Shown one piece after another: positions 1 to 64,000 of a stretch of 64,000 bases of DNA. A model generated the notes under the pieces. It saw only the letters and a program-made list of their open reading frames with translations, made no database searches and was not told the DNA's origin. How positions within the stretch are numbered: the stretch's first letter is position 1; each line of letters opens with the position of its first letter. This DNA is from Gammaproteobacteria bacterium (GTDB lineage: Bacteria > Pseudomonadota > Gammaproteobacteria > Xanthomonadales > Wenzhouxiangellaceae), in assembly GCA_021772975.1 (NCBI GenBank), contig JAJFKY010000020.1, positions 131,559 through 195,558 of the forward strand. The letters run 5' to 3'. The translations under genes and the position numbers were made by a program.

Positions 1-936
1 GCTGGTGAAATCCCCGGCCCGCGCCTGTTTGTGTCCGGCCCATTTATCCAGCATGCGCCGTACCCCGGCACCGAGAACTACCGCTGGGGGGTCAATGGTG
101 AACGTGATGCGCGCGCGAAAGTACGGCGCCTGCATGCCGCCGGCATGGATATCATCAAAATGGTCGATCAGGATGAGATGACCAGGGCCGAAGCCGCCGC
201 GGTGGTGGATGAAGCGCACAAACTGGGTTTAAAAGTGGTCGGGCATTCACACCGTCCGGAGGAAATCCGCCTGGGGCTGGAAATCGGGGTGGATAATTTT
301 GAGCACACCGGCCTGGCGGCAGCACCGGAGTATCCTGACAGCGTGATGTCGGCGCTACGCGAGCGGACCGCCACCGGCCGGGTGCGTGGTGGTCCACTGT
401 ACTGGACCCCCACAGTGGAAGGCTTATGGAATTACGATTACACCCGCGATAATCCCGAAGCGCTGGATAACACCTGCTGGCACCGTGGGCTGAAGGCTGA
501 CACGATTGCTGATATCGAGCAGTCTATTGCCCACCCGGAACGGTTACTGTATTTTCAGTTGACGCCCAAACGCAAGCCGACTCTGAAACGCAAGATTCAT
601 CAATTACGTGATGCCGGCGTAGTGATGATGATCGGCACCGACAGTGGCATTCCCATGAAGTTTCACTGCCAGTCGACCTGGAATGAACTGGACGTATGGG
701 TCAATGTGATGGAGATACCGGTGATGGAAACCCTTCAGGCCGCCACCTACTGGCCGTCCAAGTTTATGGGGGTGGAGGAGCAATGGGGGACGCTGGTGCC
801 CGGGCGCTACGCTGATATCATTGCCGTCAAAGGCGATGTGCTGCGCCATATTGCACTACTTCAGAATGTTGATTTCGTTATGAAAGGCGGCACTGTCTAC
901 AAACGCGATGGCCGCCCGGTAGAAGAAAACTTATAA
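1..936 (+). CDS. Amidohydrolase family protein (5' end outside the window)
   Basis: The reading frame is open from base 1, and the first residues (AGEIPGPRLFVSG) read as the interior of an imidazolonepropionase-like metal-dependent hydrolase, so the N-terminus lies upstream. Visible features are VVGHSH, typical of a metal-binding His pair, FEHTG, and the GTDSG motif carrying the conserved metal-binding Asp. The C-terminus (GRYADIIAVKGD) is the usual small beta-domain of amidohydrolases with a TIM-barrel core. A GTG at 31 could serve as an internal start but is unlikely to be the true one. The substrate cannot be told; cyclic amides and dipeptides are usual in this family. The next gene starts 32 bases downstream and encodes a small lipoprotein. 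Confidence 0.85.
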   Translation, partial: AGEIPGPRLFVSGPFIQHAPYPGTENYRWGVNGERDARAKVRRLHAAGMDIIKMVDQDEMTRAEAAAVVDEAHKLGLKVVGHSHRPEEIRLGLEIGVDNFEHTGLAAAPEYPDSVMSALRERTATGRVRGGPLYWTPTVEGLWNYDYTRDNPEALDNTCWHRGLKADTIADIEQSIAHPERLLYFQLTPKRKPTLKRKIHQLRDAGVVMMIGTDSGIPMKFHCQSTWNELDVWVNVMEIPVMETLQAATYWPSKFMGVEEQWGTLVPGRYADIIAVKGDVLRHIALLQNVDFVMKGGTVYKRDGRPVEENL

Positions 937-967
937 ATAGAAATGCTCAATATCAACGGGTTATAAA

Positions 968-1291
968 ATGAACATAAAATTTATATGCAGTTTAACGGCC
1001 GCTGTCATTATCACTGCCTGCGGCGGTGATGGCGGTTCGGTCAGTAAAGCTGATCTGGTCAAGGCCTGCAACGACGTGGTCGATTGGGGCGAGAGCCGTT
1101 GTGAATGTATGGCGGACAAAGCCAAGGCGGACTTATCCGCTGACGGTCAGCGCCTGTTGTATGCGTCCATGACCGGTGATCAGGAGTCAGCCGAGCGGCT
1201 GGCGCGCGCGATGAATATTGAAGAAGCCAGTCAGGCAGGTATGTTTATGCTGAACGCCAGCATGGCCTGCGCGTTATCTGAGCCGGAATAA
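968..1291 (+). CDS. Small Cys-containing putative lipoprotein, 107 aa
   Basis: The protein begins with a short basic N-terminus, a hydrophobic stretch and a lipobox ending at Cys18 (IITAC-GG), so it is probably a lipid-anchored envelope protein. The mature part contains a CxC (CEC) and two further Cys, which could form disulfides in the periplasm. No family is recognised. It lies close behind the amidohydrolase and could be co-transcribed with it. It converges with the DUF1223 gene across a 74-base gap. Confidence 0.7.
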   Translation: MNIKFICSLTAAVIITACGGDGGSVSKADLVKACNDVVDWGESRCECMADKAKADLSADGQRLLYASMTGDQESAERLARAMNIEEASQAGMFMLNASMACALSEPE

Positions 1292-1365
1292 ACCCTGCTC
1301 AGATATTTTGCCCGCAGGTATTGGTTCACCAGGCACGTCTGTTTACCAGCAGTTTTTAACCCGCC

Positions 1366-2121
1366 CTAATCGTTGTCTGGCAGCCAGCCGCCGGTGGCCT
1401 GCAGCGGCGCCGGACTGGGCTGAGCACTGACCCAGGCGATAATGGCACGCCGCCGGGTCTTGACCGGAACCGTGCTGGGCAGGCTAAGCTTCCATCGATT
1501 ATCAGTGGCCTGGCTGGGAGCGCTGGTGTGGCCCAGCACCACAAAATCCTCATCCAGGATTCGGCCGCGGTTTTCACCCCCGGCGATTTCCGATTCGATA
1601 CCGAAACCCAGAATGGCGATATGCGCGGTCAAGCTGGTACCTGAATCTTCGCTAATGGGGATAAATGATATCTGCGCGGACTCCAGATCAGTCTGCAGTT
1701 GCAGTACGCCGACGTTTTCCGCCGGTTGAAGATCAGGTTCCGAGCGCCGGAAAAATCCCCGCCATTCGCGGCCCTGCACGACCAGCCCAGGAGTATAGAC
1801 GCTGTCGATCCGGCCGCTGCTGGCATAGTTCTGCTGGCGCTGAGTATGCCGCCGGCTGGCAAATGCATCATGCCAGCCGAGGTAATCCCAGTAATCGACA
1901 TGAAAAGCCATCGGGATGACCTGCGTCCACAACCCGGGATGATCAACATATTGGCTTAGCCAGTTATCGGCGGGCGGACAGCTGCTGCAACCATGAGAGG
2001 TAAATAATTCGATTGTTGGTACCCGCTGGGTGGGGCTGGAGAAGCGGACTGTGGTTTGGCCGAACACACAGCTGCTGCACAGCATCAGCAGTAAGACGGC
2101 AAGCGGGCGGTGAGACAACAT
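1366..2121 (-). CDS. DUF1223 family secreted thioredoxin-like protein
   Basis: Residues just after the signal peptide read VELFTSHGCSSCPPAD, the hallmark CxxC segment of DUF1223, a thioredoxin-fold family of exported proteins of unproven function. The segment WDYLGW and the later VQGREW region also fit the family. The ATG at 2121 gives a clean Sec signal peptide (MLSHRPLAVLLLMLC) with a GGAA-like ribosome site upstream. In-frame starts at 2145 (ATG) and 2148 (GTG) would add residues before it and are less likely. The Cys pair suggests redox activity in the periplasm, but that is inference from the fold. Confidence 0.8.
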   Translation of the reverse strand: MLSHRPLAVLLLMLCSSCVFGQTTVRFSSPTQRVPTIELFTSHGCSSCPPADNWLSQYVDHPGLWTQVIPMAFHVDYWDYLGWHDAFASRRHTQRQQNYASSGRIDSVYTPGLVVQGREWRGFFRRSEPDLQPAENVGVLQLQTDLESAQISFIPISEDSGTSLTAHIAILGFGIESEIAGGENRGRILDEDFVVLGHTSAPSQATDNRWKLSLPSTVPVKTRRRAIIAWVSAQPSPAPLQATGGWLPDND

Positions 2122-2241
2122 AACTGGGTTCCGGATCAGGCTCATCACTAAGACCGGACCGGTCAGAATTGATCACATAACCCTGCCTGGCAGCTCTGAC
2201 GGTTTCAGTCCGTTATGCCAGGGCGTGGATAAAATTAAATT

Positions 2242-2247
2242 CTATAC
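2242..2247 (+). promoter_or_regulatory. Possible sigma-S-like -10 element upstream of the entericidin gene
   Basis: CTATAC preceded by T resembles the extended -10 of stationary-phase promoters. It lies about 90 bases before the entericidin start. Entericidin B is known to be sigma-S dependent in E. coli. A palindrome (CCTGGCA at 2186-2192 and TGCCAGG at 2216-2222, enclosing ACGG/CCGT) lies just upstream. No convincing -35 is seen, so this is a weak call. Confidence 0.25.
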
Positions 2248-2338
2248 GCACGGTAAAAATTGATGATGTAATACCTCACAAGGCGATGCTAAACTGCTAA
2301 GCTTAGTCGGGATCAACAACCACCATAAGGAGTGAACC

Positions 2339-2485
2339 ATGACATTCAAGAACCTCATATTGATGCTTTTTCTGGCTATGCTGGCTGGCTCGATCACTGC
2401 CTGCAATACTATTGAAGGCGCCGGTAAAGACATTAAATCAGCCGGTGGCGCTATTGAAGATGCCGCTGATGACGAAGATGATTAA
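2339..2485 (+). CDS. ecnB: Entericidin A/B family lipoprotein, 48 aa
   Basis: This short gene has a strong ribosome site (AAGGAG, 2327-2332) and encodes a hydrophobic signal peptide with lipobox SITAC (Cys22). It is followed by the entericidin signature NTIEGAGKDIKSAG and an acidic tail (EDAADDEDD). Entericidins are tiny envelope lipoproteins; in E. coli the EcnA/EcnB pair was described as an antidote/toxin pair that affects cell lysis in stationary phase. Only one member is present here, as in many proteobacteria. A rho-independent terminator follows at 2527. The length matches the family. Confidence 0.88.
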   Translation: MTFKNLILMLFLAMLAGSITACNTIEGAGKDIKSAGGAIEDAADDEDD

Positions 2486-2526
2486 AACCGGTTGATCCAG
2501 CCGCAAAGCTGGCAGCCGCTATCAAC

Positions 2527-2552
2527 AAGCCGCCTGAATGGCGGCTTTTTTT
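2527..2552 (+). terminator. Rho-independent terminator after the entericidin gene
   Basis: A seven-base-pair stem (AGCCGCC 2528-2534 with GGCGGCT 2540-2546) and a five-base loop are followed by a T run. It sits 42 bases after the entericidin stop and abuts the stop codon of the convergent alkB gene. Confidence 0.8.
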
Positions 2553-3693
2553 ATGGCTTGTCCGGATAGGCGGGTAAGCGCGGGTCGACAAACCTGAACC
2601 ATAACGGCGGCACCAGCGCCAATAGAAACATGGTGGCATAGCCGGCTGGCAACTGCGGTGCGCTGCTATGACTTTTAAGGTTCTGATAGTCCGTGCGTGG
2701 ATTGGCGTGGTGATCGGAATGGCGTTGCAGGTGCAGCAGGATCTGATTGCTCAACCAGAAATCCGAGTTCCAGGAATCCTGCGGACTGGGACGTTCGAAG
2801 CGGCCGGAAGCCAGTTGCCGGCGGCGCAGGCCATAGTGTTCCACATAATTAATAATTTCCAGGGAAACAATCGCCAGCAGCGCCTGGCCGGCCCATACCA
2901 GCAGACCGGTCCAGCCGAACTGCCAGGTGATCAGCGCAGCCAGCAGCGTTGTGATTGAATACCACCACAACATCTCATTGCGCCAGTGCCAGGCCGGTAA
3001 TTTGAAGACCGTCAATCTTTTCGCTTCCAGTTGCCAGGCATTCTGGAGGTTGTTCCAGATCGAGCGCGGCAGAAATGCAAACAGGCTTTGGCCTGCGCTG
3101 GCCGAGGATGGATCCCTGGGCGTGGATACCCAGACATGATGTCCACGCACATGCTCGACCTTAAAGCCGGCGTATGCCACCGTGGTCAGCAACAAGCCTC
3201 CCAGCCAGGCCTGCCAGCGGGCTTTCTTGTGGATCAGCTCGTGCGCGACATTGATGGCGTTAATGCCGCTGACAATGCCGAATGACAGCATCAGACCCAG
3301 CCAGCCCGTGATGCTCAGCCAGCTGGTACTGACGGCAAAATCAAGCACGTACCACAGTAAGGCGAACTGAATCAACGCACACCAGGCGGGCAGGGCAGCA
3401 TACAGGGCGGTTGGTCCGGTAACCTCTGCGTTACGGGTATCGCGGCCCAGTGCATAGTCCGCGCAGGGCAGGATCACATACAGCACGAACAGCGGCAGCC
3501 ACATCAATGTATTGGCCCAACTGACGGACTGCTGCGCGGCCAGCTGCTGGCCACTGAGAATGGCGGCAGGCATTAACGCCGGGACCAGCAGACAAAATAA
3601 AAAACCGAAACGATTCATAGCGGCCGGATAATGGTGAACCTGGGTTAGTTTTAGCATATTTTGCGGCATTAAGCAGGTGCTGTTGTCCGGCAT
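2551..3693 (-). CDS. alkB: Alkane 1-monooxygenase (AlkB family)
   Basis: This integral-membrane diiron hydroxylase oxidises the terminal carbon of n-alkanes using rubredoxin-delivered electrons. All four AlkB histidine motifs are present in order: HELIH, EHVRGHH, NYVEHYG and LQRHSDHH. Several hydrophobic segments fit the usual six membrane helices. The first in-frame ATG gives 380 residues; the ATG at 3618 (MNRFGFLF) begins right at the first membrane helix and is a plausible true start. No rubredoxin or rubredoxin reductase lies next to it, so its electron donors must be elsewhere. The stop codon touches the entericidin terminator. Confidence 0.92.
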   Translation of the reverse strand: MPDNSTCLMPQNMLKLTQVHHYPAAMNRFGFLFCLLVPALMPAAILSGQQLAAQQSVSWANTLMWLPLFVLYVILPCADYALGRDTRNAEVTGPTALYAALPAWCALIQFALLWYVLDFAVSTSWLSITGWLGLMLSFGIVSGINAINVAHELIHKKARWQAWLGGLLLTTVAYAGFKVEHVRGHHVWVSTPRDPSSASAGQSLFAFLPRSIWNNLQNAWQLEAKRLTVFKLPAWHWRNEMLWWYSITTLLAALITWQFGWTGLLVWAGQALLAIVSLEIINYVEHYGLRRRQLASGRFERPSPQDSWNSDFWLSNQILLHLQRHSDHHANPRTDYQNLKSHSSAPQLPAGYATMFLLALVPPLWFRFVDPRLPAYPDKP

Positions 3694-3758
3694 GGTGGCA
3701 ACGGGGCGGCTGGCCGGCCTGGCGGAGTGGTGGCCAGTCGAAGCGGTTTCCGGTCCGG

Positions 3759-4535
3759 CTAGCCGGGTAAACTGCGCTCGATAACAGCCGCCATTTTTTG
3801 CAGGCCGATGATCAGGCGTGGTCCGGGGCGTCCCAGATAAGCCTCACTGATAGCGACTATGCGCTGTTGTTTTACCGCGGTAATGTCGTGCCAGCCATCA
3901 CGGCGGCTGACGATACGCGGGCGATAGTTTTTTTCCGGCACTCCGCACCAGGACATCACAATAATATCCGGATTGATCTGCCGGGCTTGTGCGGTGCTGA
4001 TTTCCCTGCTCTGACAATCTTCCCCGCCGAGTGGGTTAACGCCACCGGCCAGGTCGATCAATTGGGTGGCCCAGGAATGCTGACCAGGGACGATCACCGG
4101 CTTGGGCCACCATTCCACCAGCACTTTAGGGCGCTGCTCGGTCTGGCGGGCGGAATACCTGGCCAGCCGTGAGCGAAACTGCTCAGCCAGCCGCCGGCCG
4201 CGCTCAGCAACCTGCAAGGCGGTGGCAATACGCAGGATATCGTCAGCCACATCGTCCAGACTGCGGGGAGCGGTCACCAGCACCGGAATACCGGTGGCCT
4301 GCAGGCCGGCAATCACTTCGCCGTGTCCAGGAACCGTATCCGAAGCGATGATCAGATCGGGTTTGAGAGCGGCCACCCGATCGGGCTCCACGCCCAGATC
4401 CGGCCCGACTTTAGGCAGCCGGGCGACCGTTTCAGGTGGATAATCAGAGTGCTGGTCAACACCCACCAGCCATGCCGCGCAACCGAGTGCACAGATAATC
4501 TCGGTATTGGAGCAGCTGTGACTGACGATACGCAT
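3759..4535 (-). CDS. BtuF-like cobalamin/iron-type ABC substrate-binding domain protein without signal peptide
   Basis: The protein matches the class III periplasmic binding protein fold (PF01497): start RIVSHSCSNTEIICALG, then VGVDQHSDYP, LKPDLIIAS, ALQVAE and a long bridging helix, with NPDIIVMSWCG near the end. Members of this group are often annotated as cobalamin-binding protein. No signal peptide is visible: the protein starts directly at the first beta strand. It may therefore be cytoplasmic or mis-started, but no better upstream start is evident. No permease or ATPase gene is adjacent. The ligand is uncertain. Confidence 0.8.
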   Translation of the reverse strand: MRIVSHSCSNTEIICALGCAAWLVGVDQHSDYPPETVARLPKVGPDLGVEPDRVAALKPDLIIASDTVPGHGEVIAGLQATGIPVLVTAPRSLDDVADDILRIATALQVAERGRRLAEQFRSRLARYSARQTEQRPKVLVEWWPKPVIVPGQHSWATQLIDLAGGVNPLGGEDCQSREISTAQARQINPDIIVMSWCGVPEKNYRPRIVSRRDGWHDITAVKQQRIVAISEAYLGRPGPRLIIGLQKMAAVIERSLPG

Positions 4536-4629
4536 GTTAAAGCCCGTAGCGGCAGCTTTAAGCTAAACCGCGGCTGTAAGAAAAGCCTGGAGCATGCTGG
4601 CCAGGCTTTTATACAGGCAGGGTCGCAGT

Positions 4630-5445
4630 TTACTTGCGCCGCGCCGCCGAACCGCCTCTGCCACCGGGGCCACGGCCGGCACTGCCTGCGCGTAAGCCGC
4701 CAGCGCCACGTCCAGCGCTGCCACGGGAGCCGCGAAAGCCGCCTCCCCGGTTGCCGCGATAACCGCGCCGGTGACCAAAGCCCCGCCGTCCACCGATGAA
4801 TCCGCGCCGATAACCATAGCCGAATCCGCGCCCAAACCCGAAGCCGCGCCCAAATCCAAATCCGTACCCGGGACCGTATAAAAAGCGGTTGTGAAACCCA
4901 AACGGGTAGCCGAAGCCGTAGGAAAAGTAGCCGTAGGAAAACGGGTGGAAAAACGGGCTGCCGTAAAAAGCATAACCGGGGTAATTACCGTAGCCGTAAC
5001 CATAGCCGTCCAGTCCGAAGCGTTCCGGCCATAGATACAGAACATCCGTGGCCACTACCGGATAGCGGTATTGATATTCACCGACTTCGCGTACCTGAAT
5101 GGTATCCACTCGTCCGGTGATGGTGACTTCACGGCCTTCGCGGAAAATCTGCGGGTCTTGAAAACCATTTTTGCAGGCGATAAAGCGGCCTTCGGTGCTG
5201 TCGGTAAATACCGGGCGGGCCTGATAATCCAGTTCCTGACCCAGAATCTCGATACAGGTTTTATTTTGTTCGGTATTGGTGGCAATGATGGTGCCGCCCC
5301 AGCGCACCGGAACACCGAGATTGTTATCCGAAACTGCCTGCGGGGAGATGCCCGGATAGTCTCCGGCGAGTGGTTGTGGAATGGTTGCACAGCCAGTGAA
5401 TGCCGCACTGACAATCAATAAACCAAGTAGCTTCCAGTGGCGCAT
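4630..5445 (-). CDS. Slp-family outer-membrane lipoprotein with Gly/aromatic and Arg-Gly tail
   Basis: The signal peptide ends in lipobox FTGCA (Cys19). Residues 20-140 resemble Slp/YeaY starvation lipoproteins: VRWGGTIIATN, LGQELDYQARP, GRFIACKNGFQDP, GREVTITGRV. From about residue 146 the sequence becomes a low-complexity tail, first Gly with Tyr/Phe (GYGYGYGNY, FGFGRGFGFG) and then Arg-Gly repeats to the end (about 213-271). Slp proteins normally stop near residue 190, so the tail is an addition. Function is unknown. The tail is strongly basic and may bind polyanions or self-associate, which is inference. Confidence 0.8.
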   Translation of the reverse strand: MRHWKLLGLLIVSAAFTGCATIPQPLAGDYPGISPQAVSDNNLGVPVRWGGTIIATNTEQNKTCIEILGQELDYQARPVFTDSTEGRFIACKNGFQDPQIFREGREVTITGRVDTIQVREVGEYQYRYPVVATDVLYLWPERFGLDGYGYGYGNYPGYAFYGSPFFHPFSYGYFSYGFGYPFGFHNRFLYGPGYGFGFGRGFGFGRGFGYGYRRGFIGGRRGFGHRRGYRGNRGGGFRGSRGSAGRGAGGLRAGSAGRGPGGRGGSAARRK

Positions 5446-5517
5446 AATCTAGGTACCTAATCAGTGATTTCGGATTCTATCCAAACTAAGACTATCGCAG
5501 TACATGACAGTTCCGCG

Positions 5518-5853
5518 TTATTCATTCAGCAATTCGTTGACTTTGGCGGCGCAGATGAAATCATTTTCTGATAAACCGTCAATCGCATGGGTGGTGAAGG
5601 TGACCGTACAGAAGTTGTAGCCGGCGGAGAAATCCGGATGATGCATTTCCTGGTTGGCGATCCAGGCCAGCGCGTTGATAAACGCCATGGTTTTATAAAA
5701 ACCTTTAAACTCGAACCGCCGCTGAATGGACTTGCCATCCTCAGCCAGTTCCCAGCCGGTTACCTGCTGTTGCAGTTTCTCGGCGACCACCCGGCTCAGC
5801 GGCTGAACGCCGCCTTCGCACGGCACGCACTTTTTGTCACTTAAATCACTCAT
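5518..5853 (-). CDS. phhB: Pterin-4a-carbinolamine dehydratase
   Basis: This 111-residue protein has the PCD/DCoH signature: WELAEDGKSIQRRF, then EMHHPDF with the catalytic His pair, and TTHAIDGLSENDF. It dehydrates the 4a-hydroxytetrahydropterin formed by phenylalanine hydroxylase so that the cofactor can be recycled. It lies 33 bases downstream of phhA on the same strand, the usual phhA-phhB operon. Confidence 0.95.
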   Translation of the reverse strand: MSDLSDKKCVPCEGGVQPLSRVVAEKLQQQVTGWELAEDGKSIQRRFEFKGFYKTMAFINALAWIANQEMHHPDFSAGYNFCTVTFTTHAIDGLSENDFICAAKVNELLNE

Positions 5854-5886
5854 GCAAATTATCCAGTATCAGGTTTCAGACGCGCT

Positions 5887-6681
5887 TCAGGCGGCCTGTT
5901 TGGGTTCGTAGACAGGTTGACACAGTCCCAGTACTCTGGCTTTACGGATCAGACTGATCAGATCAAGCTCGGCCAGTTCATACATGTCGCTCAGGTCATG
6001 CAGGATATAATAAATCGGCTGATAAATATCAATCCGATATGGGGTGCGCAAGGCATCCATCACGTCAAAGCGCCGGCGTATGGGTTCATCGCTTTCGATC
6101 GCATACACCAGCTCTCCAGGTGAAGAATTGATGCCACCACCATAACTGCGGATGCCGCCGTGGGAGTCGAGTAAGCCAAACTCAACGGTAAACCAGTACA
6201 GTCGGGCCAGCAGCACGCGGTCTTCCTTGCTGGCATTGACGCCGGCTTTACCGTAGGCGGCGGTAAAATCGCCGAACGCCGGGTTGGTCAGCATGGCGGT
6301 ATGACCGAATATTTCATGAAAAATGTCCGGTTCCTGCAGATAGTCCATTTCCTCGCGGGTACGGATGAAAGAAGCGGCCGGAAAACGGCGCTCCGACAGC
6401 AGTCGGAAAAAGCGGTCAAAGTTGATCAACGCAGGCACCGGTTCTACCCGCCAGCCGGTTCGTTCCAGCAGTACTTTGGAGACTTCGCCCGGCTGTGGAA
6501 TACGATCATGAGGCAGTTTCAACATCTCCAGACCGTCCAGGAATTCCTGGCATACCCGGTTCTGGACAAGCTCCATCTGGCGGGTGATCAAATCGTGCCA
6601 GATGGAATGCTCTTCCTCAGTATACGGAATGATGCCGTTTTCATCGGGTACTTTGGCGGCATATTTGGTGCTTTTTCCCAT
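5887..6681 (-). CDS. phhA: Phenylalanine 4-monooxygenase
   Basis: The 264-residue monomeric bacterial enzyme converts phenylalanine to tyrosine using tetrahydropterin and O2 at a mononuclear iron. The iron ligands are visible in FHEIFGHTAM (two His) and in WFTVEFGLL (Glu). PDENGIIPYTEEEH and YELAELD are also family segments. It heads the phhA-phhB operon and is divergent from the FAD oxidoreductase at 6881 across a 199-base region. That region may hold the control sites, but no PhhR/TyrR box could be recognised with confidence. Confidence 0.96.
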   Translation of the reverse strand: MGKSTKYAAKVPDENGIIPYTEEEHSIWHDLITRQMELVQNRVCQEFLDGLEMLKLPHDRIPQPGEVSKVLLERTGWRVEPVPALINFDRFFRLLSERRFPAASFIRTREEMDYLQEPDIFHEIFGHTAMLTNPAFGDFTAAYGKAGVNASKEDRVLLARLYWFTVEFGLLDSHGGIRSYGGGINSSPGELVYAIESDEPIRRRFDVMDALRTPYRIDIYQPIYYILHDLSDMYELAELDLISLIRKARVLGLCQPVYEPKQAA

Positions 6682-6880
6682 CTCGCTTTACCTTTGTTGC
6701 AGACTGTTGTGCTCAGCATCCCGGCTGGCGTCCAGATTGACTTGTGAGTATAGCATCGCCGTCTGTGTCAACTGTTGAAGATTGGTTATATCAAAATGCC
6801 GGTTGGCGCGGCTATCACCAGCGGTGATTTCTATGCTACAAGCACTGTGATGTATCACCGATATCTGTATATCTGAGGTT

Positions 6881-8194
6881 ATGAACTGGCCCATACAAGA
6901 CTGCTGGTATCACCGCAGCCTGACGCCCCAGGCTGTCTTTTCCGGCGCCGTGCCGGACGCTGAGCAAGCCAGCCGGGTGGTGATCATCGGCGCCGGGTTT
7001 GCGGGTCTCGCTACTGCGTTGGGGCTGCTGGAGCGAGGCTGTCGGGACATCAGCATCGTGGAAGCGCAGACCGTTGGTTATGGCGCATCCGGGCGTAACG
7101 GCGGGTTTATCATGGCGGGTTATTCATTGCCTGAAAGCCGCCTGATAAACCGGCTCGGCGAACCGCTGGCGCGTGAGTTGTATCAGTTAACGCTGCGTGC
7201 CCAGCAAACCATCAAACGGCGCATCAGGGAATATCAATGGGATTGTGAACTGGTGGATGAGGGCATTGTGCTGGCCGACTGGTTCAACAATCAGGCCGGC
7301 TTACGCGTACGGCAGCAGTTCATGAATGGGCGAATGGGCGCGCGCTGGCAGATGCTGGCTGCGGGTGAATTGCCGGCTTATGTCAGCTCTCGCCGTTATG
7401 GTGGTGGTTTACTGGAGCCGGACGGCGCGCATTTTAACCCGCTTAAATACGTGCATGCGCTGGCCGGGTATCTGCAGGCCAACGGGGTGCGAATTTTTGA
7501 ACACAGCCGTGCTGTTGCGATTCAGCCTGGTCCACGGGGGTGGTCGGTAACCGTCAACAGCCAGGATCGGCAATGCCGGCTGAGCGCCGAACAGGTAGTC
7601 ATTTGCGCGGGCGGCTATATTCAGGAGCAGGGTCAGGACCAGGGCCTGCGGGTCAGTCAGGCCAGGGCGGTCTTACCGGTAGCCACTTACGTCATGGTGA
7701 CTGAGCCCCTGGGGGCTGCCTTGCGGCAGTGTCTGCCCGCTCAGGCCGCCATTTATGACAATCGGTTTGCATTTGATTATTACCGCGCCATGGCTGATGA
7801 CCGGTTGATGTGGGGTGGGCGGATTGCCATTGCCCGTCCTGCACCAGACCGCATTGCGCAATGGTTAAAACGCGATATGCTCAAAGTGTTTCCCGAGCTG
7901 GCGGAGGCACGGATCAACTCGGCCTGGGGCGGGCTGATGGGGTATACCCGTTCGCAGATGCCTTCCATCAGCCAGACCCAGCCCGGGTTATGGCATGCGC
8001 TGGGCTTTGGCGGGCATGGGGTGTGCGCCACCACCGTCGCCGGTGAAATAGTCGCCGCGGCCATCAGCCAGGAGGGGCGGCAACAGCGCCTGTTTGAGCC
8101 GTTTGAAATGGCGCCGGTATACGGCTGGCTGGGTTTGCTGGCGGCGCAGGGTTACTACTGGTGGCGGCAATTGCGTGACGTCTTACGCTTGTAG
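6881..8194 (+). CDS. FAD-dependent amine/amino-acid oxidoreductase (DAO family)
   Basis: The N-terminal dinucleotide fold VVIIGAGFAGLATALGLLERG, followed by VEAQTVGYGASGRNGGF, is typical of DadA/PuuB-type flavoenzymes (gamma-glutamylputrescine oxidase-like). The C-terminus (GLWHALGFGGHGVCATTVAGE) closes the FAD site. A ribosome site (TGAGG) precedes the ATG. The substrate is an amine or amino acid, but which one is not evident. It is divergent from phhA, so a role in amino-acid catabolism is possible. Confidence 0.87.
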   Translation: MNWPIQDCWYHRSLTPQAVFSGAVPDAEQASRVVIIGAGFAGLATALGLLERGCRDISIVEAQTVGYGASGRNGGFIMAGYSLPESRLINRLGEPLARELYQLTLRAQQTIKRRIREYQWDCELVDEGIVLADWFNNQAGLRVRQQFMNGRMGARWQMLAAGELPAYVSSRRYGGGLLEPDGAHFNPLKYVHALAGYLQANGVRIFEHSRAVAIQPGPRGWSVTVNSQDRQCRLSAEQVVICAGGYIQEQGQDQGLRVSQARAVLPVATYVMVTEPLGAALRQCLPAQAAIYDNRFAFDYYRAMADDRLMWGGRIAIARPAPDRIAQWLKRDMLKVFPELAEARINSAWGGLMGYTRSQMPSISQTQPGLWHALGFGGHGVCATTVAGEIVAAAISQEGRQQRLFEPFEMAPVYGWLGLLAAQGYYWWRQLRDVLRL

Positions 8195-8543
8195 GAAATT
8201 TCTTACATTTTGCCCGGGAACTATCTTACAGGCGGGCGCTGGTTTTTCCGACAGACAAAAATTCTGGCTGGTGAGAAGATAGCTACACCTGAGCTGGTCA
8301 GGTACGTCAAAGAATTTGGGGAATTCTTGACTAAACCGGCGGCGTTATCCCCTAACGCCGCCGGTTTTCTATATTCTCGACAAAATATTGTGTAAATAAT
8401 CGATGCAAATAGTACATAGCCATTGAGCATTTTGCGCTAAGGTATTAAAATCTAAAAGATATTTTTACTCAGCAAGCTCATGTTGATTCTTCAACAAGCT
8501 TCTAAGTCATTGATTTTCAATTAACCGTCGAGGAGAATTCGTT
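8195..8543. other. 349-base intergenic region before ndk, possible small RNA or leader
   Basis: No convincing protein-coding frame is seen. The region contains a perfect 15-base-pair hairpin with a T-rich tail at 8333-8370. The stretch after it (about 8371-8540) is AT-rich and presumably carries the ndk promoter. The ribosome site AGGAG (8531-8535) serves the TTG start of ndk. Confidence 0.45.
8333..8370 (+). terminator. Strong, nearly symmetric rho-independent terminator
   Basis: The arms AAACCGGCGGCGTTA (8333-8347) and TAACGCCGCCGGTTT (8353-8367) are perfectly complementary, with a five-base loop, and TTTT then follows. It lies 139 bases after the FAD oxidoreductase stop, further than usual, so it may end an independent transcript. 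An A-rich flank on the other side gives some terminator character on the minus strand too. Confidence 0.75.
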
Positions 8544-8966
8544 TTGACAGAGCAAACCCTGTCCATTATTAAGCCTGATGCCGTGGCCAAAAACGTCATT
8601 GGGGAAATACTAACCCGCTTTGAACGCGCCGGTTTGCGCATAGTGGCCGCCAAAATGAAACACCTTTCCGAGCAGGAAGCCGGCGGTTTTTACGCGGTGC
8701 ACAAAGAGCGCCCGTTTTATCAGGATCTGATCAAATTTATGACTTCCGGACCGGTTATGATTCAGGTGCTGGAAGGCGATGATGCAGTGCGTCGCAATCG
8801 TGACCTGATGGGCGCGACCAATCCGCAGGAAGCGGCACCCGGCACCATCCGGGCGGATTTTGCTGATAGCATTGATGCCAATGCCGTACACGGCTCGGAC
8901 GCCACCACCACCGCGCGTGATGAAATCGCGTTTTTCTTCAGTCCGTCCGAAATTTCCAGCCGCTGA
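8544..8966 (+). CDS. ndk: Nucleoside diphosphate kinase
   Basis: The 140-residue enzyme transfers the gamma phosphate between nucleoside triphosphates and diphosphates through a phospho-His. It starts [12 protein letters not shown], and the catalytic His is about residue 116 in NAVHGSDA. The start codon is TTG at 8544, supported by AGGAG nine bases upstream; there is no in-frame ATG nearby. It leads the conserved ndk-rlmN-pilF-rodZ order. Confidence 0.97.
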
Positions 8967-8990
8967 TAGCTGGATGCCGAGTTAATCACC

Positions 8991-10097
8991 ATGGACATGG
9001 CCGTTCGCCAACAGAACCTGCTTGATCTGGGCCCCGCCGGTATGGCGGCCTGGTTTGAGCAATTCGGCGAACGCGCGTTTCGCGCTGAGCAGATCCTGAA
9101 GTGGATCTATCATCAGGGAGTGATGGACTTCCAGGCTATGACCAATCTCAGTCAGGCACTGCGTGATCGGCTCCAGCAAAGCGCCAGCCTTGAGCTGCCG
9201 CACATCCAGAGCGAACAGGTTTCCCGGGACGGTACGGTCAAATGGCTATTTGATGTCGGCCGGAGCAACGCCGTTGAGACCGTCTATATACCCGAACCGG
9301 GACGCGGCACCTTGTGTGTTTCCTCGCAGGTGGGTTGTGCCTTGAACTGCTCGTTCTGTGCGACCGGCGCACAGGGTTTCAACCGCAACCTCAGTGCCGC
9401 GGAAATTATCGGTCAGGTCTGGCAGGCGGCGCGTTCGCTTGGGCACGAGCGCAATGGGGAGCGCAAAATTACCAATGTGGTCATGATGGGTATGGGCGAA
9501 CCCTTACTGAATCTGGAAGCCCTGCTGCCGGCCTTGGAACTGATGCGCGATGATCTGGGTTACGGTCTGGCCAGCCGCCGGGTAACGGTCAGCACGGCAG
9601 GTTTGATTCCCGGTATGGACGCATTAAATGAACACATCGATGTGGCCCTGGCAGTGTCACTGCATGCACCGATTGACGAGTTACGTAATCAACTGGTGCC
9701 GCTGAACAAAAAGTATCCGATCGCCGACTTGATGGCGGCCTGCCGGCGCTTTGTAGCGGACAAGCATAAGCGCTCGGTGACTTTTGAATATACTTTGATT
9801 GACGGCGTTAATGATCACCCTGAGCACGCTCGCAAATTGATCAAGCTGTTGCGGCAGGTTCCCAGTAAATTAAACCTGATACCTTTTAACCCGTTCCCCG
9901 GAACGCGTTATCAATGCTCGCCACCGGATCGTATTCAGCGTTTCCAGGAGATTGTTATGCGCGGCGATATTATTGCGACCGTGCGCAAGACCCGGGGTGA
10001 TGACATTGCCGCCGCCTGTGGCCAGCTGGCGGGCGATTTCAGCGACCGCACCCGGCGGCGCGAGCGCATTCAACTGCAAGTGCAGGCCAGCGCATGA
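8991..10097 (+). CDS. rlmN: 23S rRNA (adenine2503-C2)/tRNA methyltransferase RlmN
   Basis: This radical-SAM enzyme methylates A2503 of 23S rRNA and A37 of some tRNAs. The cluster motif is CALNCSFC (CxxxCxxC). Other family segments are KWIYHQGVMDFQAMTNL, MMGMGEPLLN, RRVTVSTAG and the C-terminal VRKTRGDDIAAACGQL, whose Cys is the methyl-carrying residue. Length (about 368) is normal. ATG at 8991 or 8997 could be used. The stop overlaps the pilF start by four bases (ATGA). Confidence 0.97.
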   Translation: MDMAVRQQNLLDLGPAGMAAWFEQFGERAFRAEQILKWIYHQGVMDFQAMTNLSQALRDRLQQSASLELPHIQSEQVSRDGTVKWLFDVGRSNAVETVYIPEPGRGTLCVSSQVGCALNCSFCATGAQGFNRNLSAAEIIGQVWQAARSLGHERNGERKITNVVMMGMGEPLLNLEALLPALELMRDDLGYGLASRRVTVSTAGLIPGMDALNEHIDVALAVSLHAPIDELRNQLVPLNKKYPIADLMAACRRFVADKHKRSVTFEYTLIDGVNDHPEHARKLIKLLRQVPSKLNLIPFNPFPGTRYQCSPPDRIQRFQEIVMRGDIIATVRKTRGDDIAAACGQLAGDFSDRTRRRERIQLQVQASA

Positions 10098-10867
10098 AGT
10101 CAGCCACGGGAAAAGTCCTGGTATTGCTGCTGCCGCTGGCGCTGATGGCCTGCAGTGCTACCTCCAGCCGGTCCAGTTCAGATCAGGATCCGCGCCGTGC
10201 TCAGGCTTCGCGCGTGAATGTCGAGCTGGGCGCCGGCTACCTGCGCCGGGGTAATTACGAACTGGCGCTGGAAAAACTTCAGAAAGCCCTGGATTTCGAT
10301 CCTAAGAATGTCGTCGCATTGACGACCCTGGCTGTCCTGTATGAGCAATTGGGCGATACAAAGCAGGCCGAAAAACATCATCGCATGGCGATTAAGGCAG
10401 CGCCGGATGATGCCAATGCGCAAAATAACTATGGCGCTTTTTTGTGCAAAGTGGGTGACTATCGTGATTCTGAAAAACATTTCATGAAAGCCGCCACCAA
10501 TCCTTTTTATCAGAATCCTGAAGTGGCGCTGGCTAATGCCGGACGCTGTCTGGCACGTATTCCCGATTGGGCGGGCGCCGAACAGCATCTGCGTGATGCC
10601 TTAGAATATAATTCGGATTACACCGAGGCTTTATACGCATTGTCGGAAGTTAAATATCAACAAAAGGATTTTTTTAAGGCGCGTGCTTTTTTACAGCGCT
10701 ACGAGGCTGATGCAGAACCTACCGCCGCGAGTTTATTGCTTGGATACCGCATTGAGCGTTCTTTGCAGCGGCCGGCTCAGGCAGCCATATATGCCCGCCA
10801 ACTGCAACAGCAATTTCCTAATACCGCGCAAGCGACGGAACTAGATAATGATGAACCAGCAAGCTGA
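10094..10867 (+). CDS. pilF: Type IV pilus biogenesis/stability lipoprotein PilF (PilW)
   Basis: The protein has a lipobox LMAC (Cys20), a Ser-rich linker, then TPR repeats (LGAGYLRRGNYELALEKL, ALTTLAVLYEQLGD, NNYGAFLCKVGDY). This matches the pilotin that carries the PilQ secretin to the outer membrane. Its position between rlmN and rodZ is the standard one in Pseudomonas and relatives. With the pilZ gene at 39.1 kb it suggests a type IV pilus encoded elsewhere in the genome. The end overlaps rodZ by 20 bases. Confidence 0.93.
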   Translation: MKSATGKVLVLLLPLALMACSATSSRSSSDQDPRRAQASRVNVELGAGYLRRGNYELALEKLQKALDFDPKNVVALTTLAVLYEQLGDTKQAEKHHRMAIKAAPDDANAQNNYGAFLCKVGDYRDSEKHFMKAATNPFYQNPEVALANAGRCLARIPDWAGAEQHLRDALEYNSDYTEALYALSEVKYQQKDFFKARAFLQRYEADAEPTAASLLLGYRIERSLQRPAQAAIYARQLQQQFPNTAQATELDNDEPAS

Positions 10868-11861
10868 TCAGTCCGCACTTACCATGGGGGTACAATTGCG
10901 TGCGGCTCGCGAACGACAGGGGTTAAGTCAGAAAGATGTGGCGCGTCAGCTGAGGCTGCCGCTGACTGTGATTGCGGCCTTGGAAGAGGATCGTACTCAG
11001 CAGATTCCGATGGTTTACTTAAAAGGCTATCTGCGCAGTTATGCCAGATTCCTCGAACTTGATGAGCAACAGTTATGCACCGGCATGGCGGACCAGCAAA
11101 AGGTTCCGGAATTACGGCTGGCGCTGCCCCATGGCCGCAATTATTCCTGGTTGGAGCATACCGGTAAAGTGGCCGGTTATCTGGTGGTAACCGCGTTTGT
11201 GGTCGCTCCTCTGGTCTGGTGGTTTACCCAGGGCGCGGTCAGATTGTCATTTGACGAAAGCCTGGTCTCCAGCCAGCAGCCGGTTGCGACATCTCAGTCT
11301 GACCGCCAGCCTGGTCAGATCGATAATCAAGCGGGTAATACCGATACTCCGGACAATAATCATTTACAGGCTTCCGCGGCGCCGTTCCCGTCACTGCGCA
11401 GCAGCGGAAATAACGATCAGCCGCCAATCCTGGATACGGTGGCTGCTGAGAGTTTATTGAGTGAACCCGAGCAGCCTGACAACCTGGTGGAAGCAGTCGC
11501 CAGCGCGGATGACAGCGCGCAGCAGGATCAGCCACAGACAGAACCGGTTGCTGAAGTCTTACCGGATTCCGGGTTTGATCAATTGCGTATTCAGATGCTG
11601 AATGACTCCTGGGTGGAGATCACCGCCGCGGATGGCGAGCGGCTTGAATATGACCTGCTCAGTACCGGCCGGATTAAAAGCTATAGCGGCAAGGCGCCGT
11701 TCAAGCTGTTGTTCGGGCGCGCGTCAGCGGTGGAATTATTTTTGAATAATGACTTGATTGATCTTAGCCCGTATACCCGCGGTAATGTTGCCAGCACTAC
11801 CCTGGCCAGCAATCGGGAACCGCTGCAACAGCCGCTGGAAGAGCCGGCCAACGGCGAATAA
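10848..11861 (+). CDS. rodZ: Cytoskeleton protein RodZ
   Basis: The N-terminal HTH_25 domain (LRAARERQGLSQKDVARQL, about residues 15-80) faces the cytoplasm and binds MreB in the family. A single membrane helix follows at about residues 108-126 (VAGYLVVTAFVVAPLVWWF). A Gln/Asp/Ser-rich periplasmic linker leads to a C-terminal DUF4115 beta-domain (SWVEITAADGERLEYDLL, GKAPFKLLFG). It helps position the cell-wall elongation machinery. Two ATGs at 10848 and 10851 are both possible. The usual next gene ispG is absent; a hairpin and hisS follow. Confidence 0.94.
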   Translation: MMNQQADQSALTMGVQLRAARERQGLSQKDVARQLRLPLTVIAALEEDRTQQIPMVYLKGYLRSYARFLELDEQQLCTGMADQQKVPELRLALPHGRNYSWLEHTGKVAGYLVVTAFVVAPLVWWFTQGAVRLSFDESLVSSQQPVATSQSDRQPGQIDNQAGNTDTPDNNHLQASAAPFPSLRSSGNNDQPPILDTVAAESLLSEPEQPDNLVEAVASADDSAQQDQPQTEPVAEVLPDSGFDQLRIQMLNDSWVEITAADGERLEYDLLSTGRIKSYSGKAPFKLLFGRASAVELFLNNDLIDLSPYTRGNVASTTLASNREPLQQPLEEPANGE

Positions 11862-11911
11862 TCGCTCAATCCATACAGGTCAGCGCCTGCGGCCGACCTG
11901 CACTAGCAAGC

Positions 11912-11938
11912 AAAAACCATCGCTGCGCGATGGTTTTT
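11912..11938. terminator. Bidirectional-looking hairpin between rodZ and hisS
   Basis: AAAAACCATCGC (11912-11923) and GCGATGGTTTTT (11927-11938) are perfectly complementary with a three-base loop. A T run ends the stem on either strand. It lies 50 bases after rodZ and 16 bases before the hisS ATG. It may terminate rodZ transcription or act as an attenuator before hisS. Confidence 0.65.
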
Positions 11939-11953
11939 AACTATAGGAAGCCC

Positions 11954-13231
11954 ATGTCAGAAAAAATCCAAAGTCTGCGTGGCATGCCGGATATCCTGCC
12001 TGCGGATGCACCGCTATGGCAGCACCTCGAAGACACCGCCGCGGCGGTCCTCAGGCGTTATGGCTATGCGCGTATCAGCACACCGATCCTGGAGTCCACC
12101 GCTTTATTCACCCGTTCGATTGGCGCGGCCACTGACATTGTGGAAAAGGAGATGTATACCTTTGCTGATCGCCATGAGGAAAGCATCAGTATGCGGCCGG
12201 AAGGCACTGCCAGTGTGGTCAGGGCTATGCTGCAGCATGGTCTGTTGCAGACCCCCGGCCAGAAGGTCTGGTATCAGGGGCCGATGTTTCGCTACGAGCG
12301 CCCCCAGCGTGGCCGGATGCGGCAGTTCCACCAGATTGGCGCGGAAGTCTTCGGTCTGGCCGGACCTGACATTGATGCTGAGTTAATCGCCATGTCAGCG
12401 CGCTTGTGGTCCGAGTTGGGTATTCTCGGGCAACTGCGGCTGGAACTGAACAGCCTGGGCAGCCCTGCTGAGCGGCGGCAGTACCGCAGCCAATTGCATG
12501 ATTGGTTAGCTCAGCACAGAGACAGCCTGGATGAGGACAGTCAACGCCGTCTGGACACCAACCCGATGCGGATTCTGGATAGCAAAAACCCTGCCATGCA
12601 GGCACTGATTGAAGCAGCTCCCAAGTTATCTGCCGCTTTGGGCGATGACAGCCGGCGGCATTTTGAGCAATTGACCGGCATGCTGGATGCCATGGGCATT
12701 GCCTGGCAACACAATCAGCGGCTGGTGCGGGGCCTGGATTACTACACCCATACGGTATTTGAATGGGTCACCGATGATCTCGGTGCGCAGGGCACGGTTT
12801 GTGCGGGCGGACGCTATGACGGGCTGGTGGCATTGCATGGCGGGCCTGAGGTTCCCGGGGTGGGCTTTGCCATGGGCGAAGAACGCCTGGTGGAATTGCT
12901 GGGCCAGCAGCAACGCGATTTCGGGCAGCGTCCGGATATCTATCTGATCATCGCCGACCCGCAACTGCAGGCCGAAGCGCTGGCCTTGAATGAGCGTTTG
13001 CGTGATGCCCTGCCGGGCCGGATAGTCTTGAGCAATCTGGCTGGCGGCAGCCTGCGCGCGCAGTTCAAACGCGCTGACCGCTCGCAGGCTCAGATCGCGC
13101 TGGTACTCGGTTCGCAGGAATGGGCGGCAGGTGAAATCACCGTCAAATGGCTGCGCAGTGAACGGGCACAGACCAGTGTGTCACTGGCGCAACTGGCTGA
13201 CTGGCTGCAGCAGAATATGCCGAATAATTGA
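11954..13231 (+). CDS. hisS: Histidine--tRNA ligase
   Basis: This class II synthetase attaches His to tRNA-His. Motif 1 to 3 regions are visible: SLRGMPDILPAD at the start, RPEGTASVVRAM, MFRYERPQRGRMRQFHQIGAE (motif 2), the His-specific LVRGLDYYTHTVFE and GGRYDGLV, and GVGFAMGEERL (motif 3), then the C-terminal anticodon-binding domain. ATG at 11954 gives 425 residues, the normal length; a longer frame from 11930 would run into the hairpin and is not credible. Confidence 0.98.
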   Translation: MSEKIQSLRGMPDILPADAPLWQHLEDTAAAVLRRYGYARISTPILESTALFTRSIGAATDIVEKEMYTFADRHEESISMRPEGTASVVRAMLQHGLLQTPGQKVWYQGPMFRYERPQRGRMRQFHQIGAEVFGLAGPDIDAELIAMSARLWSELGILGQLRLELNSLGSPAERRQYRSQLHDWLAQHRDSLDEDSQRRLDTNPMRILDSKNPAMQALIEAAPKLSAALGDDSRRHFEQLTGMLDAMGIAWQHNQRLVRGLDYYTHTVFEWVTDDLGAQGTVCAGGRYDGLVALHGGPEVPGVGFAMGEERLVELLGQQQRDFGQRPDIYLIIADPQLQAEALALNERLRDALPGRIVLSNLAGGSLRAQFKRADRSQAQIALVLGSQEWAAGEITVKWLRSERAQTSVSLAQLADWLQQNMPNN

Positions 13232-13342
13232 TCTGGCTGATGATCTGACTTGAGTGCGGGTGAACCAAAACCACTTGGACTTGATCTGATAACAAATCAT
13301 AATAGTCGGCTAACTACCAACAAGTGACAGGAGCAAGCCAAG

Positions 13343-14251
13343 ATGGCGGTCGAACTTTACGACGATATCGAACAAGGTGAACGCGTCAAACAGTGGATTA
13401 AAGAAAACGGCGGAGGCATTCTGCTGGGCATCGCACTGGCCGTGGCCGGTATATTTGGTTTCCGTTATTGGCAGGATCAGCAGGTTCAGCAAAATTATGC
13501 TGCGGCCGAATACTATCGCATCGTGAATGATGAACTGGTTGAGCTGAATGCCGCTCAGCCGGCTGGCGCCGCTGAGAGCAGCGACGAAACCGCCAGCGAA
13601 ACCGCTGGAGAAGATGACAGCGTGGCGCTCAATCAGGCTTTGAGCACCTTGCAGAATGACTATACCGATAACCTGTATGCCGCGCTGGCAACGCTGCAGC
13701 TGGCTGATCATAAAATTCGCACTGATGATCTGGAAGCCGCGAGCCAGCAATACCGCTTTATTATTGACAATACTGATAACCAGCAGATGCGCGCGCTGGC
13801 CAGGTTGCGTCTGGCCCGCACCCAACTGGCGATGGGGCAATCAGACGCCGTGCTGCAGACCTTGAATGGATTGTCCGTGCAAGATGCTTATGCCGGTTTG
13901 TCGGCGCGCATTCGAGGTGAGGCTTATCTGGCAATGAATGACCGTGAACAGGCCCTGGCTGCGTTTGAACAGGCGGAAGAAGAGCTGGGTGGTAACCCTG
14001 ATCGGATGCTGGAACTGCGTCTGGCTGATTTACGTGAAGTTGATGTGCAGGCGTTACAGGAAGATGCTGAACAGAACCTGCCGCCGGTATTCCCCGGTGC
14101 CGGTGGTGCGCCATTGCTGCCAGTCCCTAGTGCCGAGCAGGCAACCCGGCAACCGCAAATCATTATTAACAGGCCTGACGATGCCGGTGAGAATACCGAT
14201 GCGCAGACAGCTGCGGGTGATCAAACCAGTGGCGAGGGTGATCAGGAATGA
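13343..14251 (+). CDS. yfgM: YfgM-like ancillary SecYEG translocon subunit
   Basis: The sequence begins with the family signature DDIEQGERVKQWIKENGG, followed by one membrane helix (ILLGIALAVAGIFGF, about 24-40) and a periplasmic TPR domain. The protein links the Sec translocon with periplasmic chaperones. It is longer (302 aa) than E. coli YfgM (206), with an acidic insert near residues 70-95 and a proline-rich then acidic C-terminal tail. A good AGGAG site precedes the ATG. The stop overlaps bamB by four bases. Confidence 0.9.
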   Translation: MAVELYDDIEQGERVKQWIKENGGGILLGIALAVAGIFGFRYWQDQQVQQNYAAAEYYRIVNDELVELNAAQPAGAAESSDETASETAGEDDSVALNQALSTLQNDYTDNLYAALATLQLADHKIRTDDLEAASQQYRFIIDNTDNQQMRALARLRLARTQLAMGQSDAVLQTLNGLSVQDAYAGLSARIRGEAYLAMNDREQALAAFEQAEEELGGNPDRMLELRLADLREVDVQALQEDAEQNLPPVFPGAGGAPLLPVPSAEQATRQPQIIINRPDDAGENTDAQTAAGDQTSGEGDQE

Positions 14252-15432
14252 TCCAGCCACAGCTAAGCTTACGGACTGCATGGCGCGGCTTGTCAGCGTT
14301 ATGCCTGCTGGTTGTGCTGGCCGGTTGCAGCTGGTTCAGCGGTGATGATGACGAGATTAATGCCCCGGCTGAACTGGTGGAGTTTGAGTCGAGCGTGCCG
14401 GTTGAACGTATCTGGCGAACATCGATAGGCGCATCGGCTGACCGGGTGCCGGTCAATATCACACCGGTTTATTCAGCCGGTAAAATCTATGTAGCCGACC
14501 GCAAAGGCCGGATCAGTGTGATCGATGCGGATAGCGGCCAGCTCGAACATCAGATCAAATCACGTCTGCGTATTTCCGCGGGTCCCAGTGTGGCCGGAAA
14601 TCTGCTGATGGTGGGCACCCTGGATGGTGAGGTATTTGTCTTCGATCTGGACAACGATGAAGTGCTGTGGCGCTCGCCGGTGTCTTCGGAAGTGCTGGCC
14701 AAGCCGGTACTGCACGACGGGTTTGTGATCGTACGCTGTATTGATGGGCGTATTTTTGGCTTTGATGCACGCACCGGAGTACGCGAATGGCTGTATGACC
14801 GGGGGGTGCCGTTATTATCGCTGCGCGGAAACAGCGACCCGCTGGTGCGTGGCGGTGTAATGTACATCGGTTATGACGGTGGTGAAGTGGTGGCGCTGCG
14901 GGTCAGTGACGGCAGTATCTTGTGGGAGCAGGTGGTCAGTACCCGTGATGGCAAAACCGATCTGGAACGGCTGGCCGATATTGACGGTGACATGGCGGTT
15001 ATCGCTAATGACCTGTATGTCGCCTCCTCGCGTGGCCGTCTGGCCTCCCTGGCGGTCGATTCGGGTCGTATTCTGTGGGTCAAGGATGCCGGTTCCGCCA
15101 GTGGTATCAGCGTGGCGCGGACTTTACTGGCATTGTCCGACCGGCAAAGCCAGGTGTGGCTGGTGGATCGGGTCAACTCCACCACATTATGGAAACAGGA
15201 TAAACTGTTAAATCGTGATGTTACCCGCCCGGCTTTCTATCTGAATTACACCGTGGTGGGCGATGAGCAAGGCTATCTGCATTTTCTGGATACGCAATCG
15301 GGTGAGTTTGTCGCGCGTGTCAAAGTTGATGGTGATGGTCTGCGTGCCGCACCGCTGGCGGTGGGCACCACTTTGTATGTGCTCAGCGAAAGCGGTACGT
15401 TGAATGCCTACCGGGCCGGCGCGGCTATTTAA
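14248..15432 (+). CDS. bamB: Outer membrane protein assembly factor BamB
   Basis: The lipoprotein signal ends in VLAGC (Cys27). The rest is an eight-bladed PQQ-like beta-propeller with repeated segments such as GKIYVADRKGRISVIDADSG, LWRSPVSSEVLAKPVL and GEFVARVKVDGDGLRAAPL. It is the accessory lipoprotein of the BAM complex that folds beta-barrel proteins into the outer membrane. Order yfgM-bamB-der is conserved. Confidence 0.96.
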   Translation: MIQPQLSLRTAWRGLSALCLLVVLAGCSWFSGDDDEINAPAELVEFESSVPVERIWRTSIGASADRVPVNITPVYSAGKIYVADRKGRISVIDADSGQLEHQIKSRLRISAGPSVAGNLLMVGTLDGEVFVFDLDNDEVLWRSPVSSEVLAKPVLHDGFVIVRCIDGRIFGFDARTGVREWLYDRGVPLLSLRGNSDPLVRGGVMYIGYDGGEVVALRVSDGSILWEQVVSTRDGKTDLERLADIDGDMAVIANDLYVASSRGRLASLAVDSGRILWVKDAGSASGISVARTLLALSDRQSQVWLVDRVNSTTLWKQDKLLNRDVTRPAFYLNYTVVGDEQGYLHFLDTQSGEFVARVKVDGDGLRAAPLAVGTTLYVLSESGTLNAYRAGAAI

Positions 15433-15478
15433 ATGCACTTGAGCGGGCCTGCTCGGCCACTCATCGGGAACCCATGAC

Positions 15479-16885
15479 ATGTTGCCTGTGGTCACCATCG
15501 CAGGTCGGCCCAATGTCGGCAAATCCACCTTATTCAATGCGTTAACCCGCACCCGGGACGCTATTGTCGCTGATCAGCCGGGCGTGACCCGTGATCGGCA
15601 ATATGGCATCTGCAGCACCAGCGCGGATGATCAATATCTGCTGGTGGACACCGGCGGCATCGTGGCGGCCGCCGAGGGCCTGGACGCGCAGACCAGGGAT
15701 CAGGTCAAGCTGGCGCTGGCCGAGGCCCAGCTGATCCTGTTTGTGGTGGATGCCCGGGATGGCCTGATGGCCAGTGACGAAGACATTCTGGCGGATATCC
15801 GCCGCTATGGCACCGAAGTGCTGCTGGTGGTCAACAAAACCGATGGCATTGACTGGGAATCCGGCGTCGGCGACTGGTACCGGCTGGGAATCGGTGAGCC
15901 TTTTCCGATTGCCGCTTCGCATCGCCGCGGGGTAGAGCAGCTGGAGGAGTTTATCGCCGAGCGTATTCAGGCGCTGGGCTCGACGCAACCAGCTGATGAC
16001 ATTGATGACGGCGCCATTTCGATTGCGATGGTGGGCCGGCCCAATGTCGGTAAATCGACGCTGGTCAACCGATTGCTGGGCGAGCAGCGGGTCCTGGCCA
16101 GCGAAGTGCCCGGGACCACCCGGGACAGTATTCAGGTGCGATTGACCCGCGATGAGCAGGACTATGTACTGATTGATACCGCCGGCATCCGCCGCAAAGC
16201 GCGGGTCAGTGAGGTGGTGGAAAAAATCAGCGTGATCAAAACCCTGCAATCAGCAGTCGCCGCTGACCTGGCGCTGGTGATGCTGGATGCTCAGGAAGGC
16301 CTGTCCGATCAGGATAGCCGGCTGATCGGTCAGATACTGCATCTGGGTACCCCGCTGGTGATAGCCATTAACAAATGGGACGGCATGTCTCAGGATGAGC
16401 GCGCACGGGTCAAAACCGAACTCGACCGGCGCCTGGTATTTGTTGATTTTGTGCCCAAGGTAACCATTTCCGCGCTGCACGGCAGTGGTTTGAAGGAACT
16501 GTTCCGTGCCATTCATAAAACCCATGCAGCCGCCAGTCAGGACATCAGCAGTCATAAATTGACTGAAGCATTACTGAAAGCGGCGGCCGAGCACCCGCCA
16601 CCACTCAGTCAGGGCCGCACCGCGCGGTTACGTTATGCTCATCTGGGTGGCCGTTCACCGATGCGGCTGGTGGTGCATGGCACCCGCACCTCGACGCTGC
16701 CGGGCAGCTATCAGCGGTTTTTACTGAACCGGATGCGCAAAGAATTCAAACTGGTTGGCGTGCCCCTGCACCTGGAGTTGCGCGACGGCGCCAATCCTTT
16801 TGCCGGGCGCAAGAACAAACTGACCGAGCGGCAGATGAACAAGCGTAAGCGGCTGAAGCGCTTTGTCAAAGGCAGACGGCGATGA
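15479..16885 (+). CDS. der: Ribosome biogenesis GTPase Der (EngA)
   Basis: The protein has two tandem GTPase domains, each with GRPNVGKST, DTGG or DTAG, and NKTD/NKWD motifs, and a C-terminal KH-like domain ending in a basic tail (KRKRLKRFVKGRRR). It is needed for late 50S subunit assembly. Length (468) is normal. The stop overlaps the next gene by four bases, indicating translational coupling. Confidence 0.98.
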   Translation: MLPVVTIAGRPNVGKSTLFNALTRTRDAIVADQPGVTRDRQYGICSTSADDQYLLVDTGGIVAAAEGLDAQTRDQVKLALAEAQLILFVVDARDGLMASDEDILADIRRYGTEVLLVVNKTDGIDWESGVGDWYRLGIGEPFPIAASHRRGVEQLEEFIAERIQALGSTQPADDIDDGAISIAMVGRPNVGKSTLVNRLLGEQRVLASEVPGTTRDSIQVRLTRDEQDYVLIDTAGIRRKARVSEVVEKISVIKTLQSAVAADLALVMLDAQEGLSDQDSRLIGQILHLGTPLVIAINKWDGMSQDERARVKTELDRRLVFVDFVPKVTISALHGSGLKELFRAIHKTHAAASQDISSHKLTEALLKAAAEHPPPLSQGRTARLRYAHLGGRSPMRLVVHGTRTSTLPGSYQRFLLNRMRKEFKLVGVPLHLELRDGANPFAGRKNKLTERQMNKRKRLKRFVKGRRR

Positions 16886-18048
16886 GCAAAGCCCAGCGCA
16901 AGCCGGGCGAAGTTGAGGCTAACGCTCCGGCAGTGACGCAATCCAGCCAGTCGGGCATTCCTGAATTAGCGCCGGCTGATGCCTACCGGCTGCAGCAGCG
17001 CGGTGCTCAGTTAATCGACGTGCGCGGTCCGGAGCAATGTCAGACCGGGATGGCGCGGCAGGCGCTCAATATTCCACGCGATCATCTGGCCAGTCGACTG
17101 CCGGATCATATTACCGATACCAGCCGGCCTATTCTGACCATTTGCGCGCAGGGTAAACAATCACTGCTCGCAGTGGCCGAATTGCAGGTTCTGGGATATC
17201 GCAATGTGCACAGCGTGACAGGTGGTTTTACAGCCTGGCAGGCGGCCAGCCTGCCGGTAAGTTATGCCTCGGACTCAGTGCTCAGCGACAGCCAGCAGGA
17301 GCGTTACGCGCGGCATCTGAGCCTGCCGGAAGTGGGGCCGACAGGTCAGCGGAAGTTACTCGACAGCAAGGTTCTGCTGGTGGGCGCCGGCGGACTGGGC
17401 AGCCCCGCGGCTCTGTATCTGGCCGCCGCCGGGGTCGGCACCCTGGGCATTGTTGATGACGACCGGGTAGAGCGCTCCAACCTGCAGCGCCAGGTGATAC
17501 ACCATGAGGCGTCGACCGGCAGTAAAAAAATTGCCTCCGCCAGTCACACCATCCGCCAGTTAAATCAGGCCACCCATGTGTTATCACATGATGTGCGTTT
17601 AACCACCGATAACGCCGACGAGTTGATAGCGGGCTATGACATGGTCATTGACGGCAGCGATAATTTTGCCACCCGTTATGCGCTCAACCAGGCCTGTGTA
17701 GCCGCCGGTAAGCCGCTGGTGTTTGCGGCGGTGGAAGCATTTCAGGCGCAGGTGGCGGTCTTCTGGCCGGCTTATGACCATCAGTCAGCCTGTTATCAAT
17801 GCGTGTTTCCGCAACCGGGCGACGGTCCGAGTTGTGTCGAAGCGGGTGTGCTGGGCGTGGTCCCGGGCGTCGCTGGCATACTGCAGGCCACGGAAGCACT
17901 CAAGCTGGCGCTGCAGATTGGTAAGCCGCTGGTGAACCGTCTACTGCGTATCGATACCTTGACGATGCGCTTTACCGAATCGCGAACAATGCCCGACCCC
18001 GACTGCAAGATATGCGCCCGGTCAGCCATTAAGCAGCAAAATATGTGA
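16882..18048 (+). CDS. ThiF/MoeB-type adenylyltransferase with N-terminal rhodanese domain
   Basis: Residues 25-130 form a rhodanese domain (LIDVRGPEQ, active-site loop CAQGKQS with Cys88). From about 135 a ThiF/MoeB E1-like domain follows: ERYARHLSLPEVGPTGQRKL, the nucleotide loop GAGGLGSPAALYLAAAGVG, DDDRVERSNLQRQ and DGSDNFATRY. CYQCVF and CKICAR supply the zinc Cys pairs. Such proteins activate the C-terminus of ubiquitin-like sulfur carriers (MoaD, ThiS) for sulfur transfer. In the better-known MoeZ/MOCS3 proteins the rhodanese domain is C-terminal. Which carrier it serves is not shown. Confidence 0.88.
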   Translation: MSKAQRKPGEVEANAPAVTQSSQSGIPELAPADAYRLQQRGAQLIDVRGPEQCQTGMARQALNIPRDHLASRLPDHITDTSRPILTICAQGKQSLLAVAELQVLGYRNVHSVTGGFTAWQAASLPVSYASDSVLSDSQQERYARHLSLPEVGPTGQRKLLDSKVLLVGAGGLGSPAALYLAAAGVGTLGIVDDDRVERSNLQRQVIHHEASTGSKKIASASHTIRQLNQATHVLSHDVRLTTDNADELIAGYDMVIDGSDNFATRYALNQACVAAGKPLVFAAVEAFQAQVAVFWPAYDHQSACYQCVFPQPGDGPSCVEAGVLGVVPGVAGILQATEALKLALQIGKPLVNRLLRIDTLTMRFTESRTMPDPDCKICARSAIKQQNM

Positions 18049-18058
18049 TGATGAATTA

Positions 18059-18928
18059 ATGAATCTTACAGCCAAGCATGAACCTGCCCCCGGCATTTTG
18101 GACGGCAAAGCATTGTCGCTGCAGATCCGGCAGCGGATCAAAGCGCAAATAGCCGAACATATTGCACACGATGGACAACAGCCCGGACTGGCGGTGGTGC
18201 TGGTGGGTGGCAACCCGGCTTCCAAAGTGTATGTCCGCAATAAGCATCAGGCCTGTATCGATACCGGCATATACTCCCAGCAGATTCAATTGCCCGAGAC
18301 CACCACCACCCAACAGTTGATTGACCGGGTCGATCAATTAAATGCCGATCACAGTATTCACGGAATATTGGTGCAATTGCCGTTGCCGAAGCATGTTAAC
18401 AGTCAGCAAGTGCTGGAGCGCATTGATGCCAGCAAGGATGTGGATGGATTCAATGCGATGAACATGGGCCGCCTGGTATTGCGCGATCCGGGTATCCGCC
18501 CCTGCACACCACGTGGCGTCATGGCGTTGTTGCATCATCATGGCATCGATACCAAAGGCAAACATGCGGTGGTGGTCGGCGCATCCAATATTGTCGGCCG
18601 ACCGATGGCCATGGAACTGTTATTGGATGGCGCGACGGTCACCATTTGTCATCGCTTCACGCATGACCTGCAAGAGCATGTAGAGCGCGCCGAAGTTCTG
18701 GTCTCCGCGGTGGGAATCTGCAATATTGTCGATGCCAACTGGATACCGCGTGGCTGTGTCGTGGTCGATGTTGCCATGAACCGGGACAGCAACGGGGTGC
18801 TGTGTGGTGACCTGGATGCCGAGATCGTGAAACAAAAAGCCAGCTGGTATACCCCGGTGCCAGGTGGGGTGGGGCCGATGACAGTGGCGATGCTGCTGCA
18901 GAATACGGTGGAAGCAGCGGGATTATAG
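18059..18928 (+). CDS. folD: Bifunctional methylenetetrahydrofolate dehydrogenase/cyclohydrolase FolD
   Basis: This enzyme interconverts 5,10-methylene-, methenyl- and 10-formyl-tetrahydrofolate. Signatures are VGGNPASKVYVRNKHQAC with the catalytic Lys, DGFNAMNMGRL, PCTPRGVMALL, the NADP-binding VVGASNIVGRPMAMELL, and the C-terminal PVPGGVGPMTVAMLL. The start lies 11 bases after the preceding gene, so it probably shares the der transcript. Confidence 0.97.
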   Translation: MNLTAKHEPAPGILDGKALSLQIRQRIKAQIAEHIAHDGQQPGLAVVLVGGNPASKVYVRNKHQACIDTGIYSQQIQLPETTTTQQLIDRVDQLNADHSIHGILVQLPLPKHVNSQQVLERIDASKDVDGFNAMNMGRLVLRDPGIRPCTPRGVMALLHHHGIDTKGKHAVVVGASNIVGRPMAMELLLDGATVTICHRFTHDLQEHVERAEVLVSAVGICNIVDANWIPRGCVVVDVAMNRDSNGVLCGDLDAEIVKQKASWYTPVPGGVGPMTVAMLLQNTVEAAGL

Positions 18929-18983
18929 GTTACAGTAAGCAAAGCGAATTACACGACTCCCGAAGCATGAGGACTGACTGGTG

Positions 18984-19454
18984 ATGAGTGATAAGCCGTC
19001 ATTAAATGACGTTTACTGTAAATTCGGTGAAGTTTCTGAGGCAGTGCAATTATTAGAAACTGAACTTGGTAATCTGCTGCTTTTTAGCAAGGCTATTGAA
19101 GAAAGGCTTTTTGTTCGTAAAGACAGAGATGTAGCCAAGCAAATTCTCGACAAGGTTAATAAAAGCACTCTCGGCCAATTGCTTTTACAGCTTCGAGGAA
19201 ACAACGAAGGGTTGGACAAATTAAACGATATTCTCACTATTGCAAAATTTGAGAGAAACAGACTTATTCACTCATTTTATCGGCAACATAATCTTCGTCG
19301 AAATTCAGTTACTGGTAGATTATTGATGATGCAGGATCTTGAGCTCATACACGATAAGGTTATTATGGCGTATAAAGAAGTTTCAAAGCTATCCGTGGGT
19401 TACACTGATAAAGTTAAATTAGAGGAACTTCCCACAGATTATCTACCAATATAG
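18984..19454 (+). CDS. Orphan AT-rich gene with a HEPN-like RNxxxH motif, about 156 aa
   Basis: The gene is visibly more AT-rich than its neighbours, with many AAA/ATT/TTA codons, which suggests recent acquisition. The product is predicted to be mostly helical and contains ERNRLIHSF (Arg91, Asn92, His96), the R-x4-H pattern seen in HEPN nucleases and HEPN-like toxin or abortive-infection proteins. No partner nucleotidyltransferase or antitoxin is next to it. GTG at 18981 or ATG at 18984 could be the start, with GAGG upstream. The product is not otherwise recognised; the motif alone does not prove nuclease function. Confidence 0.65.
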   Translation: MSDKPSLNDVYCKFGEVSEAVQLLETELGNLLLFSKAIEERLFVRKDRDVAKQILDKVNKSTLGQLLLQLRGNNEGLDKLNDILTIAKFERNRLIHSFYRQHNLRRNSVTGRLLMMQDLELIHDKVIMAYKEVSKLSVGYTDKVKLEELPTDYLPI

Positions 19455-19475
19455 TGAGAAGGTTTGATTAGTTTC

Positions 19476-19500
19476 GTAGGCTGGGTTAAAACCCAGCGCA
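19476..19500. repeat. Short palindromic (REP-like) repeat
   Basis: GCTGGGTT (19480-19487) and AACCCAGC (19490-19497) form an eight-base-pair stem with a two-base spacer, preceded by GTAG. It resembles GTAGG-headed palindromic repeats dispersed in proteobacterial genomes. A similar GTAGG-headed palindrome with a different stem sits at 60004-60039. Confidence 0.45.
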
Positions 19501-19530
19501 CAGCTTAGCCAATATACTCAAAACCACTCA

Positions 19531-19558
19531 ACGTTCCCATGCCTTCAGATGGGAACGT
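19531..19558. repeat. Ten-base-pair inverted repeat between convergent genes
   Basis: ACGTTCCCAT (19531-19540) and ATGGGAACGT (19549-19558) pair perfectly around an eight-base loop. It lies between two convergent genes. There is no T tract on the plus strand, so it is better called an inverted repeat than a classical terminator, though it could help end both transcripts. Confidence 0.5.
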
Positions 19559-19582
19559 AAAATAAACTAGGGAACCTCTGAG

Positions 19583-21256
19583 TTAATCATCGCCCACTTG
19601 TCCATTCGGCAACAGCCGCTTACGAACCCTTTGCTTAATCATCACTTTCTGCAAGGCTTTAATCACATCCTGGTGCGCGCGCAGTTGCCCACAGGTGCCC
19701 GCCAGATTGACCTTCTCCAGCGGATCATCGGTCATGTTGTACAACTCAAACTCCGCCGGGCCGCCTTCCGGCTGCATGATTTCGCTCTGATCCGGATTAC
19801 CGGGACTGGACCAGAAACGTGGATTGCTGAAATAGCGGGTATATTTCCATAGCTTTTTCTGACCGTGTTCATCCGGCAGATGGGTGATCACGGTTTCCAG
19901 ATGACTGGGCTCGGTGATGGGCGTATAAGGATTGCCGCGCGGGTTCACATCGGTCAGGCCTTCGCTGACTTGATCGTCGGTCATAAAATACAGTACATCA
20001 TCACCTTTGCCGTGGTTACCGCCGCTGCTGACCAGTGCGGATAAATCAGCGCCCACCAGACGATGAACTTCGGAATGGCTGGGTTGCAATTGATCCGCGG
20101 CCTGCTTTTGATCAATACCGGCCAGCCCCATCAGGGTTGGCACGATATCGATATGGCTGCTTAAGGTCTCGCTGTGGTGCTGTCCCTTATACAGCTTAGG
20201 GCTGGATACGATAAAGGGCACGTGCAGCGTTTCCTCGTAGGCGTTGTACCATTTCTGATGCATGCCGCCATGCGCGCCCAGCATATCGCCATGATCAGAG
20301 GTATACACCACGATGGTGTTGTCAAAAAAACGGGTGGATTTAAGTTTCTGATAAACCTTATGAATTTCCTGGTCCACCAGATATTGCAGGTAATAATACA
20401 ACTGGTAGTACTGCGGAATAGTGGGGTTGCGGAAAAACATTTCGCCATACTTATCAGCATAATCCTGCTGTGCCCTGGGCTTGGTGGATAAGTCTTCACA
20501 GCGGGTGGGCGGCAGCGGCAGGTTGAGGTCATTAATAAAATCAGGAAACTGATAGTTGTAGCCGAACGACAGCCAGGGCGTCCCGAAGAACACGATATCA
20601 TGCGGGTTGGTAAACGAAGCCACGGTCAGCCACGGCTGATCGCTGTCATCGGCTTCCAACGCATCCAGCAGGTGAACCACCTGATCAGCAAATCCCGGAT
20701 CGCGGTTAACGCCCATATTGGCCTGATCCGCGCCATGCGGATCAGGGCCGATCCAGCCGTCGAAACCATAATCGCTGAGTTTATTCGCGGCCTTGTACAG
20801 TTCCTGGGCACGCGGAATCGGGTTGCCCTCACTATCCGTGCTCAGCATCACATTGACACTGCCGGGCAAGACAATATCCGGGTGCGATAAATGCCATTTG
20901 CCGCGGTAAAATGTGCGGTAACCACCGGTGCGGAAGTAATCACCCAGAGTGGGCACGGTGTTGGGGTCCAGATAGAACATATCCGGGTCATACCAGGCTT
21001 TGGCCATGCCGGAAGTCTGGGTCACGCCGTGCAGGGAGGGATACTGGCCGGTATAAATACTGGTGCGGCTGGGACTGCAGGCGGTGCTGGCGGCATAATG
21101 TTTATGCAACTCCAGGCTGTTTTTGCGCAAGGCCGCGATGCCGTGTAAGTGTTCCTGACGGAATTTTTGAATGCTGGGGTCCTCATAGCTGGGCGGATAG
21201 CGTTCTTCATCGGTGGTGATGATTAAAAAATTCCATTTGTTATTGTCCGCAGGCAT
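19583..21256 (-). CDS. Sulfatase family hydrolase (Cys-type, predicted cytoplasmic)
   Basis: The 557-residue protein has the type I sulfatase fold. ITTDEERYP holds N-terminal metal ligands. Cys60 in ACSPSRTSIYTG is the residue matured to formylglycine, and TSDHGDMLGAHGG is the second metal region. There is no signal peptide, unlike most polysaccharide sulfatases, which recalls choline-sulfatase or a phosphonate monoester hydrolase-like enzyme. The substrate is uncertain. A maturation enzyme is not in this window. A clear AGGAG site precedes the ATG. It sits in an accessory patch. Confidence 0.88.
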   Translation of the reverse strand: MPADNNKWNFLIITTDEERYPPSYEDPSIQKFRQEHLHGIAALRKNSLELHKHYAASTACSPSRTSIYTGQYPSLHGVTQTSGMAKAWYDPDMFYLDPNTVPTLGDYFRTGGYRTFYRGKWHLSHPDIVLPGSVNVMLSTDSEGNPIPRAQELYKAANKLSDYGFDGWIGPDPHGADQANMGVNRDPGFADQVVHLLDALEADDSDQPWLTVASFTNPHDIVFFGTPWLSFGYNYQFPDFINDLNLPLPPTRCEDLSTKPRAQQDYADKYGEMFFRNPTIPQYYQLYYYLQYLVDQEIHKVYQKLKSTRFFDNTIVVYTSDHGDMLGAHGGMHQKWYNAYEETLHVPFIVSSPKLYKGQHHSETLSSHIDIVPTLMGLAGIDQKQAADQLQPSHSEVHRLVGADLSALVSSGGNHGKGDDVLYFMTDDQVSEGLTDVNPRGNPYTPITEPSHLETVITHLPDEHGQKKLWKYTRYFSNPRFWSSPGNPDQSEIMQPEGGPAEFELYNMTDDPLEKVNLAGTCGQLRAHQDVIKALQKVMIKQRVRKRLLPNGQVGDD

Positions 21257-21709
21257 GGTTAATGCTCTCCTGTTTTATGGTTATAGTGTGGGTGTCACGG
21301 GCGGGAATGCAGTGATTGTGGGTTGTGTTGGGGCAACTGACCGGGGGTGTTCTGGTCACGGAAAAGCCCGGCGTTAAGGCTCGGCTTGATGGCTGATGGT
21401 GTTACGGTAAGCACAGTAAACCAGCCGTCCCTGCAGTGAGTTGGCAGAGTGCTGTACGCGGAGCATGTCGCATGCAAATATCCCTAGTTTCCCTGGGCTT
21501 AGAATAGCATTCGTAATTGAGGGATGAAAGCAGCCGTGCCAGCGTGGTGCCAACCTATTACTGGGCTGATACGTTCGCATACACACAGGCGGGTGACCGC
21601 CAGATAGATCACCGCTATGGCGTCATTACTTTGTGCTAATAGACTCGGGCACCGCCATCAAGTAACGTTGACTTCCATTCAGGGAAGAATCAGGCCCCCA
21701 GGAGTTACT
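21257..21709. other. 453-base non-coding region between divergent genes
   Basis: This is the shared upstream region of the sulfatase (minus) and the carboxypeptidase-like gene (plus). I see no convincing reading frame, RNA gene or repeat in it. AGGAG at 21699-21703 is the ribosome site of the gene at 21710. Promoters are expected here but none could be picked out safely. Confidence 0.5.
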
Positions 21710-22105
21710 ATGATGTTATCGCGCATTGTCCCGGCAACTACTCGCTCGTTAAGCTGGGTGCTGCTGACTGTTGCTTTACTGGTCGCGAGTTTGACCGCTC
21801 CGGCTGCTATTGCTCAGAGCCAGACCACCACCGGCACCATCGAAGGCATGGTAACGGACCATAACGGACGCGCCTTGTCCGGCGTGACCATCACCATGAA
21901 GAATACTGCCAATGACTTTCAACGGGTATTGATCAGCGATGCACTTGGCCGTTTTCGCGGCACCTTAATGCCCTTGGGGCCATCCCGGGTCAGCGCTGAA
22001 CTTGAGGGGTTTAAGAGTTGGTTGCGCGATGGTATTCAGTTGACTGCTGAACGGACTGTCAGTCTTGGCATTGTGATGAAGGTAGCCGCCGAGGAAAACG
22101 AATAG
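21710..22105 (+). CDS. Secreted protein with a carboxypeptidase-regulatory-like domain
   Basis: ATG at 21710 with a ribosome site (AGGAG) gives 131 residues. A long Sec signal peptide ends near APAAIAQS. The remainder reads TGTIEGMVTDHNGRALSGVTITMKN and then FRGTLMPLGPSRVSAELEGF, a CarboxypepD_reg beta-sandwich like the N-terminal domain of Oar-type TonB-dependent receptors. Here the domain stands alone: no plug or barrel follows. It could be a genuine small periplasmic protein or the remains of a larger receptor. A longer frame from 21617 lacks a ribosome site. Confidence 0.7.
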   Translation: MMLSRIVPATTRSLSWVLLTVALLVASLTAPAAIAQSQTTTGTIEGMVTDHNGRALSGVTITMKNTANDFQRVLISDALGRFRGTLMPLGPSRVSAELEGFKSWLRDGIQLTAERTVSLGIVMKVAAEENE

Positions 22106-22295
22106 CCATTAAACATCGCTGACGGGCAACAACGCCCGATCAGACAACTATCCCGCAGGGATTAAGAAATTTCTCATGCTTAAGAGCATCAACCCGTAAA
22201 CCTGGAGGCATTTCCAAATGCGCCTGATTTACGCGCTGCTGGTGAGCCTGGCGCTGTATAAATCCTAGCTTGATGGTATATCAAACACTGGAGCT

Positions 22296-22377
22296 GTAGG
22301 AGCGGACCCGGCCGCGACTAAATTTCGAAATCGATATGCTCAATTCTCTGAATGGTCGCGGCCGGGTCCGCTCCTGC
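22296..22377. repeat. REP-type inverted pair (GTAGGAGCGG...CCGCGAC)
   Basis: The left arm (22296-22318) and right arm (22355-22377) are 23 bases long and complementary with one mismatch, separated by 36 bases. The head GTAGGAGC and tail CCGCGA are typical of the REP sequences widespread in Pseudomonas and Xanthomonas relatives. A relative with a different middle is at 58754-58824. Confidence 0.8.
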
Positions 22378-22401
22378 ATTTGTGGCTTAATGATCAGAGT
22401 T

Positions 22402-23265
22402 TTAAGAGTCGTTTAAAATCTGCTGCGCTTCCGCGACATCATAATCGGCCTGCGGCCATTTAAGCTGTACTTCCCGCATTGCCGCGGTAATGGTCTCGGC
22501 GATCTGCCAGCGGGCATAATCCTTATTATCCGCCGGGATCGCAAACCAGGGCGCATGAGGCTGGGTGGTGGCTGTCAGAGCGGTGTGATAAGCGCGCTGG
22601 TACTGGTCCCAGAAAGCTCGTTCATTGAGATCGGCGGCGTTGAATTTCCAGCGTTTTTGGGGTTTATTCAGACGCCGCTGGAAACGGTTCTTCTGTTCCT
22701 GTTTGGACAGGTTCAACCAGAGTTTCAGCACCATGGTGCGGCTGTTGGTCAAATGCTGTTCCAGCGCATTGATGGCGGTGAAGCGTTGCTGCCAGAAGGT
22801 TTGCATATTGGCCAGTTCCAATGGATTAGCCCCGGGATATTGGCTGCCCAGGTATTGCGGATGCACGCGTACGGTGGTGACTTCCTCGTAGTAGCTGCGG
22901 TTAAAGATGACAACTTCACCACGGGCCGGCAGGAGCCGCAGGCAACGCCATAAAAAATCATGCCTGAGCTCAAGTTTGGTGGGCCGTTTGAAGGCCTCGG
23001 CGCGGATCGCGTTGACGTTGACTTTGGCAAATACCTCCCGGATGGCGCTGTCTTTGCCGGCCGCATCGGTAGCCTGCAGGATAACCAGCAGCGCATGGCT
23101 ACGGCTGGCCTGTAAACGCTCGGTTTCTTCGGCCAGCCGGTTACGCGCTTTGCTCAGGTTTTTTTTAAAATCACCGGTGACTTCCGGTGCTGTGGGCCAA
23201 TTGGTCAGTTCAGAGTCCGGCTTTACCTGCCAGGGAGAAATAGCATCGAAATTCGGGATGGTCAT
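22402..23265 (-). CDS. ppk2: Polyphosphate kinase 2 family protein
   Basis: PPK2 enzymes move phosphate between polyphosphate and nucleotides. Visible are the Walker A-like QATDAAGKDSAI, the lid-type FNRSYYEEVTTVRVHP, and WLNLSKQEQKNRFQRRL. With 287 residues it is a single-domain form. Whether it prefers nucleoside mono- or diphosphates cannot be settled from motifs alone. It stands by itself next to a REP-type repeat at its 3' end. Confidence 0.92.
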   Translation of the reverse strand: MTIPNFDAISPWQVKPDSELTNWPTAPEVTGDFKKNLSKARNRLAEETERLQASRSHALLVILQATDAAGKDSAIREVFAKVNVNAIRAEAFKRPTKLELRHDFLWRCLRLLPARGEVVIFNRSYYEEVTTVRVHPQYLGSQYPGANPLELANMQTFWQQRFTAINALEQHLTNSRTMVLKLWLNLSKQEQKNRFQRRLNKPQKRWKFNAADLNERAFWDQYQRAYHTALTATTQPHAPWFAIPADNKDYARWQIAETITAAMREVQLKWPQADYDVAEAQQILNDS

Positions 23266-23396
23266 AAATCCGGGCCTGAATGGACAAGCCCGGCATATTA
23301 ACAGATCAGTAGCCCCTGATTGAGCCTGCCACGCTCACGTGGCCATGCGAATGTTTTAAAGGCTCGCTTCTGAATCTATCCGGTCAAGAGAAGTTC

Positions 23397-24695
23397 TCAG
23401 GCTTTTTCCAGAATGGCAGTAACGCCCATACCGCCGGCGGTACAGATGGAAATCACTCCGCGGGTGGCGGTTTTGCCTTTCTTTTGCGCCGCCAGTAATT
23501 CCGCCAGGGTGGCGACAATACGGCCCCCGGTGGCGGCGAATGGATGCCCGACCGCGACGCTGCTGCCTTTAATATTCAGCTTGCTGTCGTCGATACTGCC
23601 CATGGCCGCTTTCAGGCCCAACCGGTTTTGACAGTAGTCATCCGATTCCCAGGCTTTGAGCGTGCACAGCACCTGCGCGGCAAACGCCTCATGGATTTCA
23701 TAGAAATCAAAATCCTGCAGGCTCAGTTCCGCCTGTTGCAACATTTCCGACATCGCCACGGTGGGCGCCATCAGCAGGCCTTCATCATTGACGAAATCGA
23801 CCGCCGCACTGCGGCCGTGGGTCAGATAGGCCAGTACCGGCAGCTTGTGCTGCTCGGCATACGCTTCCGAGCACAGCATAACTGCCGAGGCGCCATCGGT
23901 TAAGGGGGTGCTGTTGGCGGCGGTCAGCGTGCCATGACCGGATTTTTTATCGAAGGCTGGTTTTAAGGTGGCCATTTTGTCCAGGCTGGTATCGGGACGG
24001 ATGTTATTGTCCCGGATCACGCCTTCAAACGGGACCACCATATCGTCAAAGAAACCTTCGTCCCAGGCTTTGGCGGCGTTCTGATGGCTGTGGAAAGCCA
24101 ATTCATCCTGCGCTACCCGGCTGATACCCCATTCGCGCGCCATGCGCTCACAGTGCTGGCCCATCGACAAGCCGGTGCGTGGTTCGCCATTGGCGGGTGC
24201 CACCGGCGCCAGCTCAGCGGGACTGAAGCCTTTGAACAGCTTCAGTTTTTCACCGAATGATTTGGCCCGGGGCAGTTTGATCAGACGCTGCGACAGTTTG
24301 CGTGACAAGGTTAATGGCGCATCGCTGGTGGTATCGGTGCCACAGGCGATAAAGCTATCAATCTGTCCGGTGGCAATTTTAGCCGCGCCGATCAGGGCAG
24401 CCTGCAGACTGGTGCCACAGGCCTGCTGCAGAGTAATGCCCGGTGTCAGTGGCGATAAATCAGTACTCAGCACGGCTTCGCGGGCCAGGTTCCAGTCTTT
24501 GCTGTGGGTGGTGACCGCACCGCCGAATACTTCATCAATCTGTTTACCTTGCAGGCCATAACGCTCCACCAGTCCTTGCAGACTGGCGGACAGCATGTCC
24601 ATATTGGTTACGTCGGCATACATCGTGTTGGAGCGACAGAAGGGTATGCGGACCCCGCCAACAATGGCGACTCTGCGGGTGGTTTGACCATTCAT
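23397..24695 (-). CDS. fadI: Acetyl-CoA acyltransferase (thiolase, FadI-like)
   Basis: This thiolase (432 aa) has the acyl-carrying Cys in QQACGTSLQA, the catalytic HEAFAAQ, GHPFAATGGR, and the second catalytic Cys in CTAGGMG. It cleaves 3-ketoacyl-CoA to acetyl-CoA plus a shortened acyl-CoA. It overlaps the end of the hydratase/dehydrogenase gene by four bases, with its ribosome site (CAGGAG) inside that gene, so the two subunits are translationally coupled. The pair resembles FadI/FadJ in lengths and order. Confidence 0.92.
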   Translation of the reverse strand: MNGQTTRRVAIVGGVRIPFCRSNTMYADVTNMDMLSASLQGLVERYGLQGKQIDEVFGGAVTTHSKDWNLAREAVLSTDLSPLTPGITLQQACGTSLQAALIGAAKIATGQIDSFIACGTDTTSDAPLTLSRKLSQRLIKLPRAKSFGEKLKLFKGFSPAELAPVAPANGEPRTGLSMGQHCERMAREWGISRVAQDELAFHSHQNAAKAWDEGFFDDMVVPFEGVIRDNNIRPDTSLDKMATLKPAFDKKSGHGTLTAANSTPLTDGASAVMLCSEAYAEQHKLPVLAYLTHGRSAAVDFVNDEGLLMAPTVAMSEMLQQAELSLQDFDFYEIHEAFAAQVLCTLKAWESDDYCQNRLGLKAAMGSIDDSKLNIKGSSVAVGHPFAATGGRIVATLAELLAAQKKGKTATRGVISICTAGGMGVTAILEKA

Positions 24696-26740
24696 GCGGC
24701 TTCTCCTGAGGCTGGTTTGCTTGAGGTATCCTGGTTGGTGTCAAGGTAATGCATGGGGCCGCCGCGGAAGGGTGCAAAGCCGGTCCCGAAGATCAGACCG
24801 GCATCCAGCAGGTCATCATTGGCGACAATCCCGTCCTTGGAGCAGGCGACGCATTCATTCAGGTAGGGTTGCAGCAGTTCGTGCGCCAGATTGTCCAGAT
24901 CGTGGCCTTCGATTTTGTCGCTGTCACGCTGTGGTTTGCCTTTTTCCCAGGTGTAAAAACCCTGACCGGACTTTTTGCCCAGTTTGCCGGCCTCCACGTA
25001 TTCCTGCAGGAATTTGGCTTTGCTGCCATCGCTGTCGATACCCACGGTCTTGATGACCGACAGTCCGACGTCCAGACCGACCGTATCCGCCAGTTCCACC
25101 GGCCCCATCGGCATTCCGAATCGGACCGCGGCTTTGTCAATGGCTTCCTTGGGCGTGCCCTGCTGGTAAAGCGCCATGGCTTTGGCCATGTAGGGCGCTA
25201 ACACCCGGTTGACCAGGAAGCCGGGGCTGGATTTGGTCGGCAGTGGGTATTTGCCGATCTGTTTGGCGAAGCTGGCGCCTTTATCCACCCATTCCTGTCC
25301 GGTCAGCTGATCGTCAAACACCACTTCCACCAGCGGCATTTTGGCCACCGGATTAAAGTAATGCAGGCCGATCAAGCGCCCTGGCTGCTTGAGCACGCTG
25401 GCCAGTTCTTTAAGCGGCAGAGCCGAGGTATTGGTGGCCAGCACGGTATGCTTCTGCAATTGCGGTTCGAGTCGCTTGAACAGCTTCTGCTTGGCTTCCA
25501 GGTTTTCAAAAATCGCTTCGATGATCACATCGGCGCGCGCGACGCCGTCGCCGCCCACATCCGGCCGCAGTCTGGCCATCGCGGCAGCCACTTTGGCCTG
25601 GCTGCGCAGTTTTTTACGAAACAGCGATTTAGCGCGCTTGAGGGCCGGCTCGATATATTTCATCTCCCGGTCCTGCAGGGTCACTTCCAGACCTTTCAGC
25701 ACGCACCAGGCGGCAATATCGCCACCCATCACGCCGGCGCCGATGACATGTACCCGATGAGCCTTGAAGTCACTGGCCTTGCCCTGTGCTTTTAATGCCT
25801 CCATCAGGCGGAACACCCGGCGCAGATTGCGCGAGGTATCCCCGATCAGCAGTTCCGGAACATTTTCGACTTCGGCCCGCAGCATGGCGGTTTTATCATC
25901 GCCGTAATCTTCCCAGGCATCGATCAGTTTATACGGTGCCGGATAATGTTCCTGGCGCGCCTTGCCGGCGGTTTTCTTGCGCATGACATTGGCCAGCATC
26001 TTACGTGCAGGGCCGGTATTGGTCAGTTTGCCAAGCATGCCCGCACCGCTGCGCTTGCGCTTGGACAACACCGCGCGGCGGGCCGCCCAGCGCAGGGTCT
26101 GATGCTTGCCCACCAGTTGTTCTATCAGTCCCATGCCTTTGGCGGCGCCGGGCCGGAGCATGCGGCCGGTGAGCATGATTTCCATGGCTTTCTGGCCGCC
26201 CATCCGCTGTGGTGAGCGTGCTGAGCCGCCAAAGCCGGGATAGATACCCAGGTTGACTTCCGGAAAACCTATCCGCGTATTGTCAGTGTTTTTGGCGATA
26301 ATCCAGTCGAAGCACAGCGCCAGTTCCAGGCCGCCACCCAGACAATAACCTTCAAACGCTACCGCGGTGGGGAAGGGCAGTTTCTCTATCCGGGTGAACA
26401 GATCATGCACCTGATTCAAAAACTGTCGGCCGGCGCTCAGATCAGTGACCTGATCAAACTCACTGACATCGGCGCCAACAATAAACTGGCTCGGTTTGCC
26501 GGACATCAGCACCAGCCCCGCCGGCGGTGACTGCTCCAGTTCGGCGACAATCTGGCCGAGTTCTTCCAGAACCTCCCGGCTGAGCGCATTGCTGGATTCA
26601 CCGGCGCGATCAATACTCAGCCAGGTGACATTATCGATATCACTGTCCAGCCGCCAGTGCCGGTAGCCGGCGGCGGCTTTGCGAGCTGTTTTTTTGGCCG
26701 CCTTCTTGTTGCTGGTTTTTTTGCTTGTGCTTGCAGTCAT
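24692..26740 (-). CDS. fadJ: Fatty-acid oxidation multifunctional subunit (FadJ-like)
   Basis: After a Lys/Ala-rich N-terminal segment (residues 1-25, KKTSNKKAAKKTARKAAA), residues about 30-220 form an enoyl-CoA hydratase domain (FVGADVSEF region, FEGYCLGGGLELALCFD). The NAD-binding 3-hydroxyacyl-CoA dehydrogenase domain begins at VHVIGAGVMGGDIAAW, with HYFNPVAKMPLVEVV and SPGFLVNRVL following. It carries out the second and third steps of beta-oxidation. The basic N-terminal tail is unusual. Growth on fatty acids or alkanes (alkB at 2.6 kb) would use it. Confidence 0.92.
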   Translation of the reverse strand: MTASTSKKTSNKKAAKKTARKAAAGYRHWRLDSDIDNVTWLSIDRAGESSNALSREVLEELGQIVAELEQSPPAGLVLMSGKPSQFIVGADVSEFDQVTDLSAGRQFLNQVHDLFTRIEKLPFPTAVAFEGYCLGGGLELALCFDWIIAKNTDNTRIGFPEVNLGIYPGFGGSARSPQRMGGQKAMEIMLTGRMLRPGAAKGMGLIEQLVGKHQTLRWAARRAVLSKRKRSGAGMLGKLTNTGPARKMLANVMRKKTAGKARQEHYPAPYKLIDAWEDYGDDKTAMLRAEVENVPELLIGDTSRNLRRVFRLMEALKAQGKASDFKAHRVHVIGAGVMGGDIAAWCVLKGLEVTLQDREMKYIEPALKRAKSLFRKKLRSQAKVAAAMARLRPDVGGDGVARADVIIEAIFENLEAKQKLFKRLEPQLQKHTVLATNTSALPLKELASVLKQPGRLIGLHYFNPVAKMPLVEVVFDDQLTGQEWVDKGASFAKQIGKYPLPTKSSPGFLVNRVLAPYMAKAMALYQQGTPKEAIDKAAVRFGMPMGPVELADTVGLDVGLSVIKTVGIDSDGSKAKFLQEYVEAGKLGKKSGQGFYTWEKGKPQRDSDKIEGHDLDNLAHELLQPYLNECVACSKDGIVANDDLLDAGLIFGTGFAPFRGGPMHYLDTNQDTSSKPASGEAA

Positions 26741-26883
26741 GTTTAGGTTTCCAGATACGGAATGGACTTAAAATCGATGCTTTAACCGCCGCCGCTGCGT
26801 GCAAACAGATTACGCTCGCGCCAGATCAGATTTAAACACCATTGCCATAAGATGTATGGGTAAATTGCCTGAGGTCAATTGTA

Positions 26884-27486
26884 TCAGGGAATGGCCAGCC
26901 CGAATTGGCGTAAGGCCATGCTTATCGAGATCAACGGCAGGCCGACCAGGGCGGTCGGATCGTCACTGCGCAAAGCCTTGAACAGGCTGATGCCCAGGCC
27001 TTCGGATTTGAATGCGCCGGCACAGTCCAGCGCCGGGTCGCGCTTGATATAACGGCTGATTTCAGCCTGGCTGAGCTCCCGGAACACAACCTCGGTGGGC
27101 ACCATTCCGGTCTCCAGCTCGCCCTGCCGGCTATGCCACAGGCAATACCCGCAGTAAAAAAATACGCTTTGACCCGAGCAGCGCGACAGCATGGCGTAAG
27201 CATTGTCGATCGAGCCGGGCTTGCCCAGGATTTTATCCTCCAGCACCAGGGTCTGATCAGAGCCTATCAGCACTGCATCGCCGTCAATTCGGGTGGCGCC
27301 CACCCGGGCTTTTTCGCGTGCCAGACGTTTGACATAGGCTATCGGAGCTTCATCCGGCAGCGGTGTCTCGTCAATATCCGGATGAATGGTGCTGAATTCC
27401 AATTCCAGGCGTTCCAGCAACTGACGGCGATACGGCGAGGAAGATGCCAGCACCAGGGCTGGCATTGTCATGGCTTGATTGGGCAT
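26884..27486 (-). CDS. yceF: Maf/YceF family nucleotide pyrophosphatase
   Basis: Signatures of the Maf fold are LASSSPYRRQLLERL at the start, DETPL, KRLAREKA, and IGSDQTLVLEDKILGKP. YceF-type members hydrolyse m7GTP. ATGs at 27486, 27471 and 27465 are possible; the last fits the usual family start (MPALVLASSS). Its divergence from yceD-rpmF is the classic arrangement at this locus, though a secreted-protein gene has come between them. Confidence 0.92.
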   Translation of the reverse strand: MPNQAMTMPALVLASSSPYRRQLLERLELEFSTIHPDIDETPLPDEAPIAYVKRLAREKARVGATRIDGDAVLIGSDQTLVLEDKILGKPGSIDNAYAMLSRCSGQSVFFYCGYCLWHSRQGELETGMVPTEVVFRELSQAEISRYIKRDPALDCAGAFKSEGLGISLFKALRSDDPTALVGLPLISISMALRQFGLAIP

Positions 27487-27620
27487 GCGGGCATTGTAAA
27501 CAGTCGCTCCGGCAGATGGGAAGAACTGTTGTCGGGATGGTTCGGGGATACTGACATGATGATGTTATTCAGTGTGTTATATTTCGCTTTGATTGCAGTT
27601 GCCGGTGAAGGGAATTCCTT

Positions 27621-28565
27621 ATGTTTATCAGAAGCTTGATTTTAATTGTTGGTGTGATTTATGGATTGAACGCCAGCGCCCAGGATTTTCTGGATGGCTG
27701 GTATTTCAATCCCAGTCAGCCGGGCAGTGGTTTTAATGTGAACCAACAGGCCGATGTCACCGCGATTGCCTTGTTCGACTTCACCGTGGCCGGCGATACC
27801 ATGTGGGCGACGGCGGTGGATGAGCTTGATATTCTCCAGAATGGCGATGAAGTGTTTGAGGCTGAGTTGTTCGAGCCGGAGAACGGCGCGTGTTTTGATT
27901 GTGTTTACCAACCCAATTCAGGCAACGTTGGCGGAGATACCGTCCGAATTGTGTTTGAGATTGAACCGAATGCGGCGGGTAATCTGGTGGCCCGGGTTAC
28001 TTTGCGCGGGACCACGGAAATTTACGAACAGCTGTTGTTCCGCTTTGCCAGCCCGCTCGATTTTATGCTGTCCGATTGGACCCTGACTGCGTTTGGCGAG
28101 TTACCCGATAATGTTATCAACCCGCTGACGGAAATTATTTCTTTCGACAGTGTTGGGGTGGACAGTAATGGTTCACGCTTTGTGGCGGGCAGGTTACGTA
28201 GCCGGCCGGATAGTGTTGCCGTTGCTCGGTTGTTGCCTGAAGCACAGTTTGGGCGAGGGCAATTGGGCATTTTGGCGGATAATATCAACGGAAATCAGGA
28301 GCAATTCTGGCTCTTTTTAGTTTTTAAAGAAACCCTGTTAGGTGATACGAGTATCGCTGCGGACGCGATTATGGACATACTGGTCAGCCCCGATTTTGAG
28401 TTCACCGGCCACCGTGTTGCCGCTACCATCAACCGTAATGATGCTATTGTTATTCCACAGGTTGAGGGCCTTAGGGCACAGTCGGCGAAGCCGGATATCA
28501 AACCCGCCACCCCGGAAATGATCGCGCTGGCCGACCGGCTGGCGGAGCGGCTGGCCGGGATGTAG
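27621..28565 (+). CDS. Secreted protein of unknown function, 314 aa
   Basis: The N-terminus is a Sec signal peptide (to about NASA-QDF). The mature start GWYFNPSQPGSGFNVNQQ matches the GWYWNPAQSGRGF pattern repeated in many exported gammaproteobacterial proteins of unknown role. The rest appears rich in beta strands with one close Cys pair (CFDC). It interrupts the yceF / yceD junction. No enzymatic motif is recognised. GAAGGGAA upstream is a good ribosome site. Confidence 0.72.
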   Translation: MFIRSLILIVGVIYGLNASAQDFLDGWYFNPSQPGSGFNVNQQADVTAIALFDFTVAGDTMWATAVDELDILQNGDEVFEAELFEPENGACFDCVYQPNSGNVGGDTVRIVFEIEPNAAGNLVARVTLRGTTEIYEQLLFRFASPLDFMLSDWTLTAFGELPDNVINPLTEIISFDSVGVDSNGSRFVAGRLRSRPDSVAVARLLPEAQFGRGQLGILADNINGNQEQFWLFLVFKETLLGDTSIAADAIMDILVSPDFEFTGHRVAATINRNDAIVIPQVEGLRAQSAKPDIKPATPEMIALADRLAERLAGM

Positions 28566-28656
28566 CCGGACAAACCCGACTGCAGGTTAAAAACCCTCTG
28601 TAAACCGCAGCATAGCTGGTGACAGCGGCTAAAATAGCCGTTACAATTGCCGGCTT

Positions 28657-29184
28657 ATGTCCGCGACGCGCATTGTCAATGCTCGCAAACTGGCGGTCAA
28701 CCGTTCCGAATTACAGGGCAGCGTCCCGATACAGGCGCTGTCAGGCGTGCACGAACGTTTGGCTGATACCGTTGGCGAGTTGAATTACCGCCTGTACTTT
28801 CACAGTATTCGCGGTGATGAAGGAATGCTGCCGGTGGTCAGGGTCAACCTGCGGGCCGAGGTCAGCCTGCAGTGTCAGCGCTCCATGCAGCCGTTTCGTC
28901 AGTTGGTGAAGTCGGAATCGCAGGTGGTGCTGGTGGCCGATGAAAAACAGGCCGAAACGCTGGGCGATGAGTATGAACCGTTTGCCTGTGCGGACGATGA
29001 ATTGAATATTAATGCTTTGCTGGGTGAGGAACTGCTGCTGGCTCTACCGCTGGTGGCGATTGACCCGAAGGCCGATCCGCCGGCCACGGCAGGCGCTGAA
29101 CAAAACGATGCCGGAGAACAGGAGCAACATCCGTTCGCCGGTCTGGCAGCCATCAAAACAAAGCTGGCTGCCGCGAAAGATTAA
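28657..29184 (+). CDS. yceD: YceD family protein (DUF177)
   Basis: The protein is recognised by position directly before rpmF and by segments such as VNLRAEVSLQCQRSMQPF and QAETLGDEYEPF, followed by an acidic stretch (LNINALLGEELLLALPLVAI). Relatives in bacteria and plants are linked to 23S rRNA maturation. It ends 15 bases before rpmF, as in E. coli, and is probably co-transcribed with it. Confidence 0.92.
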   Translation: MSATRIVNARKLAVNRSELQGSVPIQALSGVHERLADTVGELNYRLYFHSIRGDEGMLPVVRVNLRAEVSLQCQRSMQPFRQLVKSESQVVLVADEKQAETLGDEYEPFACADDELNINALLGEELLLALPLVAIDPKADPPATAGAEQNDAGEQEQHPFAGLAAIKTKLAAAKD

Positions 29185-29199
29185 CCAGGAGAATTTGCA

Positions 29200-29397
29200 A
29201 TGGCTGTTCAAAAAAGTCGTAAAACCCCGTCACGCCGTGGCATGCGCCGTTCGCATGACGCGATTAAAATGCCCACCCTGTCGACCGATCCGACCAGCGG
29301 TGAAATTCATCTTCGTCACCACATTACCCCCGAAGGTTTCTATAAGGGGCGACGGGTGGTCGCGGAAGTGATCAACGAAGATCTGGACGAAGAATAA
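29200..29397 (+). CDS. rpmF: 50S ribosomal protein L32
   Basis: The 65-residue basic protein begins [20 protein letters not shown], the L32 signature, and contains [15 protein letters not shown]. It lacks the zinc Cys pairs present in some L32 paralogs. AGGAG precedes the ATG. In E. coli plsX follows; here fabH comes directly after a 95-base gap. Confidence 0.97.
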
Positions 29398-29492
29398 AGC
29401 CCGATCCCGTGCTGCGACAGTGCGGGCATGGTGGGTAGCTGCCGGTTTGGTGCATAATGAGGGGCAAGTGCCTTCCCACCAGATGATTAAAA

Positions 29493-30473
29493 ATGCCCAA
29501 TAACATGCAATTCTCCAGAATTATTGCGACCGGCAGCGCTTTGCCGGAAAAGGTGGTGACCAACCACGATCTGGAAGAAATTCTGGATACCAGTGATACC
29601 TGGATCAGGGAGCGCACCGGGATCTGCGAGCGGCGCGTGGCGCCGGCGGATCAGACCACCTGCGATCTCGCGGAAGAGGCCTGCCGGCAGGTATTTGAAC
29701 GCAGCGGAGTCGATCCTAAAAGTGTCGACCTGCTGATCGTCGGCACCACCACCCCCGATCTGGTTTTTCCCAGTACCGCCTGTCTGCTCCAGCATCGGCT
29801 GGGCATGGAGGAGTGCGGCGCCTTTGATGTCAATGCGGCCTGTTCCGGGTTTATTTACGCGCTGTCGGTAGCTGACCAGTTTATCCGCAGCGGTGCGGTC
29901 CGGCGGGCTCTGGTAGTAGGCGCGGAAACGCTGACCAGGATGATCGATTGGAACGATCGCGGCACCGCGGTATTGTTCGGCGACGGCGCTGGCGTGGTTT
30001 TACTGGAAGCCAGCGATGAAGCCGGCGTGCTGTCCACTCACATCCATGCCAACGGCGGGCATGCCAATCTGCTATGCGCCGATGTGGGTGTGTCGCGTGG
30101 GTTTAAAAACGAGCCCGGCGGCGGTTTGAAAGTACTGATGTCCGGTAACGAGGTATTCCGGGTGGCGGTGCGCACACTGGGGCGGATTGTTGATGAAACC
30201 CTGGCCGCCAATTCGATGGATAAGTCAGAAATAGACTGGCTGATTCCACATCAGGCCAATCTGCGTATTATTCAGGCCACCGCCAAAAAGCTGGATATGC
30301 CGATGGAGCGCGTCATCGTGACGGTGCACAAGCACGGCAATACTTCCTCAGCGTCGGTACCGCTGGCACTGGATGAAGCAGTCAGCAGTAATCGGGTCAA
30401 ACGGGGCGAAAATCTGTTGCTGGAGGCTTTCGGCGGCGGTTTTACCTGGGGCGCGGCACTCATTCGTTACTAA
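29493..30473 (+). CDS. fabH: 3-oxoacyl-ACP synthase III
   Basis: FabH starts type II fatty acid synthesis by condensing acetyl-CoA with malonyl-ACP. The catalytic triad is visible: Cys117 in NAACSGF, His253 in PHQANLRI and Asn283 in HGNTSSAS. The C-terminus FGGGFTWGA is standard. ATG at 29493 or 29505 could be the start. It heads fabH-fabD-fabG-acpP-fabF. Confidence 0.97.
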   Translation: MPNNMQFSRIIATGSALPEKVVTNHDLEEILDTSDTWIRERTGICERRVAPADQTTCDLAEEACRQVFERSGVDPKSVDLLIVGTTTPDLVFPSTACLLQHRLGMEECGAFDVNAACSGFIYALSVADQFIRSGAVRRALVVGAETLTRMIDWNDRGTAVLFGDGAGVVLLEASDEAGVLSTHIHANGGHANLLCADVGVSRGFKNEPGGGLKVLMSGNEVFRVAVRTLGRIVDETLAANSMDKSEIDWLIPHQANLRIIQATAKKLDMPMERVIVTVHKHGNTSSASVPLALDEAVSSNRVKRGENLLLEAFGGGFTWGAALIRY

Positions 30474-30488
30474 CCTTCGCTTTAGCCT

Positions 30489-31439
30489 ATGCACAATACT
30501 GCTTTTTTATTTCCCGGCCAGGGTTCCCAGTCACTGGGTATGCTGGCGGATCTCGCCGCGGTTTACCCACTGGTTCAGACCACTTTTGCCGAAGCCAGTA
30601 CCACGCTGGGTTACGATTTGTGGGAGTTGACCCAGCACGATCCCGAGCAGCGGCTCAACCGCACGGAATATACCCAACCGGCACTGCTGACCGCCGGGGT
30701 GGCGTGCTGGCGGGTCTGGTGTTCACTCAGCGAACAGCGACCGGTGGCTATGGCGGGACACAGTCTGGGCGAATATACCGCGCTGGTCTGCGCCGGGGCT
30801 TTAAGTTTCAGCGCAGCGGTCAGTCTGGTTGCCCTGCGTGGTCGGTTGATGCAGCAGGCAGTGCCGCAAGGCCGCGGTGCGATGGCGGCTATTCTGGGAC
30901 TGGAAGATGATCAGGTTATTGAGTTGTGCGCACGGATAAGCGCGGTAAACGAAGCAGCCGATTGGCTGGTGTCCGCGGCTAACTTCAATGCCCCGGGCCA
31001 GGTGGTGATCGCCGGGCAGGCCGAGGCCGTGGCCGCAGCCGTGACCGCGGCCAGCGACGCAGGCGCACGCCGCGCGCAGCTGCTGCCGGTCAGTGTGCCC
31101 TCGCATTGCGCCTTGATGCAGCCGGCCGCGGAGCAACTGCGAATTGCCATGGCCAGGCTGGCATGGCAGCCGCCGCGGATTACCGTGATCCATAACGTCG
31201 ATGCCCGCGCGCGTCAGCACGGCCATGAATTACAGCAGGCGCTGGCCGCGCAGTTATATCAGCCGGTACGCTGGACCGATTGCGTGCTGGCTTTGCAGGC
31301 GTCCGGGGTCGATAGCTTTGCTGAATGTGGACCGGGCCGGGTGTTGGCTGGTCTGGTCAAGCGTATTGGCAACGGCCGGGATGCCCCCATGTATTCGCTG
31401 TCTCAGGCCGACGGCATGCAGGCACTGGCGAGCTGTTAA
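30489..31439 (+). CDS. fabD: Malonyl-CoA:ACP transacylase
   Basis: The nucleophile Ser92 is in GHSLGEYTALV, and FLFPGQGSQSLGM is the N-terminal signature. VSVPSHCALM carries the catalytic His. It loads malonate onto ACP for FabH and FabF. It starts 15 bases after fabH. Confidence 0.97.
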   Translation: MHNTAFLFPGQGSQSLGMLADLAAVYPLVQTTFAEASTTLGYDLWELTQHDPEQRLNRTEYTQPALLTAGVACWRVWCSLSEQRPVAMAGHSLGEYTALVCAGALSFSAAVSLVALRGRLMQQAVPQGRGAMAAILGLEDDQVIELCARISAVNEAADWLVSAANFNAPGQVVIAGQAEAVAAAVTAASDAGARRAQLLPVSVPSHCALMQPAAEQLRIAMARLAWQPPRITVIHNVDARARQHGHELQQALAAQLYQPVRWTDCVLALQASGVDSFAECGPGRVLAGLVKRIGNGRDAPMYSLSQADGMQALASC

Positions 31440-31542
31440 GATAGTTCCGCCAAAATTGTATCGGCAATGCTTTGGCAGCCTGTGTCAGCGATGAAATTAG
31501 ATTGGACCGCTGTCGCCAGAATGGTGATTTTTCGGGGATAAA

Positions 31543-32307
31543 ATGACAACAGACAATGCAGAGATATCGATCGGCCGGGTGGCTTTGGTAACCGGCGCGA
31601 GTCGTGGTATTGGTGCCGCAATTGCTGACCATCTGGCCCACGCGGGGCACACGGTGTTCGGTACCGCAACTTCGGCCGCGGGCGCCCAGGCCATCAGCGA
31701 GCGTTTACAGCGGATATCGGCCAGTTGCCAGGGGCTGGCAATGGATGTCAATGATGCCGGACAGATTGATGCCGCACTGGATGCTATTGGCACCCAGGCC
31801 GGTTCTCCACCGGTCATTCTGGTTAACAATGCGGGGATTACCCGTGATCAGCTGCTGCTGCGGCTTACCGAAGAGGACTGGGATGCGGTTATTAATACCA
31901 ATTTGCGCTCGGTCTACCGGCTGACCAAAGCCTGTCTGCGCGGCATGATGAAAGCGCGCTGGGGCCGGGTGGTGTCAATCACTTCGGTGATCGGCAGTAT
32001 GGGTAATCCCGGGCAGGCCAACTATGCCGCCGCCAAAGCCGGTATTACCGCATTTTCCAAATCGGTGGCACGCGAAATCGGCAGCCGCGGAATCACCGTG
32101 AATGTGATCGCGCCGGGATTTATCCAGACGGACATGACCGCTGAGCTTAATGCTGATCAGCGTAGTGCGCTGTTGCGCGATATTCCGGTCAACCGGCTGG
32201 GACACACGGATGATATTGCCGCCGCCACCGCTTTTCTGTGTTCCCAGGAAGCAGGCTACATCACCGGGCATACTTTGCATGTCAACGGCGGGATGTATAT
32301 GGGCTAG
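31543..32307 (+). CDS. fabG: 3-oxoacyl-ACP reductase
   Basis: This short-chain dehydrogenase has NADP-binding TGASRGIG, NNAGITRDQLLLR, and the catalytic Ser-Tyr-Lys in SVIGSMGNPGQANYAAAKAG. Length with a slightly extended N-terminus is 254. It reduces the 3-keto group in each elongation cycle. A 103-base gap separates it from fabD, longer than elsewhere in the operon. Confidence 0.96.
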   Translation: MTTDNAEISIGRVALVTGASRGIGAAIADHLAHAGHTVFGTATSAAGAQAISERLQRISASCQGLAMDVNDAGQIDAALDAIGTQAGSPPVILVNNAGITRDQLLLRLTEEDWDAVINTNLRSVYRLTKACLRGMMKARWGRVVSITSVIGSMGNPGQANYAAAKAGITAFSKSVAREIGSRGITVNVIAPGFIQTDMTAELNADQRSALLRDIPVNRLGHTDDIAAATAFLCSQEAGYITGHTLHVNGGMYMG

Positions 32308-32360
32308 GTCGGCTGACAGGCCATAATTTATATATATATCGGTGATTTCAGTCCGGTATG

Positions 32361-32390
32361 TTGGCAGTAACCACGGCAGTTAACTACAAT
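32361..32390 (+). promoter_or_regulatory. Candidate sigma-70 promoter for acpP
   Basis: TTGGCA (32361-32366) and TACAAT (32385-32390) are spaced 18 bases apart, 44 bases before the acpP ATG. A separate acpP promoter is known in E. coli and would explain the high expression of the carrier protein. Sequence match only. Confidence 0.5.
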
Positions 32391-32433
32391 ATGCTGCTGG
32401 ACAACCATTGCAACTGAACAGGAAGCAAAACTT

Positions 32434-32670
32434 ATGAGCAACATTGAAGAACGTGTAACAAAGATTGTTATTGAACAACTGGGCGTCAAAGAAGAAGAAG
32501 TAACACCCAGTGCATCTTTCGTGGACGATCTTGGTGCAGATTCACTCGATACCGTCGAACTGGTTATGGCATTGGAAGAGGAGTTCGAATGCGAAATTCC
32601 CGACGAAGAAGCTGAAAAGATTACCAATGTTCAGCAGGCCATTGATTACGTTAAGAATAACGCTTCCTGA
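32434..32670 (+). CDS. acpP: Acyl carrier protein
   Basis: The 78-residue acidic protein carries the phosphopantetheine site Ser37 in [12 protein letters not shown]. The rest ([30 protein letters not shown]) is standard ACP. It shuttles growing acyl chains among the Fab enzymes encoded around it. AACAGGAAG precedes the ATG. Confidence 0.98.
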
Positions 32671-32714
32671 TCGCGCCGTTTTGCTGGCTTTGAATCCATA
32701 TCAGATGATCCGTT

Positions 32715-33965
32715 ATGCGCAGTGAACGCCGGATAGTGGTGACCGGCATGGGGATTGTATCCCCGGTCGGTAATAACGTTGCGGACGCCTGGGATAAGAT
32801 CATCAACGGCCGCAGCGGAATCGGTCCGCTGACGGCATTTGATGATCCGGGCTTAAGCTGTCAGATTGCCGGTGAAATCAGCGATTTTGACCCGGTTGAC
32901 TGGGTTGGACCGAAGGATGCACGCAAGTACGATACCTTTATCCACTACGGGGTGGCTGCGAGTATTCAGGCAGTGGATGATGCCGGTCTGGATTTCAGTC
33001 AGTATGATACCGAGCGCATGGGCGCGCTGATCGGTGCTGGAATCGGTGGCATCAAAACCATAGAAGATACCCACGAAACCTACCGCAACGGTGGCGCCCG
33101 GCGGGTCTCACCATTTTTTGTGCCGGCCTCGATCGTGAATATGATTGCCGGTCTGGTATCGATCAAATATCAATTGAAAGGCCCGACCTTCAGTATCGTC
33201 TCGGCCTGCACCTCCGCCAATCACAACATTGGCGAGGCTGCGCGCATGATTGCCTATGGTGATGCCGATGTGATGCTGGCCGGTGGGGCGGAATATGCGA
33301 CCACCCCGACCGCGATGGGTGGTTTTGCCTCCGCCAAGGCTCTGTGTTCGGCTTTTAACGATGATCCGCAGGCGGCCAGCCGTCCCTGGGATGTTGACCG
33401 GGCCGGTTTTGTGCTGGGTAACGGTGCTGGCGTGCTGATGCTGGAGGAGCTGGAATTTGCCCGTCGGCGCGGCGCGCGGATTTACTGCGAACTGGTGGGT
33501 TTCGGCATGAGCAGTGACGCTCATCACATCACCCAGCCGCCGGAGGGCGGGGAAGGCGCCGCGCGCAGTATGCGCAATGCCTTGCGAGATGCCGGCATCA
33601 ACGCTGACCAGGTTGATTACGTCAATGCGCACGGGACTTCAACACCACTGGGTGATCAGGCTGAAAGCGATGCGGTTAAAACCTGCTTTGGCGAACATGC
33701 CTATCAACTGGCGGTCAGTTCCAGCAAGTCGATGACCGGTCATCTGCTGGGTGCGGCCGGTGGGATTGAGGCGATTTTTACGGTGCTGGGCATGCGTGAT
33801 AACGTTGCTTTACCGACCATCAACCTGCATCAGCCCAGCCCGGGCTGTGACCTGAACTATGTACCCAACACCGCGCAGGAACGCAGCATTGATGTGGCGA
33901 TGTCCAATTCTTTCGGCTTTGGAGGCACCAACGGCACGCTGCTGTTCAAGCAGCTGGTGGACTGA
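32715..33965 (+). CDS. fabF: 3-oxoacyl-ACP synthase II
   Basis: This elongating condensing enzyme has active Cys165 in SACTSANHNIG, the first His in NAHGTSTPLGD, and the second in MTGHLLGAAGGIE. The C-terminus SFGFGGTNGTL is standard. It extends acyl-ACP, including the step controlling unsaturated C18 content. It ends the fab part of the operon; pabB follows after 170 bases. Confidence 0.97.
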   Translation: MRSERRIVVTGMGIVSPVGNNVADAWDKIINGRSGIGPLTAFDDPGLSCQIAGEISDFDPVDWVGPKDARKYDTFIHYGVAASIQAVDDAGLDFSQYDTERMGALIGAGIGGIKTIEDTHETYRNGGARRVSPFFVPASIVNMIAGLVSIKYQLKGPTFSIVSACTSANHNIGEAARMIAYGDADVMLAGGAEYATTPTAMGGFASAKALCSAFNDDPQAASRPWDVDRAGFVLGNGAGVLMLEELEFARRRGARIYCELVGFGMSSDAHHITQPPEGGEGAARSMRNALRDAGINADQVDYVNAHGTSTPLGDQAESDAVKTCFGEHAYQLAVSSSKSMTGHLLGAAGGIEAIFTVLGMRDNVALPTINLHQPSPGCDLNYVPNTAQERSIDVAMSNSFGFGGTNGTLLFKQLVD

Positions 33966-34135
33966 GCCGGTAGCACCGGCCGGTTGTTCTCCAGAGGGGC
34001 AGCACGGGCTGGTTCTGATCACCTTCAGGTTGCGCTTAGGCGGGCCGAGTGCGGATTGTGAACACATCATGGCGGTTTGAAAGACTCGCTTGCGGCCGCG
34101 CCGGATAAATCACAGGTTCCTTGAGTTGAAAGAGT

Positions 34136-35545
34136 ATGGCCATGCTGAGTAACGCTGATAATCATGATGCGCCGCTCTATCGCTGTGCTCTGGATGGCCA
34201 GCTCAATCTGATCGACATTCACCAGTGTTTTCCTGAGCAATTCCCTTTTATGCTGGAAACAGCGACCGGTACGCATGGTCAGCACCGCTATTCATTGTTA
34301 TTCGCGCGGGCCATGCAGGAAGAGCCGCTGACGCTGAGCTTTGCGGCCTTGTCCGAGTCCAACGGCCCGGACTTTCTGGATTCTCTGGACGCCGCTTTTT
34401 TAGATCAGCAACGCGCGGATAACAGCGGCCTGCCATTTGTCGGTGGCTGGTTTGTATTGCTGGGCTATGAGCTGGCCGCTCAGATTGAACCCAGTCTGAA
34501 ACTGGCCGCTCCCGAGCTCGAGCAGCCGGTTGCCACTGCCTGGCGTTGTGATGCCGCGGTGATCATCGATCAACACAGCCACCAGCATACCCTGGTGGCT
34601 GAAAGCCAGGTTCGTCTGAATGAGTTACAGCGCCTGCTGGCAATGGTGCGGCCTGCGCGGCAGATTCTACCGGTCGCACCCTGGCAGGTACGGGCCGGAC
34701 CGGCCGAAGAGTTTTGCCGCGGTGTGCGCCGGATTCAGGAATATATTCGCGCCGGCGATGTGTTTCAGGTCAATCTGTCGCGTGACTGGCAGGCCATACC
34801 ATGCCTGGCTGCTGATCAGTCGGCTGCCGGTTATCTTGCGCCAGAATATGGAGTGTCAATATATCGTGCATTGCGCCGCGCAAATCCTGCGCCGTTTGCC
34901 GGTCTGGCCCGCTTTGGCGATACCATGTTATTAAGTTCTTCGCCGGAAAGGCTGGTGGAAGCTGATAATGGCTGGGTGCAGACCAGACCGATTGCGGGTA
35001 CCCGTCCGCGCGGCCGCACCGCGCGCGATGATGTACGCTTATCCGATGAACTGCTGGCGAACCCCAAAGAGCGTGCCGAGCACATCATGCTGATTGATTT
35101 AGAGCGTAATGATCTGGGCCGGGTATGTGTGCCGGGCAGCGTCACCGTCAACGAACTGATGGTCAAGGAAAGTTATGCCTCGGTACATCATATTGTTTCC
35201 AATGTGCGCGGCCGACTGCGCAGCGGGACAAGCCCGGGACAGGTGATCGCAGCGGTGTTTCCGGGCGGTACCATTACCGGTTGCCCCAAGGTGCGCTGTA
35301 TGCAGATCATCGCGGAGCTGGAAACCGCCGGGCGTGGCGCCTATACCGGCGCAATGGGCTATCTGAGCCGGCACGGCCGTCTGGACCTGAATATTCTGAT
35401 CCGCAGTATGTTGTGGCGACATGGTCGGCTGCATTGGCGTACCGGCTGCGGTATTGTGGCCGACTCGGTACCTGAGCAGGAACTGGCCGAAACCGAAGCC
35501 AAGGCGGCCGGAATGCTGCGGGCACTGGAAGTGAATGAAGCCTGA
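34136..35545 (+). CDS. pabB: Aminodeoxychorismate synthase component I (PabB-like)
   Basis: The chorismate-binding enzyme domain is clear: FQVNLSRDWQ, RPIAGTRPRGR, LIDLERNDLGRVC, VRGRLRSG, PGGTITGCPKVRCMQII, YTGAMGYLS and TGCGIVADSVPEQEL. It makes 4-amino-4-deoxychorismate on the way to p-aminobenzoate and folate. Assignment as PabB rests mostly on the pabC gene 14 bases downstream. An oddity is Ala287 in RPIAGT, where characterised PabB proteins carry Lys (PIKGT) and TrpE carries Ala. An anthranilate-synthase-like activity is therefore an alternative. Confidence 0.88.
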   Translation: MAMLSNADNHDAPLYRCALDGQLNLIDIHQCFPEQFPFMLETATGTHGQHRYSLLFARAMQEEPLTLSFAALSESNGPDFLDSLDAAFLDQQRADNSGLPFVGGWFVLLGYELAAQIEPSLKLAAPELEQPVATAWRCDAAVIIDQHSHQHTLVAESQVRLNELQRLLAMVRPARQILPVAPWQVRAGPAEEFCRGVRRIQEYIRAGDVFQVNLSRDWQAIPCLAADQSAAGYLAPEYGVSIYRALRRANPAPFAGLARFGDTMLLSSSPERLVEADNGWVQTRPIAGTRPRGRTARDDVRLSDELLANPKERAEHIMLIDLERNDLGRVCVPGSVTVNELMVKESYASVHHIVSNVRGRLRSGTSPGQVIAAVFPGGTITGCPKVRCMQIIAELETAGRGAYTGAMGYLSRHGRLDLNILIRSMLWRHGRLHWRTGCGIVADSVPEQELAETEAKAAGMLRALEVNEA

Positions 35546-35559
35546 GTCTGGAGCAAGAC

Positions 35560-36375
35560 ATGCCTGACATGCATCTGCTAATGGATGGCCAGGTACCGGA
35601 TGCACGGATCTGGAACCGTGGTCTGGCGTTCGGAGATGGTGTATTTGAAACCATTACCTTTCGGCATGGCCAGGCGCCGCTATGGCGCTGGCATATGCGG
35701 CGCCTGACCAAAGCCTGTACAGCACTGGAGCTGGATACACCGGACCAGGCACTGCTCGGTCAGGAGTGCAGCAGGCTGTTACCGCAGCCTGATGGTGTAG
35801 TCAGAATTACGCTACTGCGCGCTGCCACTGACAGCGCCAGTCCATCCTTAAGCGCATATGGTTCGGCGCCGGGCAGCAGTCCGGTACACCGGTTGTTGCG
35901 CTACCGTCCGTTGCCGCCAGTGAGCCACAGTGGGTTAACTACCGACTGGGGAGACCTGCGGCTGTGCCGACAGCCACTACTGGCGGGGATCAAACATTTG
36001 AACCGCCTGGAGCAGGTGCTGGCTGCCCGTGAAGCGGCTCGCAAACAAGTCGATGAACTGCTGCTGCAGGACAGCGCTGACCGGGTGATCGAGGCGATCA
36101 GCAGTAATCTGCTGGTGTTTGACGGCCATGCCTGGTGCACTCCGACACTGCACGATTCGGGTGTCGCGGGGGTCATGCGGCAATGGTTGCTGGAGCATGC
36201 TTTGATTACCGAGCACTGCATGCGGCCAGCGGCTGTTACCCAGGCGCAGGCGTTGGCATTGTGCAATTCCGTACGTGGCATCCAGGCGATCACCAGGCAC
36301 GCCGGACAGGTTTTCCCAGCCCACTCCGCCGTCAGTGCTTTGCGCTCGGCAATCACGCTGCCGGGATTCGGCTAG
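35560..36375 (+). CDS. pabC: Aminodeoxychorismate lyase
   Basis: This fold-type IV PLP enzyme has RGLAFGDGVFETI at the start, the PLP Lys in LAGIKHLNRLEQVLA, and EAISSNLLVF. It releases pyruvate from aminodeoxychorismate to give p-aminobenzoate. It lies between pabB and mltG, the usual pabC-mltG-tmk-holB order. Its stop overlaps the mltG start by one base. Confidence 0.95.
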   Translation: MPDMHLLMDGQVPDARIWNRGLAFGDGVFETITFRHGQAPLWRWHMRRLTKACTALELDTPDQALLGQECSRLLPQPDGVVRITLLRAATDSASPSLSAYGSAPGSSPVHRLLRYRPLPPVSHSGLTTDWGDLRLCRQPLLAGIKHLNRLEQVLAAREAARKQVDELLLQDSADRVIEAISSNLLVFDGHAWCTPTLHDSGVAGVMRQWLLEHALITEHCMRPAAVTQAQALALCNSVRGIQAITRHAGQVFPAHSAVSALRSAITLPGFG

Positions 36376-37472
36376 TGTTGCGCTGGCTGCTGGGCATCAT
36401 TGGCATTGGTTTACTGCTGGCGGTGGTTGTCGCGGCCTGGTTATGGCGCGATTATCAGAATTTTCTGGCCACCCCACTGCATACCCGGACCGGGCATGAG
36501 TTGACCTTTATACTGGCACCGGGCACCAGTTATCCGGCCATGGTCGAGCAACTGCATTCATCCGGTTACACCAATGTCAGCTGGCACTGGCGGCTGCTGG
36601 GAAGGCTGCAGCAGCCGGTGCTCAAGGCCGGTGAGTATCTGATCGACGCACATACAACCCCGCAGCAATGGCTGCAGCAGCTGCAGCGTGGCGAGGTGGT
36701 GCAGCATCGCTTTACCATCGTGGAAGGCTGGACTGTCAGCGAACTGCTGGCTCGCCTGGCCGGTGAGCCATTGTTGCAGGCCGACAGTCAGACCTTATCA
36801 GCGCAACAATTGCTGGCCGAGATCAGTACCACGCACAGCTCGGACTGGCTATTGGGGGGTAACCGGCATCCGGATGAACTGCAGGCCCAGGCAAATTATG
36901 ACTACGCAGCGCTGGAAGGGCTGTTTTTACCGGAAACCTACAGCTTTCAACGCGGCGAAAGCGACCTGAGCCTGCTGAACAGAGCCCACCAGGCACTATT
37001 GGTATCGCTGCAGCAGGCCTGGCGGCAGCTGGACCCGGCTCGGGTTCCGCTCGAGCATCCCTATCAACTGCTGATCCTGGCTTCGATTATCGAAAAGGAA
37101 ACCGGTATTGCCAGCGAGCGAGCGCAGATTGCCGGCGTGTTCGCGCGCCGTCTGCAGCGCGGTATGCTGCTGCAGACCGATCCCACCGTTATTTACGGTA
37201 TCGGCCCCGGTTATGATGGTAATATTCGCCGCCGTGACCTGACAACCGATACGTTATATAACACCTATACACGACCCGGTCTGCCACCCACGCCGATTGC
37301 GCTGGCCGGAGCTGCGGCGATTGACGCCGCGGCCAGCCCGGCTCCCGGTGAGGCATTATATTTTGTTGCCAGTGGTGATGGCGGGCATGTGTTTTCCGCC
37401 ACGCTGTCAGAACATAACCGGGCGGTGCAACGTTATCTGCAAAAATTACGGACCAGGCAAAACCCTGAATGA
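36375..37472 (+). CDS. mltG: Endolytic murein transglycosylase MltG
   Basis: The likely start is GTG at 36375 (or TTG at 36378), giving one N-terminal membrane helix (WLLGIIGIGLLLAVVVAAWLW) as in the family. A LysM-like segment precedes the catalytic domain: FTIVEGWTVSELL, LFLPETY, IIEKETGI with the catalytic Glu, and LQTDPTVIYGIG. The enzyme cuts nascent peptidoglycan strands and limits their length. The frame stays open further upstream inside pabC, but that part is not credible as MltG. Confidence 0.94.
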   Translation: MLRWLLGIIGIGLLLAVVVAAWLWRDYQNFLATPLHTRTGHELTFILAPGTSYPAMVEQLHSSGYTNVSWHWRLLGRLQQPVLKAGEYLIDAHTTPQQWLQQLQRGEVVQHRFTIVEGWTVSELLARLAGEPLLQADSQTLSAQQLLAEISTTHSSDWLLGGNRHPDELQAQANYDYAALEGLFLPETYSFQRGESDLSLLNRAHQALLVSLQQAWRQLDPARVPLEHPYQLLILASIIEKETGIASERAQIAGVFARRLQRGMLLQTDPTVIYGIGPGYDGNIRRRDLTTDTLYNTYTRPGLPPTPIALAGAAAIDAAASPAPGEALYFVASGDGGHVFSATLSEHNRAVQRYLQKLRTRQNPE

Positions 37473-38101
37473 TGTCAACAGGTTTATTCATTACTCTGGA
37501 AGGCGGCGAAGGCGCTGGCAAAAGCACCCTGATGGGGCGCATCCAGGATTGGCTTGAACAGGCGCCCATTGAGTTCATTATCACCCGCGAACCGGGTGGC
37601 ACCCGGCTGGGTGAGCAGGTGCGCGATTTACTGCTGCATCAGCACCAATCAGCGGTCTCAGCACAGGCCGAGCTGCTGCTGATGTTTGCCGCGCGCGCGC
37701 AGAATCTGGCCGAAACCATCCGGCCGGCACTGGCAGCGGGCAAGCTGGTATTGTGCGACCGCTTTACCGATGCCAGCTTTGCCTATCAAGGTGGCGGCCG
37801 CCAGTTGGGCGCGGCCCTGGTGGCGCAACTGGAAGCGGCGGTTCATCCTGACCTGCAACCGGATCTGACCTTGCTGCTGGATTTACCGGTGGCCGACGGT
37901 CTGGCGCGTAAGCACGCTGATATTCCGGATCGGATCGAAAGTGAGCAGGCGGCTTTTTTCCAGCGGGTGCGGGCTGCTTATCAGCAGCGCGCGCGGCAAT
38001 TTCCCGGACGAATTAAAGTCATCGATGCGGCTCTGCCGCAGGAGCAGGTAGTGGCGGCGGCTATTGCGCATCTGAAAAAACTCACCGAATCAGCATGTTG
38101 A
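37469..38101 (+). CDS. tmk: Thymidylate kinase
   Basis: The P-loop EGGEGAGKSTLM, the DR motif CDRFTDASFAYQGGGR and TREPGGT identify dTMP kinase (210 aa), which makes dTDP for DNA synthesis. It overlaps mltG by four bases and holB by seven bases, so translation is coupled through this part of the operon. Confidence 0.97.
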   Translation: MMSTGLFITLEGGEGAGKSTLMGRIQDWLEQAPIEFIITREPGGTRLGEQVRDLLLHQHQSAVSAQAELLLMFAARAQNLAETIRPALAAGKLVLCDRFTDASFAYQGGGRQLGAALVAQLEAAVHPDLQPDLTLLLDLPVADGLARKHADIPDRIESEQAAFFQRVRAAYQQRARQFPGRIKVIDAALPQEQVVAAAIAHLKKLTESAC

Positions 38102-39075
38102 AAGAACTGATACAGGTTGATTATCCCTGGCTGGAGGATATCTGGCAGCAATTCTCCAGCCAGTATCTGGATGCCGCTAGCCCCGCTCATATACCCCATG
38201 CGATGCTGATCACCGGAGCCGCCGGGGTCGGTAAACTGGCCCTGGCAGTGCGTATTACCCGCGGTATTCTGTGCCGGCAGCCAAGCAACGAAGGCAATGC
38301 CTGTGGCAGCTGCAAGGCCTGCCGGATGCTCGCTGGTGGCGGACATCCGGATCTGGTCGTGCTGCAAAATGCGGAAGACAGTGAGCAGATCAAGGTGGAT
38401 CAGATTCGTGAACTGATTCACAGTATGCACCTGTCCGCCGGCATGTCTGGCTATCGGGTGGCGCTGCTCAAAGATGCCGAGCGGATGAACACCAACGCTG
38501 CCAATGCATTGCTGAAAACCCTGGAAGAGCCGGGCGGCAGAACATTGCTGATGCTGTGCAGTTCACATCCGGCCCGGCTGCCGGCCACCGTTCGCAGCCG
38601 CTGTCAGCAACTGCACGTGCCCTTACCGGCCGCTACGCTGGCCACACGGTATCTGCGGTCACTGGATGATTATGCCGCCGAGGATATCCAGCTGGCGTTG
38701 CGGCTGGCAGGGCAGGCGCCGCTGGCGGCGCAGCAATTGCTCGGCAGTGAAGAACTGGAGATTGCCCGTAATGTGCAATCCCAGCTGGATGCTCTGGCGC
38801 TGGGTCAGCAGGTGGCCAGTGATATCGCCGCCGACTGGCAGGAACGACCACCGGGAGACTACTGGCAGTGGGTTTTGTTCTGGCTGCATCAGGGCAGCAG
38901 CGGACAGCTCGACTGGCCGGCCCTGAGCCGAATCAGCCCCCGCCGGCAGCAGGACTTATATCAGCATGCATTGCGAGCCTGGCAGCGTTCCGGCAGTGGC
39001 CTGCGGCATGATCTGCAGTTTCAGGAATGGTTGTTACAATGGCAATCAGTGGCAATATCAGCAGGACGGCAATAA
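38095..39075 (+). CDS. holB: DNA polymerase III subunit delta'
   Basis: This clamp-loader AAA+ domain has TGAAGVGKLALAVRI (P-loop-like), a zinc module formed by four Cys between CRQ and CRML, DQIRELIHSMHLSAGMSGYRVALL, and NALLKTLEEPGG with sensor 1. Length 326 is normal. It starts within the last codons of tmk. pilZ follows almost directly. Confidence 0.95.
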   Translation: MLKELIQVDYPWLEDIWQQFSSQYLDAASPAHIPHAMLITGAAGVGKLALAVRITRGILCRQPSNEGNACGSCKACRMLAGGGHPDLVVLQNAEDSEQIKVDQIRELIHSMHLSAGMSGYRVALLKDAERMNTNAANALLKTLEEPGGRTLLMLCSSHPARLPATVRSRCQQLHVPLPAATLATRYLRSLDDYAAEDIQLALRLAGQAPLAAQQLLGSEELEIARNVQSQLDALALGQQVASDIAADWQERPPGDYWQWVLFWLHQGSSGQLDWPALSRISPRRQQDLYQHALRAWQRSGSGLRHDLQFQEWLLQWQSVAISAGRQ

Positions 39076-39077
39076 CC

Positions 39078-39419
39078 ATGGCCCAACACGGAATTTTAAA
39101 CACCACCCTGAGAGATAAAGAGTCGCTTTATCGCGCTTACATGTCGTTTGTACACGGCGGGGGATTGTTTGTAGCCACCAGTAAACCATTTGATCTGGGT
39201 GATGATGTGTTCGTACTGGCTACCCTGGAGGATATCGACGAACGCCTGCCGATTCCCGGCAAAGTGGTCTGGATTACGCCGCCCGGCGCGCAGGGTAATC
39301 GCCGTTCGGGTATCGGTATCCGTTTCTCCGACAGCGCCGATGGGGTACATGCACGCAAAGTGATTGAATCGCATCTGGCGGGAATGCTGAATCGGGATAT
39401 GCGCACTGAAACAATGTAA
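39078..39419 (+). CDS. pilZ: PilZ domain protein (type IV pilus assembly PilZ)
   Basis: ATG at 39078 gives 113 residues, the size of Pseudomonas/Xanthomonas PilZ. FVHGGGLFVATSKPFDLGDDVFVLATL and GKVVWITPPGAQGNRRSGIGIRF are characteristic. The canonical c-di-GMP motif (RxxxR) is not obvious at the N-terminus, as in the pilus-assembly PilZ subgroup. It follows holB by two bases, its usual place. TatD, which often comes next, is absent. Confidence 0.92.
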   Translation: MAQHGILNTTLRDKESLYRAYMSFVHGGGLFVATSKPFDLGDDVFVLATLEDIDERLPIPGKVVWITPPGAQGNRRSGIGIRFSDSADGVHARKVIESHLAGMLNRDMRTETM

Positions 39420-39535
39420 TTTCGCTTTCAGAAGGGCAAGCAAAAAAACTTATCCACGGGTTTGCACAGATTCGCTCTGAGAAAACAATCCGTTTTTTGT
39501 CAGATTGGCCGCAGTTTATTGGACGAAACCCTATT

Positions 39536-39560
39536 GTCATTCCCGCGCAGGCGGGAATCC
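39536..39560 (+). repeat. Interspersed repeat copy 1 (CATTCCCGCGCAGGCGGGAAT type)
   Basis: The 25-base element contains the palindrome TTCCCGC-GCAG-GCGGGAA. This type of short repeat is common in environmental proteobacteria. An inverted copy lies at 39847-39871. Confidence 0.7.
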
Positions 39561-39846
39561 GTCTTTAAGTCCGTGTAATTGCTATCGACTTGAGCTGGGC
39601 GGGGTTGATAAAGAGGTTTCAATACTTGATGAAGTTTACGATCGTCTGGTTGAAGTTGAGGCTAAAAACCGAAAGGGCTTCACTATATATTTTGGTATTT
39701 TAGCGGGTGTTGGTGCATTGTTGATGTTCTTTGGTTTGCAAAAATGGCATAATTATTACCAGCCTAAACATGATCAGATATTCGAATTAAAGGTGCAAAA
39801 GCTGAAGCTTGAGGCTGAAACATTAGCCAGCAGCCGTTGCGAAGAT

Positions 39847-39871
39847 GGATTCCCGCCTGCGCGGGAACGAC
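39847..39871 (-). repeat. Interspersed repeat copy 2, inverted
   Basis: This is the reverse complement of copy 1 with one mismatch. The two copies bracket about 286 bases that encode the remnant coiled-coil protein, a MITE-like arrangement. Confidence 0.7.
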
Positions 39872-39894
39872 GGCTTTATTGCGGTCAGTTGTCC

Positions 39895-39974
39895 GTCACG
39901 CCGTTTATCGGTCACCTCGTTCATCGGTCACCTCGTTTATCCGTCACCTCGTTTATCGCTCACCTCGTTCATCT
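39895..39974 (+). repeat. Tandem repeat, 16-base unit, five copies
   Basis: Units of the form GTCACCTCGTTTATCG run at 39895, 39911, 39927, 39943 and 39959, each with 0-3 changes; a degraded sixth begins at 39975. There are no spacers, so it is not a CRISPR array. Confidence 0.8.
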
Positions 39975-40074
39975 GTCATGTCATTCAGTTGCAACGGCAT
40001 TCAAAATGAAATGAACATCGTTCGCTATTTCCTAAGCAATAATTTTTACTAATCCGTGTAATCTGTGGATATAA

Positions 40075-40464
40075 ATGTATTCCTGGCTTGCCAATCTAAT
40101 CCTGCTGATGCACGTGCTGTTCGTGGCTTTCGTGATCTTCGGTCTGGTGCTGATTGTTATCGGTGGGTTGCTTGGCTGGCAGTGGGTGCGTAACCCATGG
40201 TTTCGGTGGGGGCATCTGGTGGCGATTGGCGTTGTGGTGCTGCAATCCTGGCTGAGTGTGATTTGCCCGCTGACCACTCTGGAAATGTGGCTGCGCGGGA
40301 AAGCCGGGGAAGGGGTGTATGCAGGCAGTTTTATTGAGCACTGGCTGCAGACGCTGTTGTACTACGATGCGCCCGCATGGGTTTTTGTTCTGGCTTACAG
40401 CCTGTTCGGGTTGCTGGTGCTGATAGCCTGGCTTGCAGTTCGTCCGCGACGGTTTAGAATGTAA
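40075..40464 (+). CDS. DUF2784 family membrane protein
   Basis: The 129-residue protein has about four hydrophobic helices. LLMHVLFVAFVIFGLVL, NPWFRWGHLVAIGVVVLQSWLSVICPLTTLE and IEHWLQTLLYYDAP match the DUF2784 pattern. Function is unknown; it sits in the inner membrane. It follows the repeat patch and precedes another small membrane-protein gene. Confidence 0.85.
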   Translation: MYSWLANLILLMHVLFVAFVIFGLVLIVIGGLLGWQWVRNPWFRWGHLVAIGVVVLQSWLSVICPLTTLEMWLRGKAGEGVYAGSFIEHWLQTLLYYDAPAWVFVLAYSLFGLLVLIAWLAVRPRRFRM

Positions 40465-40551
40465 CTGGGGAGTGATGAACCGGGGTCCATCACTTTGAAC
40501 CAGGCCAAACATCCTGGAGCACGATAAGAACGATAAATAAAGAGAAAACGC

Positions 40552-40923
40552 ATGCAAGATTCAGGCAAAAGTGGGTTTGCTGCCGGGTCGGCGGCTTTGA
40601 TCGGATTGCTAACCTGTCTTACTTTAACCATCTTTACCGGTGACGACATCGCCTGGGATTCCAACCTGTATTATCTGGTTGCGGTTCCGGTCATGGCATT
40701 GCTGGCTTATATGCTGGGTTACAGCTTTCCGGACAGGCCCTGGCGCTGGGTTTTCAGCATGGCAGCCGGTCAGTTCTGCTCGATTGCGTTTGTTGAGGAC
40801 GCGCTGGTGTTGTGGTGGCTGACCGCGGGTTTTTTGCTGCTGGCTTCGGTGCCGCAACTGATTGCCGCTTATGTAGGCGCCAGTGTTGCCTGGAATCGTA
40901 TCCGGCCGAGTACCCGCCGTTAG
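40552..40923 (+). CDS. Small four-helix membrane protein of unknown function
   Basis: The protein (123 aa) has hydrophobic stretches at about 10-30, 42-60, 66-88 and 92-112. It contains LMALLAYMLGYSFPDRPWRW and ends in a basic tail (WNRIRPSTRR). No family is recognised. A start ATG at 40552 follows an AAAGAGAA stretch that may act as ribosome site. Confidence 0.65.
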   Translation: MQDSGKSGFAAGSAALIGLLTCLTLTIFTGDDIAWDSNLYYLVAVPVMALLAYMLGYSFPDRPWRWVFSMAAGQFCSIAFVEDALVLWWLTAGFLLLASVPQLIAAYVGASVAWNRIRPSTRR

Positions 40924-40993
40924 TAACGCCGGAGCGGTGGTACAAAGATAAGGCTGGCGGTGCTACGGGTTGTCGGGCGCTTAATCCATCTCG

Positions 40994-42136
40994 CTAGCTG
41001 CTGGCGAGATCAAGTAATCCGGCAATCTTCGCTAAACCCTGATCCAGCAGTTCAGTGGATTGATAGAAGTGCGGTGACAGGCGGATTCCCGCGCCGCGCA
41101 ATGCGCTGATGACCCTGGCTTCACGCAAATCCTGGTAGAGCTTTTTCGGCGACAGTCCGCGCGGCCGAAAATTGACGATGGCGCTGCGCCGCTCGGGGGC
41201 TTGCGGTCCGAGTATTTCGATATCATCGCGCGCGGCCAGCTGGCTGCGTAGATACTCTGCATTGCCAAGCGCCGCCTGCGCGACCTGTGACATGCCGATC
41301 TCCAGCAGTAATCCCAGTGCAGCGTGGGTGGCGACAATGCCGAGCATGTTCGGACTGCCGGGTTCAAAGCGGCGTGCGGTGGCCGAGGGCTCCCAGACGT
41401 CACGCTGGAACTGAAAAGGGTTATCCATCTGACGCCAGCCGGTCTGGTTCAGCTGCAGTTGCTCACGTACTTCGGGCCGGGTGTAAAAAACCGCCAGCCC
41501 TTCCGGTCCCAACAGCCATTTGTGCGCGTCCGCGCTCAAAAAATCAATCTGACAGGCCTGCACATCCAATGGCAGCATACCCAGTTGCTGAATGGCATCA
41601 ACGCAAAATAAAATCCCGTGCTGACGGCAGAACCGGCCCAGTCGGGGCAACTGCAGTCGCAGTCCGTCGGCATACTGAATGGCGCTGACGGCGACCAGCC
41701 GGGTGCGCTCATCGCAGGCCTGCTGGAGTGCCTGTTCCGGTTCGGCAACATGGATATCGCAGCTACGCAGTTCGACTCCCCGGCTTTCCAGTTTAGCCCA
41801 CGGCAGCCAGTTGGATGGAAACTCGCAATCCGGGATAACAATATTGTCACCGGCCTGCCAGGGCAGTCCCTGGGCGACGACCGACAAACCTTCGGAGGTA
41901 TTTTTAAGCAGCGCAATATCGTCGCCGCTGGCATTCAGTAAGTCAGCGAAACGTTGCCGGCAGTCGTCCTCACGGGCCATCCAGGCATCATAATCACGCG
42001 CGCCAAACTGGGTGTTTTCTTCCGCGAAAGCCTGTACAGCCTGACTGACAGTGCTGGGCCAGGGCGCGATGGCGGCATGATTCAGATAGCACAGCCGGCG
42101 GGTGCTGGGGAACAGTTGGGCAAATGATTCAGACAT
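40994..42136 (-). CDS. Class V aminotransferase family PLP enzyme
   Basis: Fold-type I class V features are LNHAAIAPWP at the start, LLKNTSEGLSVVAQGL, CVDAIQQLGMLPLDV (PLP-binding Asp) and SADAHKWLLGPEGLAVFY with the PLP Lys. The family includes cysteine desulfurase-like and isopenicillin-N epimerase-like enzymes; the reaction here is not evident. ATG at 42136 is favoured over the upstream TTG at 42148. Divergent from dinB. Confidence 0.87.
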   Translation of the reverse strand: MSESFAQLFPSTRRLCYLNHAAIAPWPSTVSQAVQAFAEENTQFGARDYDAWMAREDDCRQRFADLLNASGDDIALLKNTSEGLSVVAQGLPWQAGDNIVIPDCEFPSNWLPWAKLESRGVELRSCDIHVAEPEQALQQACDERTRLVAVSAIQYADGLRLQLPRLGRFCRQHGILFCVDAIQQLGMLPLDVQACQIDFLSADAHKWLLGPEGLAVFYTRPEVREQLQLNQTGWRQMDNPFQFQRDVWEPSATARRFEPGSPNMLGIVATHAALGLLLEIGMSQVAQAALGNAEYLRSQLAARDDIEILGPQAPERRSAIVNFRPRGLSPKKLYQDLREARVISALRGAGIRLSPHFYQSTELLDQGLAKIAGLLDLASS

Positions 42137-42240
42137 AAGCAGGTGCAATGATCAAAGGTCTCAGAGTGTAACGCAAAGCAGCGCTTCGGGGCGCTGCAGG
42201 CAGGTGTCAAAAGCACGTAAAACGGCTACAGTGGAAGGCT

Positions 42241-43386
42241 ATGAGCCGTGTCCCAAAGCCTATCAAACCTGTTGCAGCGCTGCTTGATGCGGATCAGGCT
42301 GGCGCCACCCGGAGGGCGATCATGCATGTCGATATGGACGCGTTTTATGCGGCTATCGAGCAGTTGGATAATCCCCGGCTTAAGGGCCAACCGGTGATTG
42401 TCGGCGGGCTTGGACAGCGGGGCGTGGTTGCGACCGCCAGCTATGAGGCACGCCGGTTCGGCGTGCATTCAGCGATGCCCATGGCGCGTGCCCGGGTGCT
42501 GTGCCGAGCTGCGCATTTTATCCGCCCTCGGATCAGCCGTTACCGGGAAGTATCCCGCCAGATATTTGACATTTTTGACCGCTTCTCACCGTTGGTCGAA
42601 GGTTTATCAATGGATGAAGCTTTTCTGGATATCAGTGCCTGTCTGCCGTCGCGGCAACCCCGTGCCGAGGCCTTGCGAGAAACCGGGCGGGGCCTGCAGC
42701 AGGCCATCTATGCGAATACCGGACTGACCGCATCGGTCGGGATGGCGCACAACAAACTGCTGGCCAAGCTGGGTTCAGATTATCGCAAACCCCGTGGGCG
42801 TACTTACGTGGCTTTTGAAAAAGTCCATCTGTTTCTGGATCCGTTGCCGGTGGGGCGCCTGTGGGGGATCGGTAAACAGACGCTGCCACGTCTGCAGCAG
42901 GCCGGTATTCTGACCATCGGACAACTGCGGCGCAGCCCGCCGAGCCTGCTGGAGACGCTGCTGGGACAGCGCTGGCAACATTATCTGCGGTTGGCCAATG
43001 GGGTTGATCAGCGTGTGGTTAAACCAGAGCGGGCGGATAAGTCGATCAGCCGGGAAACCACTTTCAGTCAGGATATTGCCGAGCAGGAGCCGTTGCTGGA
43101 AATCCTGCGACTGCATGCCGCCGAAGTGGCCCAGCGCGCTGGCGCCAAGTCATTAAGCGGAAGAACGGTCAGCATCAAGCTGCGTGATCGCCATTTTGCC
43201 ACCATTTCACGCTCCCGGACCTTGCCGCATGCGATCAACAGTACCGATGATATCTTTGCCCAGGCCAGACAATTGTTTCAGGACTGGTGCGACAGCAGTG
43301 GATTTCCGGCGGTTCGGTTGATCGGGGTGGGGATCAGCAACCTGCAGGCCGGTGATGATCATCAGCCGGTCGATGAGTTGTTATAG
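42241..43386 (+). CDS. dinB: DNA polymerase IV
   Basis: This Y-family translesion polymerase has MHVDMDAFYAAIEQ with the first catalytic Asp, ASYEARRFGVHSAMP, SMDEAFLDIS with the Asp-Glu pair, and SVGMAHNKLLAKLGSDYRKP. The start at 42241 gives an N-terminal extension of about 27 residues before the usual start. No LexA box (CTG-N10-CAG) could be recognised upstream, so SOS control is not supported by sight. The tail lacks a clear beta-clamp motif of the QLxLF type at the very end; the last residues are PVDELL. Confidence 0.95.
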   Translation: MSRVPKPIKPVAALLDADQAGATRRAIMHVDMDAFYAAIEQLDNPRLKGQPVIVGGLGQRGVVATASYEARRFGVHSAMPMARARVLCRAAHFIRPRISRYREVSRQIFDIFDRFSPLVEGLSMDEAFLDISACLPSRQPRAEALRETGRGLQQAIYANTGLTASVGMAHNKLLAKLGSDYRKPRGRTYVAFEKVHLFLDPLPVGRLWGIGKQTLPRLQQAGILTIGQLRRSPPSLLETLLGQRWQHYLRLANGVDQRVVKPERADKSISRETTFSQDIAEQEPLLEILRLHAAEVAQRAGAKSLSGRTVSIKLRDRHFATISRSRTLPHAINSTDDIFAQARQLFQDWCDSSGFPAVRLIGVGISNLQAGDDHQPVDELL

Positions 43387-43517
43387 GCAGCCAGGCTGCA
43401 GGCTGGCAACATCCGGGCTAGTTTATTCTCAAACACACTTTATAATTGACGCTTGGAAAGCATCGACACACGGCGGTATTTGCCCAGCGGCAGGATCGCC
43501 TTAACAGAACGATAGTG

Positions 43518-44123
43518 ATGAATATGGCCACAGATTTGAATACTACCGCTGCTTCGCCAGCCCGTTTTTCGATGATTCCCTGGATTCTGCTGGTGATCGC
43601 CGCCGCTGCCCTCAGCCGCTTGCTGCCGCATCCCTGGAATATGACGCCGATTGGCGCGATGGCATTGTTTGGCGGTGCTTATCTGGGTGACCGCAAGCTG
43701 GCTTTGATTGTCACGCTGGCGGCGTTGTGGTTGAGTGATTTACTGCTTAATAACCTGATCTATCAGGCCTATTTTAATGGTTTTGCATGGACTTATCCGG
43801 ATGCTTTCTGGACTTATGCGGCGTTTGCACTGGTGGTTCTGCTGGGCCATGCGGTGCTGCGCCAGCGCAAGTCGGCGCTGCGTATCGCCGGCTGCAGTCT
43901 GGCCGCCTCAAGCCTGTTCTTTGTGCTCTCCAATTTTGGCGTGTGGGCCAGCGGACAGCTGGGTTATCCGCATACTGAGGCCGGTCTGCTGGCCTGTTAT
44001 ATCGCCGGACTGCCGTTTTTTGGTAATAATCTGGTCGGTGATCTGCTCTACAGCGCGCTGTTGTTCGGTGGTTTTGCGCTGGCCAGAAAACACTGGGGCC
44101 AGCCGTTGCGGACTGCCGCCTAG
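43518..44123 (+). CDS. DUF6580 family integral membrane protein
   Basis: The protein (201 aa from ATG 43518) has PHPWNMTPIGAMALFGGAYLGDRK, the family signature, and several membrane helices. LSNFGVWASGQLGYP and GLPFFGNNLVGDLLYSALLFG are also typical. Members are annotated as putative transport or ECF-S-like proteins, without proof. The frame stays open upstream to 43446 but that part is not hydrophobic or conserved-looking. Confidence 0.82.
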   Translation: MNMATDLNTTAASPARFSMIPWILLVIAAAALSRLLPHPWNMTPIGAMALFGGAYLGDRKLALIVTLAALWLSDLLLNNLIYQAYFNGFAWTYPDAFWTYAAFALVVLLGHAVLRQRKSALRIAGCSLAASSLFFVLSNFGVWASGQLGYPHTEAGLLACYIAGLPFFGNNLVGDLLYSALLFGGFALARKHWGQPLRTAA

Positions 44124-44215
44124 TCGCTTTGAGCCAATCCTGTTAAGGGTCTCCGGCTGGCTGCCGGTTGCCGGCCTATTGCATAATGCCTGTCATCAGA
44201 TAACGGAGTCCGACC

Positions 44216-45574
44216 ATGACTGAAGTCGTCTTCGAACAGCAACACGCCCGTCAGATACACCGTATTTCAGAAGCACTGGATGCGGGCACGCTGGCGCGCG
44301 TGCGGCGCATGATAACCACTTTGTCCGGCGCGGAGATCGCGGAACTGCTGGAATCGCTGCCGCCGGTCAAGCGCCAGGCGGTATGGGAACTGGTCGATCC
44401 GGCGCTGGACGGCGAGGTTCTGGTTGAGGTCAATGACGAGGTCCGGGTTCAGCTGATCCGGGATATGGATGAGACCGAGCTGGTGGCCGCGATCGGCAGC
44501 CTGGATATCGATGATGTGGCCGATATTCTGGAAGACGTCCCGGACGCGGTGGTGCGTGAAGTACTGTCCTCCATGGACCGGCAGAACCGGGATCGGCTGG
44601 TCCAGGTGCTGCAGTATGATGAGGATTCAGCCGGTGGCCTGATGAATCCGAATGTGGTGACGGTGCGCCCGGATGTCAGTCTGGACGTGGTGCAGCGTTA
44701 CTTGCGCGCGCGCGGCGAATTGCCGGAAATGTCCGACCAGCTGTTCGTGATCAATCGCAACGGCAAATACCTGGGCAGTCTAAGCCTGGTGGATTTACTG
44801 ACCCAAGACCCGGAGCAGGCGGTATCCGACACCATCAATACCGAAATCAATGCGATTCCGGTGGCCATGTCGGCGAACGCCGTAGCGCGGGAGTTTACTC
44901 ACTTTGATCTGATCTCCGCGCCGGTGGTGGATGCCGAAAATAACCTGCTGGGGCGCATCACCATTGATGACGTGGTGGACGTGATCCGCGATGAAGCCGA
45001 GCATTCCGTGCTGGCGGTGGCCGGCCTGGACGAAGAAGAAGATATGTTCGCGCCGGTGATCCGCACCACTTTCCGGCGGACGGTATGGCTGGGAGTCAAC
45101 CTGCTGACGGCTTTTCTGGCGGCCTGGGTGATCGGCAATTTCGAGGCCACCCTGGAACAGGTGGTGGCGCTGGCTATTCTGATGCCGGTGGTGGCCAGCA
45201 TGGGCGGGATTGCCGGTACGCAGACCTTGACGCTGATGATCCGGGGGATGGCGCTGGGCCAGATTGGCGCCGGCAATGCCGCCTACATGCTGCGCAAGGA
45301 GCTGGCGGTTGGTTTATTGAATGGTCTGATCTGGTCGGTAGTGGTGGGCCTGGTGGCCATGTTGTGGTTCAGTGACTGGTCGATCGGCCTGGTGATTGCC
45401 TGTGCGATTGCCATTAACCTGGTCTGCGCGGCCTTATCCGGTGTGGTGGTGCCGATGCTGCTGAAGCGGTTGTCGATTGACCCGGCGCTGGCAGGGGGTG
45501 TGGTGCTCACAACCGTGACGGATGTAATAGGCTTTCTGGCATTTTTGGGACTGGGCACACTGCTGTTACTGTAA
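44216..45574 (+). CDS. mgtE: Magnesium transporter MgtE
   Basis: The order is an N-terminal superhelical domain (EIAELLESLPPVKRQAVWELV, DVADILEDVPDAVVREVL), two CBS domains (AGGLMNPNVVTV; ITIDDVVDVIRDEA), then five membrane helices with the pore segment GGIAGTQTLTLMIRGMALG. It admits Mg2+ when cytosolic Mg2+ is low. No M-box riboswitch is seen in the 92-base upstream gap. The stop codon shares a base with the start of the glycosyltransferase gene. Confidence 0.96.
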   Translation: MTEVVFEQQHARQIHRISEALDAGTLARVRRMITTLSGAEIAELLESLPPVKRQAVWELVDPALDGEVLVEVNDEVRVQLIRDMDETELVAAIGSLDIDDVADILEDVPDAVVREVLSSMDRQNRDRLVQVLQYDEDSAGGLMNPNVVTVRPDVSLDVVQRYLRARGELPEMSDQLFVINRNGKYLGSLSLVDLLTQDPEQAVSDTINTEINAIPVAMSANAVAREFTHFDLISAPVVDAENNLLGRITIDDVVDVIRDEAEHSVLAVAGLDEEEDMFAPVIRTTFRRTVWLGVNLLTAFLAAWVIGNFEATLEQVVALAILMPVVASMGGIAGTQTLTLMIRGMALGQIGAGNAAYMLRKELAVGLLNGLIWSVVVGLVAMLWFSDWSIGLVIACAIAINLVCAALSGVVVPMLLKRLSIDPALAGGVVLTTVTDVIGFLAFLGLGTLLLL

Positions 45575-48198
45575 TGAACATTGTATTGATCACACTGGAG
45601 CCTCCGCTGGAGGCGGAATTGGCCGCGCGCGGCAATATGGTGCGCGCCGCGCATCTGGTGCAGGGCCTGACAGCACATGGGCATCAGGTCAAGCAGCTGT
45701 TCCGTCAGCCGTATGACAAATCGCCGGTACCCGATATCCGCGCGATGTACCGCAATACCGACGAGTTGGCCCGGCTGATCGAGCAGCATCAACCCGATGC
45801 CATCGTGCTGGGTTATTGGATGCTGATCGCTGACCTGCCGCCGGGCCTGGACATTCCTGTAATCCTCGACTTCATCGCGCCGCGGCCGCTGGAAGCATTG
45901 TACGAGCCGGCAGACACGCGTGATTTGTCGCTGCAGAAACTGCTTGACTGTCTGGCGCAGGCGGATTTTTTCCTGGTCGGTAATCAGCGGCAGGCCGATT
46001 TTTTAATTCCTTACCTGATCCAGGCCGGCCTGGATGTGCGCCGGCATATTCCGGTCGGGGTGGTGCCGATTGCCGCGCACACGGCTGTTGCCGAAGCCCG
46101 TCAGGCGCCATCGGATCACTGGTTGCTGGTCGGTGGTGGGGTGGAATGGCCGTGGCGCATTCAGCAGGCTTATATTGATCAGTTAAGTGGCTGGCTGACC
46201 GGACATAACCAAAACCCTGGGGCAGGACAGATGCCTGCTCACCTGATTATGTTTGGCGGCGATTACCCGAAAATCCAGGACGTCGGCGAAGCAGCATTGG
46301 ACGATTTGCAGCTGAGCGAAGCAGTCCACGGCATGGCGTTACACAGCTATGCGGATTACACCCGTTTTCTGCGGGAACGCAGCCATATCGGCATCGAGCT
46401 GGCGGAATTTAATGTCGAGCGTTACTTCAGCCAGTCATTTCGGGCGATGGAGTTTTTGCGTCACGGGATGCCGGTGATCTGTAACGATTTCATTAACCTG
46501 GCCGATTATGTGCGCGATTATCAGGCCGGCTGGACGGTGTCCGGACCGGATCAGCTGCCTGAACTGCTGCACAGCATTATCCGTCAGCCTGAAGACTATC
46601 AGCAGCGTTCCGCCAATGCGCTGCGCATGCTCAGTGAGCAATTCCAGCCGGCTGACACGATTCAACCGCTGCTGGATTACCTGCAGCAACCGGTCCGCAG
46701 CCGGCGTTTGCAGCAGACCGAGAGTATGGCCTCAGCCGGCGGTGGGCTGGCGGTCGCCGGCAGTCAACCGGTCGAACCGCGGCAACAGCAGGCTGCAACT
46801 GAGTCATCACCTGATATCAATTCACATAACCGGTTTGACGCCACCGTCGGCCTGGGGCGCCCGCGTCCGCGGGCACTGTATCAGCAGATTCGGGCACGCA
46901 TTCCCTATCCGTTCCCGCTGCGACAACTGCCCAGACACCTGGTGGGGGTGCTGGAAATCAAGCTGGCGCGCCTGCTATCACGACAGGTTAGTGATGAGTC
47001 CGCCGGTAATGTGGTGATTGTGACCCGTGCGGACCTGTATCCCACTGATCATGGTGGCGCGGTGAAGATTGTGGAAACCGCTCGGGCTGTTTCTCTGACC
47101 GGCCGGGATGTGGCCATTGTAACCAGTGAGCGACAGCGCTACTGGTTATACCGCAATGGGCAGCGCCAGGAGCGCAAGTTGCCGTTCTGGTTGAAGTTTT
47201 TCAGCCTGCCTGAACGTTTCAGCATGCTGCTGCATTATGCCCGTGATGTGCCGCGCAGCAATGCTTTTCTGTATCTGCCGCTAAGCGACAACAGTTTCTT
47301 GTGGCGCACTCTGCATGTGGCCAAGCAGATCAACGCCAATATTTATCAGGCGGAGTTTCCAGCCTACGTTCGACCCTGCCGGTTTACCCAGCGGGTGCGT
47401 GGCGGCAAGGTGATACTGGTCCAGCACAACGTCGAATACGACCGTTTGAAAAGCCAGGAACCGAGTCTGACCGAAGTACAGTATGAGCGGCTCAAACAGT
47501 TGGAAATTGATTTTTGCAATTTATCCGATGCGGTCATCTGCGTCTCGGAAAATGACCGTGAAAAACTGGAACAGGATGGCGTTGGACGGCAGTTGCTGCA
47601 CCTGATTCCGCATGGCGTGGACCTGGCCACGTTTGATCAGGCGGTGGCGCGGGATATCCGGTCTGAATACGGCTGGGCGGCGGATGCTCAGGTGCTGGTC
47701 TATCATGGCACATATGAATACCCGCCCAACCTGAATGCGATCAAAACCATGGCCGCGGAAATACTGCCGCGTCTGCATGCGCACGGTCTGCAGCCCAAGG
47801 TGCTGGCGATTGGTAAAATGCCGCCCAAGGATTTTATTCATAAGGATATTCATTTCAGCGGCAGCGTGGAAATCGTTGCTGAATATATTAAAGCGGCGGA
47901 TGTGGCGGTGGTGCCGCTGCTGGACGGTGGCGGCACCCGCATGAAAATTATTGATTATTTCGCCTGCGGCGTGCCGGTGGTCAGCACCGCCAAGGGGATT
48001 GAAGGTATTCCGGCACGGCCTGGCCTGGAAGCCTATATTGATGATGACTGGGATACCCTGGCGGCACACATCGTGCGTTTATTAACTGAACCGAAACTGC
48101 ATCGCAAACTGGCCCAGGCCGGGCATCAATATGCTCAGCGGCTGGACTGGCGGGAACTGGCCGGTGATTATGTCAGCGTGTTCAACCAGGCTGGTTGA
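45574..48198 (+). CDS. Tandem two-domain glycosyltransferase, 874 aa
   Basis: The N-terminal half (about 1-385) looks like a GT-B glycosyltransferase: NIVLITLEPPLEAELAARGN, FRAMEFLRHGMPVICNDFINLADYV. A low-complexity linker (about 390-440, Gln/Ser/Ala-rich) leads to a second GT4-type domain from about 480: VTRADLYPTDHGGAVKIVETA, LVQHNVEYDRLKS, CVSENDREKL, YHGTYEYPPN, and RMKIIDYFACGVPVVSTAKG. Two sugar-transfer activities in one chain suggest assembly of a surface glycan, but no other glycan genes lie here. Its start overlaps the mgtE stop (TAATG). Confidence 0.85.
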   Translation: MNIVLITLEPPLEAELAARGNMVRAAHLVQGLTAHGHQVKQLFRQPYDKSPVPDIRAMYRNTDELARLIEQHQPDAIVLGYWMLIADLPPGLDIPVILDFIAPRPLEALYEPADTRDLSLQKLLDCLAQADFFLVGNQRQADFLIPYLIQAGLDVRRHIPVGVVPIAAHTAVAEARQAPSDHWLLVGGGVEWPWRIQQAYIDQLSGWLTGHNQNPGAGQMPAHLIMFGGDYPKIQDVGEAALDDLQLSEAVHGMALHSYADYTRFLRERSHIGIELAEFNVERYFSQSFRAMEFLRHGMPVICNDFINLADYVRDYQAGWTVSGPDQLPELLHSIIRQPEDYQQRSANALRMLSEQFQPADTIQPLLDYLQQPVRSRRLQQTESMASAGGGLAVAGSQPVEPRQQQAATESSPDINSHNRFDATVGLGRPRPRALYQQIRARIPYPFPLRQLPRHLVGVLEIKLARLLSRQVSDESAGNVVIVTRADLYPTDHGGAVKIVETARAVSLTGRDVAIVTSERQRYWLYRNGQRQERKLPFWLKFFSLPERFSMLLHYARDVPRSNAFLYLPLSDNSFLWRTLHVAKQINANIYQAEFPAYVRPCRFTQRVRGGKVILVQHNVEYDRLKSQEPSLTEVQYERLKQLEIDFCNLSDAVICVSENDREKLEQDGVGRQLLHLIPHGVDLATFDQAVARDIRSEYGWAADAQVLVYHGTYEYPPNLNAIKTMAAEILPRLHAHGLQPKVLAIGKMPPKDFIHKDIHFSGSVEIVAEYIKAADVAVVPLLDGGGTRMKIIDYFACGVPVVSTAKGIEGIPARPGLEAYIDDDWDTLAAHIVRLLTEPKLHRKLAQAGHQYAQRLDWRELAGDYVSVFNQAG

Positions 48199-48243
48199 GC
48201 AAGTCCGCGAAAGTGATTAGCCACGGGGAATAATGGAATCAGC

Positions 48244-49437
48244 ATGTTAAAACTCAGATGGTTGACCGGATTGCTTGGCTGCGGCTTGATCGGATTATGC
48301 GCTGAAGCCGTGGAATTGATTGTGGTGCCGCCGGTTGAGCCGGTCAGGGTCGGTCAGCAGGTAACGGTAACCATTCTGTTTCATGGGACTGCCGAGCAAC
48401 TACAGCAATTTGAGGGTCCACCGGCGGAGTTACGCGGCGTCGTGCGGCAGGGTGAGCAGGGCCTGCCGGTCAGCTTGCAGCGTATGCCTGATGAGAGCGG
48501 GCTTGCATCCGATACCACCGATGGCGTCGCCCGGGTTCGCTATCGCCTGAGTATCCCGGAGCAGACCGAGTCCGGTCCCGTCATTCTGCAGGTTGACAGC
48601 CTGCCGGCGTCGCCGGCTTATTTGCTGGCTGTCGTACCTGAGCTGGAGAGCTCCGAGGCGGTGGTGTTTCTGGATGCTGACAGCAGCAAGGATGATGATC
48701 TGGGTAATAACGATTTTCTGGGCAGCATTCTGGCTTATCACCCGACTTATTTTATTGCCGGCGCGGATACTGATGATGCCAAAATCCAGTTGAGTTTCAA
48801 ATACCAGTTCATTAATAAAAACAGTACCCTGGCCAGGCAAAACGAATGGCTGCGGGGGTTTTACTTTGCTTACACTCAATTGTCGCTATGGGATTTGAAA
48901 TCCGAATCGCTGCCGTTTGAAGACACCAACTTCATACCGGAGTTGTTTTATCAGTTCAACGATGTCAATTTACCGATCCTCAATCAGGCCAGTCGGGCCG
49001 ATCTGCAATTGGGTTTGCTGCATGAATCAAATGGCCGTGAAGGCGATGATTCACGCTCGCTGAATTATGCTTATCTGGAGCCTTCGCTATATTTTGAGCT
49101 GGATAACGGCTATGAGTTATCTCTGAAGCCCAGGTTATGGGCCTATTTCGGAGATATCAGTGACAATGAGAATATTAAGGACTTCCGCGGCAACGCCAGT
49201 TTGACCGCGACCTTCGGCAAACGTGAAAGTTTTCAGATTGAGGCTTATTTACGCGGTAACCCGGGGACCGGCAATGGCGCGGTCCAGCTGGATGTCTCCT
49301 ATCCTTTGACCCGGGCAACCAATAATGCCCTCGGCTTTTACCTGTATACGCAATTTTTCCGCGGATTTGGCGAAAGCCTGCTTGATTTTGACCAGCGCGA
49401 TACGCGTTTTCGTATCGGCCTGGGGCTGGTTCGCTAG
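48244..49437 (+). CDS. pldA: Outer-membrane phospholipase A (OMPLA) with extra N-terminal domain
   Basis: A signal peptide (about 1-22) is followed by a beta-rich, possibly Ig-like domain (about 25-130), then the OMPLA barrel. The catalytic set matches E. coli spacing exactly: His260, Ser262 (HESNG) and Asn274 (SRSLN), compared with His142, Ser144 and Asn156. The enzyme hydrolyses phospholipids misplaced in the outer leaflet, active as a Ca2+-dependent dimer in the family. At 397 residues it is about 110 longer than E. coli PldA, the added part being the N-terminal domain. It begins 45 bases after the glycosyltransferase. Confidence 0.92.
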   Translation: MLKLRWLTGLLGCGLIGLCAEAVELIVVPPVEPVRVGQQVTVTILFHGTAEQLQQFEGPPAELRGVVRQGEQGLPVSLQRMPDESGLASDTTDGVARVRYRLSIPEQTESGPVILQVDSLPASPAYLLAVVPELESSEAVVFLDADSSKDDDLGNNDFLGSILAYHPTYFIAGADTDDAKIQLSFKYQFINKNSTLARQNEWLRGFYFAYTQLSLWDLKSESLPFEDTNFIPELFYQFNDVNLPILNQASRADLQLGLLHESNGREGDDSRSLNYAYLEPSLYFELDNGYELSLKPRLWAYFGDISDNENIKDFRGNASLTATFGKRESFQIEAYLRGNPGTGNGAVQLDVSYPLTRATNNALGFYLYTQFFRGFGESLLDFDQRDTRFRIGLGLVR

Positions 49438-49659
49438 ATCAATCCGATATGTCCGCCAGCGGCAGCACCATAATCATCCGATGATTGCCGCATCCAAGCG
49501 CATTGATCGGTACGAAACTACTCCACTGCCTTTATAAAAAAATCTTTATAAATCAATAACTAATAAGTTTTTCCTGCATCCAGCGCATAGTCCTCGCCGA
49601 AATACCCGGGTAACAACGCATCATGCGCTGTGCTTCAACAACTACTGAGAGGTTAAACA

Positions 49660-50178
49660 ATGCGTAAATTCAATCAAATGGTCATATTGCTGGTGTCTGC
49701 GTTCATGCTGTCCGCTGGTGCGGCCATAGCGGGCCATCACGAAGAATCCAAACACGACAAGATGGCGAAAATGGATATAGTTGATACTGCCGTGGCAGCC
49801 GGATCGTTTAATACCCTGGTAGCGGCGGTCAAGGCGGCTGATCTGGTTGCTGCTCTGAAGGGCGACGGTCCTCTGACGGTATTTGCTCCCACCGATGAGG
49901 CATTCGCCAAATTACCGGCTGGCACGGTAGAAAACCTGCTTAAGCCGGAAAATAAAGATCAACTGGTTGCGATCCTGACTTACCACGTGGTGGCGGGCAA
50001 ATATAAAGCCAAAGATGTGGTTGCAGCTGACAGCCTGGAAACACTGAACGGTTCCAGCTTTGACATCAGTGTCGCAGGTGACAAAGTGATGGTGGATAAC
50101 GCGAATGTAACAGGTACTGATATCAAGACCAGCAATGGCATTATTCACGTCATTGACAGTGTTATTATTCCTGAGTAA
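49660..50178 (+). CDS. Secreted fasciclin-domain protein
   Basis: The signal peptide ends near [10 protein letters not shown]. One fasciclin (FAS1) domain follows: [58 protein letters not shown], and [13 protein letters not shown]. Such proteins act in adhesion or as periplasmic proteins of unclear role. A His/Lys-rich segment precedes the domain. A strong ribosome site (GAGAGGTTAAACA) and a terminator at 50203 make it a single-gene unit. Confidence 0.93.
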
Positions 50179-50202
50179 TTAATAACTCCGACACTCCATA
50201 TT

Positions 50203-50227
50203 AGGCAGCCTCTGGCTGCCTTTTTTT
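50203..50227 (+). terminator. Rho-independent terminator after the fasciclin gene
   Basis: AGGCAGCC (50203-50210) pairs with GGCTGCCT (50214-50221) around a three-base loop, followed by seven T. It lies 24 bases after the stop codon. Confidence 0.9.
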
Positions 50228-50257
50228 GGCCATACTCAGTTGTACTGGGTGGTTAAC

Positions 50258-50722
50258 TCAAGCCTGTGAGGTCAGGTCAGCGCGGCCGCGCACGCTCATC
50301 ATGGTGCCGACCATATGCGCGACGGCTTTGCGCTGCCCGTCAATCAGCATATAGGCGTCACCGTGGCAGACCGTTACCGTGCGTCCGGATTTGATCACCT
50401 GGCCTATGGCAATCAGTTGCTCGCCGCGGGCGGGCGCCAGCATATTGAGCTTGAACTCAATCGATAACACCTCCGCATCAGCCGGCATCAGGCTGAAGGC
50501 TGCATAGCCACAGGCCGAATCAAGTATGGTGGTGACAATGCCGGCGTGCAGGAAACCGTGTTGTTGGGTATGTGCGCGTTGATAGGGCAGCTGGATTTCA
50601 ACCTGGCCGGACTGTACCCCGAGCAATCTTGCGCCCAGTGTTTGCATCACCGCCTGTTGGCGGAAACTGTTTTGTACGCGCTGCTGGTAAGCCGGGTCAG
50701 GCGGTTGCAAAGATGATGGCAT
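50258..50722 (-). CDS. PaaI-family hotdog thioesterase
   Basis: The 154-residue hotdog protein has QQHGFLHAGIVTTILDSACGYAAFS, the PaaI/4HBT active-site region, and LNMLAPARGEQLIAIGQV. It hydrolyses acyl- or aryl-CoA thioesters; the substrate is unknown. It lies downstream of rpiA on the same strand with a 54-base gap. Confidence 0.88.
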   Translation of the reverse strand: MPSSLQPPDPAYQQRVQNSFRQQAVMQTLGARLLGVQSGQVEIQLPYQRAHTQQHGFLHAGIVTTILDSACGYAAFSLMPADAEVLSIEFKLNMLAPARGEQLIAIGQVIKSGRTVTVCHGDAYMLIDGQRKAVAHMVGTMMSVRGRADLTSQA

Positions 50723-50776
50723 GATACTTATCCTGGCGTAACGGTTAGCAAGGCAGTTAGCACGCGGTTAAAGTGA

Positions 50777-51430
50777 TCACAGTTCAACCACCCCGTCCGG
50801 GCTGGCGATCAATACCGTATCGGCCGCGCGCGCCGCAAACAGTCCGACCGTGACCACTCCGGTGAGTTGATTAATCTGCCGCTCCAGCCCGACCGGATCA
50901 ACGATACTCAAGCGGTGCACATCCAGAATCCAATTGCCGTTATCGGTGACAAAACCATCTCTCCAGACCGGTTCACCGCCCAGCTTGACCAACTCGCGCG
51001 CGATGTGGCTGCGTGCCATCGGAATCACTTCCACCGGCAGCGGGAATGCGCCGAGGATATCGACCTGTTTGCTGACATCAATAATGCAGACAAACCGCCG
51101 GCTGGCTGCCGCGATGATTTTTTCGCGGGTTAATGCGCCGCCGCCGCCTTTGATCAGGCGCCGGTAAGGGTCACATTCATCGGCCCCGTCGATGTACATA
51201 TTGAGCGGACCGGAACTGTTTAAATCAACCACCTCGTAACCATAGTCCTGCAATCTTTTGCTGGTTGCCTGTGAGCTGGAAACACAAGCCGGTAAGGGGA
51301 TACGCTGCTGGTGCAGTAGATCGATCAGCGCATTAACGGTACTGCCGGTACCAACGCCCAGCACTTCATCCGGTGGGATAAGTTGGAGTGCTGCAGCGGC
51401 AACCTGATGCTTTAATTGCTCTTGATTCAT
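50777..51430 (-). CDS. rpiA: Ribose-5-phosphate isomerase A
   Basis: Signatures are GVGTGSTVNALIDLL, SSQATSKRLQDYG, IDGADECDP and IKGGGGALTREKI, which hold the active-site Asp, Glu and Lys. It interconverts ribose-5-P and ribulose-5-P in the pentose phosphate pathway. Length 217 is normal. rpiA near fau and zapA is also seen in E. coli. Confidence 0.97.
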   Translation of the reverse strand: MNQEQLKHQVAAAALQLIPPDEVLGVGTGSTVNALIDLLHQQRIPLPACVSSSQATSKRLQDYGYEVVDLNSSGPLNMYIDGADECDPYRRLIKGGGGALTREKIIAAASRRFVCIIDVSKQVDILGAFPLPVEVIPMARSHIARELVKLGGEPVWRDGFVTDNGNWILDVHRLSIVDPVGLERQINQLTGVVTVGLFAARAADTVLIASPDGVVEL

Positions 51431-51432
51431 GC

Positions 51433-51888
51433 TTATTCCAGTTTTAGCAGATAATTCCAGTGTGGCTTGTCGACCGGCATGATGGACAGGCGGCTGCCTT
51501 TGCGTATCAGCACCAGCCCATCCAGCGAGTCCGCATGTTGCTTGATCTCGTCCAGTGGAATCAAGCGCTTCAGTTTGCGCACGAATTTAATATCCACCAG
51601 TTGCCAGCGAGGTTCTTCAGGATCGCTGCCGGCGTCGAAATATTTGCTGTCGCTGTCGAACTGGGTTGGGTCGGGGTAGGGTTGACTGGCGACCTCACCA
51701 AGCCCGGCGATGCCGGGTGGTTTGCAGTTGGAGTGATAGATCATTACCTGATCGCCGAGCGCCATATCGTCGCGCATGAAATTGCGTGCCTGATAATTGC
51801 GGATACCATCCCAGGGTTCGGTGCCGGCGCGTTCCAGATCGTCAATACTGAACGCCTCCGGCTCGGTTTTCATTAGCCAGTAGTGCAT
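51433..51888 (-). CDS. EVE domain protein
   Basis: From ATG 51888 it reads HYWLMKTEPEAFSIDDLERAG, the EVE (PUA-like) signature, with WDGIRNYQARNFMRDDM, GDQVMIYHSNC and PGIAGLGEV forming the modified-base pocket. EVE proteins bind modified DNA or RNA bases; THYN1 is the human relative. The frame extends to 51939, but the additional residues precede the family start. It ends two bases before rpiA. Confidence 0.92.
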   Translation of the reverse strand: MHYWLMKTEPEAFSIDDLERAGTEPWDGIRNYQARNFMRDDMALGDQVMIYHSNCKPPGIAGLGEVASQPYPDPTQFDSDSKYFDAGSDPEEPRWQLVDIKFVRKLKRLIPLDEIKQHADSLDGLVLIRKGSRLSIMPVDKPHWNYLLKLE

Positions 51889-51952
51889 GTGGTTTGCCAT
51901 CATAGTAGTGGTTAGTGGCCCAATTCCAATCACCGCCATCCGCGGGGTTGGA

Positions 51953-52540
51953 TTACAGCTCGATAATGCCGCGATCCGTGATCACCCGGTGCAGCGGCTG
52001 GTCCATTGTATCGAAAGGAATCCGTGCCTGCTGTTGCCAGTGATGGGCGATGCCGATGCGCTCGGGGATAGCGTCGTCAGCATCGGCCAGCCAGCGATCA
52101 TAATAGCCGCCACCCATGCCCAGACGGTGCCCGTCAGCGTCAAAACCGACCAGGGGAATTAACAGGATGGCAAACGCGCTGACCGGTAATGACGTCTGGG
52201 TGTTGTTATCGGTGGGGTGCTCGGGCTCGGCGATGCCAAAGCGGTTGTCAGTCAGCCGGCTATCCGGATGCCAGCGATAAAACTGCATCCGACCCGGTTG
52301 TGGTCCGATCCGCGGCACTGCGATGGTGTGGCCGTGCTGGTTAAGCTGCAGCAATGAGGGAGCAATATCCGGTTCGCCGGCAAACGCCAGGTAGGCGCCG
52401 ATAACAGCTGTCTGACAGGTTGATAAATAACCTGATAAGTATTCGTTAATTCGCTGATTAGCCTGCTGTTTTTCACTATCAGACAGTGCGTTGCGTTGCG
52501 CTAACAGCCGCTGGCGCAGGATATTCTTAGCGCTGCTCAT
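51953..52540 (-). CDS. fau: 5-formyltetrahydrofolate cyclo-ligase
   Basis: This is YgfA (195 aa). The start (LRQRLLAQRNALSDSEKQQANQ) and the C-terminal LIPLVGFDADGHRLGMGGGYYDRWL, which binds ATP and folate, are clear. It converts 5-formyl-THF to methenyl-THF. It lies directly downstream of the 6S RNA gene, as in most gammaproteobacteria, and is probably co-transcribed with it. Confidence 0.95.
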   Translation of the reverse strand: MSSAKNILRQRLLAQRNALSDSEKQQANQRINEYLSGYLSTCQTAVIGAYLAFAGEPDIAPSLLQLNQHGHTIAVPRIGPQPGRMQFYRWHPDSRLTDNRFGIAEPEHPTDNNTQTSLPVSAFAILLIPLVGFDADGHRLGMGGGYYDRWLADADDAIPERIGIAHHWQQQARIPFDTMDQPLHRVITDRGIIEL

Positions 52541-52577
52541 AGCGGTGTCTACCGCGGTTTGATCCGGGTGGCTAAAG

Positions 52578-52776
52578 AGAAGACGTCCTCCGCCAATGCC
52601 GCTGCAAAGTCGTGACCTTGAACCAAGGGTTCAGGTGGGTTGGAACTTACAGCCATCAGGCTTTTCGCGCCAGGGCGAACATGCTCACCGGCTGGTCAGT
52701 TACCTTCCCGAGGTCGACGTATAGGGACAAGGCATCTGTGAAGCTGCTGGCGTACACCGCAGAGGACGCAGTTCCA
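52578..52776 (-). ncRNA. ssrS: 6S RNA
   Basis: Between zapA and fau on the minus strand lies a structured RNA with 6S features. The ends pair as CGTCCTC (5') with GAGGACG (3'). The 5' part GTGTACGCCAGC, the middle CCGGTGAGCATGTTCG, and the 3' part CACCTGAACCCTTGGTTCAAGG followed by GCAGCGGCATTGGCGG all align by eye with E. coli ssrS in the same order. 6S RNA mimics an open promoter and sequesters sigma-70 RNA polymerase in stationary phase. Ends are approximate to about 10 bases. Confidence 0.9.
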
Positions 52777-52778
52777 GT

Positions 52779-53093
52779 CTAACGCTCTGCGCCGCGGGCA
52801 TCAAGGTGTCTGCTCAAACGATCAGTCAGATGGTTGAGCCGTTCATCCACCTGCTCGCTGCGCAAACTCAGCTCCTGCTCGGCTTTCAGCAGGCTGTCGC
52901 TGATATTCAAGGCGGTCATGATAGCCAGTTTATCCAAGCTGAGATTGGGTCCGCGGTCGCGTGCATCACGCAGCCGCAGATCCAGAAAGCGCGCCGCATC
53001 CATCAGGCTGTCGCGTTCCTCCGGGGTGCAGTTGACACGAAATTCACGGTCGAGAATACGGACACTGATCGGTTCGGCTGACTGTTGTGGCAT
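52779..53093 (-). CDS. zapA: Cell division protein ZapA
   Basis: The 104-residue protein has ISVRILDREFRVNCTPEERDSLMDAARFLD and a C-terminal coiled coil (SLLKAEQELSLRSEQVDERLNHL). It bundles FtsZ filaments in the Z ring. ATG at 53093 is supported by AGGAAG upstream. It heads zapA-ssrS-fau. Confidence 0.95.
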   Translation of the reverse strand: MPQQSAEPISVRILDREFRVNCTPEERDSLMDAARFLDLRLRDARDRGPNLSLDKLAIMTALNISDSLLKAEQELSLRSEQVDERLNHLTDRLSRHLDARGAER

Positions 53094-53150
53094 CAAAACA
53101 CTTCCTTGACAATGGCAGTTAATCAGAACAAGTTGGGGGCCTGCCGCTGC

Positions 53151-53372
53151 TCAGGCCTGTTCCAGCGATTTCAGACGGTTAATCATGGCTTCGACCCGCA
53201 CCCGGGCCTGTTCGTTCTTGGCCAGCAGGCCGGCGCGCTCGGCCACCAGTGCTTCCTGCCGGGCCATCAATGAAGTGTTTTCCCTTGCCAGTTTGTCATT
53301 GCGTTCCAGCATTCGGGTCACCAAATCTTCCAATTGCTTTACGTTATTGGCTGCATGCTTGGTTGCACTCAT
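53151..53372 (-). CDS. Small coiled-coil protein, TIGR02449 family
   Basis: The 73-residue protein is almost wholly heptad coiled coil (QLEDLVTRMLERNDKLARENTSLM, VRVEAMINRLKSLEQ). Proteins of this type sit next to zapA in many gammaproteobacteria and resemble ZapB in size and build. ATG at 53372 has AAGGA seven bases upstream. A role in division with ZapA is likely but inferred. Confidence 0.87.
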   Translation of the reverse strand: MSATKHAANNVKQLEDLVTRMLERNDKLARENTSLMARQEALVAERAGLLAKNEQARVRVEAMINRLKSLEQA

Positions 53373-53487
53373 ACGCAATTCCTTAGTTAAGTCCCGGATT
53401 GTTATTCGTTGGTATTACCGGATAATAGCATTTGAAAAGCGATTCCGAAAACCAAATCTATCAAAGATTGTGACAGAAATTAACAAC

Positions 53488-54099
53488 ATGCACGAAAAAC
53501 TGCAGGATTTACTAAAACTAACCGGCGCGGAAAAATTCCCCGATAGCAGTGAATTGCATGGCGTATTGTGCGCACATGCTCTACAGCTGGACACGGCTGG
53601 CCCCCAGGTTGCCGGTAAGGCTGCTGATGAGCTGGCGCGCTGGCTGGATTTATCCGCTGACCAGCAGGCTTTGCTGGCCACTGCACTGGCCGAGGAGCAC
53701 GCGGCGCTGAGCCGGGGTGGCATGGATTATCAACCTTATCTGCCCGAGGACGACGTCAGCCTGGACCTGCGTACCCGTGCCCTGGCGGCGTGGTGTGGCG
53801 GTTTTGTCAGCGGTATCGGTGTCTACGAAGACTGGCTGCCGGAGGCGCCCGCCGCGGATGGCGGGGTAGCCGCGCCCGACAGTGAGCAGGCCAGTGAGCA
53901 GGTGAGTGAAGCGATTGCTGATCTCAGCCAGATTGCGCGGGCCGGGCTGGAGAGCGAAACCGGTAACGAAAGTGAAGAGCAGGCGTATGCGGAGATCGTT
54001 GAATATGTGCGCGTCGCGGTATTACTGATTCAGGCCTCCCTGCGGCCCGACTCAGACACACTCAGCAGCCCGGTGGATGCTGCGCCAGTGCTGCATTGA
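53488..54099 (+). CDS. ygfB: UPF0149 family protein (YgfB)
   Basis: From ATG 53488: SSELHGVLCAHAL, LPEDDVSLDLRTRALAAWCGGFVSGIGV, and EIVEYVRVAVLLIQASL are UPF0149 signatures. The fold is all-helical; function is not established. It is divergent from the zapA side and leads ygfB-pepP-ubiH-ubiI, as in E. coli. A longer frame from 53185 overlaps the coiled-coil gene on the other strand and is not credible. Confidence 0.93.
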   Translation: MHEKLQDLLKLTGAEKFPDSSELHGVLCAHALQLDTAGPQVAGKAADELARWLDLSADQQALLATALAEEHAALSRGGMDYQPYLPEDDVSLDLRTRALAAWCGGFVSGIGVYEDWLPEAPAADGGVAAPDSEQASEQVSEAIADLSQIARAGLESETGNESEEQAYAEIVEYVRVAVLLIQASLRPDSDTLSSPVDAAPVLH

Positions 54100-54101
54100 G
54101 C

Positions 54102-55418
54102 ATGCACAGTCAGCTGTTTAAAGAGTGCCAGCGCCGCCGCGCCGATCTGATGGGCATGATCGGCCGGCAGGCCGCCGCCATCATTCCCGGCGCGCAGGAG
54201 AAAATTCGCAACAATGACGTGCACTACCCATTCCGGCAGGACAGTGACTTCTGGTACCTGACCGGTTTTGATGAACCGGATGCCATTCTGGTGCTGTTGC
54301 CGGATGGCCAGCGGTCACGCAGTATCCTGTTTTGCCGGGAGCGTAACCGCCAACGCGAACAATGGGACGGCCCGCGCGCCGGTTTAGAGGGTGCCGTGGA
54401 CATTTATGGCATGCAGGATGCCTTTCCGATTACCGATATTGATGACATTCTGCCAGGTCTGCTGGAAGGCCGTGAACAGGTTCATTTTCCGCTCGGCAGA
54501 GACAGCGAATTTGATCAGCGGGTGATCAGCTGGTCGCGCTACAACCGCCGCCAGGGCAGTCCTCAGCGTCTGATGCCGGAAGAGCTGGTGTGTATTACCC
54601 ATGTGCTGCATGAGTTGCGGCTGATAAAAAGCCGCTATGAGCTGCAGGCGATGCGCCGCGCCGCGGAAATCTCCGCCCGCGCGCACACCCGGGTGATGCA
54701 GGCGGTCACCACTGCAACCGATGAGCGCGAGCTGATGGCCGAGCTGATATATGAATATACCCGTGCCGGCTGCCAGACCGCCTATGCACCGATTGTGGCG
54801 GCTGGGGTTAACGCCTGCGTGCTGCACTATACCGCCAATAATCAGCCGCTGGACCGTGACGGCCTGGTGCTGGTTGATTCGGGCTGCGAATACGCCAATT
54901 ATGCGGCCGATATTACCCGTACCTTTCCCGCCAGCGGGCATTTTTCCGCGCCGCAAAAAGCGATCTATGCGATTGTGCTGGCGGCGCAGCAGGCTGCGAT
55001 TGCGACCGCCACCTGCGCACATAACTGGGATTCCCCGCATCACGCTGCGCTGGCTGTCATCGTCGATGGGCTGCTGGATATCGGGCTGTTATCCGGCAGC
55101 CGCGAGCAGATCCTGGAAACACACAGTTACCGGCGTTTTTTTATGCACAAGACCGGTCACTGGCTGGGGCTGGATGTGCATGATGTGGGTGACTATCAAG
55201 TGGACAAGCAACCCCGGCAGCTGGAGCCCGGCATGGTCATGACAATCGAGCCCGGTATCTATATCGCCCCTGATGATGAGCAGGTGGCGCAGTCCTGGCG
55301 GGGCATTGGCGTGCGTATTGAGGATGACGTGCTGGTGACCAAACACGATCCGGAAGTACTCACCGGGATGTTGCCCAGGCAGATTTCCGAACTCGAGGCG
55401 TTGATCCAGGGTGGTTAA
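54102..55418 (+). CDS. pepP: Xaa-Pro aminopeptidase
   Basis: This M24 metallopeptidase has an N-terminal AMP_N domain (FRQDSDFWYLTGFDEPDA) and a pita-bread domain with the dimetal ligands in LVDSGCEYANYAADITRTFP (two Asp), GHWLGLDVHD (His), MTIEPGIYI (Glu) and GVRIEDDVLVT (Glu). It removes N-terminal residues preceding Pro. ATG 54102 is three bases after the ygfB stop; a TTG at 54096 is possible. Confidence 0.95.
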   Translation: MHSQLFKECQRRRADLMGMIGRQAAAIIPGAQEKIRNNDVHYPFRQDSDFWYLTGFDEPDAILVLLPDGQRSRSILFCRERNRQREQWDGPRAGLEGAVDIYGMQDAFPITDIDDILPGLLEGREQVHFPLGRDSEFDQRVISWSRYNRRQGSPQRLMPEELVCITHVLHELRLIKSRYELQAMRRAAEISARAHTRVMQAVTTATDERELMAELIYEYTRAGCQTAYAPIVAAGVNACVLHYTANNQPLDRDGLVLVDSGCEYANYAADITRTFPASGHFSAPQKAIYAIVLAAQQAAIATATCAHNWDSPHHAALAVIVDGLLDIGLLSGSREQILETHSYRRFFMHKTGHWLGLDVHDVGDYQVDKQPRQLEPGMVMTIEPGIYIAPDDEQVAQSWRGIGVRIEDDVLVTKHDPEVLTGMLPRQISELEALIQGG

Positions 55419-55452
55419 GCCCGGTGATGCAACCAGCCGGACTGAATCGAGT

Positions 55453-56664
55453 ATGAGTCCGGTGATTCCCGACAGGCTCGATATCGCCATTGTCGGTGGT
55501 GGGCTGGTGGGCGCCAGTCTGGCGCTGGCATTACGCGGCAGTGGTTTACAGGTCGGCGTGATTGAAGCCTTTACCCCCTCGGCGCCTGATCATCCGGGCT
55601 ATGATGACCGCACGCTGGTGCTCAATCCGGTGTCCTGCAATATTCTGGAACAGCTGGGTATCGGCGCGGCTTTGCAGCAATACGGCGTGCCCATTCAAAC
55701 CATTCATGTCTCCGACCGCGGCCGTTTCGGCCGCGCAGTGCTGCATGCCCGGCAACATGGTCTGGAATGGTTCGGACGGGTGATCGAAGCCTGGCGTCTG
55801 GGGCAGGCGTTGCTGCAACAGGTCCAGCAGGACCAACAATTGCACTGGCTAAGTCCGCTGCGACTGGAGCAATTGCAGCTGTGTGAGGACAGCATCAGGC
55901 TGCAGTTTGAAAATGCCGGGCAAGCCATCACCACACGGTTGCTGGTTGGCGCTGACGGCGCGGACTCACGGGTGCGTGAGCTGTTAGCCCTGCCAGCCCG
56001 ACGACATGATTATCAGCAAACCGCGATTATCTGTAATGCCACGCCGAGCCGGGCGCATGCAGGCACGGCTTATGAGCGTTTTACCGAAACCGGCCCGCTG
56101 GCGCTGCTGCCGCAGGCCCGGCAGCGTGTCGGTGTGGTCTGGACGGTTACCAGCCAGCAGGCAGACGCTTTACTGGCAGCCGATAACGCGGCGTTTCTGG
56201 CCGGTCTGCAGCACCGGTTCGGCTACCGCCTGGGACACTTCCAGCGGGTCGGCAAGCGCGCCAGTTATCCCCTGCAGCTGGTGCGTGCTGAACGCAATAC
56301 CGCGCACCGCAGCGTGTTGATCGGCAATGCCTCGCATACCATTCATCCGATCTCAGCGCAGGGCTTCAACCTGGGGCTGCGAGATGCCGCCGCGCTGGCC
56401 GGGCATGTCTCAGGGGCCACGGATCCGGGCCAGGCCGCCCTACTGGAGGCCTATCAGCAGCAACGTCAGTCAGATCAGGATGACACCATCCGCTATACCG
56501 ACAATCTGGCCCGCCTGTACAGCAACACCAGCAGTACCGGACGCTTGCTGCGCAGTGCCGGTCTGCTGGCACATCAGTGGCTGCCGGCTCTGCAACGCCG
56601 CCTGGTATTGAATGCCATGGGCTATCGCGATGCTGTCCTGAGCGGAAAAGATCATGTCCATTGA
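55453..56664 (+). CDS. ubiH: 2-octaprenyl-6-methoxyphenol hydroxylase UbiH
   Basis: This FAD-dependent class A monooxygenase of ubiquinone synthesis has the Rossmann DIAIVGGGLVGASLALAL, ADGADSRVRELL (DG motif), and IGNASHTIHPISAQGFNLGLRDAAAL (GD-like motif). Position after pepP and before a second paralog identifies it as UbiH. ATG 55453 starts the domain; the longer frame from GTG 55411 is less likely. It overlaps ubiI by 11 bases. Confidence 0.93.
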   Translation: MSPVIPDRLDIAIVGGGLVGASLALALRGSGLQVGVIEAFTPSAPDHPGYDDRTLVLNPVSCNILEQLGIGAALQQYGVPIQTIHVSDRGRFGRAVLHARQHGLEWFGRVIEAWRLGQALLQQVQQDQQLHWLSPLRLEQLQLCEDSIRLQFENAGQAITTRLLVGADGADSRVRELLALPARRHDYQQTAIICNATPSRAHAGTAYERFTETGPLALLPQARQRVGVVWTVTSQQADALLAADNAAFLAGLQHRFGYRLGHFQRVGKRASYPLQLVRAERNTAHRSVLIGNASHTIHPISAQGFNLGLRDAAALAGHVSGATDPGQAALLEAYQQQRQSDQDDTIRYTDNLARLYSNTSSTGRLLRSAGLLAHQWLPALQRRLVLNAMGYRDAVLSGKDHVH

Positions 56665-57844
56665 GCGGGATGTCGACGTAGCTGTGATCGGCGGCGGCGT
56701 GGTCGGTGCTGCCGCCGCCTGCCTGCTGGCCGGGCAAAACCGTCAGGTGGTGTTACTGGATCGGCAACGGCCGGAGCAGTGGGCAGCCGATCAGCCGCGC
56801 GATATGCGGGTGTTCGCGATCGCTCCCGGCAGCGTCAGAATACTGCAGGCCTGTCAGGCCTGGGAAGCTATTCAGCAGGCTCGGGTCAGTCCTTATCAAA
56901 GCATGCAGGTCACCAGTACCAGCGGTGGTTTAGTCAGTTTCCACGCCCATCAGCACGGCTTACCGCAACTGGGCTGGATTATCGAAAATCGCCTGCTGCA
57001 GAGCAAACTGTGGGAACAGCTGGAGCAGTGTGTAGAGCTTGCCGCACCGGCGGAGATCACCCGTTTGATACCCGGGCAGCGCCACACGGTGATTGAACTG
57101 AATGATGGCGGCCGGCTGCGGGCGCGCTTGCTGGTGGCGGCTGACGGCGCGCGCTCCTGGGTACGTCAGCAACTGGATATCGCTATCCACAGCCGTGATT
57201 ATCAGCAGCAGGCATTGGTGGCGGAACTGGACACCCAGATTCCGAATCAAGGCGTTGCCTGGCAGATTTTTCTGCCCTCCGGTCCGCTGGCATTTTTGCC
57301 GCTCGGCGAGGGCCGCAGTTCGATGGTCTGGTCGCTGCCGGCTGAGCAGGCCGAACAGGTTAAACAATGGGACCGGCAGCGTCTGGGCGCTGAACTCACA
57401 CTGATCAGCAATGGCCGCTTTGGGCAGGTCCAGCCAGCCACGCCGGTGCTCGGCTTTCCACTTCGGCTGCAACTGGCCGAGCGGATGCTCGCGCAGCGTG
57501 TGGTGCTGCTGGGTGATGCCGCCCACCAGGTCCACCCGCTGGCCGGTCAGGGTGTCAATATGGGCTTGCAGGATGCGGCCGCGCTGGCGGAGCAACTGGC
57601 CCAGGTTGATTGGCAGGATAGTGCGGCTATTGACCTGGCGTTGGGCAAATTTGAACGCTGGCGAATCAGTGAAAATGCCTTGCTGTCACGCGGCATCGAC
57701 GGTATCCAGCGCCTGTTTACCCGGCAGCCGGTCATGGCGGGACTGGGATTAAGTCTGGTGGATCGGCTGTGGCCGCTAAAGGACCGTTTTATGCAGCGTG
57801 CCTGTGGCATCCATGGCAATGCGCCGGCGGTGTGTCGGCAATGA
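56654..57844 (+). CDS. ubiI: UbiH/UbiF/VisC-family FAD hydroxylase (likely UbiI)
   Basis: This is a paralog of ubiH with VDVAVIGGGVVGAAAACLLAG, ADGARSWVRQQL and LLGDAAHQVHPLAGQGVNMGLQDA. In the pepP-ubiH-ubiI order it is the C5-hydroxylase of the ubiquinone ring, although UbiF/UbiM-type activities cannot be excluded from sequence. The last codon overlaps the transporter start (ATGA). Confidence 0.9.
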   Translation: MSIERDVDVAVIGGGVVGAAAACLLAGQNRQVVLLDRQRPEQWAADQPRDMRVFAIAPGSVRILQACQAWEAIQQARVSPYQSMQVTSTSGGLVSFHAHQHGLPQLGWIIENRLLQSKLWEQLEQCVELAAPAEITRLIPGQRHTVIELNDGGRLRARLLVAADGARSWVRQQLDIAIHSRDYQQQALVAELDTQIPNQGVAWQIFLPSGPLAFLPLGEGRSSMVWSLPAEQAEQVKQWDRQRLGAELTLISNGRFGQVQPATPVLGFPLRLQLAERMLAQRVVLLGDAAHQVHPLAGQGVNMGLQDAAALAEQLAQVDWQDSAAIDLALGKFERWRISENALLSRGIDGIQRLFTRQPVMAGLGLSLVDRLWPLKDRFMQRACGIHGNAPAVCRQ

Positions 57845-58737
57845 GCAGAAAAGCCGCCATCAGCCAGGTTGCGCTGGGCGCGTTATTGATCAGTTTCTCC
57901 GCGCCGTTTGTCGGTCTGGCGGAAGTTTCACCATCCACTTCGGCGTTTTATCGGATGGCCTTCGGGGCCATCGGCTTATTGCTGCTGATGTTGGCGGTAC
58001 CCGGCTGGCGACGTAATTTTTCACTCAATATCTGGCAAGGCTGGCCGGCTTCATTGTTGATCGCGGTGTTTTTCGCCCTGGACTTGTGGTTATGGCATCG
58101 CAGTATTCACTGGATCGGTCCGGGTCTGGCTACCTTGCTGGCCAATTTCCAGGTATTTGCGATGACCCTGGCAGGTTTGCTGCTGTTTGCCGAGCGGCCC
58201 GGCTGGCGCTTTATGACCGGTCTGGTGTTGGCCTTGAGTGGCTTGTGGCTGCTGATCGTTCAGCAATGGCCCGGCCTGGATAGTCAGCAGCGCTGGGGGG
58301 TGATATTCGGCTTGCTGACGGCGCTGGCTTACACCGGGTATATGCTCAGTCTGCGCCACGCGCAGTCCGGCAGCGCTAAACTCAGCGGGGTTCTGAGGTT
58401 ATTTCAGGTGTCACTGTGTACCGCCCTGCTGCTGGTGTTTCTGAACCTGCTCGAAGGTCACAGCTTTGTGATCCCGGATCAGCGCACCTTATGGCTGCTA
58501 ATCGCCTATGGCGTGCTCTGTCAGGTACTCGGATGGCTGTTGATCACCCATGGGCTGCCGGGTATCGCAGCCGGTCTGGCCGGCTTGCTGTTGCTGCTGC
58601 AACCGACCTTGTCAGTCACTTGGGATATGCTGTTTTTTGATTTGGAACTGAACAATTGGCAATGGTTTGGTTTGTTGCTGGCATTGACCGGAATTTATTT
58701 TGGCAGTCTGCGTGGTTTTCGGCGTAAATCAACCTGA
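57841..58737 (+). CDS. EamA/DMT-family transporter
   Basis: From ATG 57841 the 298-residue protein shows ten hydrophobic helices in two repeats. Segments include ISFSAPFVGLAEVSPSTSAFYRMAFGAIGLL, GPGLATLLANFQVFAMTLAGLLLFAE and GLAGLLLLLQPTLSVTWD. The substrate is unknown; drug/metabolite exporters of this family are varied. It is coupled to ubiI by a four-base overlap. Confidence 0.9.
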   Translation: MSRKAAISQVALGALLISFSAPFVGLAEVSPSTSAFYRMAFGAIGLLLLMLAVPGWRRNFSLNIWQGWPASLLIAVFFALDLWLWHRSIHWIGPGLATLLANFQVFAMTLAGLLLFAERPGWRFMTGLVLALSGLWLLIVQQWPGLDSQQRWGVIFGLLTALAYTGYMLSLRHAQSGSAKLSGVLRLFQVSLCTALLLVFLNLLEGHSFVIPDQRTLWLLIAYGVLCQVLGWLLITHGLPGIAAGLAGLLLLLQPTLSVTWDMLFFDLELNNWQWFGLLLALTGIYFGSLRGFRRKST

Positions 58738-58753
58738 GTGCCGCCTATCATCA

Positions 58754-58824
58754 AACTGTAAGAGCCCCTTGGGGGCGAACTTACCATGCTGCCCCATATT
58801 CGCCCCCAAGGGGCTCTTACAGTT
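58754..58824. repeat. REP-type perfect inverted repeat (26-base arms)
   Basis: Arms at 58754-58779 and 58799-58824 are perfect complements with a 19-base spacer. The head GTAAGAGC and tail GGGGCGA parallel the element at 22296-22377 (GTAGGAGC...CCGCGA), so both probably belong to one REP family. It lies between the transporter and cysK and could also terminate transcription. Confidence 0.8.
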
Positions 58825-58942
58825 AATTATGGGATGATTGCAGACACGAAGTAATCCTCATCACGCTATGCTCATTGGTAATGGCATTTGCTGTTCCAGC
58901 GCGCTAACCTTGGCCAGACCGACAAAAACAACGAGTGAGACC

Positions 58943-59893
58943 ATGATCCACGACAGCATTATCAGCACCATCGGCAACACACCGATCGTCAAAATCAACC
59001 GGATTGCGCCAACAGGCATGCATTTTTATGTCAAGCTCGAAGCCTTCAATCCGATGGCCTCGGTCAAGGACCGGCTGGCCTGGGCGATTATTTATGAGGC
59101 GGAAAAAAGCGGCGTCTTAAAACCGGGCCAAACGGTGATTGAGGCGACTTCCGGTAATACCGGCATTGCGCTGGCGATGGTGTGCGCGGCACGCGGTTAT
59201 CCGTTTGTGGCGGTGATGGCGGAGTCTTTCTCGATTGAACGACGTAAGCTGATGCGGGCATTGGGCGCCAAAGTGGTATTAACACCTAAAGAGGCGAAAG
59301 GCAGCGGCATGGTCAGGAAGGCCAGGGAGCTGGCGGAAAAACACAATTGGTTCTGGGCCTGTCAGTTCGACAATCCAGCCAATCCGGCTTATCACCGGCA
59401 AACCACCGGTCCGGAAATTCTCAGCGATTTTGCCGGCCGGCCGCTGGATTACTTCGTGACCGGCTATGGCACCGGTGGCACCATGACCGGCGCCGGGCAG
59501 ATGTTAAAACTGGCCCGCCCGGAGGTTCAGATCATTACCACCGAACCAGCCGGCGCGGCATTGCTGGCCGGTAAAGACTGGGAGCCACATAAAATTCAGG
59601 GCTGGACACCGGACTTTATTCCCAGTGTGCTGGATCGCGATGTTTATGATCAGAATATTCCCGTTAGCGATGACGAAGCCATCCACTGGTCACAGCAGCT
59701 GGCCAGTAGGGAAGGTATTTTCTGCGGAATTTCGTCCGGTGGTACTTTCGCTGCCGCGGTTAAACTGGCTGAAAATATTCCCACTGGCAGCCACGTACTG
59801 ATTATGCTGCCGGATACCGGCGAGCGGTATTTAAGCACGCCGTTATGGGCGGATTTAAATGAAGGCTCGGATGAGGATTTACTGCCTGATTAA
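58943..59893 (+). CDS. cysK: Cysteine synthase (O-acetylserine sulfhydrylase)
   Basis: This PLP enzyme (316 aa) has LEAFNPMASVKDRLAWAI with the PLP Lys, ATSGNTGIALAM, GYGTGGTMTGAG (phosphate loop) and GISSGGTFAAAVKLA. It makes Cys from O-acetylserine and sulfide. CysK and CysM cannot be parted safely; the length fits CysK. ATG at 58943 is preferred over an upstream frame from 58838, which overlaps the REP element region. Confidence 0.93.
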   Translation: MIHDSIISTIGNTPIVKINRIAPTGMHFYVKLEAFNPMASVKDRLAWAIIYEAEKSGVLKPGQTVIEATSGNTGIALAMVCAARGYPFVAVMAESFSIERRKLMRALGAKVVLTPKEAKGSGMVRKARELAEKHNWFWACQFDNPANPAYHRQTTGPEILSDFAGRPLDYFVTGYGTGGTMTGAGQMLKLARPEVQIITTEPAGAALLAGKDWEPHKIQGWTPDFIPSVLDRDVYDQNIPVSDDEAIHWSQQLASREGIFCGISSGGTFAAAVKLAENIPTGSHVLIMLPDTGERYLSTPLWADLNEGSDEDLLPD

Positions 59894-60003
59894 TTAAGCC
59901 ACATATAGATAATGTTAGTATTTAAGAGTGACTTTAAGATTTGATATTTATCAAAAAATAAATTTAATAAATATCGATTATTTATTAACGGGCTAATCTA
60001 ACT

Positions 60004-60039
60004 GTAGGTCAGCTTAGAGCCGCAGGCCCGTAAGCTGAC
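60004..60039. repeat. Palindromic repeat (GTCAGCTTA...TAAGCTGAC)
   Basis: GTCAGCTTA (60008-60016) and TAAGCTGAC (60031-60039) pair perfectly around 14 bases and are preceded by GTAG. Related GTAGG-headed palindromes are known as dispersed bacterial repeats; compare 19476-19500. Confidence 0.6.
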
Positions 60040-60190
60040 AAAGGCGCTGCAATTCAAAAGTTTGTCGTTGCATATTACTTCTGTTGTCTGTTGATAGAGC
60101 GATGGCGAATCATGCGACTTAACTATTCACACGCCAGCCTGTATGCCCGAGCGACACTCAGGCACGAGGTAAAGACTGCCTGCATAGCCC

Positions 60191-60332
60191 GTCATCCTGA
60201 ACGTTAGTGAAGGGTCCCTCCATCAGTACTTTAGCACGCATTTCAATAAAGATTCTTCACTGCGTTCAGAATGACAGGTAATCTGAAATCGGTTTCACAG
60301 GTGGGGATTCTTCACTGCCTTCAGAATGACAG
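60191..60332. repeat. Cluster of three dispersed-repeat copies
   Basis: Copies at 60251-60277 and 60306-60332 are nearly identical direct repeats (GATTCTTCACTG then TTCAGAATGACAG). A third at 60191-60217 is in the opposite orientation (GTCATCCTGAACG then GTGAAGGGTCC) and more diverged. This type is common in intergenic DNA of environmental proteobacteria. Confidence 0.75.
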
Positions 60333-60440
60333 TCAATGGTGAGTGGGGATATTCATGGCTTTCACAGTGGCAGATCATTTTTGGCAGGTGGTATCAATCA
60401 CAGATGTAAATTCACGCACATTTTGAGACAATCGCGCGCC

Positions 60441-63400
60441 ATGCCAAAGCCTATTCAAAAACCATCCCGATCTGTTGAGTTTGCCGCTGCCGATGTGCTG
60501 CAAAGCGATTGGTCGTGGGCGCAGCGGCAACTGGCTAGAATGCGCCGCGGGCAGGGGAAAGCGAAGGATATTGAACAGCAGCTCGAGCAGCGGCTGAAAA
60601 AATCCGCCCGGCAGGTGCAAAATCGCCTGGCGAGCATTCCCAGTATCCACTGTGATGAACAATTGCCGATCAGTGCCCGCGCGGAGGAGATCGTCGAGGC
60701 CATTCAAAAGCATCAGGTGGTGGTGGTGGCTGGTGCGACCGGGTCGGGCAAGTCAACCCAACTGCCTAAACTGTGCCTGGCGGCCGGACGGGGTGCGCGG
60801 GGCTTGATCGGATGCACGCAGCCGCGCCGGATCGCAGCTCGCAGTGTGGCCGCGCGGGTGGCGGAGGAACTGGCGGTAGAGCTGGGTGGCCTGGTGGGCT
60901 TTCAGGTGCGCTTCACTGATCAGACCGCGGCACAGACCCTGATCAAATTTATGACCGATGGCATTTTGCTGGCGGAAACCCAGCGCGACCGCTATTTCGA
61001 TGCCTACGACACGATCATCATCGATGAGGCGCACGAGCGCAGTCTGAATATCGATTTTTTGCTGGGACTATTAAAACGCATCTTGCCCAAGCGGCCTGAT
61101 CTGCGCGTAATCGTGACGTCGGCGACCATTGATACGGAACGTTTTGCTGACTATTTTCATGCTGCGCCGATTATTAACGTGGAAGGCCGTACTTATCCGG
61201 TGGAAATCCGCTACCGGCCGCTGCCGGAAGAACGCGGCGAGCGCGGTCTGTACCTGGGGATCGCGGAAGCCATTGATGAGCTCAGCCGGATAGATAAACA
61301 GGGCGATATGCTGGTGTTTCTGCCGGGCGAGCGGGAGATTCGTGACACCGCTAACTTCTTGCGCCGGCGCAACCTTAAATTTACCGAAATTTTGCCGTTG
61401 TACGCTCGGCTCAGCGCCAAAGCACAGATGCAGGTGTTCAAGCCTGGGCCGCAGCGCCGCATTGTGCTGGCCACCAATGTCGCGGAAACCTCGCTGACGG
61501 TGCCACGCATCAAGTTTGTGATTGACCCCGGACTGGCGCGGATCGGTCGTTACTCGCATCGCAGCCGGGTGCAGCGTTTGCCGATAGAACCCATTTCCCA
61601 GGCCAGCGCCAACCAGCGCAGTGGCCGTTGCGGGCGCCTCAGTGCGGGGGTCGCGATTCGGCTCTACAGCGAAGAAGATTTTGCCTTGAGGCCGGAGTTT
61701 ACCGAACCGGAAATTCTGCGCACTTCATTGGCCACGGTGATTCTGCGCATGCTGGACATGCGCCTGGGTGATATCGGCGATTTTCCGTTTATTGAGCCGC
61801 CTGCCCAGGTGATGATCAGCGATGCGCTGCAATTGCTGCGCGAACTGCAGGCGCTGGAAGACACCGATGAGCAACGTCTGACCACGATCGGCCGGCAACT
61901 GGCGCGTTTACCCATCGATGTGCGCATGGCGCGCATGCTGCTGGAGGGCCAGCGTTTGGGCTGTCTGCCGGAACTGCTGGTGCTGACCGCCGCGTTGAGT
62001 ATTCAGGACCCGCGTGAACGGCCCATGGAGCAAGCCCAGGCGGCTGATCAGGCGCAGGCGGAGTTTGTCCATCCGCAGTCGGACTTTATGAGTTATTTGA
62101 AGCTATGGGTGGCTTTTCATCAACAGAAGCAGGATAACGGCAGCTCCGCATTACGCCGCTGGTGCGAACGGCATTTTTTATCCTGGGTGCGGATGCGTGA
62201 ATGGCTGGACCTGCATCGTCAGCTGCAGCAGCATGCGCGCGAGCTGGGCTGGAAAACCCAGGCGGTTGCAGCAGACTGGGACGCCGGTTATCAGGCCGGT
62301 ATCCATCAGGGATTATTGAGTGGCATGTTGAGCATGGTCGGTCTGCGCGACGATGCTGACAGCCCCGCGGGCAAGGGCAAAAAAGCCGTACCGAAAAGTT
62401 ATCTGGGTGCGCGTGCCCGGCGCTTTCATGTTTTTCCCGGCTCGGCGCTGGTCAAAAGCAGCCCGCGTTGGCTGATGGCGGCTGAACTGGTGGAGACCAG
62501 CAAGGTCTTTGCCCGGGTCTGTGCAGCCATCAAGCCGGAGTGGTTGGAACAGCAGGCAGCGCATGTTTTAAAGCATCGCTATTTTGATCCATTCTGGGAT
62601 GCTCAAACCGGCCAGGTGCTCGGCTACGTGCAGTCGACGCTGTACGGGTTGCCGGTGGTCGAACGCCGCAAGGTGCACTACGCCCCGCACGATCCGGCCA
62701 CCGCGCATCAATTGTTTATCGAACATGCGCTGGTCAATGGCGAGGTCAATATCCCAGCCGCCAGAATACCGCCATTCATGGCCAAAAATCAGGCACTGGT
62801 GGAAAGTCTGCAGACGGCCGAGCATAAACGCCGCCGGCATGATGTATTGGAGCGGGTACAGGCCCGGATTCAGTTTTTTGCCGGACAGGTGCCACAGACA
62901 GTCAATGCGGTGAAGGATTTTTTGTCGTGGCATGCCAGTCTGAAAAACACCGATCAGTTGCTCTATCCCCGCTCGGTATTGTTGCGCGATGAAGCATTGC
63001 TGGATGAGCAAACCGCCTATCCGGATGAGTGGGTTTGTCAGGGGCAGATTTTTGCGCTGAGCTACCAGTTTGATCCCGCCAAAGCTGACGACGGTGTCAC
63101 GCTGCAGGTGCCGTTGATGCATTTGAACATGGTGGATGCCAACCAATTGTCCTGGCTGGTGCCGGGTTTGCTGGAAGAGCGTCTGGCGGCGCTGATCAAC
63201 ACCCTGCCCAAACCACAACGACGAGCATTTTCACCTGCCAGGCATTTTGCCCGCGCGGTGTTGGAACGTCTGCAATGGCCGGATGCCCTGGCTGGAGAGG
63301 CTTTTCCGCCCATTACCCGGTTGCTGGCTGAGCAACTGACGGGTATTACCGGGAATCAAGCCAACCAGTTGGATTGGGACGAAAGCGCCTTGCCGCCACA

Positions 63401-64000
63401 TTTGCGCATGCATATCCAATTGCTGGACGAGCAGGGCAAACCGGTTGCCAGCAGCCGTGATCTGGAGGCCTTACGTGAACAGTTTGGTGGCAAGGCGCGG
63501 CGGGTATTTATGCGTGAGCAGGGCAGCGCGTTTGAACGTAACGGCATGACACAGTGGGAGGTGGGCGATCTCAGCGCTACCGTTAGCACGCCGTCCGGCG
63601 TTAAAGCGTGGCCGGCCTTGACCGATCAAGGTGATAGCTGCGGCCTGCGGTTGTTTGATAATCCCCACGACGCCTGGCTGAGTCATCAGGCTGGCCTGCT
63701 GGTGTTGGTGCGCCTGGCGCTGCAGCAAAAAATAAACTATATCCATAAAAATCATGGCTTTACCCGCGATATGCAATTGCAGTCTCAAAAACTGGACGGC
63801 TGGCAGGCGGTGCGTGATGACCTGCTGCATGCGGTTTTGAGCAGCTTGCTGTCTGAGCACGATATCTATACCCAGGGACAATACGATGATCTGCTGGAAC
63901 AACTGCAACCGGCTTTGTTGCCCGCCTGGCAGCAGCGCGTCAAGCTATTACAACCCGTGCTGGCCAGTTATCACCAGGCTAATTTGCTGCTGGGCGGCGC
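60441..64000 (+). CDS. hrpA: ATP-dependent RNA helicase HrpA (3' end outside the window)
   Basis: The frame is open from ATG 60441 to the window end (about 1,186 codons). DEAH-box motifs appear in order: GATGSGKSTQLPK (I), CTQPRRIAARSVA (Ia), DEAHERSLNIDF (II), VTSATIDTERF (III), TNVAETSLTVPRIKFVIDPG (V) and QRSGRCGR (VI), then the helicase-associated and DUF3418-type C-terminal parts. E. coli HrpA is 1,300 residues, so about 110 remain outside. It acts on mRNA processing and stalled ribosomes in E. coli. Confidence 0.95.
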   Translation, partial: MPKPIQKPSRSVEFAAADVLQSDWSWAQRQLARMRRGQGKAKDIEQQLEQRLKKSARQVQNRLASIPSIHCDEQLPISARAEEIVEAIQKHQVVVVAGATGSGKSTQLPKLCLAAGRGARGLIGCTQPRRIAARSVAARVAEELAVELGGLVGFQVRFTDQTAAQTLIKFMTDGILLAETQRDRYFDAYDTIIIDEAHERSLNIDFLLGLLKRILPKRPDLRVIVTSATIDTERFADYFHAAPIINVEGRTYPVEIRYRPLPEERGERGLYLGIAEAIDELSRIDKQGDMLVFLPGEREIRDTANFLRRRNLKFTEILPLYARLSAKAQMQVFKPGPQRRIVLATNVAETSLTVPRIKFVIDPGLARIGRYSHRSRVQRLPIEPISQASANQRSGRCGRLSAGVAIRLYSEEDFALRPEFTEPEILRTSLATVILRMLDMRLGDIGDFPFIEPPAQVMISDALQLLRELQALEDTDEQRLTTIGRQLARLPIDVRMARMLLEGQRLGCLPELLVLTAALSIQDPRERPMEQAQAADQAQAEFVHPQSDFMSYLKLWVAFHQQKQDNGSSALRRWCERHFLSWVRMREWLDLHRQLQQHARELGWKTQAVAADWDAGYQAGIHQGLLSGMLSMVGLRDDADSPAGKGKKAVPKSYLGARARRFHVFPGSALVKSSPRWLMAAELVETSKVFARVCAAIKPEWLEQQAAHVLKHRYFDPFWDAQTGQVLGYVQSTLYGLPVVERRKVHYAPHDPATAHQLFIEHALVNGEVNIPAARIPPFMAKNQALVESLQTAEHKRRRHDVLERVQARIQFFAGQVPQTVNAVKDFLSWHASLKNTDQLLYPRSVLLRDEALLDEQTAYPDEWVCQGQIFALSYQFDPAKADDGVTLQVPLMHLNMVDANQLSWLVPGLLEERLAALINTLPKPQRRAFSPARHFARAVLERLQWPDALAGEAFPPITRLLAEQLTGITGNQANQLDWDESALPPHLRMHIQLLDEQGKPVASSRDLEALREQFGGKARRVFMREQGSAFERNGMTQWEVGDLSATVSTPSGVKAWPALTDQGDSCGLRLFDNPHDAWLSHQAGLLVLVRLALQQKINYIHKNHGFTRDMQLQSQKLDGWQAVRDDLLHAVLSSLLSEHDIYTQGQYDDLLEQLQPALLPAWQQRVKLLQPVLASYHQANLLLGG

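Follow-up and report, generated by a model that had tools for sequence, protein, structure and literature searches.

The locus described here raises the question of what a C-terminal tail of 131 residues, rich in glycine and aromatic residues in its first half and in arginine and glycine in its second, is doing on an Slp-family lipoprotein, and whether such a tail is a constrained part of the protein at all. The gene was examined in the window, the whole stretch of 64,000 nucleotides that was analysed, and its product was compared with Slp proteins sampled from the genus up to the phylum. Comparison of these sequences indicates that the long tail is real and constrained. The Slp family itself is known; what is new is the enlargement of the tail and its Arg-Gly-rich (RG) end.

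The slp gene, its product and its neighbors

Residues 17-156 of the slp product matched the Pfam family Slp (PF03843) with an E-value of 1.3e-38 and 132.2 bits (cut-off 22.5), and the NCBIfam model TIGR00752 (slp) gave 74 bits (E 9.4e-21), below its cut-off of 88.45, so that the protein was left unassigned to it. This is the one slp-type gene in the organism's own genome. The lipobox, F-T-G-C19, comes after a hydrophobic stretch, and a simple pattern found a lipobox-like motif in 82 of 90 Slp relatives. The +2 residue is Ala, which we take, by the Lol rule, to be an outer-membrane sorting signal. Judging from these motifs, the product is probably a lipid-anchored lipoprotein sorted to the outer membrane, and the Slp domain and lipobox named in the original prediction were both confirmed.

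Table 1. Features of the slp locus, with positions given in the window.
Feature	Position	Strand	Basis or remark
slp gene, Slp-family lipoprotein with a long tail, 271 aa	4630..5445	-	ATG start, ORF intact
Signal peptide and lipobox, residues 1-19, F-T-G-C	5389..5445	-	read in sequence
Slp domain, residues 20-140, predicted five-stranded OB fold	5026..5388	-	PF03843, AlphaFold2, fold matches
Tail part 1, residues 141-212, Gly/Phe/Tyr-rich	4810..5025	-	22 G, 15 F, 14 Y of 72
Tail part 2, residues 213-271, Arg-Gly-rich	4633..4809	-	23 G, 16 R of 59
phhB-like pterin-4a-carbinolamine dehydratase	5518..5853	-	PF01329, E 3.3e-28; 72 bp upstream of slp
Phenylalanine-4-hydroxylase-like (phhA-like) gene	5887..6681	-	sequence read; name presumed
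Peripla_BP_2 protein, downstream of slp	3759..4535	-	PF01497, E 2.4e-29
Perfect 10-bp inverted repeat, 10-nt loop, in the gap between slp and the btuF-like gene	4581..4610	.	terminator-like on either strand

A 1994 study reportedly introduced E. coli Slp as a lipoprotein of the outer membrane that is induced by carbon starvation, and to our knowledge its biochemical role is still unclear. The E. coli protein (b3506, PF03843) is built along the same lines, with a lipobox, an Slp domain and then an aromatic-Gly stretch (NLWDYGYGAFWPEPGWGAPYY). The window protein departs from the family in the length of its tail, 131 residues compared with a median of 36.5 over 198 distinct tails among the matches listed, and in its RG-rich basic end. 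It also carries a pair of cysteines in the Slp domain, both of which are missing from E. coli Slp.

The tail, residues 141-271, counts 45 Gly among its residues together with 20 Arg, 18 Phe and 15 Tyr, and its only acidic residues are one Asp and one Glu, for a net charge of +19. A long tail of low complexity ending in basic RG sequence was thus correctly foreseen. The best 60-residue stretch of the Slp protein holds 16 RG/GR pairs, compared with 5 in the next best of 370 open reading frames of the same genome, and for Gly-aromatic pairs the corresponding numbers are 28 and 7. These 370 frames, each of at least 100 amino acids, were called mechanically in 442,558 bases, made up of the window and 20 stretches and amounting to about 12% of the genome. 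Two sites in the whole genome match G[FY]G[FY]G[FY]G, both inside the Slp tail, and 18 of the 43 family genomes have this motif somewhere. That the same genome might encode another protein with such a tail was considered and rejected: besides slp, the search returned one weak match (E 1.27), which contains an internal stop.

Upstream of slp lie the phhB-like gene and a further gene that we take to be phenylalanine-4-hydroxylase-like, and the Peripla_BP_2 protein on the downstream side is presumably BtuF-like. The latter protein begins MRIVSHSCSNTEI and by eye has no obvious signal peptide, so it may be cytoplasmic. The inverted repeat in the gap between slp and the btuF-like gene ends in A/T runs, and its position suggests that the two genes do not form one transcript. 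This repeat is absent from the output of the consensus scan, whose loop limit is 8. No promoter-like site was found by consensus scan on the slp strand.

Distribution and origin of the long tail

Matches to the Slp domain (residues 1-150) were found in both genomes of the genus, in 41 of the 43 genomes of the family and in at least 265 of 299 sampled genomes of the order, with the organism's own genome included in the counts. The relatives read came from 92 loci and gave 90 rows after L002, a repeat of L001, and L032, whose protein is identical to that of L003, were dropped. Homologs with tails similar to that of the window protein (131 residues) were looked for and found in frame in the sister genome of the same genus, G001 (121 residues), and in G009 (131) and G008 (138), which both belong to another genus in this family, so that long tails are present in four of the 90 rows among the matches listed. 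All four have the same make-up, with the aromatic part first and the basic end after it. The remaining 86 rows have tails of 16-72 residues (L058 ends at the end of its contig), none of them with an RG-rich part. Because these 86 relatives lack it, the RG-rich part appears to be dispensable for core Slp function. Over all 90 rows the median tail is 42 residues long and about 25% Phe, Tyr and Trp.

Two elements of the original prediction do not hold in the form given, in light of these tails. The tail had been described as appended to Slp, but it is not simply so: it starts where most relatives carry a shorter aromatic tail. It had also been likened to low-complexity domains known from eukaryotic proteins, and is best described, not as a foreign addition of that kind, but as an enlargement of the aromatic tail that is common in the Slp family.

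A Pfam search at the level of the class gave matches in at least 95 of 369 genomes. Sixty loci were taken from it, those with long open frames first, and the longest tail in their 90 profile hits was 83 residues among the matches listed. To these were added 20 further loci, namely 17 family and order matches with long frames (among the matches listed) and three other family loci. The full comparison comprised 202 rows, E. coli K-12 Slp among them, with 198 distinct tails; L196 was counted with a tail of 52 residues, its row of 184 residues being an artefact of a split profile hit. Among the matches listed, only the four long tails reached 100 residues, and tails with at least five RG/GR pairs likewise numbered only four of the 198. 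In the same set, Phe, Tyr and Trp made up at least 15% of the sequence in 160 of the 197 distinct tails of at least 10 residues. Many of the tails below this share are short and belong to a second Slp paralogue. In the phylum-level sample matches were confined to 51 of 398 genomes, all of the same class, and the proteins read were those already in the comparison. On this sampling, Slp proteins with a long RG tail are apparently limited to one lineage.

The second Slp paralogue is present in many class-level genomes (for example at L096, L097, L122 and L135) and in several loci is adjacent to the first. Its short tail is of the H-F-G-I-G-V type and looks like an amphipathic strand, unlike the aromatic DPFY type. 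Separately, a protein of the family (L205, genome G006) has a tail of 70 residues, aromatic and then Arg/Ser-rich, that looks intermediate; its frame appears to be broken in the assembly.

A frameshift or simple-repeat slippage could in principle yield a meaningless tail of this kind. Consistent with such an origin, translation of 11 other family loci with the G[FY] motif often showed nothing but hexamer arrays at the hits, in frames that are doubtful by eye, with GGCTTC, GGGTTC and GGATAC arrays at L158, L161, L162, L163 and L164. The tail of the slp gene is of another kind: tandem exact copies of a hexamer number at most two, codon usage is mixed for Gly, Arg, Phe and Tyr, and Tandem Repeats Finder reported three short arrays of about two copies each. 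Furthermore, the order of the parts is the same in four genomes, and in each the tail and the domain share one frame, which speaks directly against a frameshift. We therefore regard an artefact as having almost no chance of being correct.

The gene order phhA-like, phhB-like, slp, btuF-like is found at all four long-tailed loci, the window included, and at none of 26 other family loci (flanks of about 1.5 kb or less) do these neighbors lie beside slp. This pattern is what would be expected if the Phe/Tyr-rich tail were functionally tied to the phenylalanine-hydroxylase-like neighbors, as it might be if they supplied Tyr or if its tyrosines were cross-linked. However, in a check whose flanks were mostly 150-200 bases upstream, phhB-like sequence was also found beside slp genes with short tails at three loci, L088 and L090 (family) and L038 (order), and the idea that the phhAB neighborhood goes only with the long tail was rejected for this reason. 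In addition, the enzymes so named act on free amino acids. A functional tie of this sort is thus very improbable.

Phylogenetic reconstruction from the 90 Slp domains grouped the four rows with long tails in one clade, with support of 97/80 and recovery in 96% of 200 bootstrap trees, the tool having warned that the columns were few for the number of rows. Since the four loci form one clade and share their gene order, lengthening in place is the simplest reading, in which the long tail would be an enlargement of the common Slp aromatic tail, plus a basic end. Slippage inside the tail may have been a route of this growth. When tails were aligned across the two genera, their similarity exceeded that of plain shuffles (z 4.2-5.6, 0 of 500), and with local composition kept the alignments gave z values of 1.5-2.3 for blocks of 10-20 and 1.9-3.4 for blocks of 40. 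Because the likeness between genera is weak once local composition is kept, the RG parts perhaps arose separately, and the basic ends of the two genera may have separate origins within the clade.

Constraint along the tail

Between the window gene and its same-genus relative, pS was 0.71 over residues 20-140, 0.97 over residues 141-210 and 0.78 over residues 211-271, and pN over the same three segments was 0.11, 0.22 and 0.39. The corresponding pN/pS ratios, which are rough in that synonymous sites are saturated and the protein-guided alignment flatters conservation, were 0.15 for the domain (bootstrap 0.09-0.23), 0.23 for residues 141-210 (0.15-0.30) and 0.51 for residues 211-271 (0.34-0.70).

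Conservation of residue order was assessed against shuffled tails, each of which was realigned. Residues 141-212 share 40 identities with the sister genome and scored above 1000 of 1000 shuffles with a z of 13.7. The score for residues 213-271 likewise exceeded 1000 of 1000 shuffles, with a z of 4.4; this RG half is 48% identical to that of the sister genome over aligned residues, and its 27 identities were equalled by the best shuffle. The distal half in the second genus pair has 25 identities, compared with 26 in the best shuffle, and by score beat 1000 of 1000 shuffles. Alignments of the tails in both genus pairs beat 1000 of 1000 shuffles, including when blocks of five residues were shuffled, for which the whole-tail z in the window genus was 11.6. 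These alignments indicate that within a genus the order of residues is kept and not composition alone, an effect that is clear for the aromatic half but modest for the RG half. The original prediction would have fallen had the tail been variable slippage of no constraint. The tail is not mere slippage, its order being kept, although the charge of little constraint is partly true of the RG half.

The difference between the two halves invites the explanation that only the aromatic half works, through contact with the membrane interface or peptidoglycan as the tails of other Slp proteins would, and that the RG half is a loosely constrained, nearly neutral extension, its composition alone keeping it basic and soluble. 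The pN/pS of 0.51 compared with 0.23 in the aromatic half and the shuffle z of 4.4 compared with 13.7 are as this explanation would have them, as are the tails of other Slp proteins, which are aromatic and not RG-rich and some of which end in Trp-rich segments. Yet the score of the distal half beats 1000 of 1000 shuffles in each genus pair, and the basic end is present in all four long tails. We consider a nearly neutral RG half doubtful, while granting it a real chance.

Predicted structure and proposed role of the arm

In an AlphaFold2 model built from 67 aligned sequences, residues 31-140 form a five-stranded domain with a pLDDT of 94-98 in each 10-residue block. The tail in the full model has a pLDDT of 68 at residues 141-150 and of 40-55 thereafter, with no secondary structure, and when modelled alone, with the four long tails aligned, it gave a mean pLDDT of 44.3 and a pTM of 0.09. 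The tail is accordingly predicted to be disordered, both in the full model and alone, as had been anticipated; low pLDDT is a sign of disorder and not proof of it. With 16 RG/GR pairs in 60 residues of a low-pLDDT region, the tail has the clustered repeats and predicted disorder that mark RG/RGG boxes, though we do not assign the protein to the nucleic-acid-binding proteins of that name. Like the RG/RGG domains of RNA-binding proteins, the window tail combines clustered Arg-Gly repeats, Gly-aromatic alternation and predicted disorder. In contrast to those proteins, the window protein is, as predicted from its sequence, a bacterial envelope lipoprotein, and it is the aromatic half of its tail that is conserved most.

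The Slp domain is predicted to adopt an OB fold, a five-stranded barrel. Foldseek ranked SSB and PriB first (E 3.1e-4) and returned six matches at 0.001 or better, with modest TM-scores of 0.41-0.61 when normalised to the SSB-/PriB-type targets. The top matches of VIA-align were the OB domains of the MCM N-terminal region and of Asp/Asn-tRNA synthetases, at a Z of about 10 and at best 10.6 over 83 residues with an rmsd of 2.2. No solved structure related by sequence to the Slp protein was found at an E-value of 0.1. Cys 64 and Cys 91 of the domain are both present in 116, both absent in 82 and single in none of 198 aligned rows, which are not all independent. Because the two are always present or absent together, they probably form a disulfide, likely gained or lost as a pair, and the paired cysteines support export of the protein, probably, to an oxidising compartment.

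We tentatively propose, as a reading that may well be right or wrong, that the protein is an OB-fold lipoprotein whose enlarged aromatic-cationic arm is a multivalent binder of anionic envelope polymers. Behind the lipid-anchored OB-fold domain would come a disordered arm some 130 residues long, whose half nearer the domain is aromatic and glycine-rich and whose distal half is cationic and made up of Arg and Gly, and this arm would work as a multivalent sticker. The aromatic residues would associate with the membrane interface, with glycan rings or with one another, and the distal arginines would bind anionic polymers of the envelope, such as LPS phosphates, acidic polysaccharide and perhaps DNA or RNA released by cells. 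The lipoprotein would thereby cross-link or stabilise the outer envelope. We thus infer that the arm may bind anionic envelope material, and perhaps itself.

The fold matches also bear on the explanation that the protein is a surface-exposed RGG protein binding extracellular DNA or RNA through its OB fold and RG tail, in the manner of cytoplasmic OB/RGG proteins. The best Foldseek matches are ssDNA-binding OB proteins, those of VIA-align are MCM and tRNA-synthetase OB domains, and in vertebrate proteins RNA binding by RG/RGG repeats has been reported (PMC6821194). However, the OB fold is very common and sharing it shows no ligand, the TM-scores are modest, and the window protein, unlike SSB and PriB, is lipid-anchored and is only 8-12% identical to them among the matches listed. 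Binding of extracellular nucleic acid in this manner is unlikely. We favor envelope polymers over nucleic acid as the ligand of the proposed arm, given that the protein has the look of an exported, lipid-anchored one and that an OB fold by itself does not argue for nucleic-acid binding. Slp of E. coli O157:H7 is reported to contribute to initial adherence (PMC6561548, PMC13193606), a hint that Slp may be accessible from outside the cell. The co-immunoprecipitation in the O157:H7 Slp work used whole-cell lysate (PMC6561548 / PMC13193606).

A related reading, in which a surface OB-fold/RGG lipoprotein binds or condenses extracellular nucleic acid or polyanions through Arg and aromatic stickers, is similarly improbable. 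If the surface reading were true, an architecture of eukaryotic RNA granules would have been re-invented as envelope glue by stretching an existing Slp tail.

Prokaryotic low-complexity regions have been reported to be conserved and linked to the binding of RNA, DNA, metal and polysaccharide (PMC6821194). Our search of a literature consisting mainly of open-access papers turned up no account of a long RG tail, whether on Slp or on a comparable lipoprotein. The term 'SLP' as it appears in PMC12419801 has another meaning and is unrelated to the Slp lipoprotein.

Returning to the proposed envelope-binding arm, the comparison suggests an anatomy for the family as a whole, an OB domain followed by an aromatic tail, in which it is the length and basicity of the tail that vary. 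Within this anatomy the protein with the long RG tail stands at a natural extreme, and it makes the function of the Slp tail testable. If the arm binds polyanions, it would provide an example of sticker-rich low-complexity sequence working in the bacterial outer envelope.
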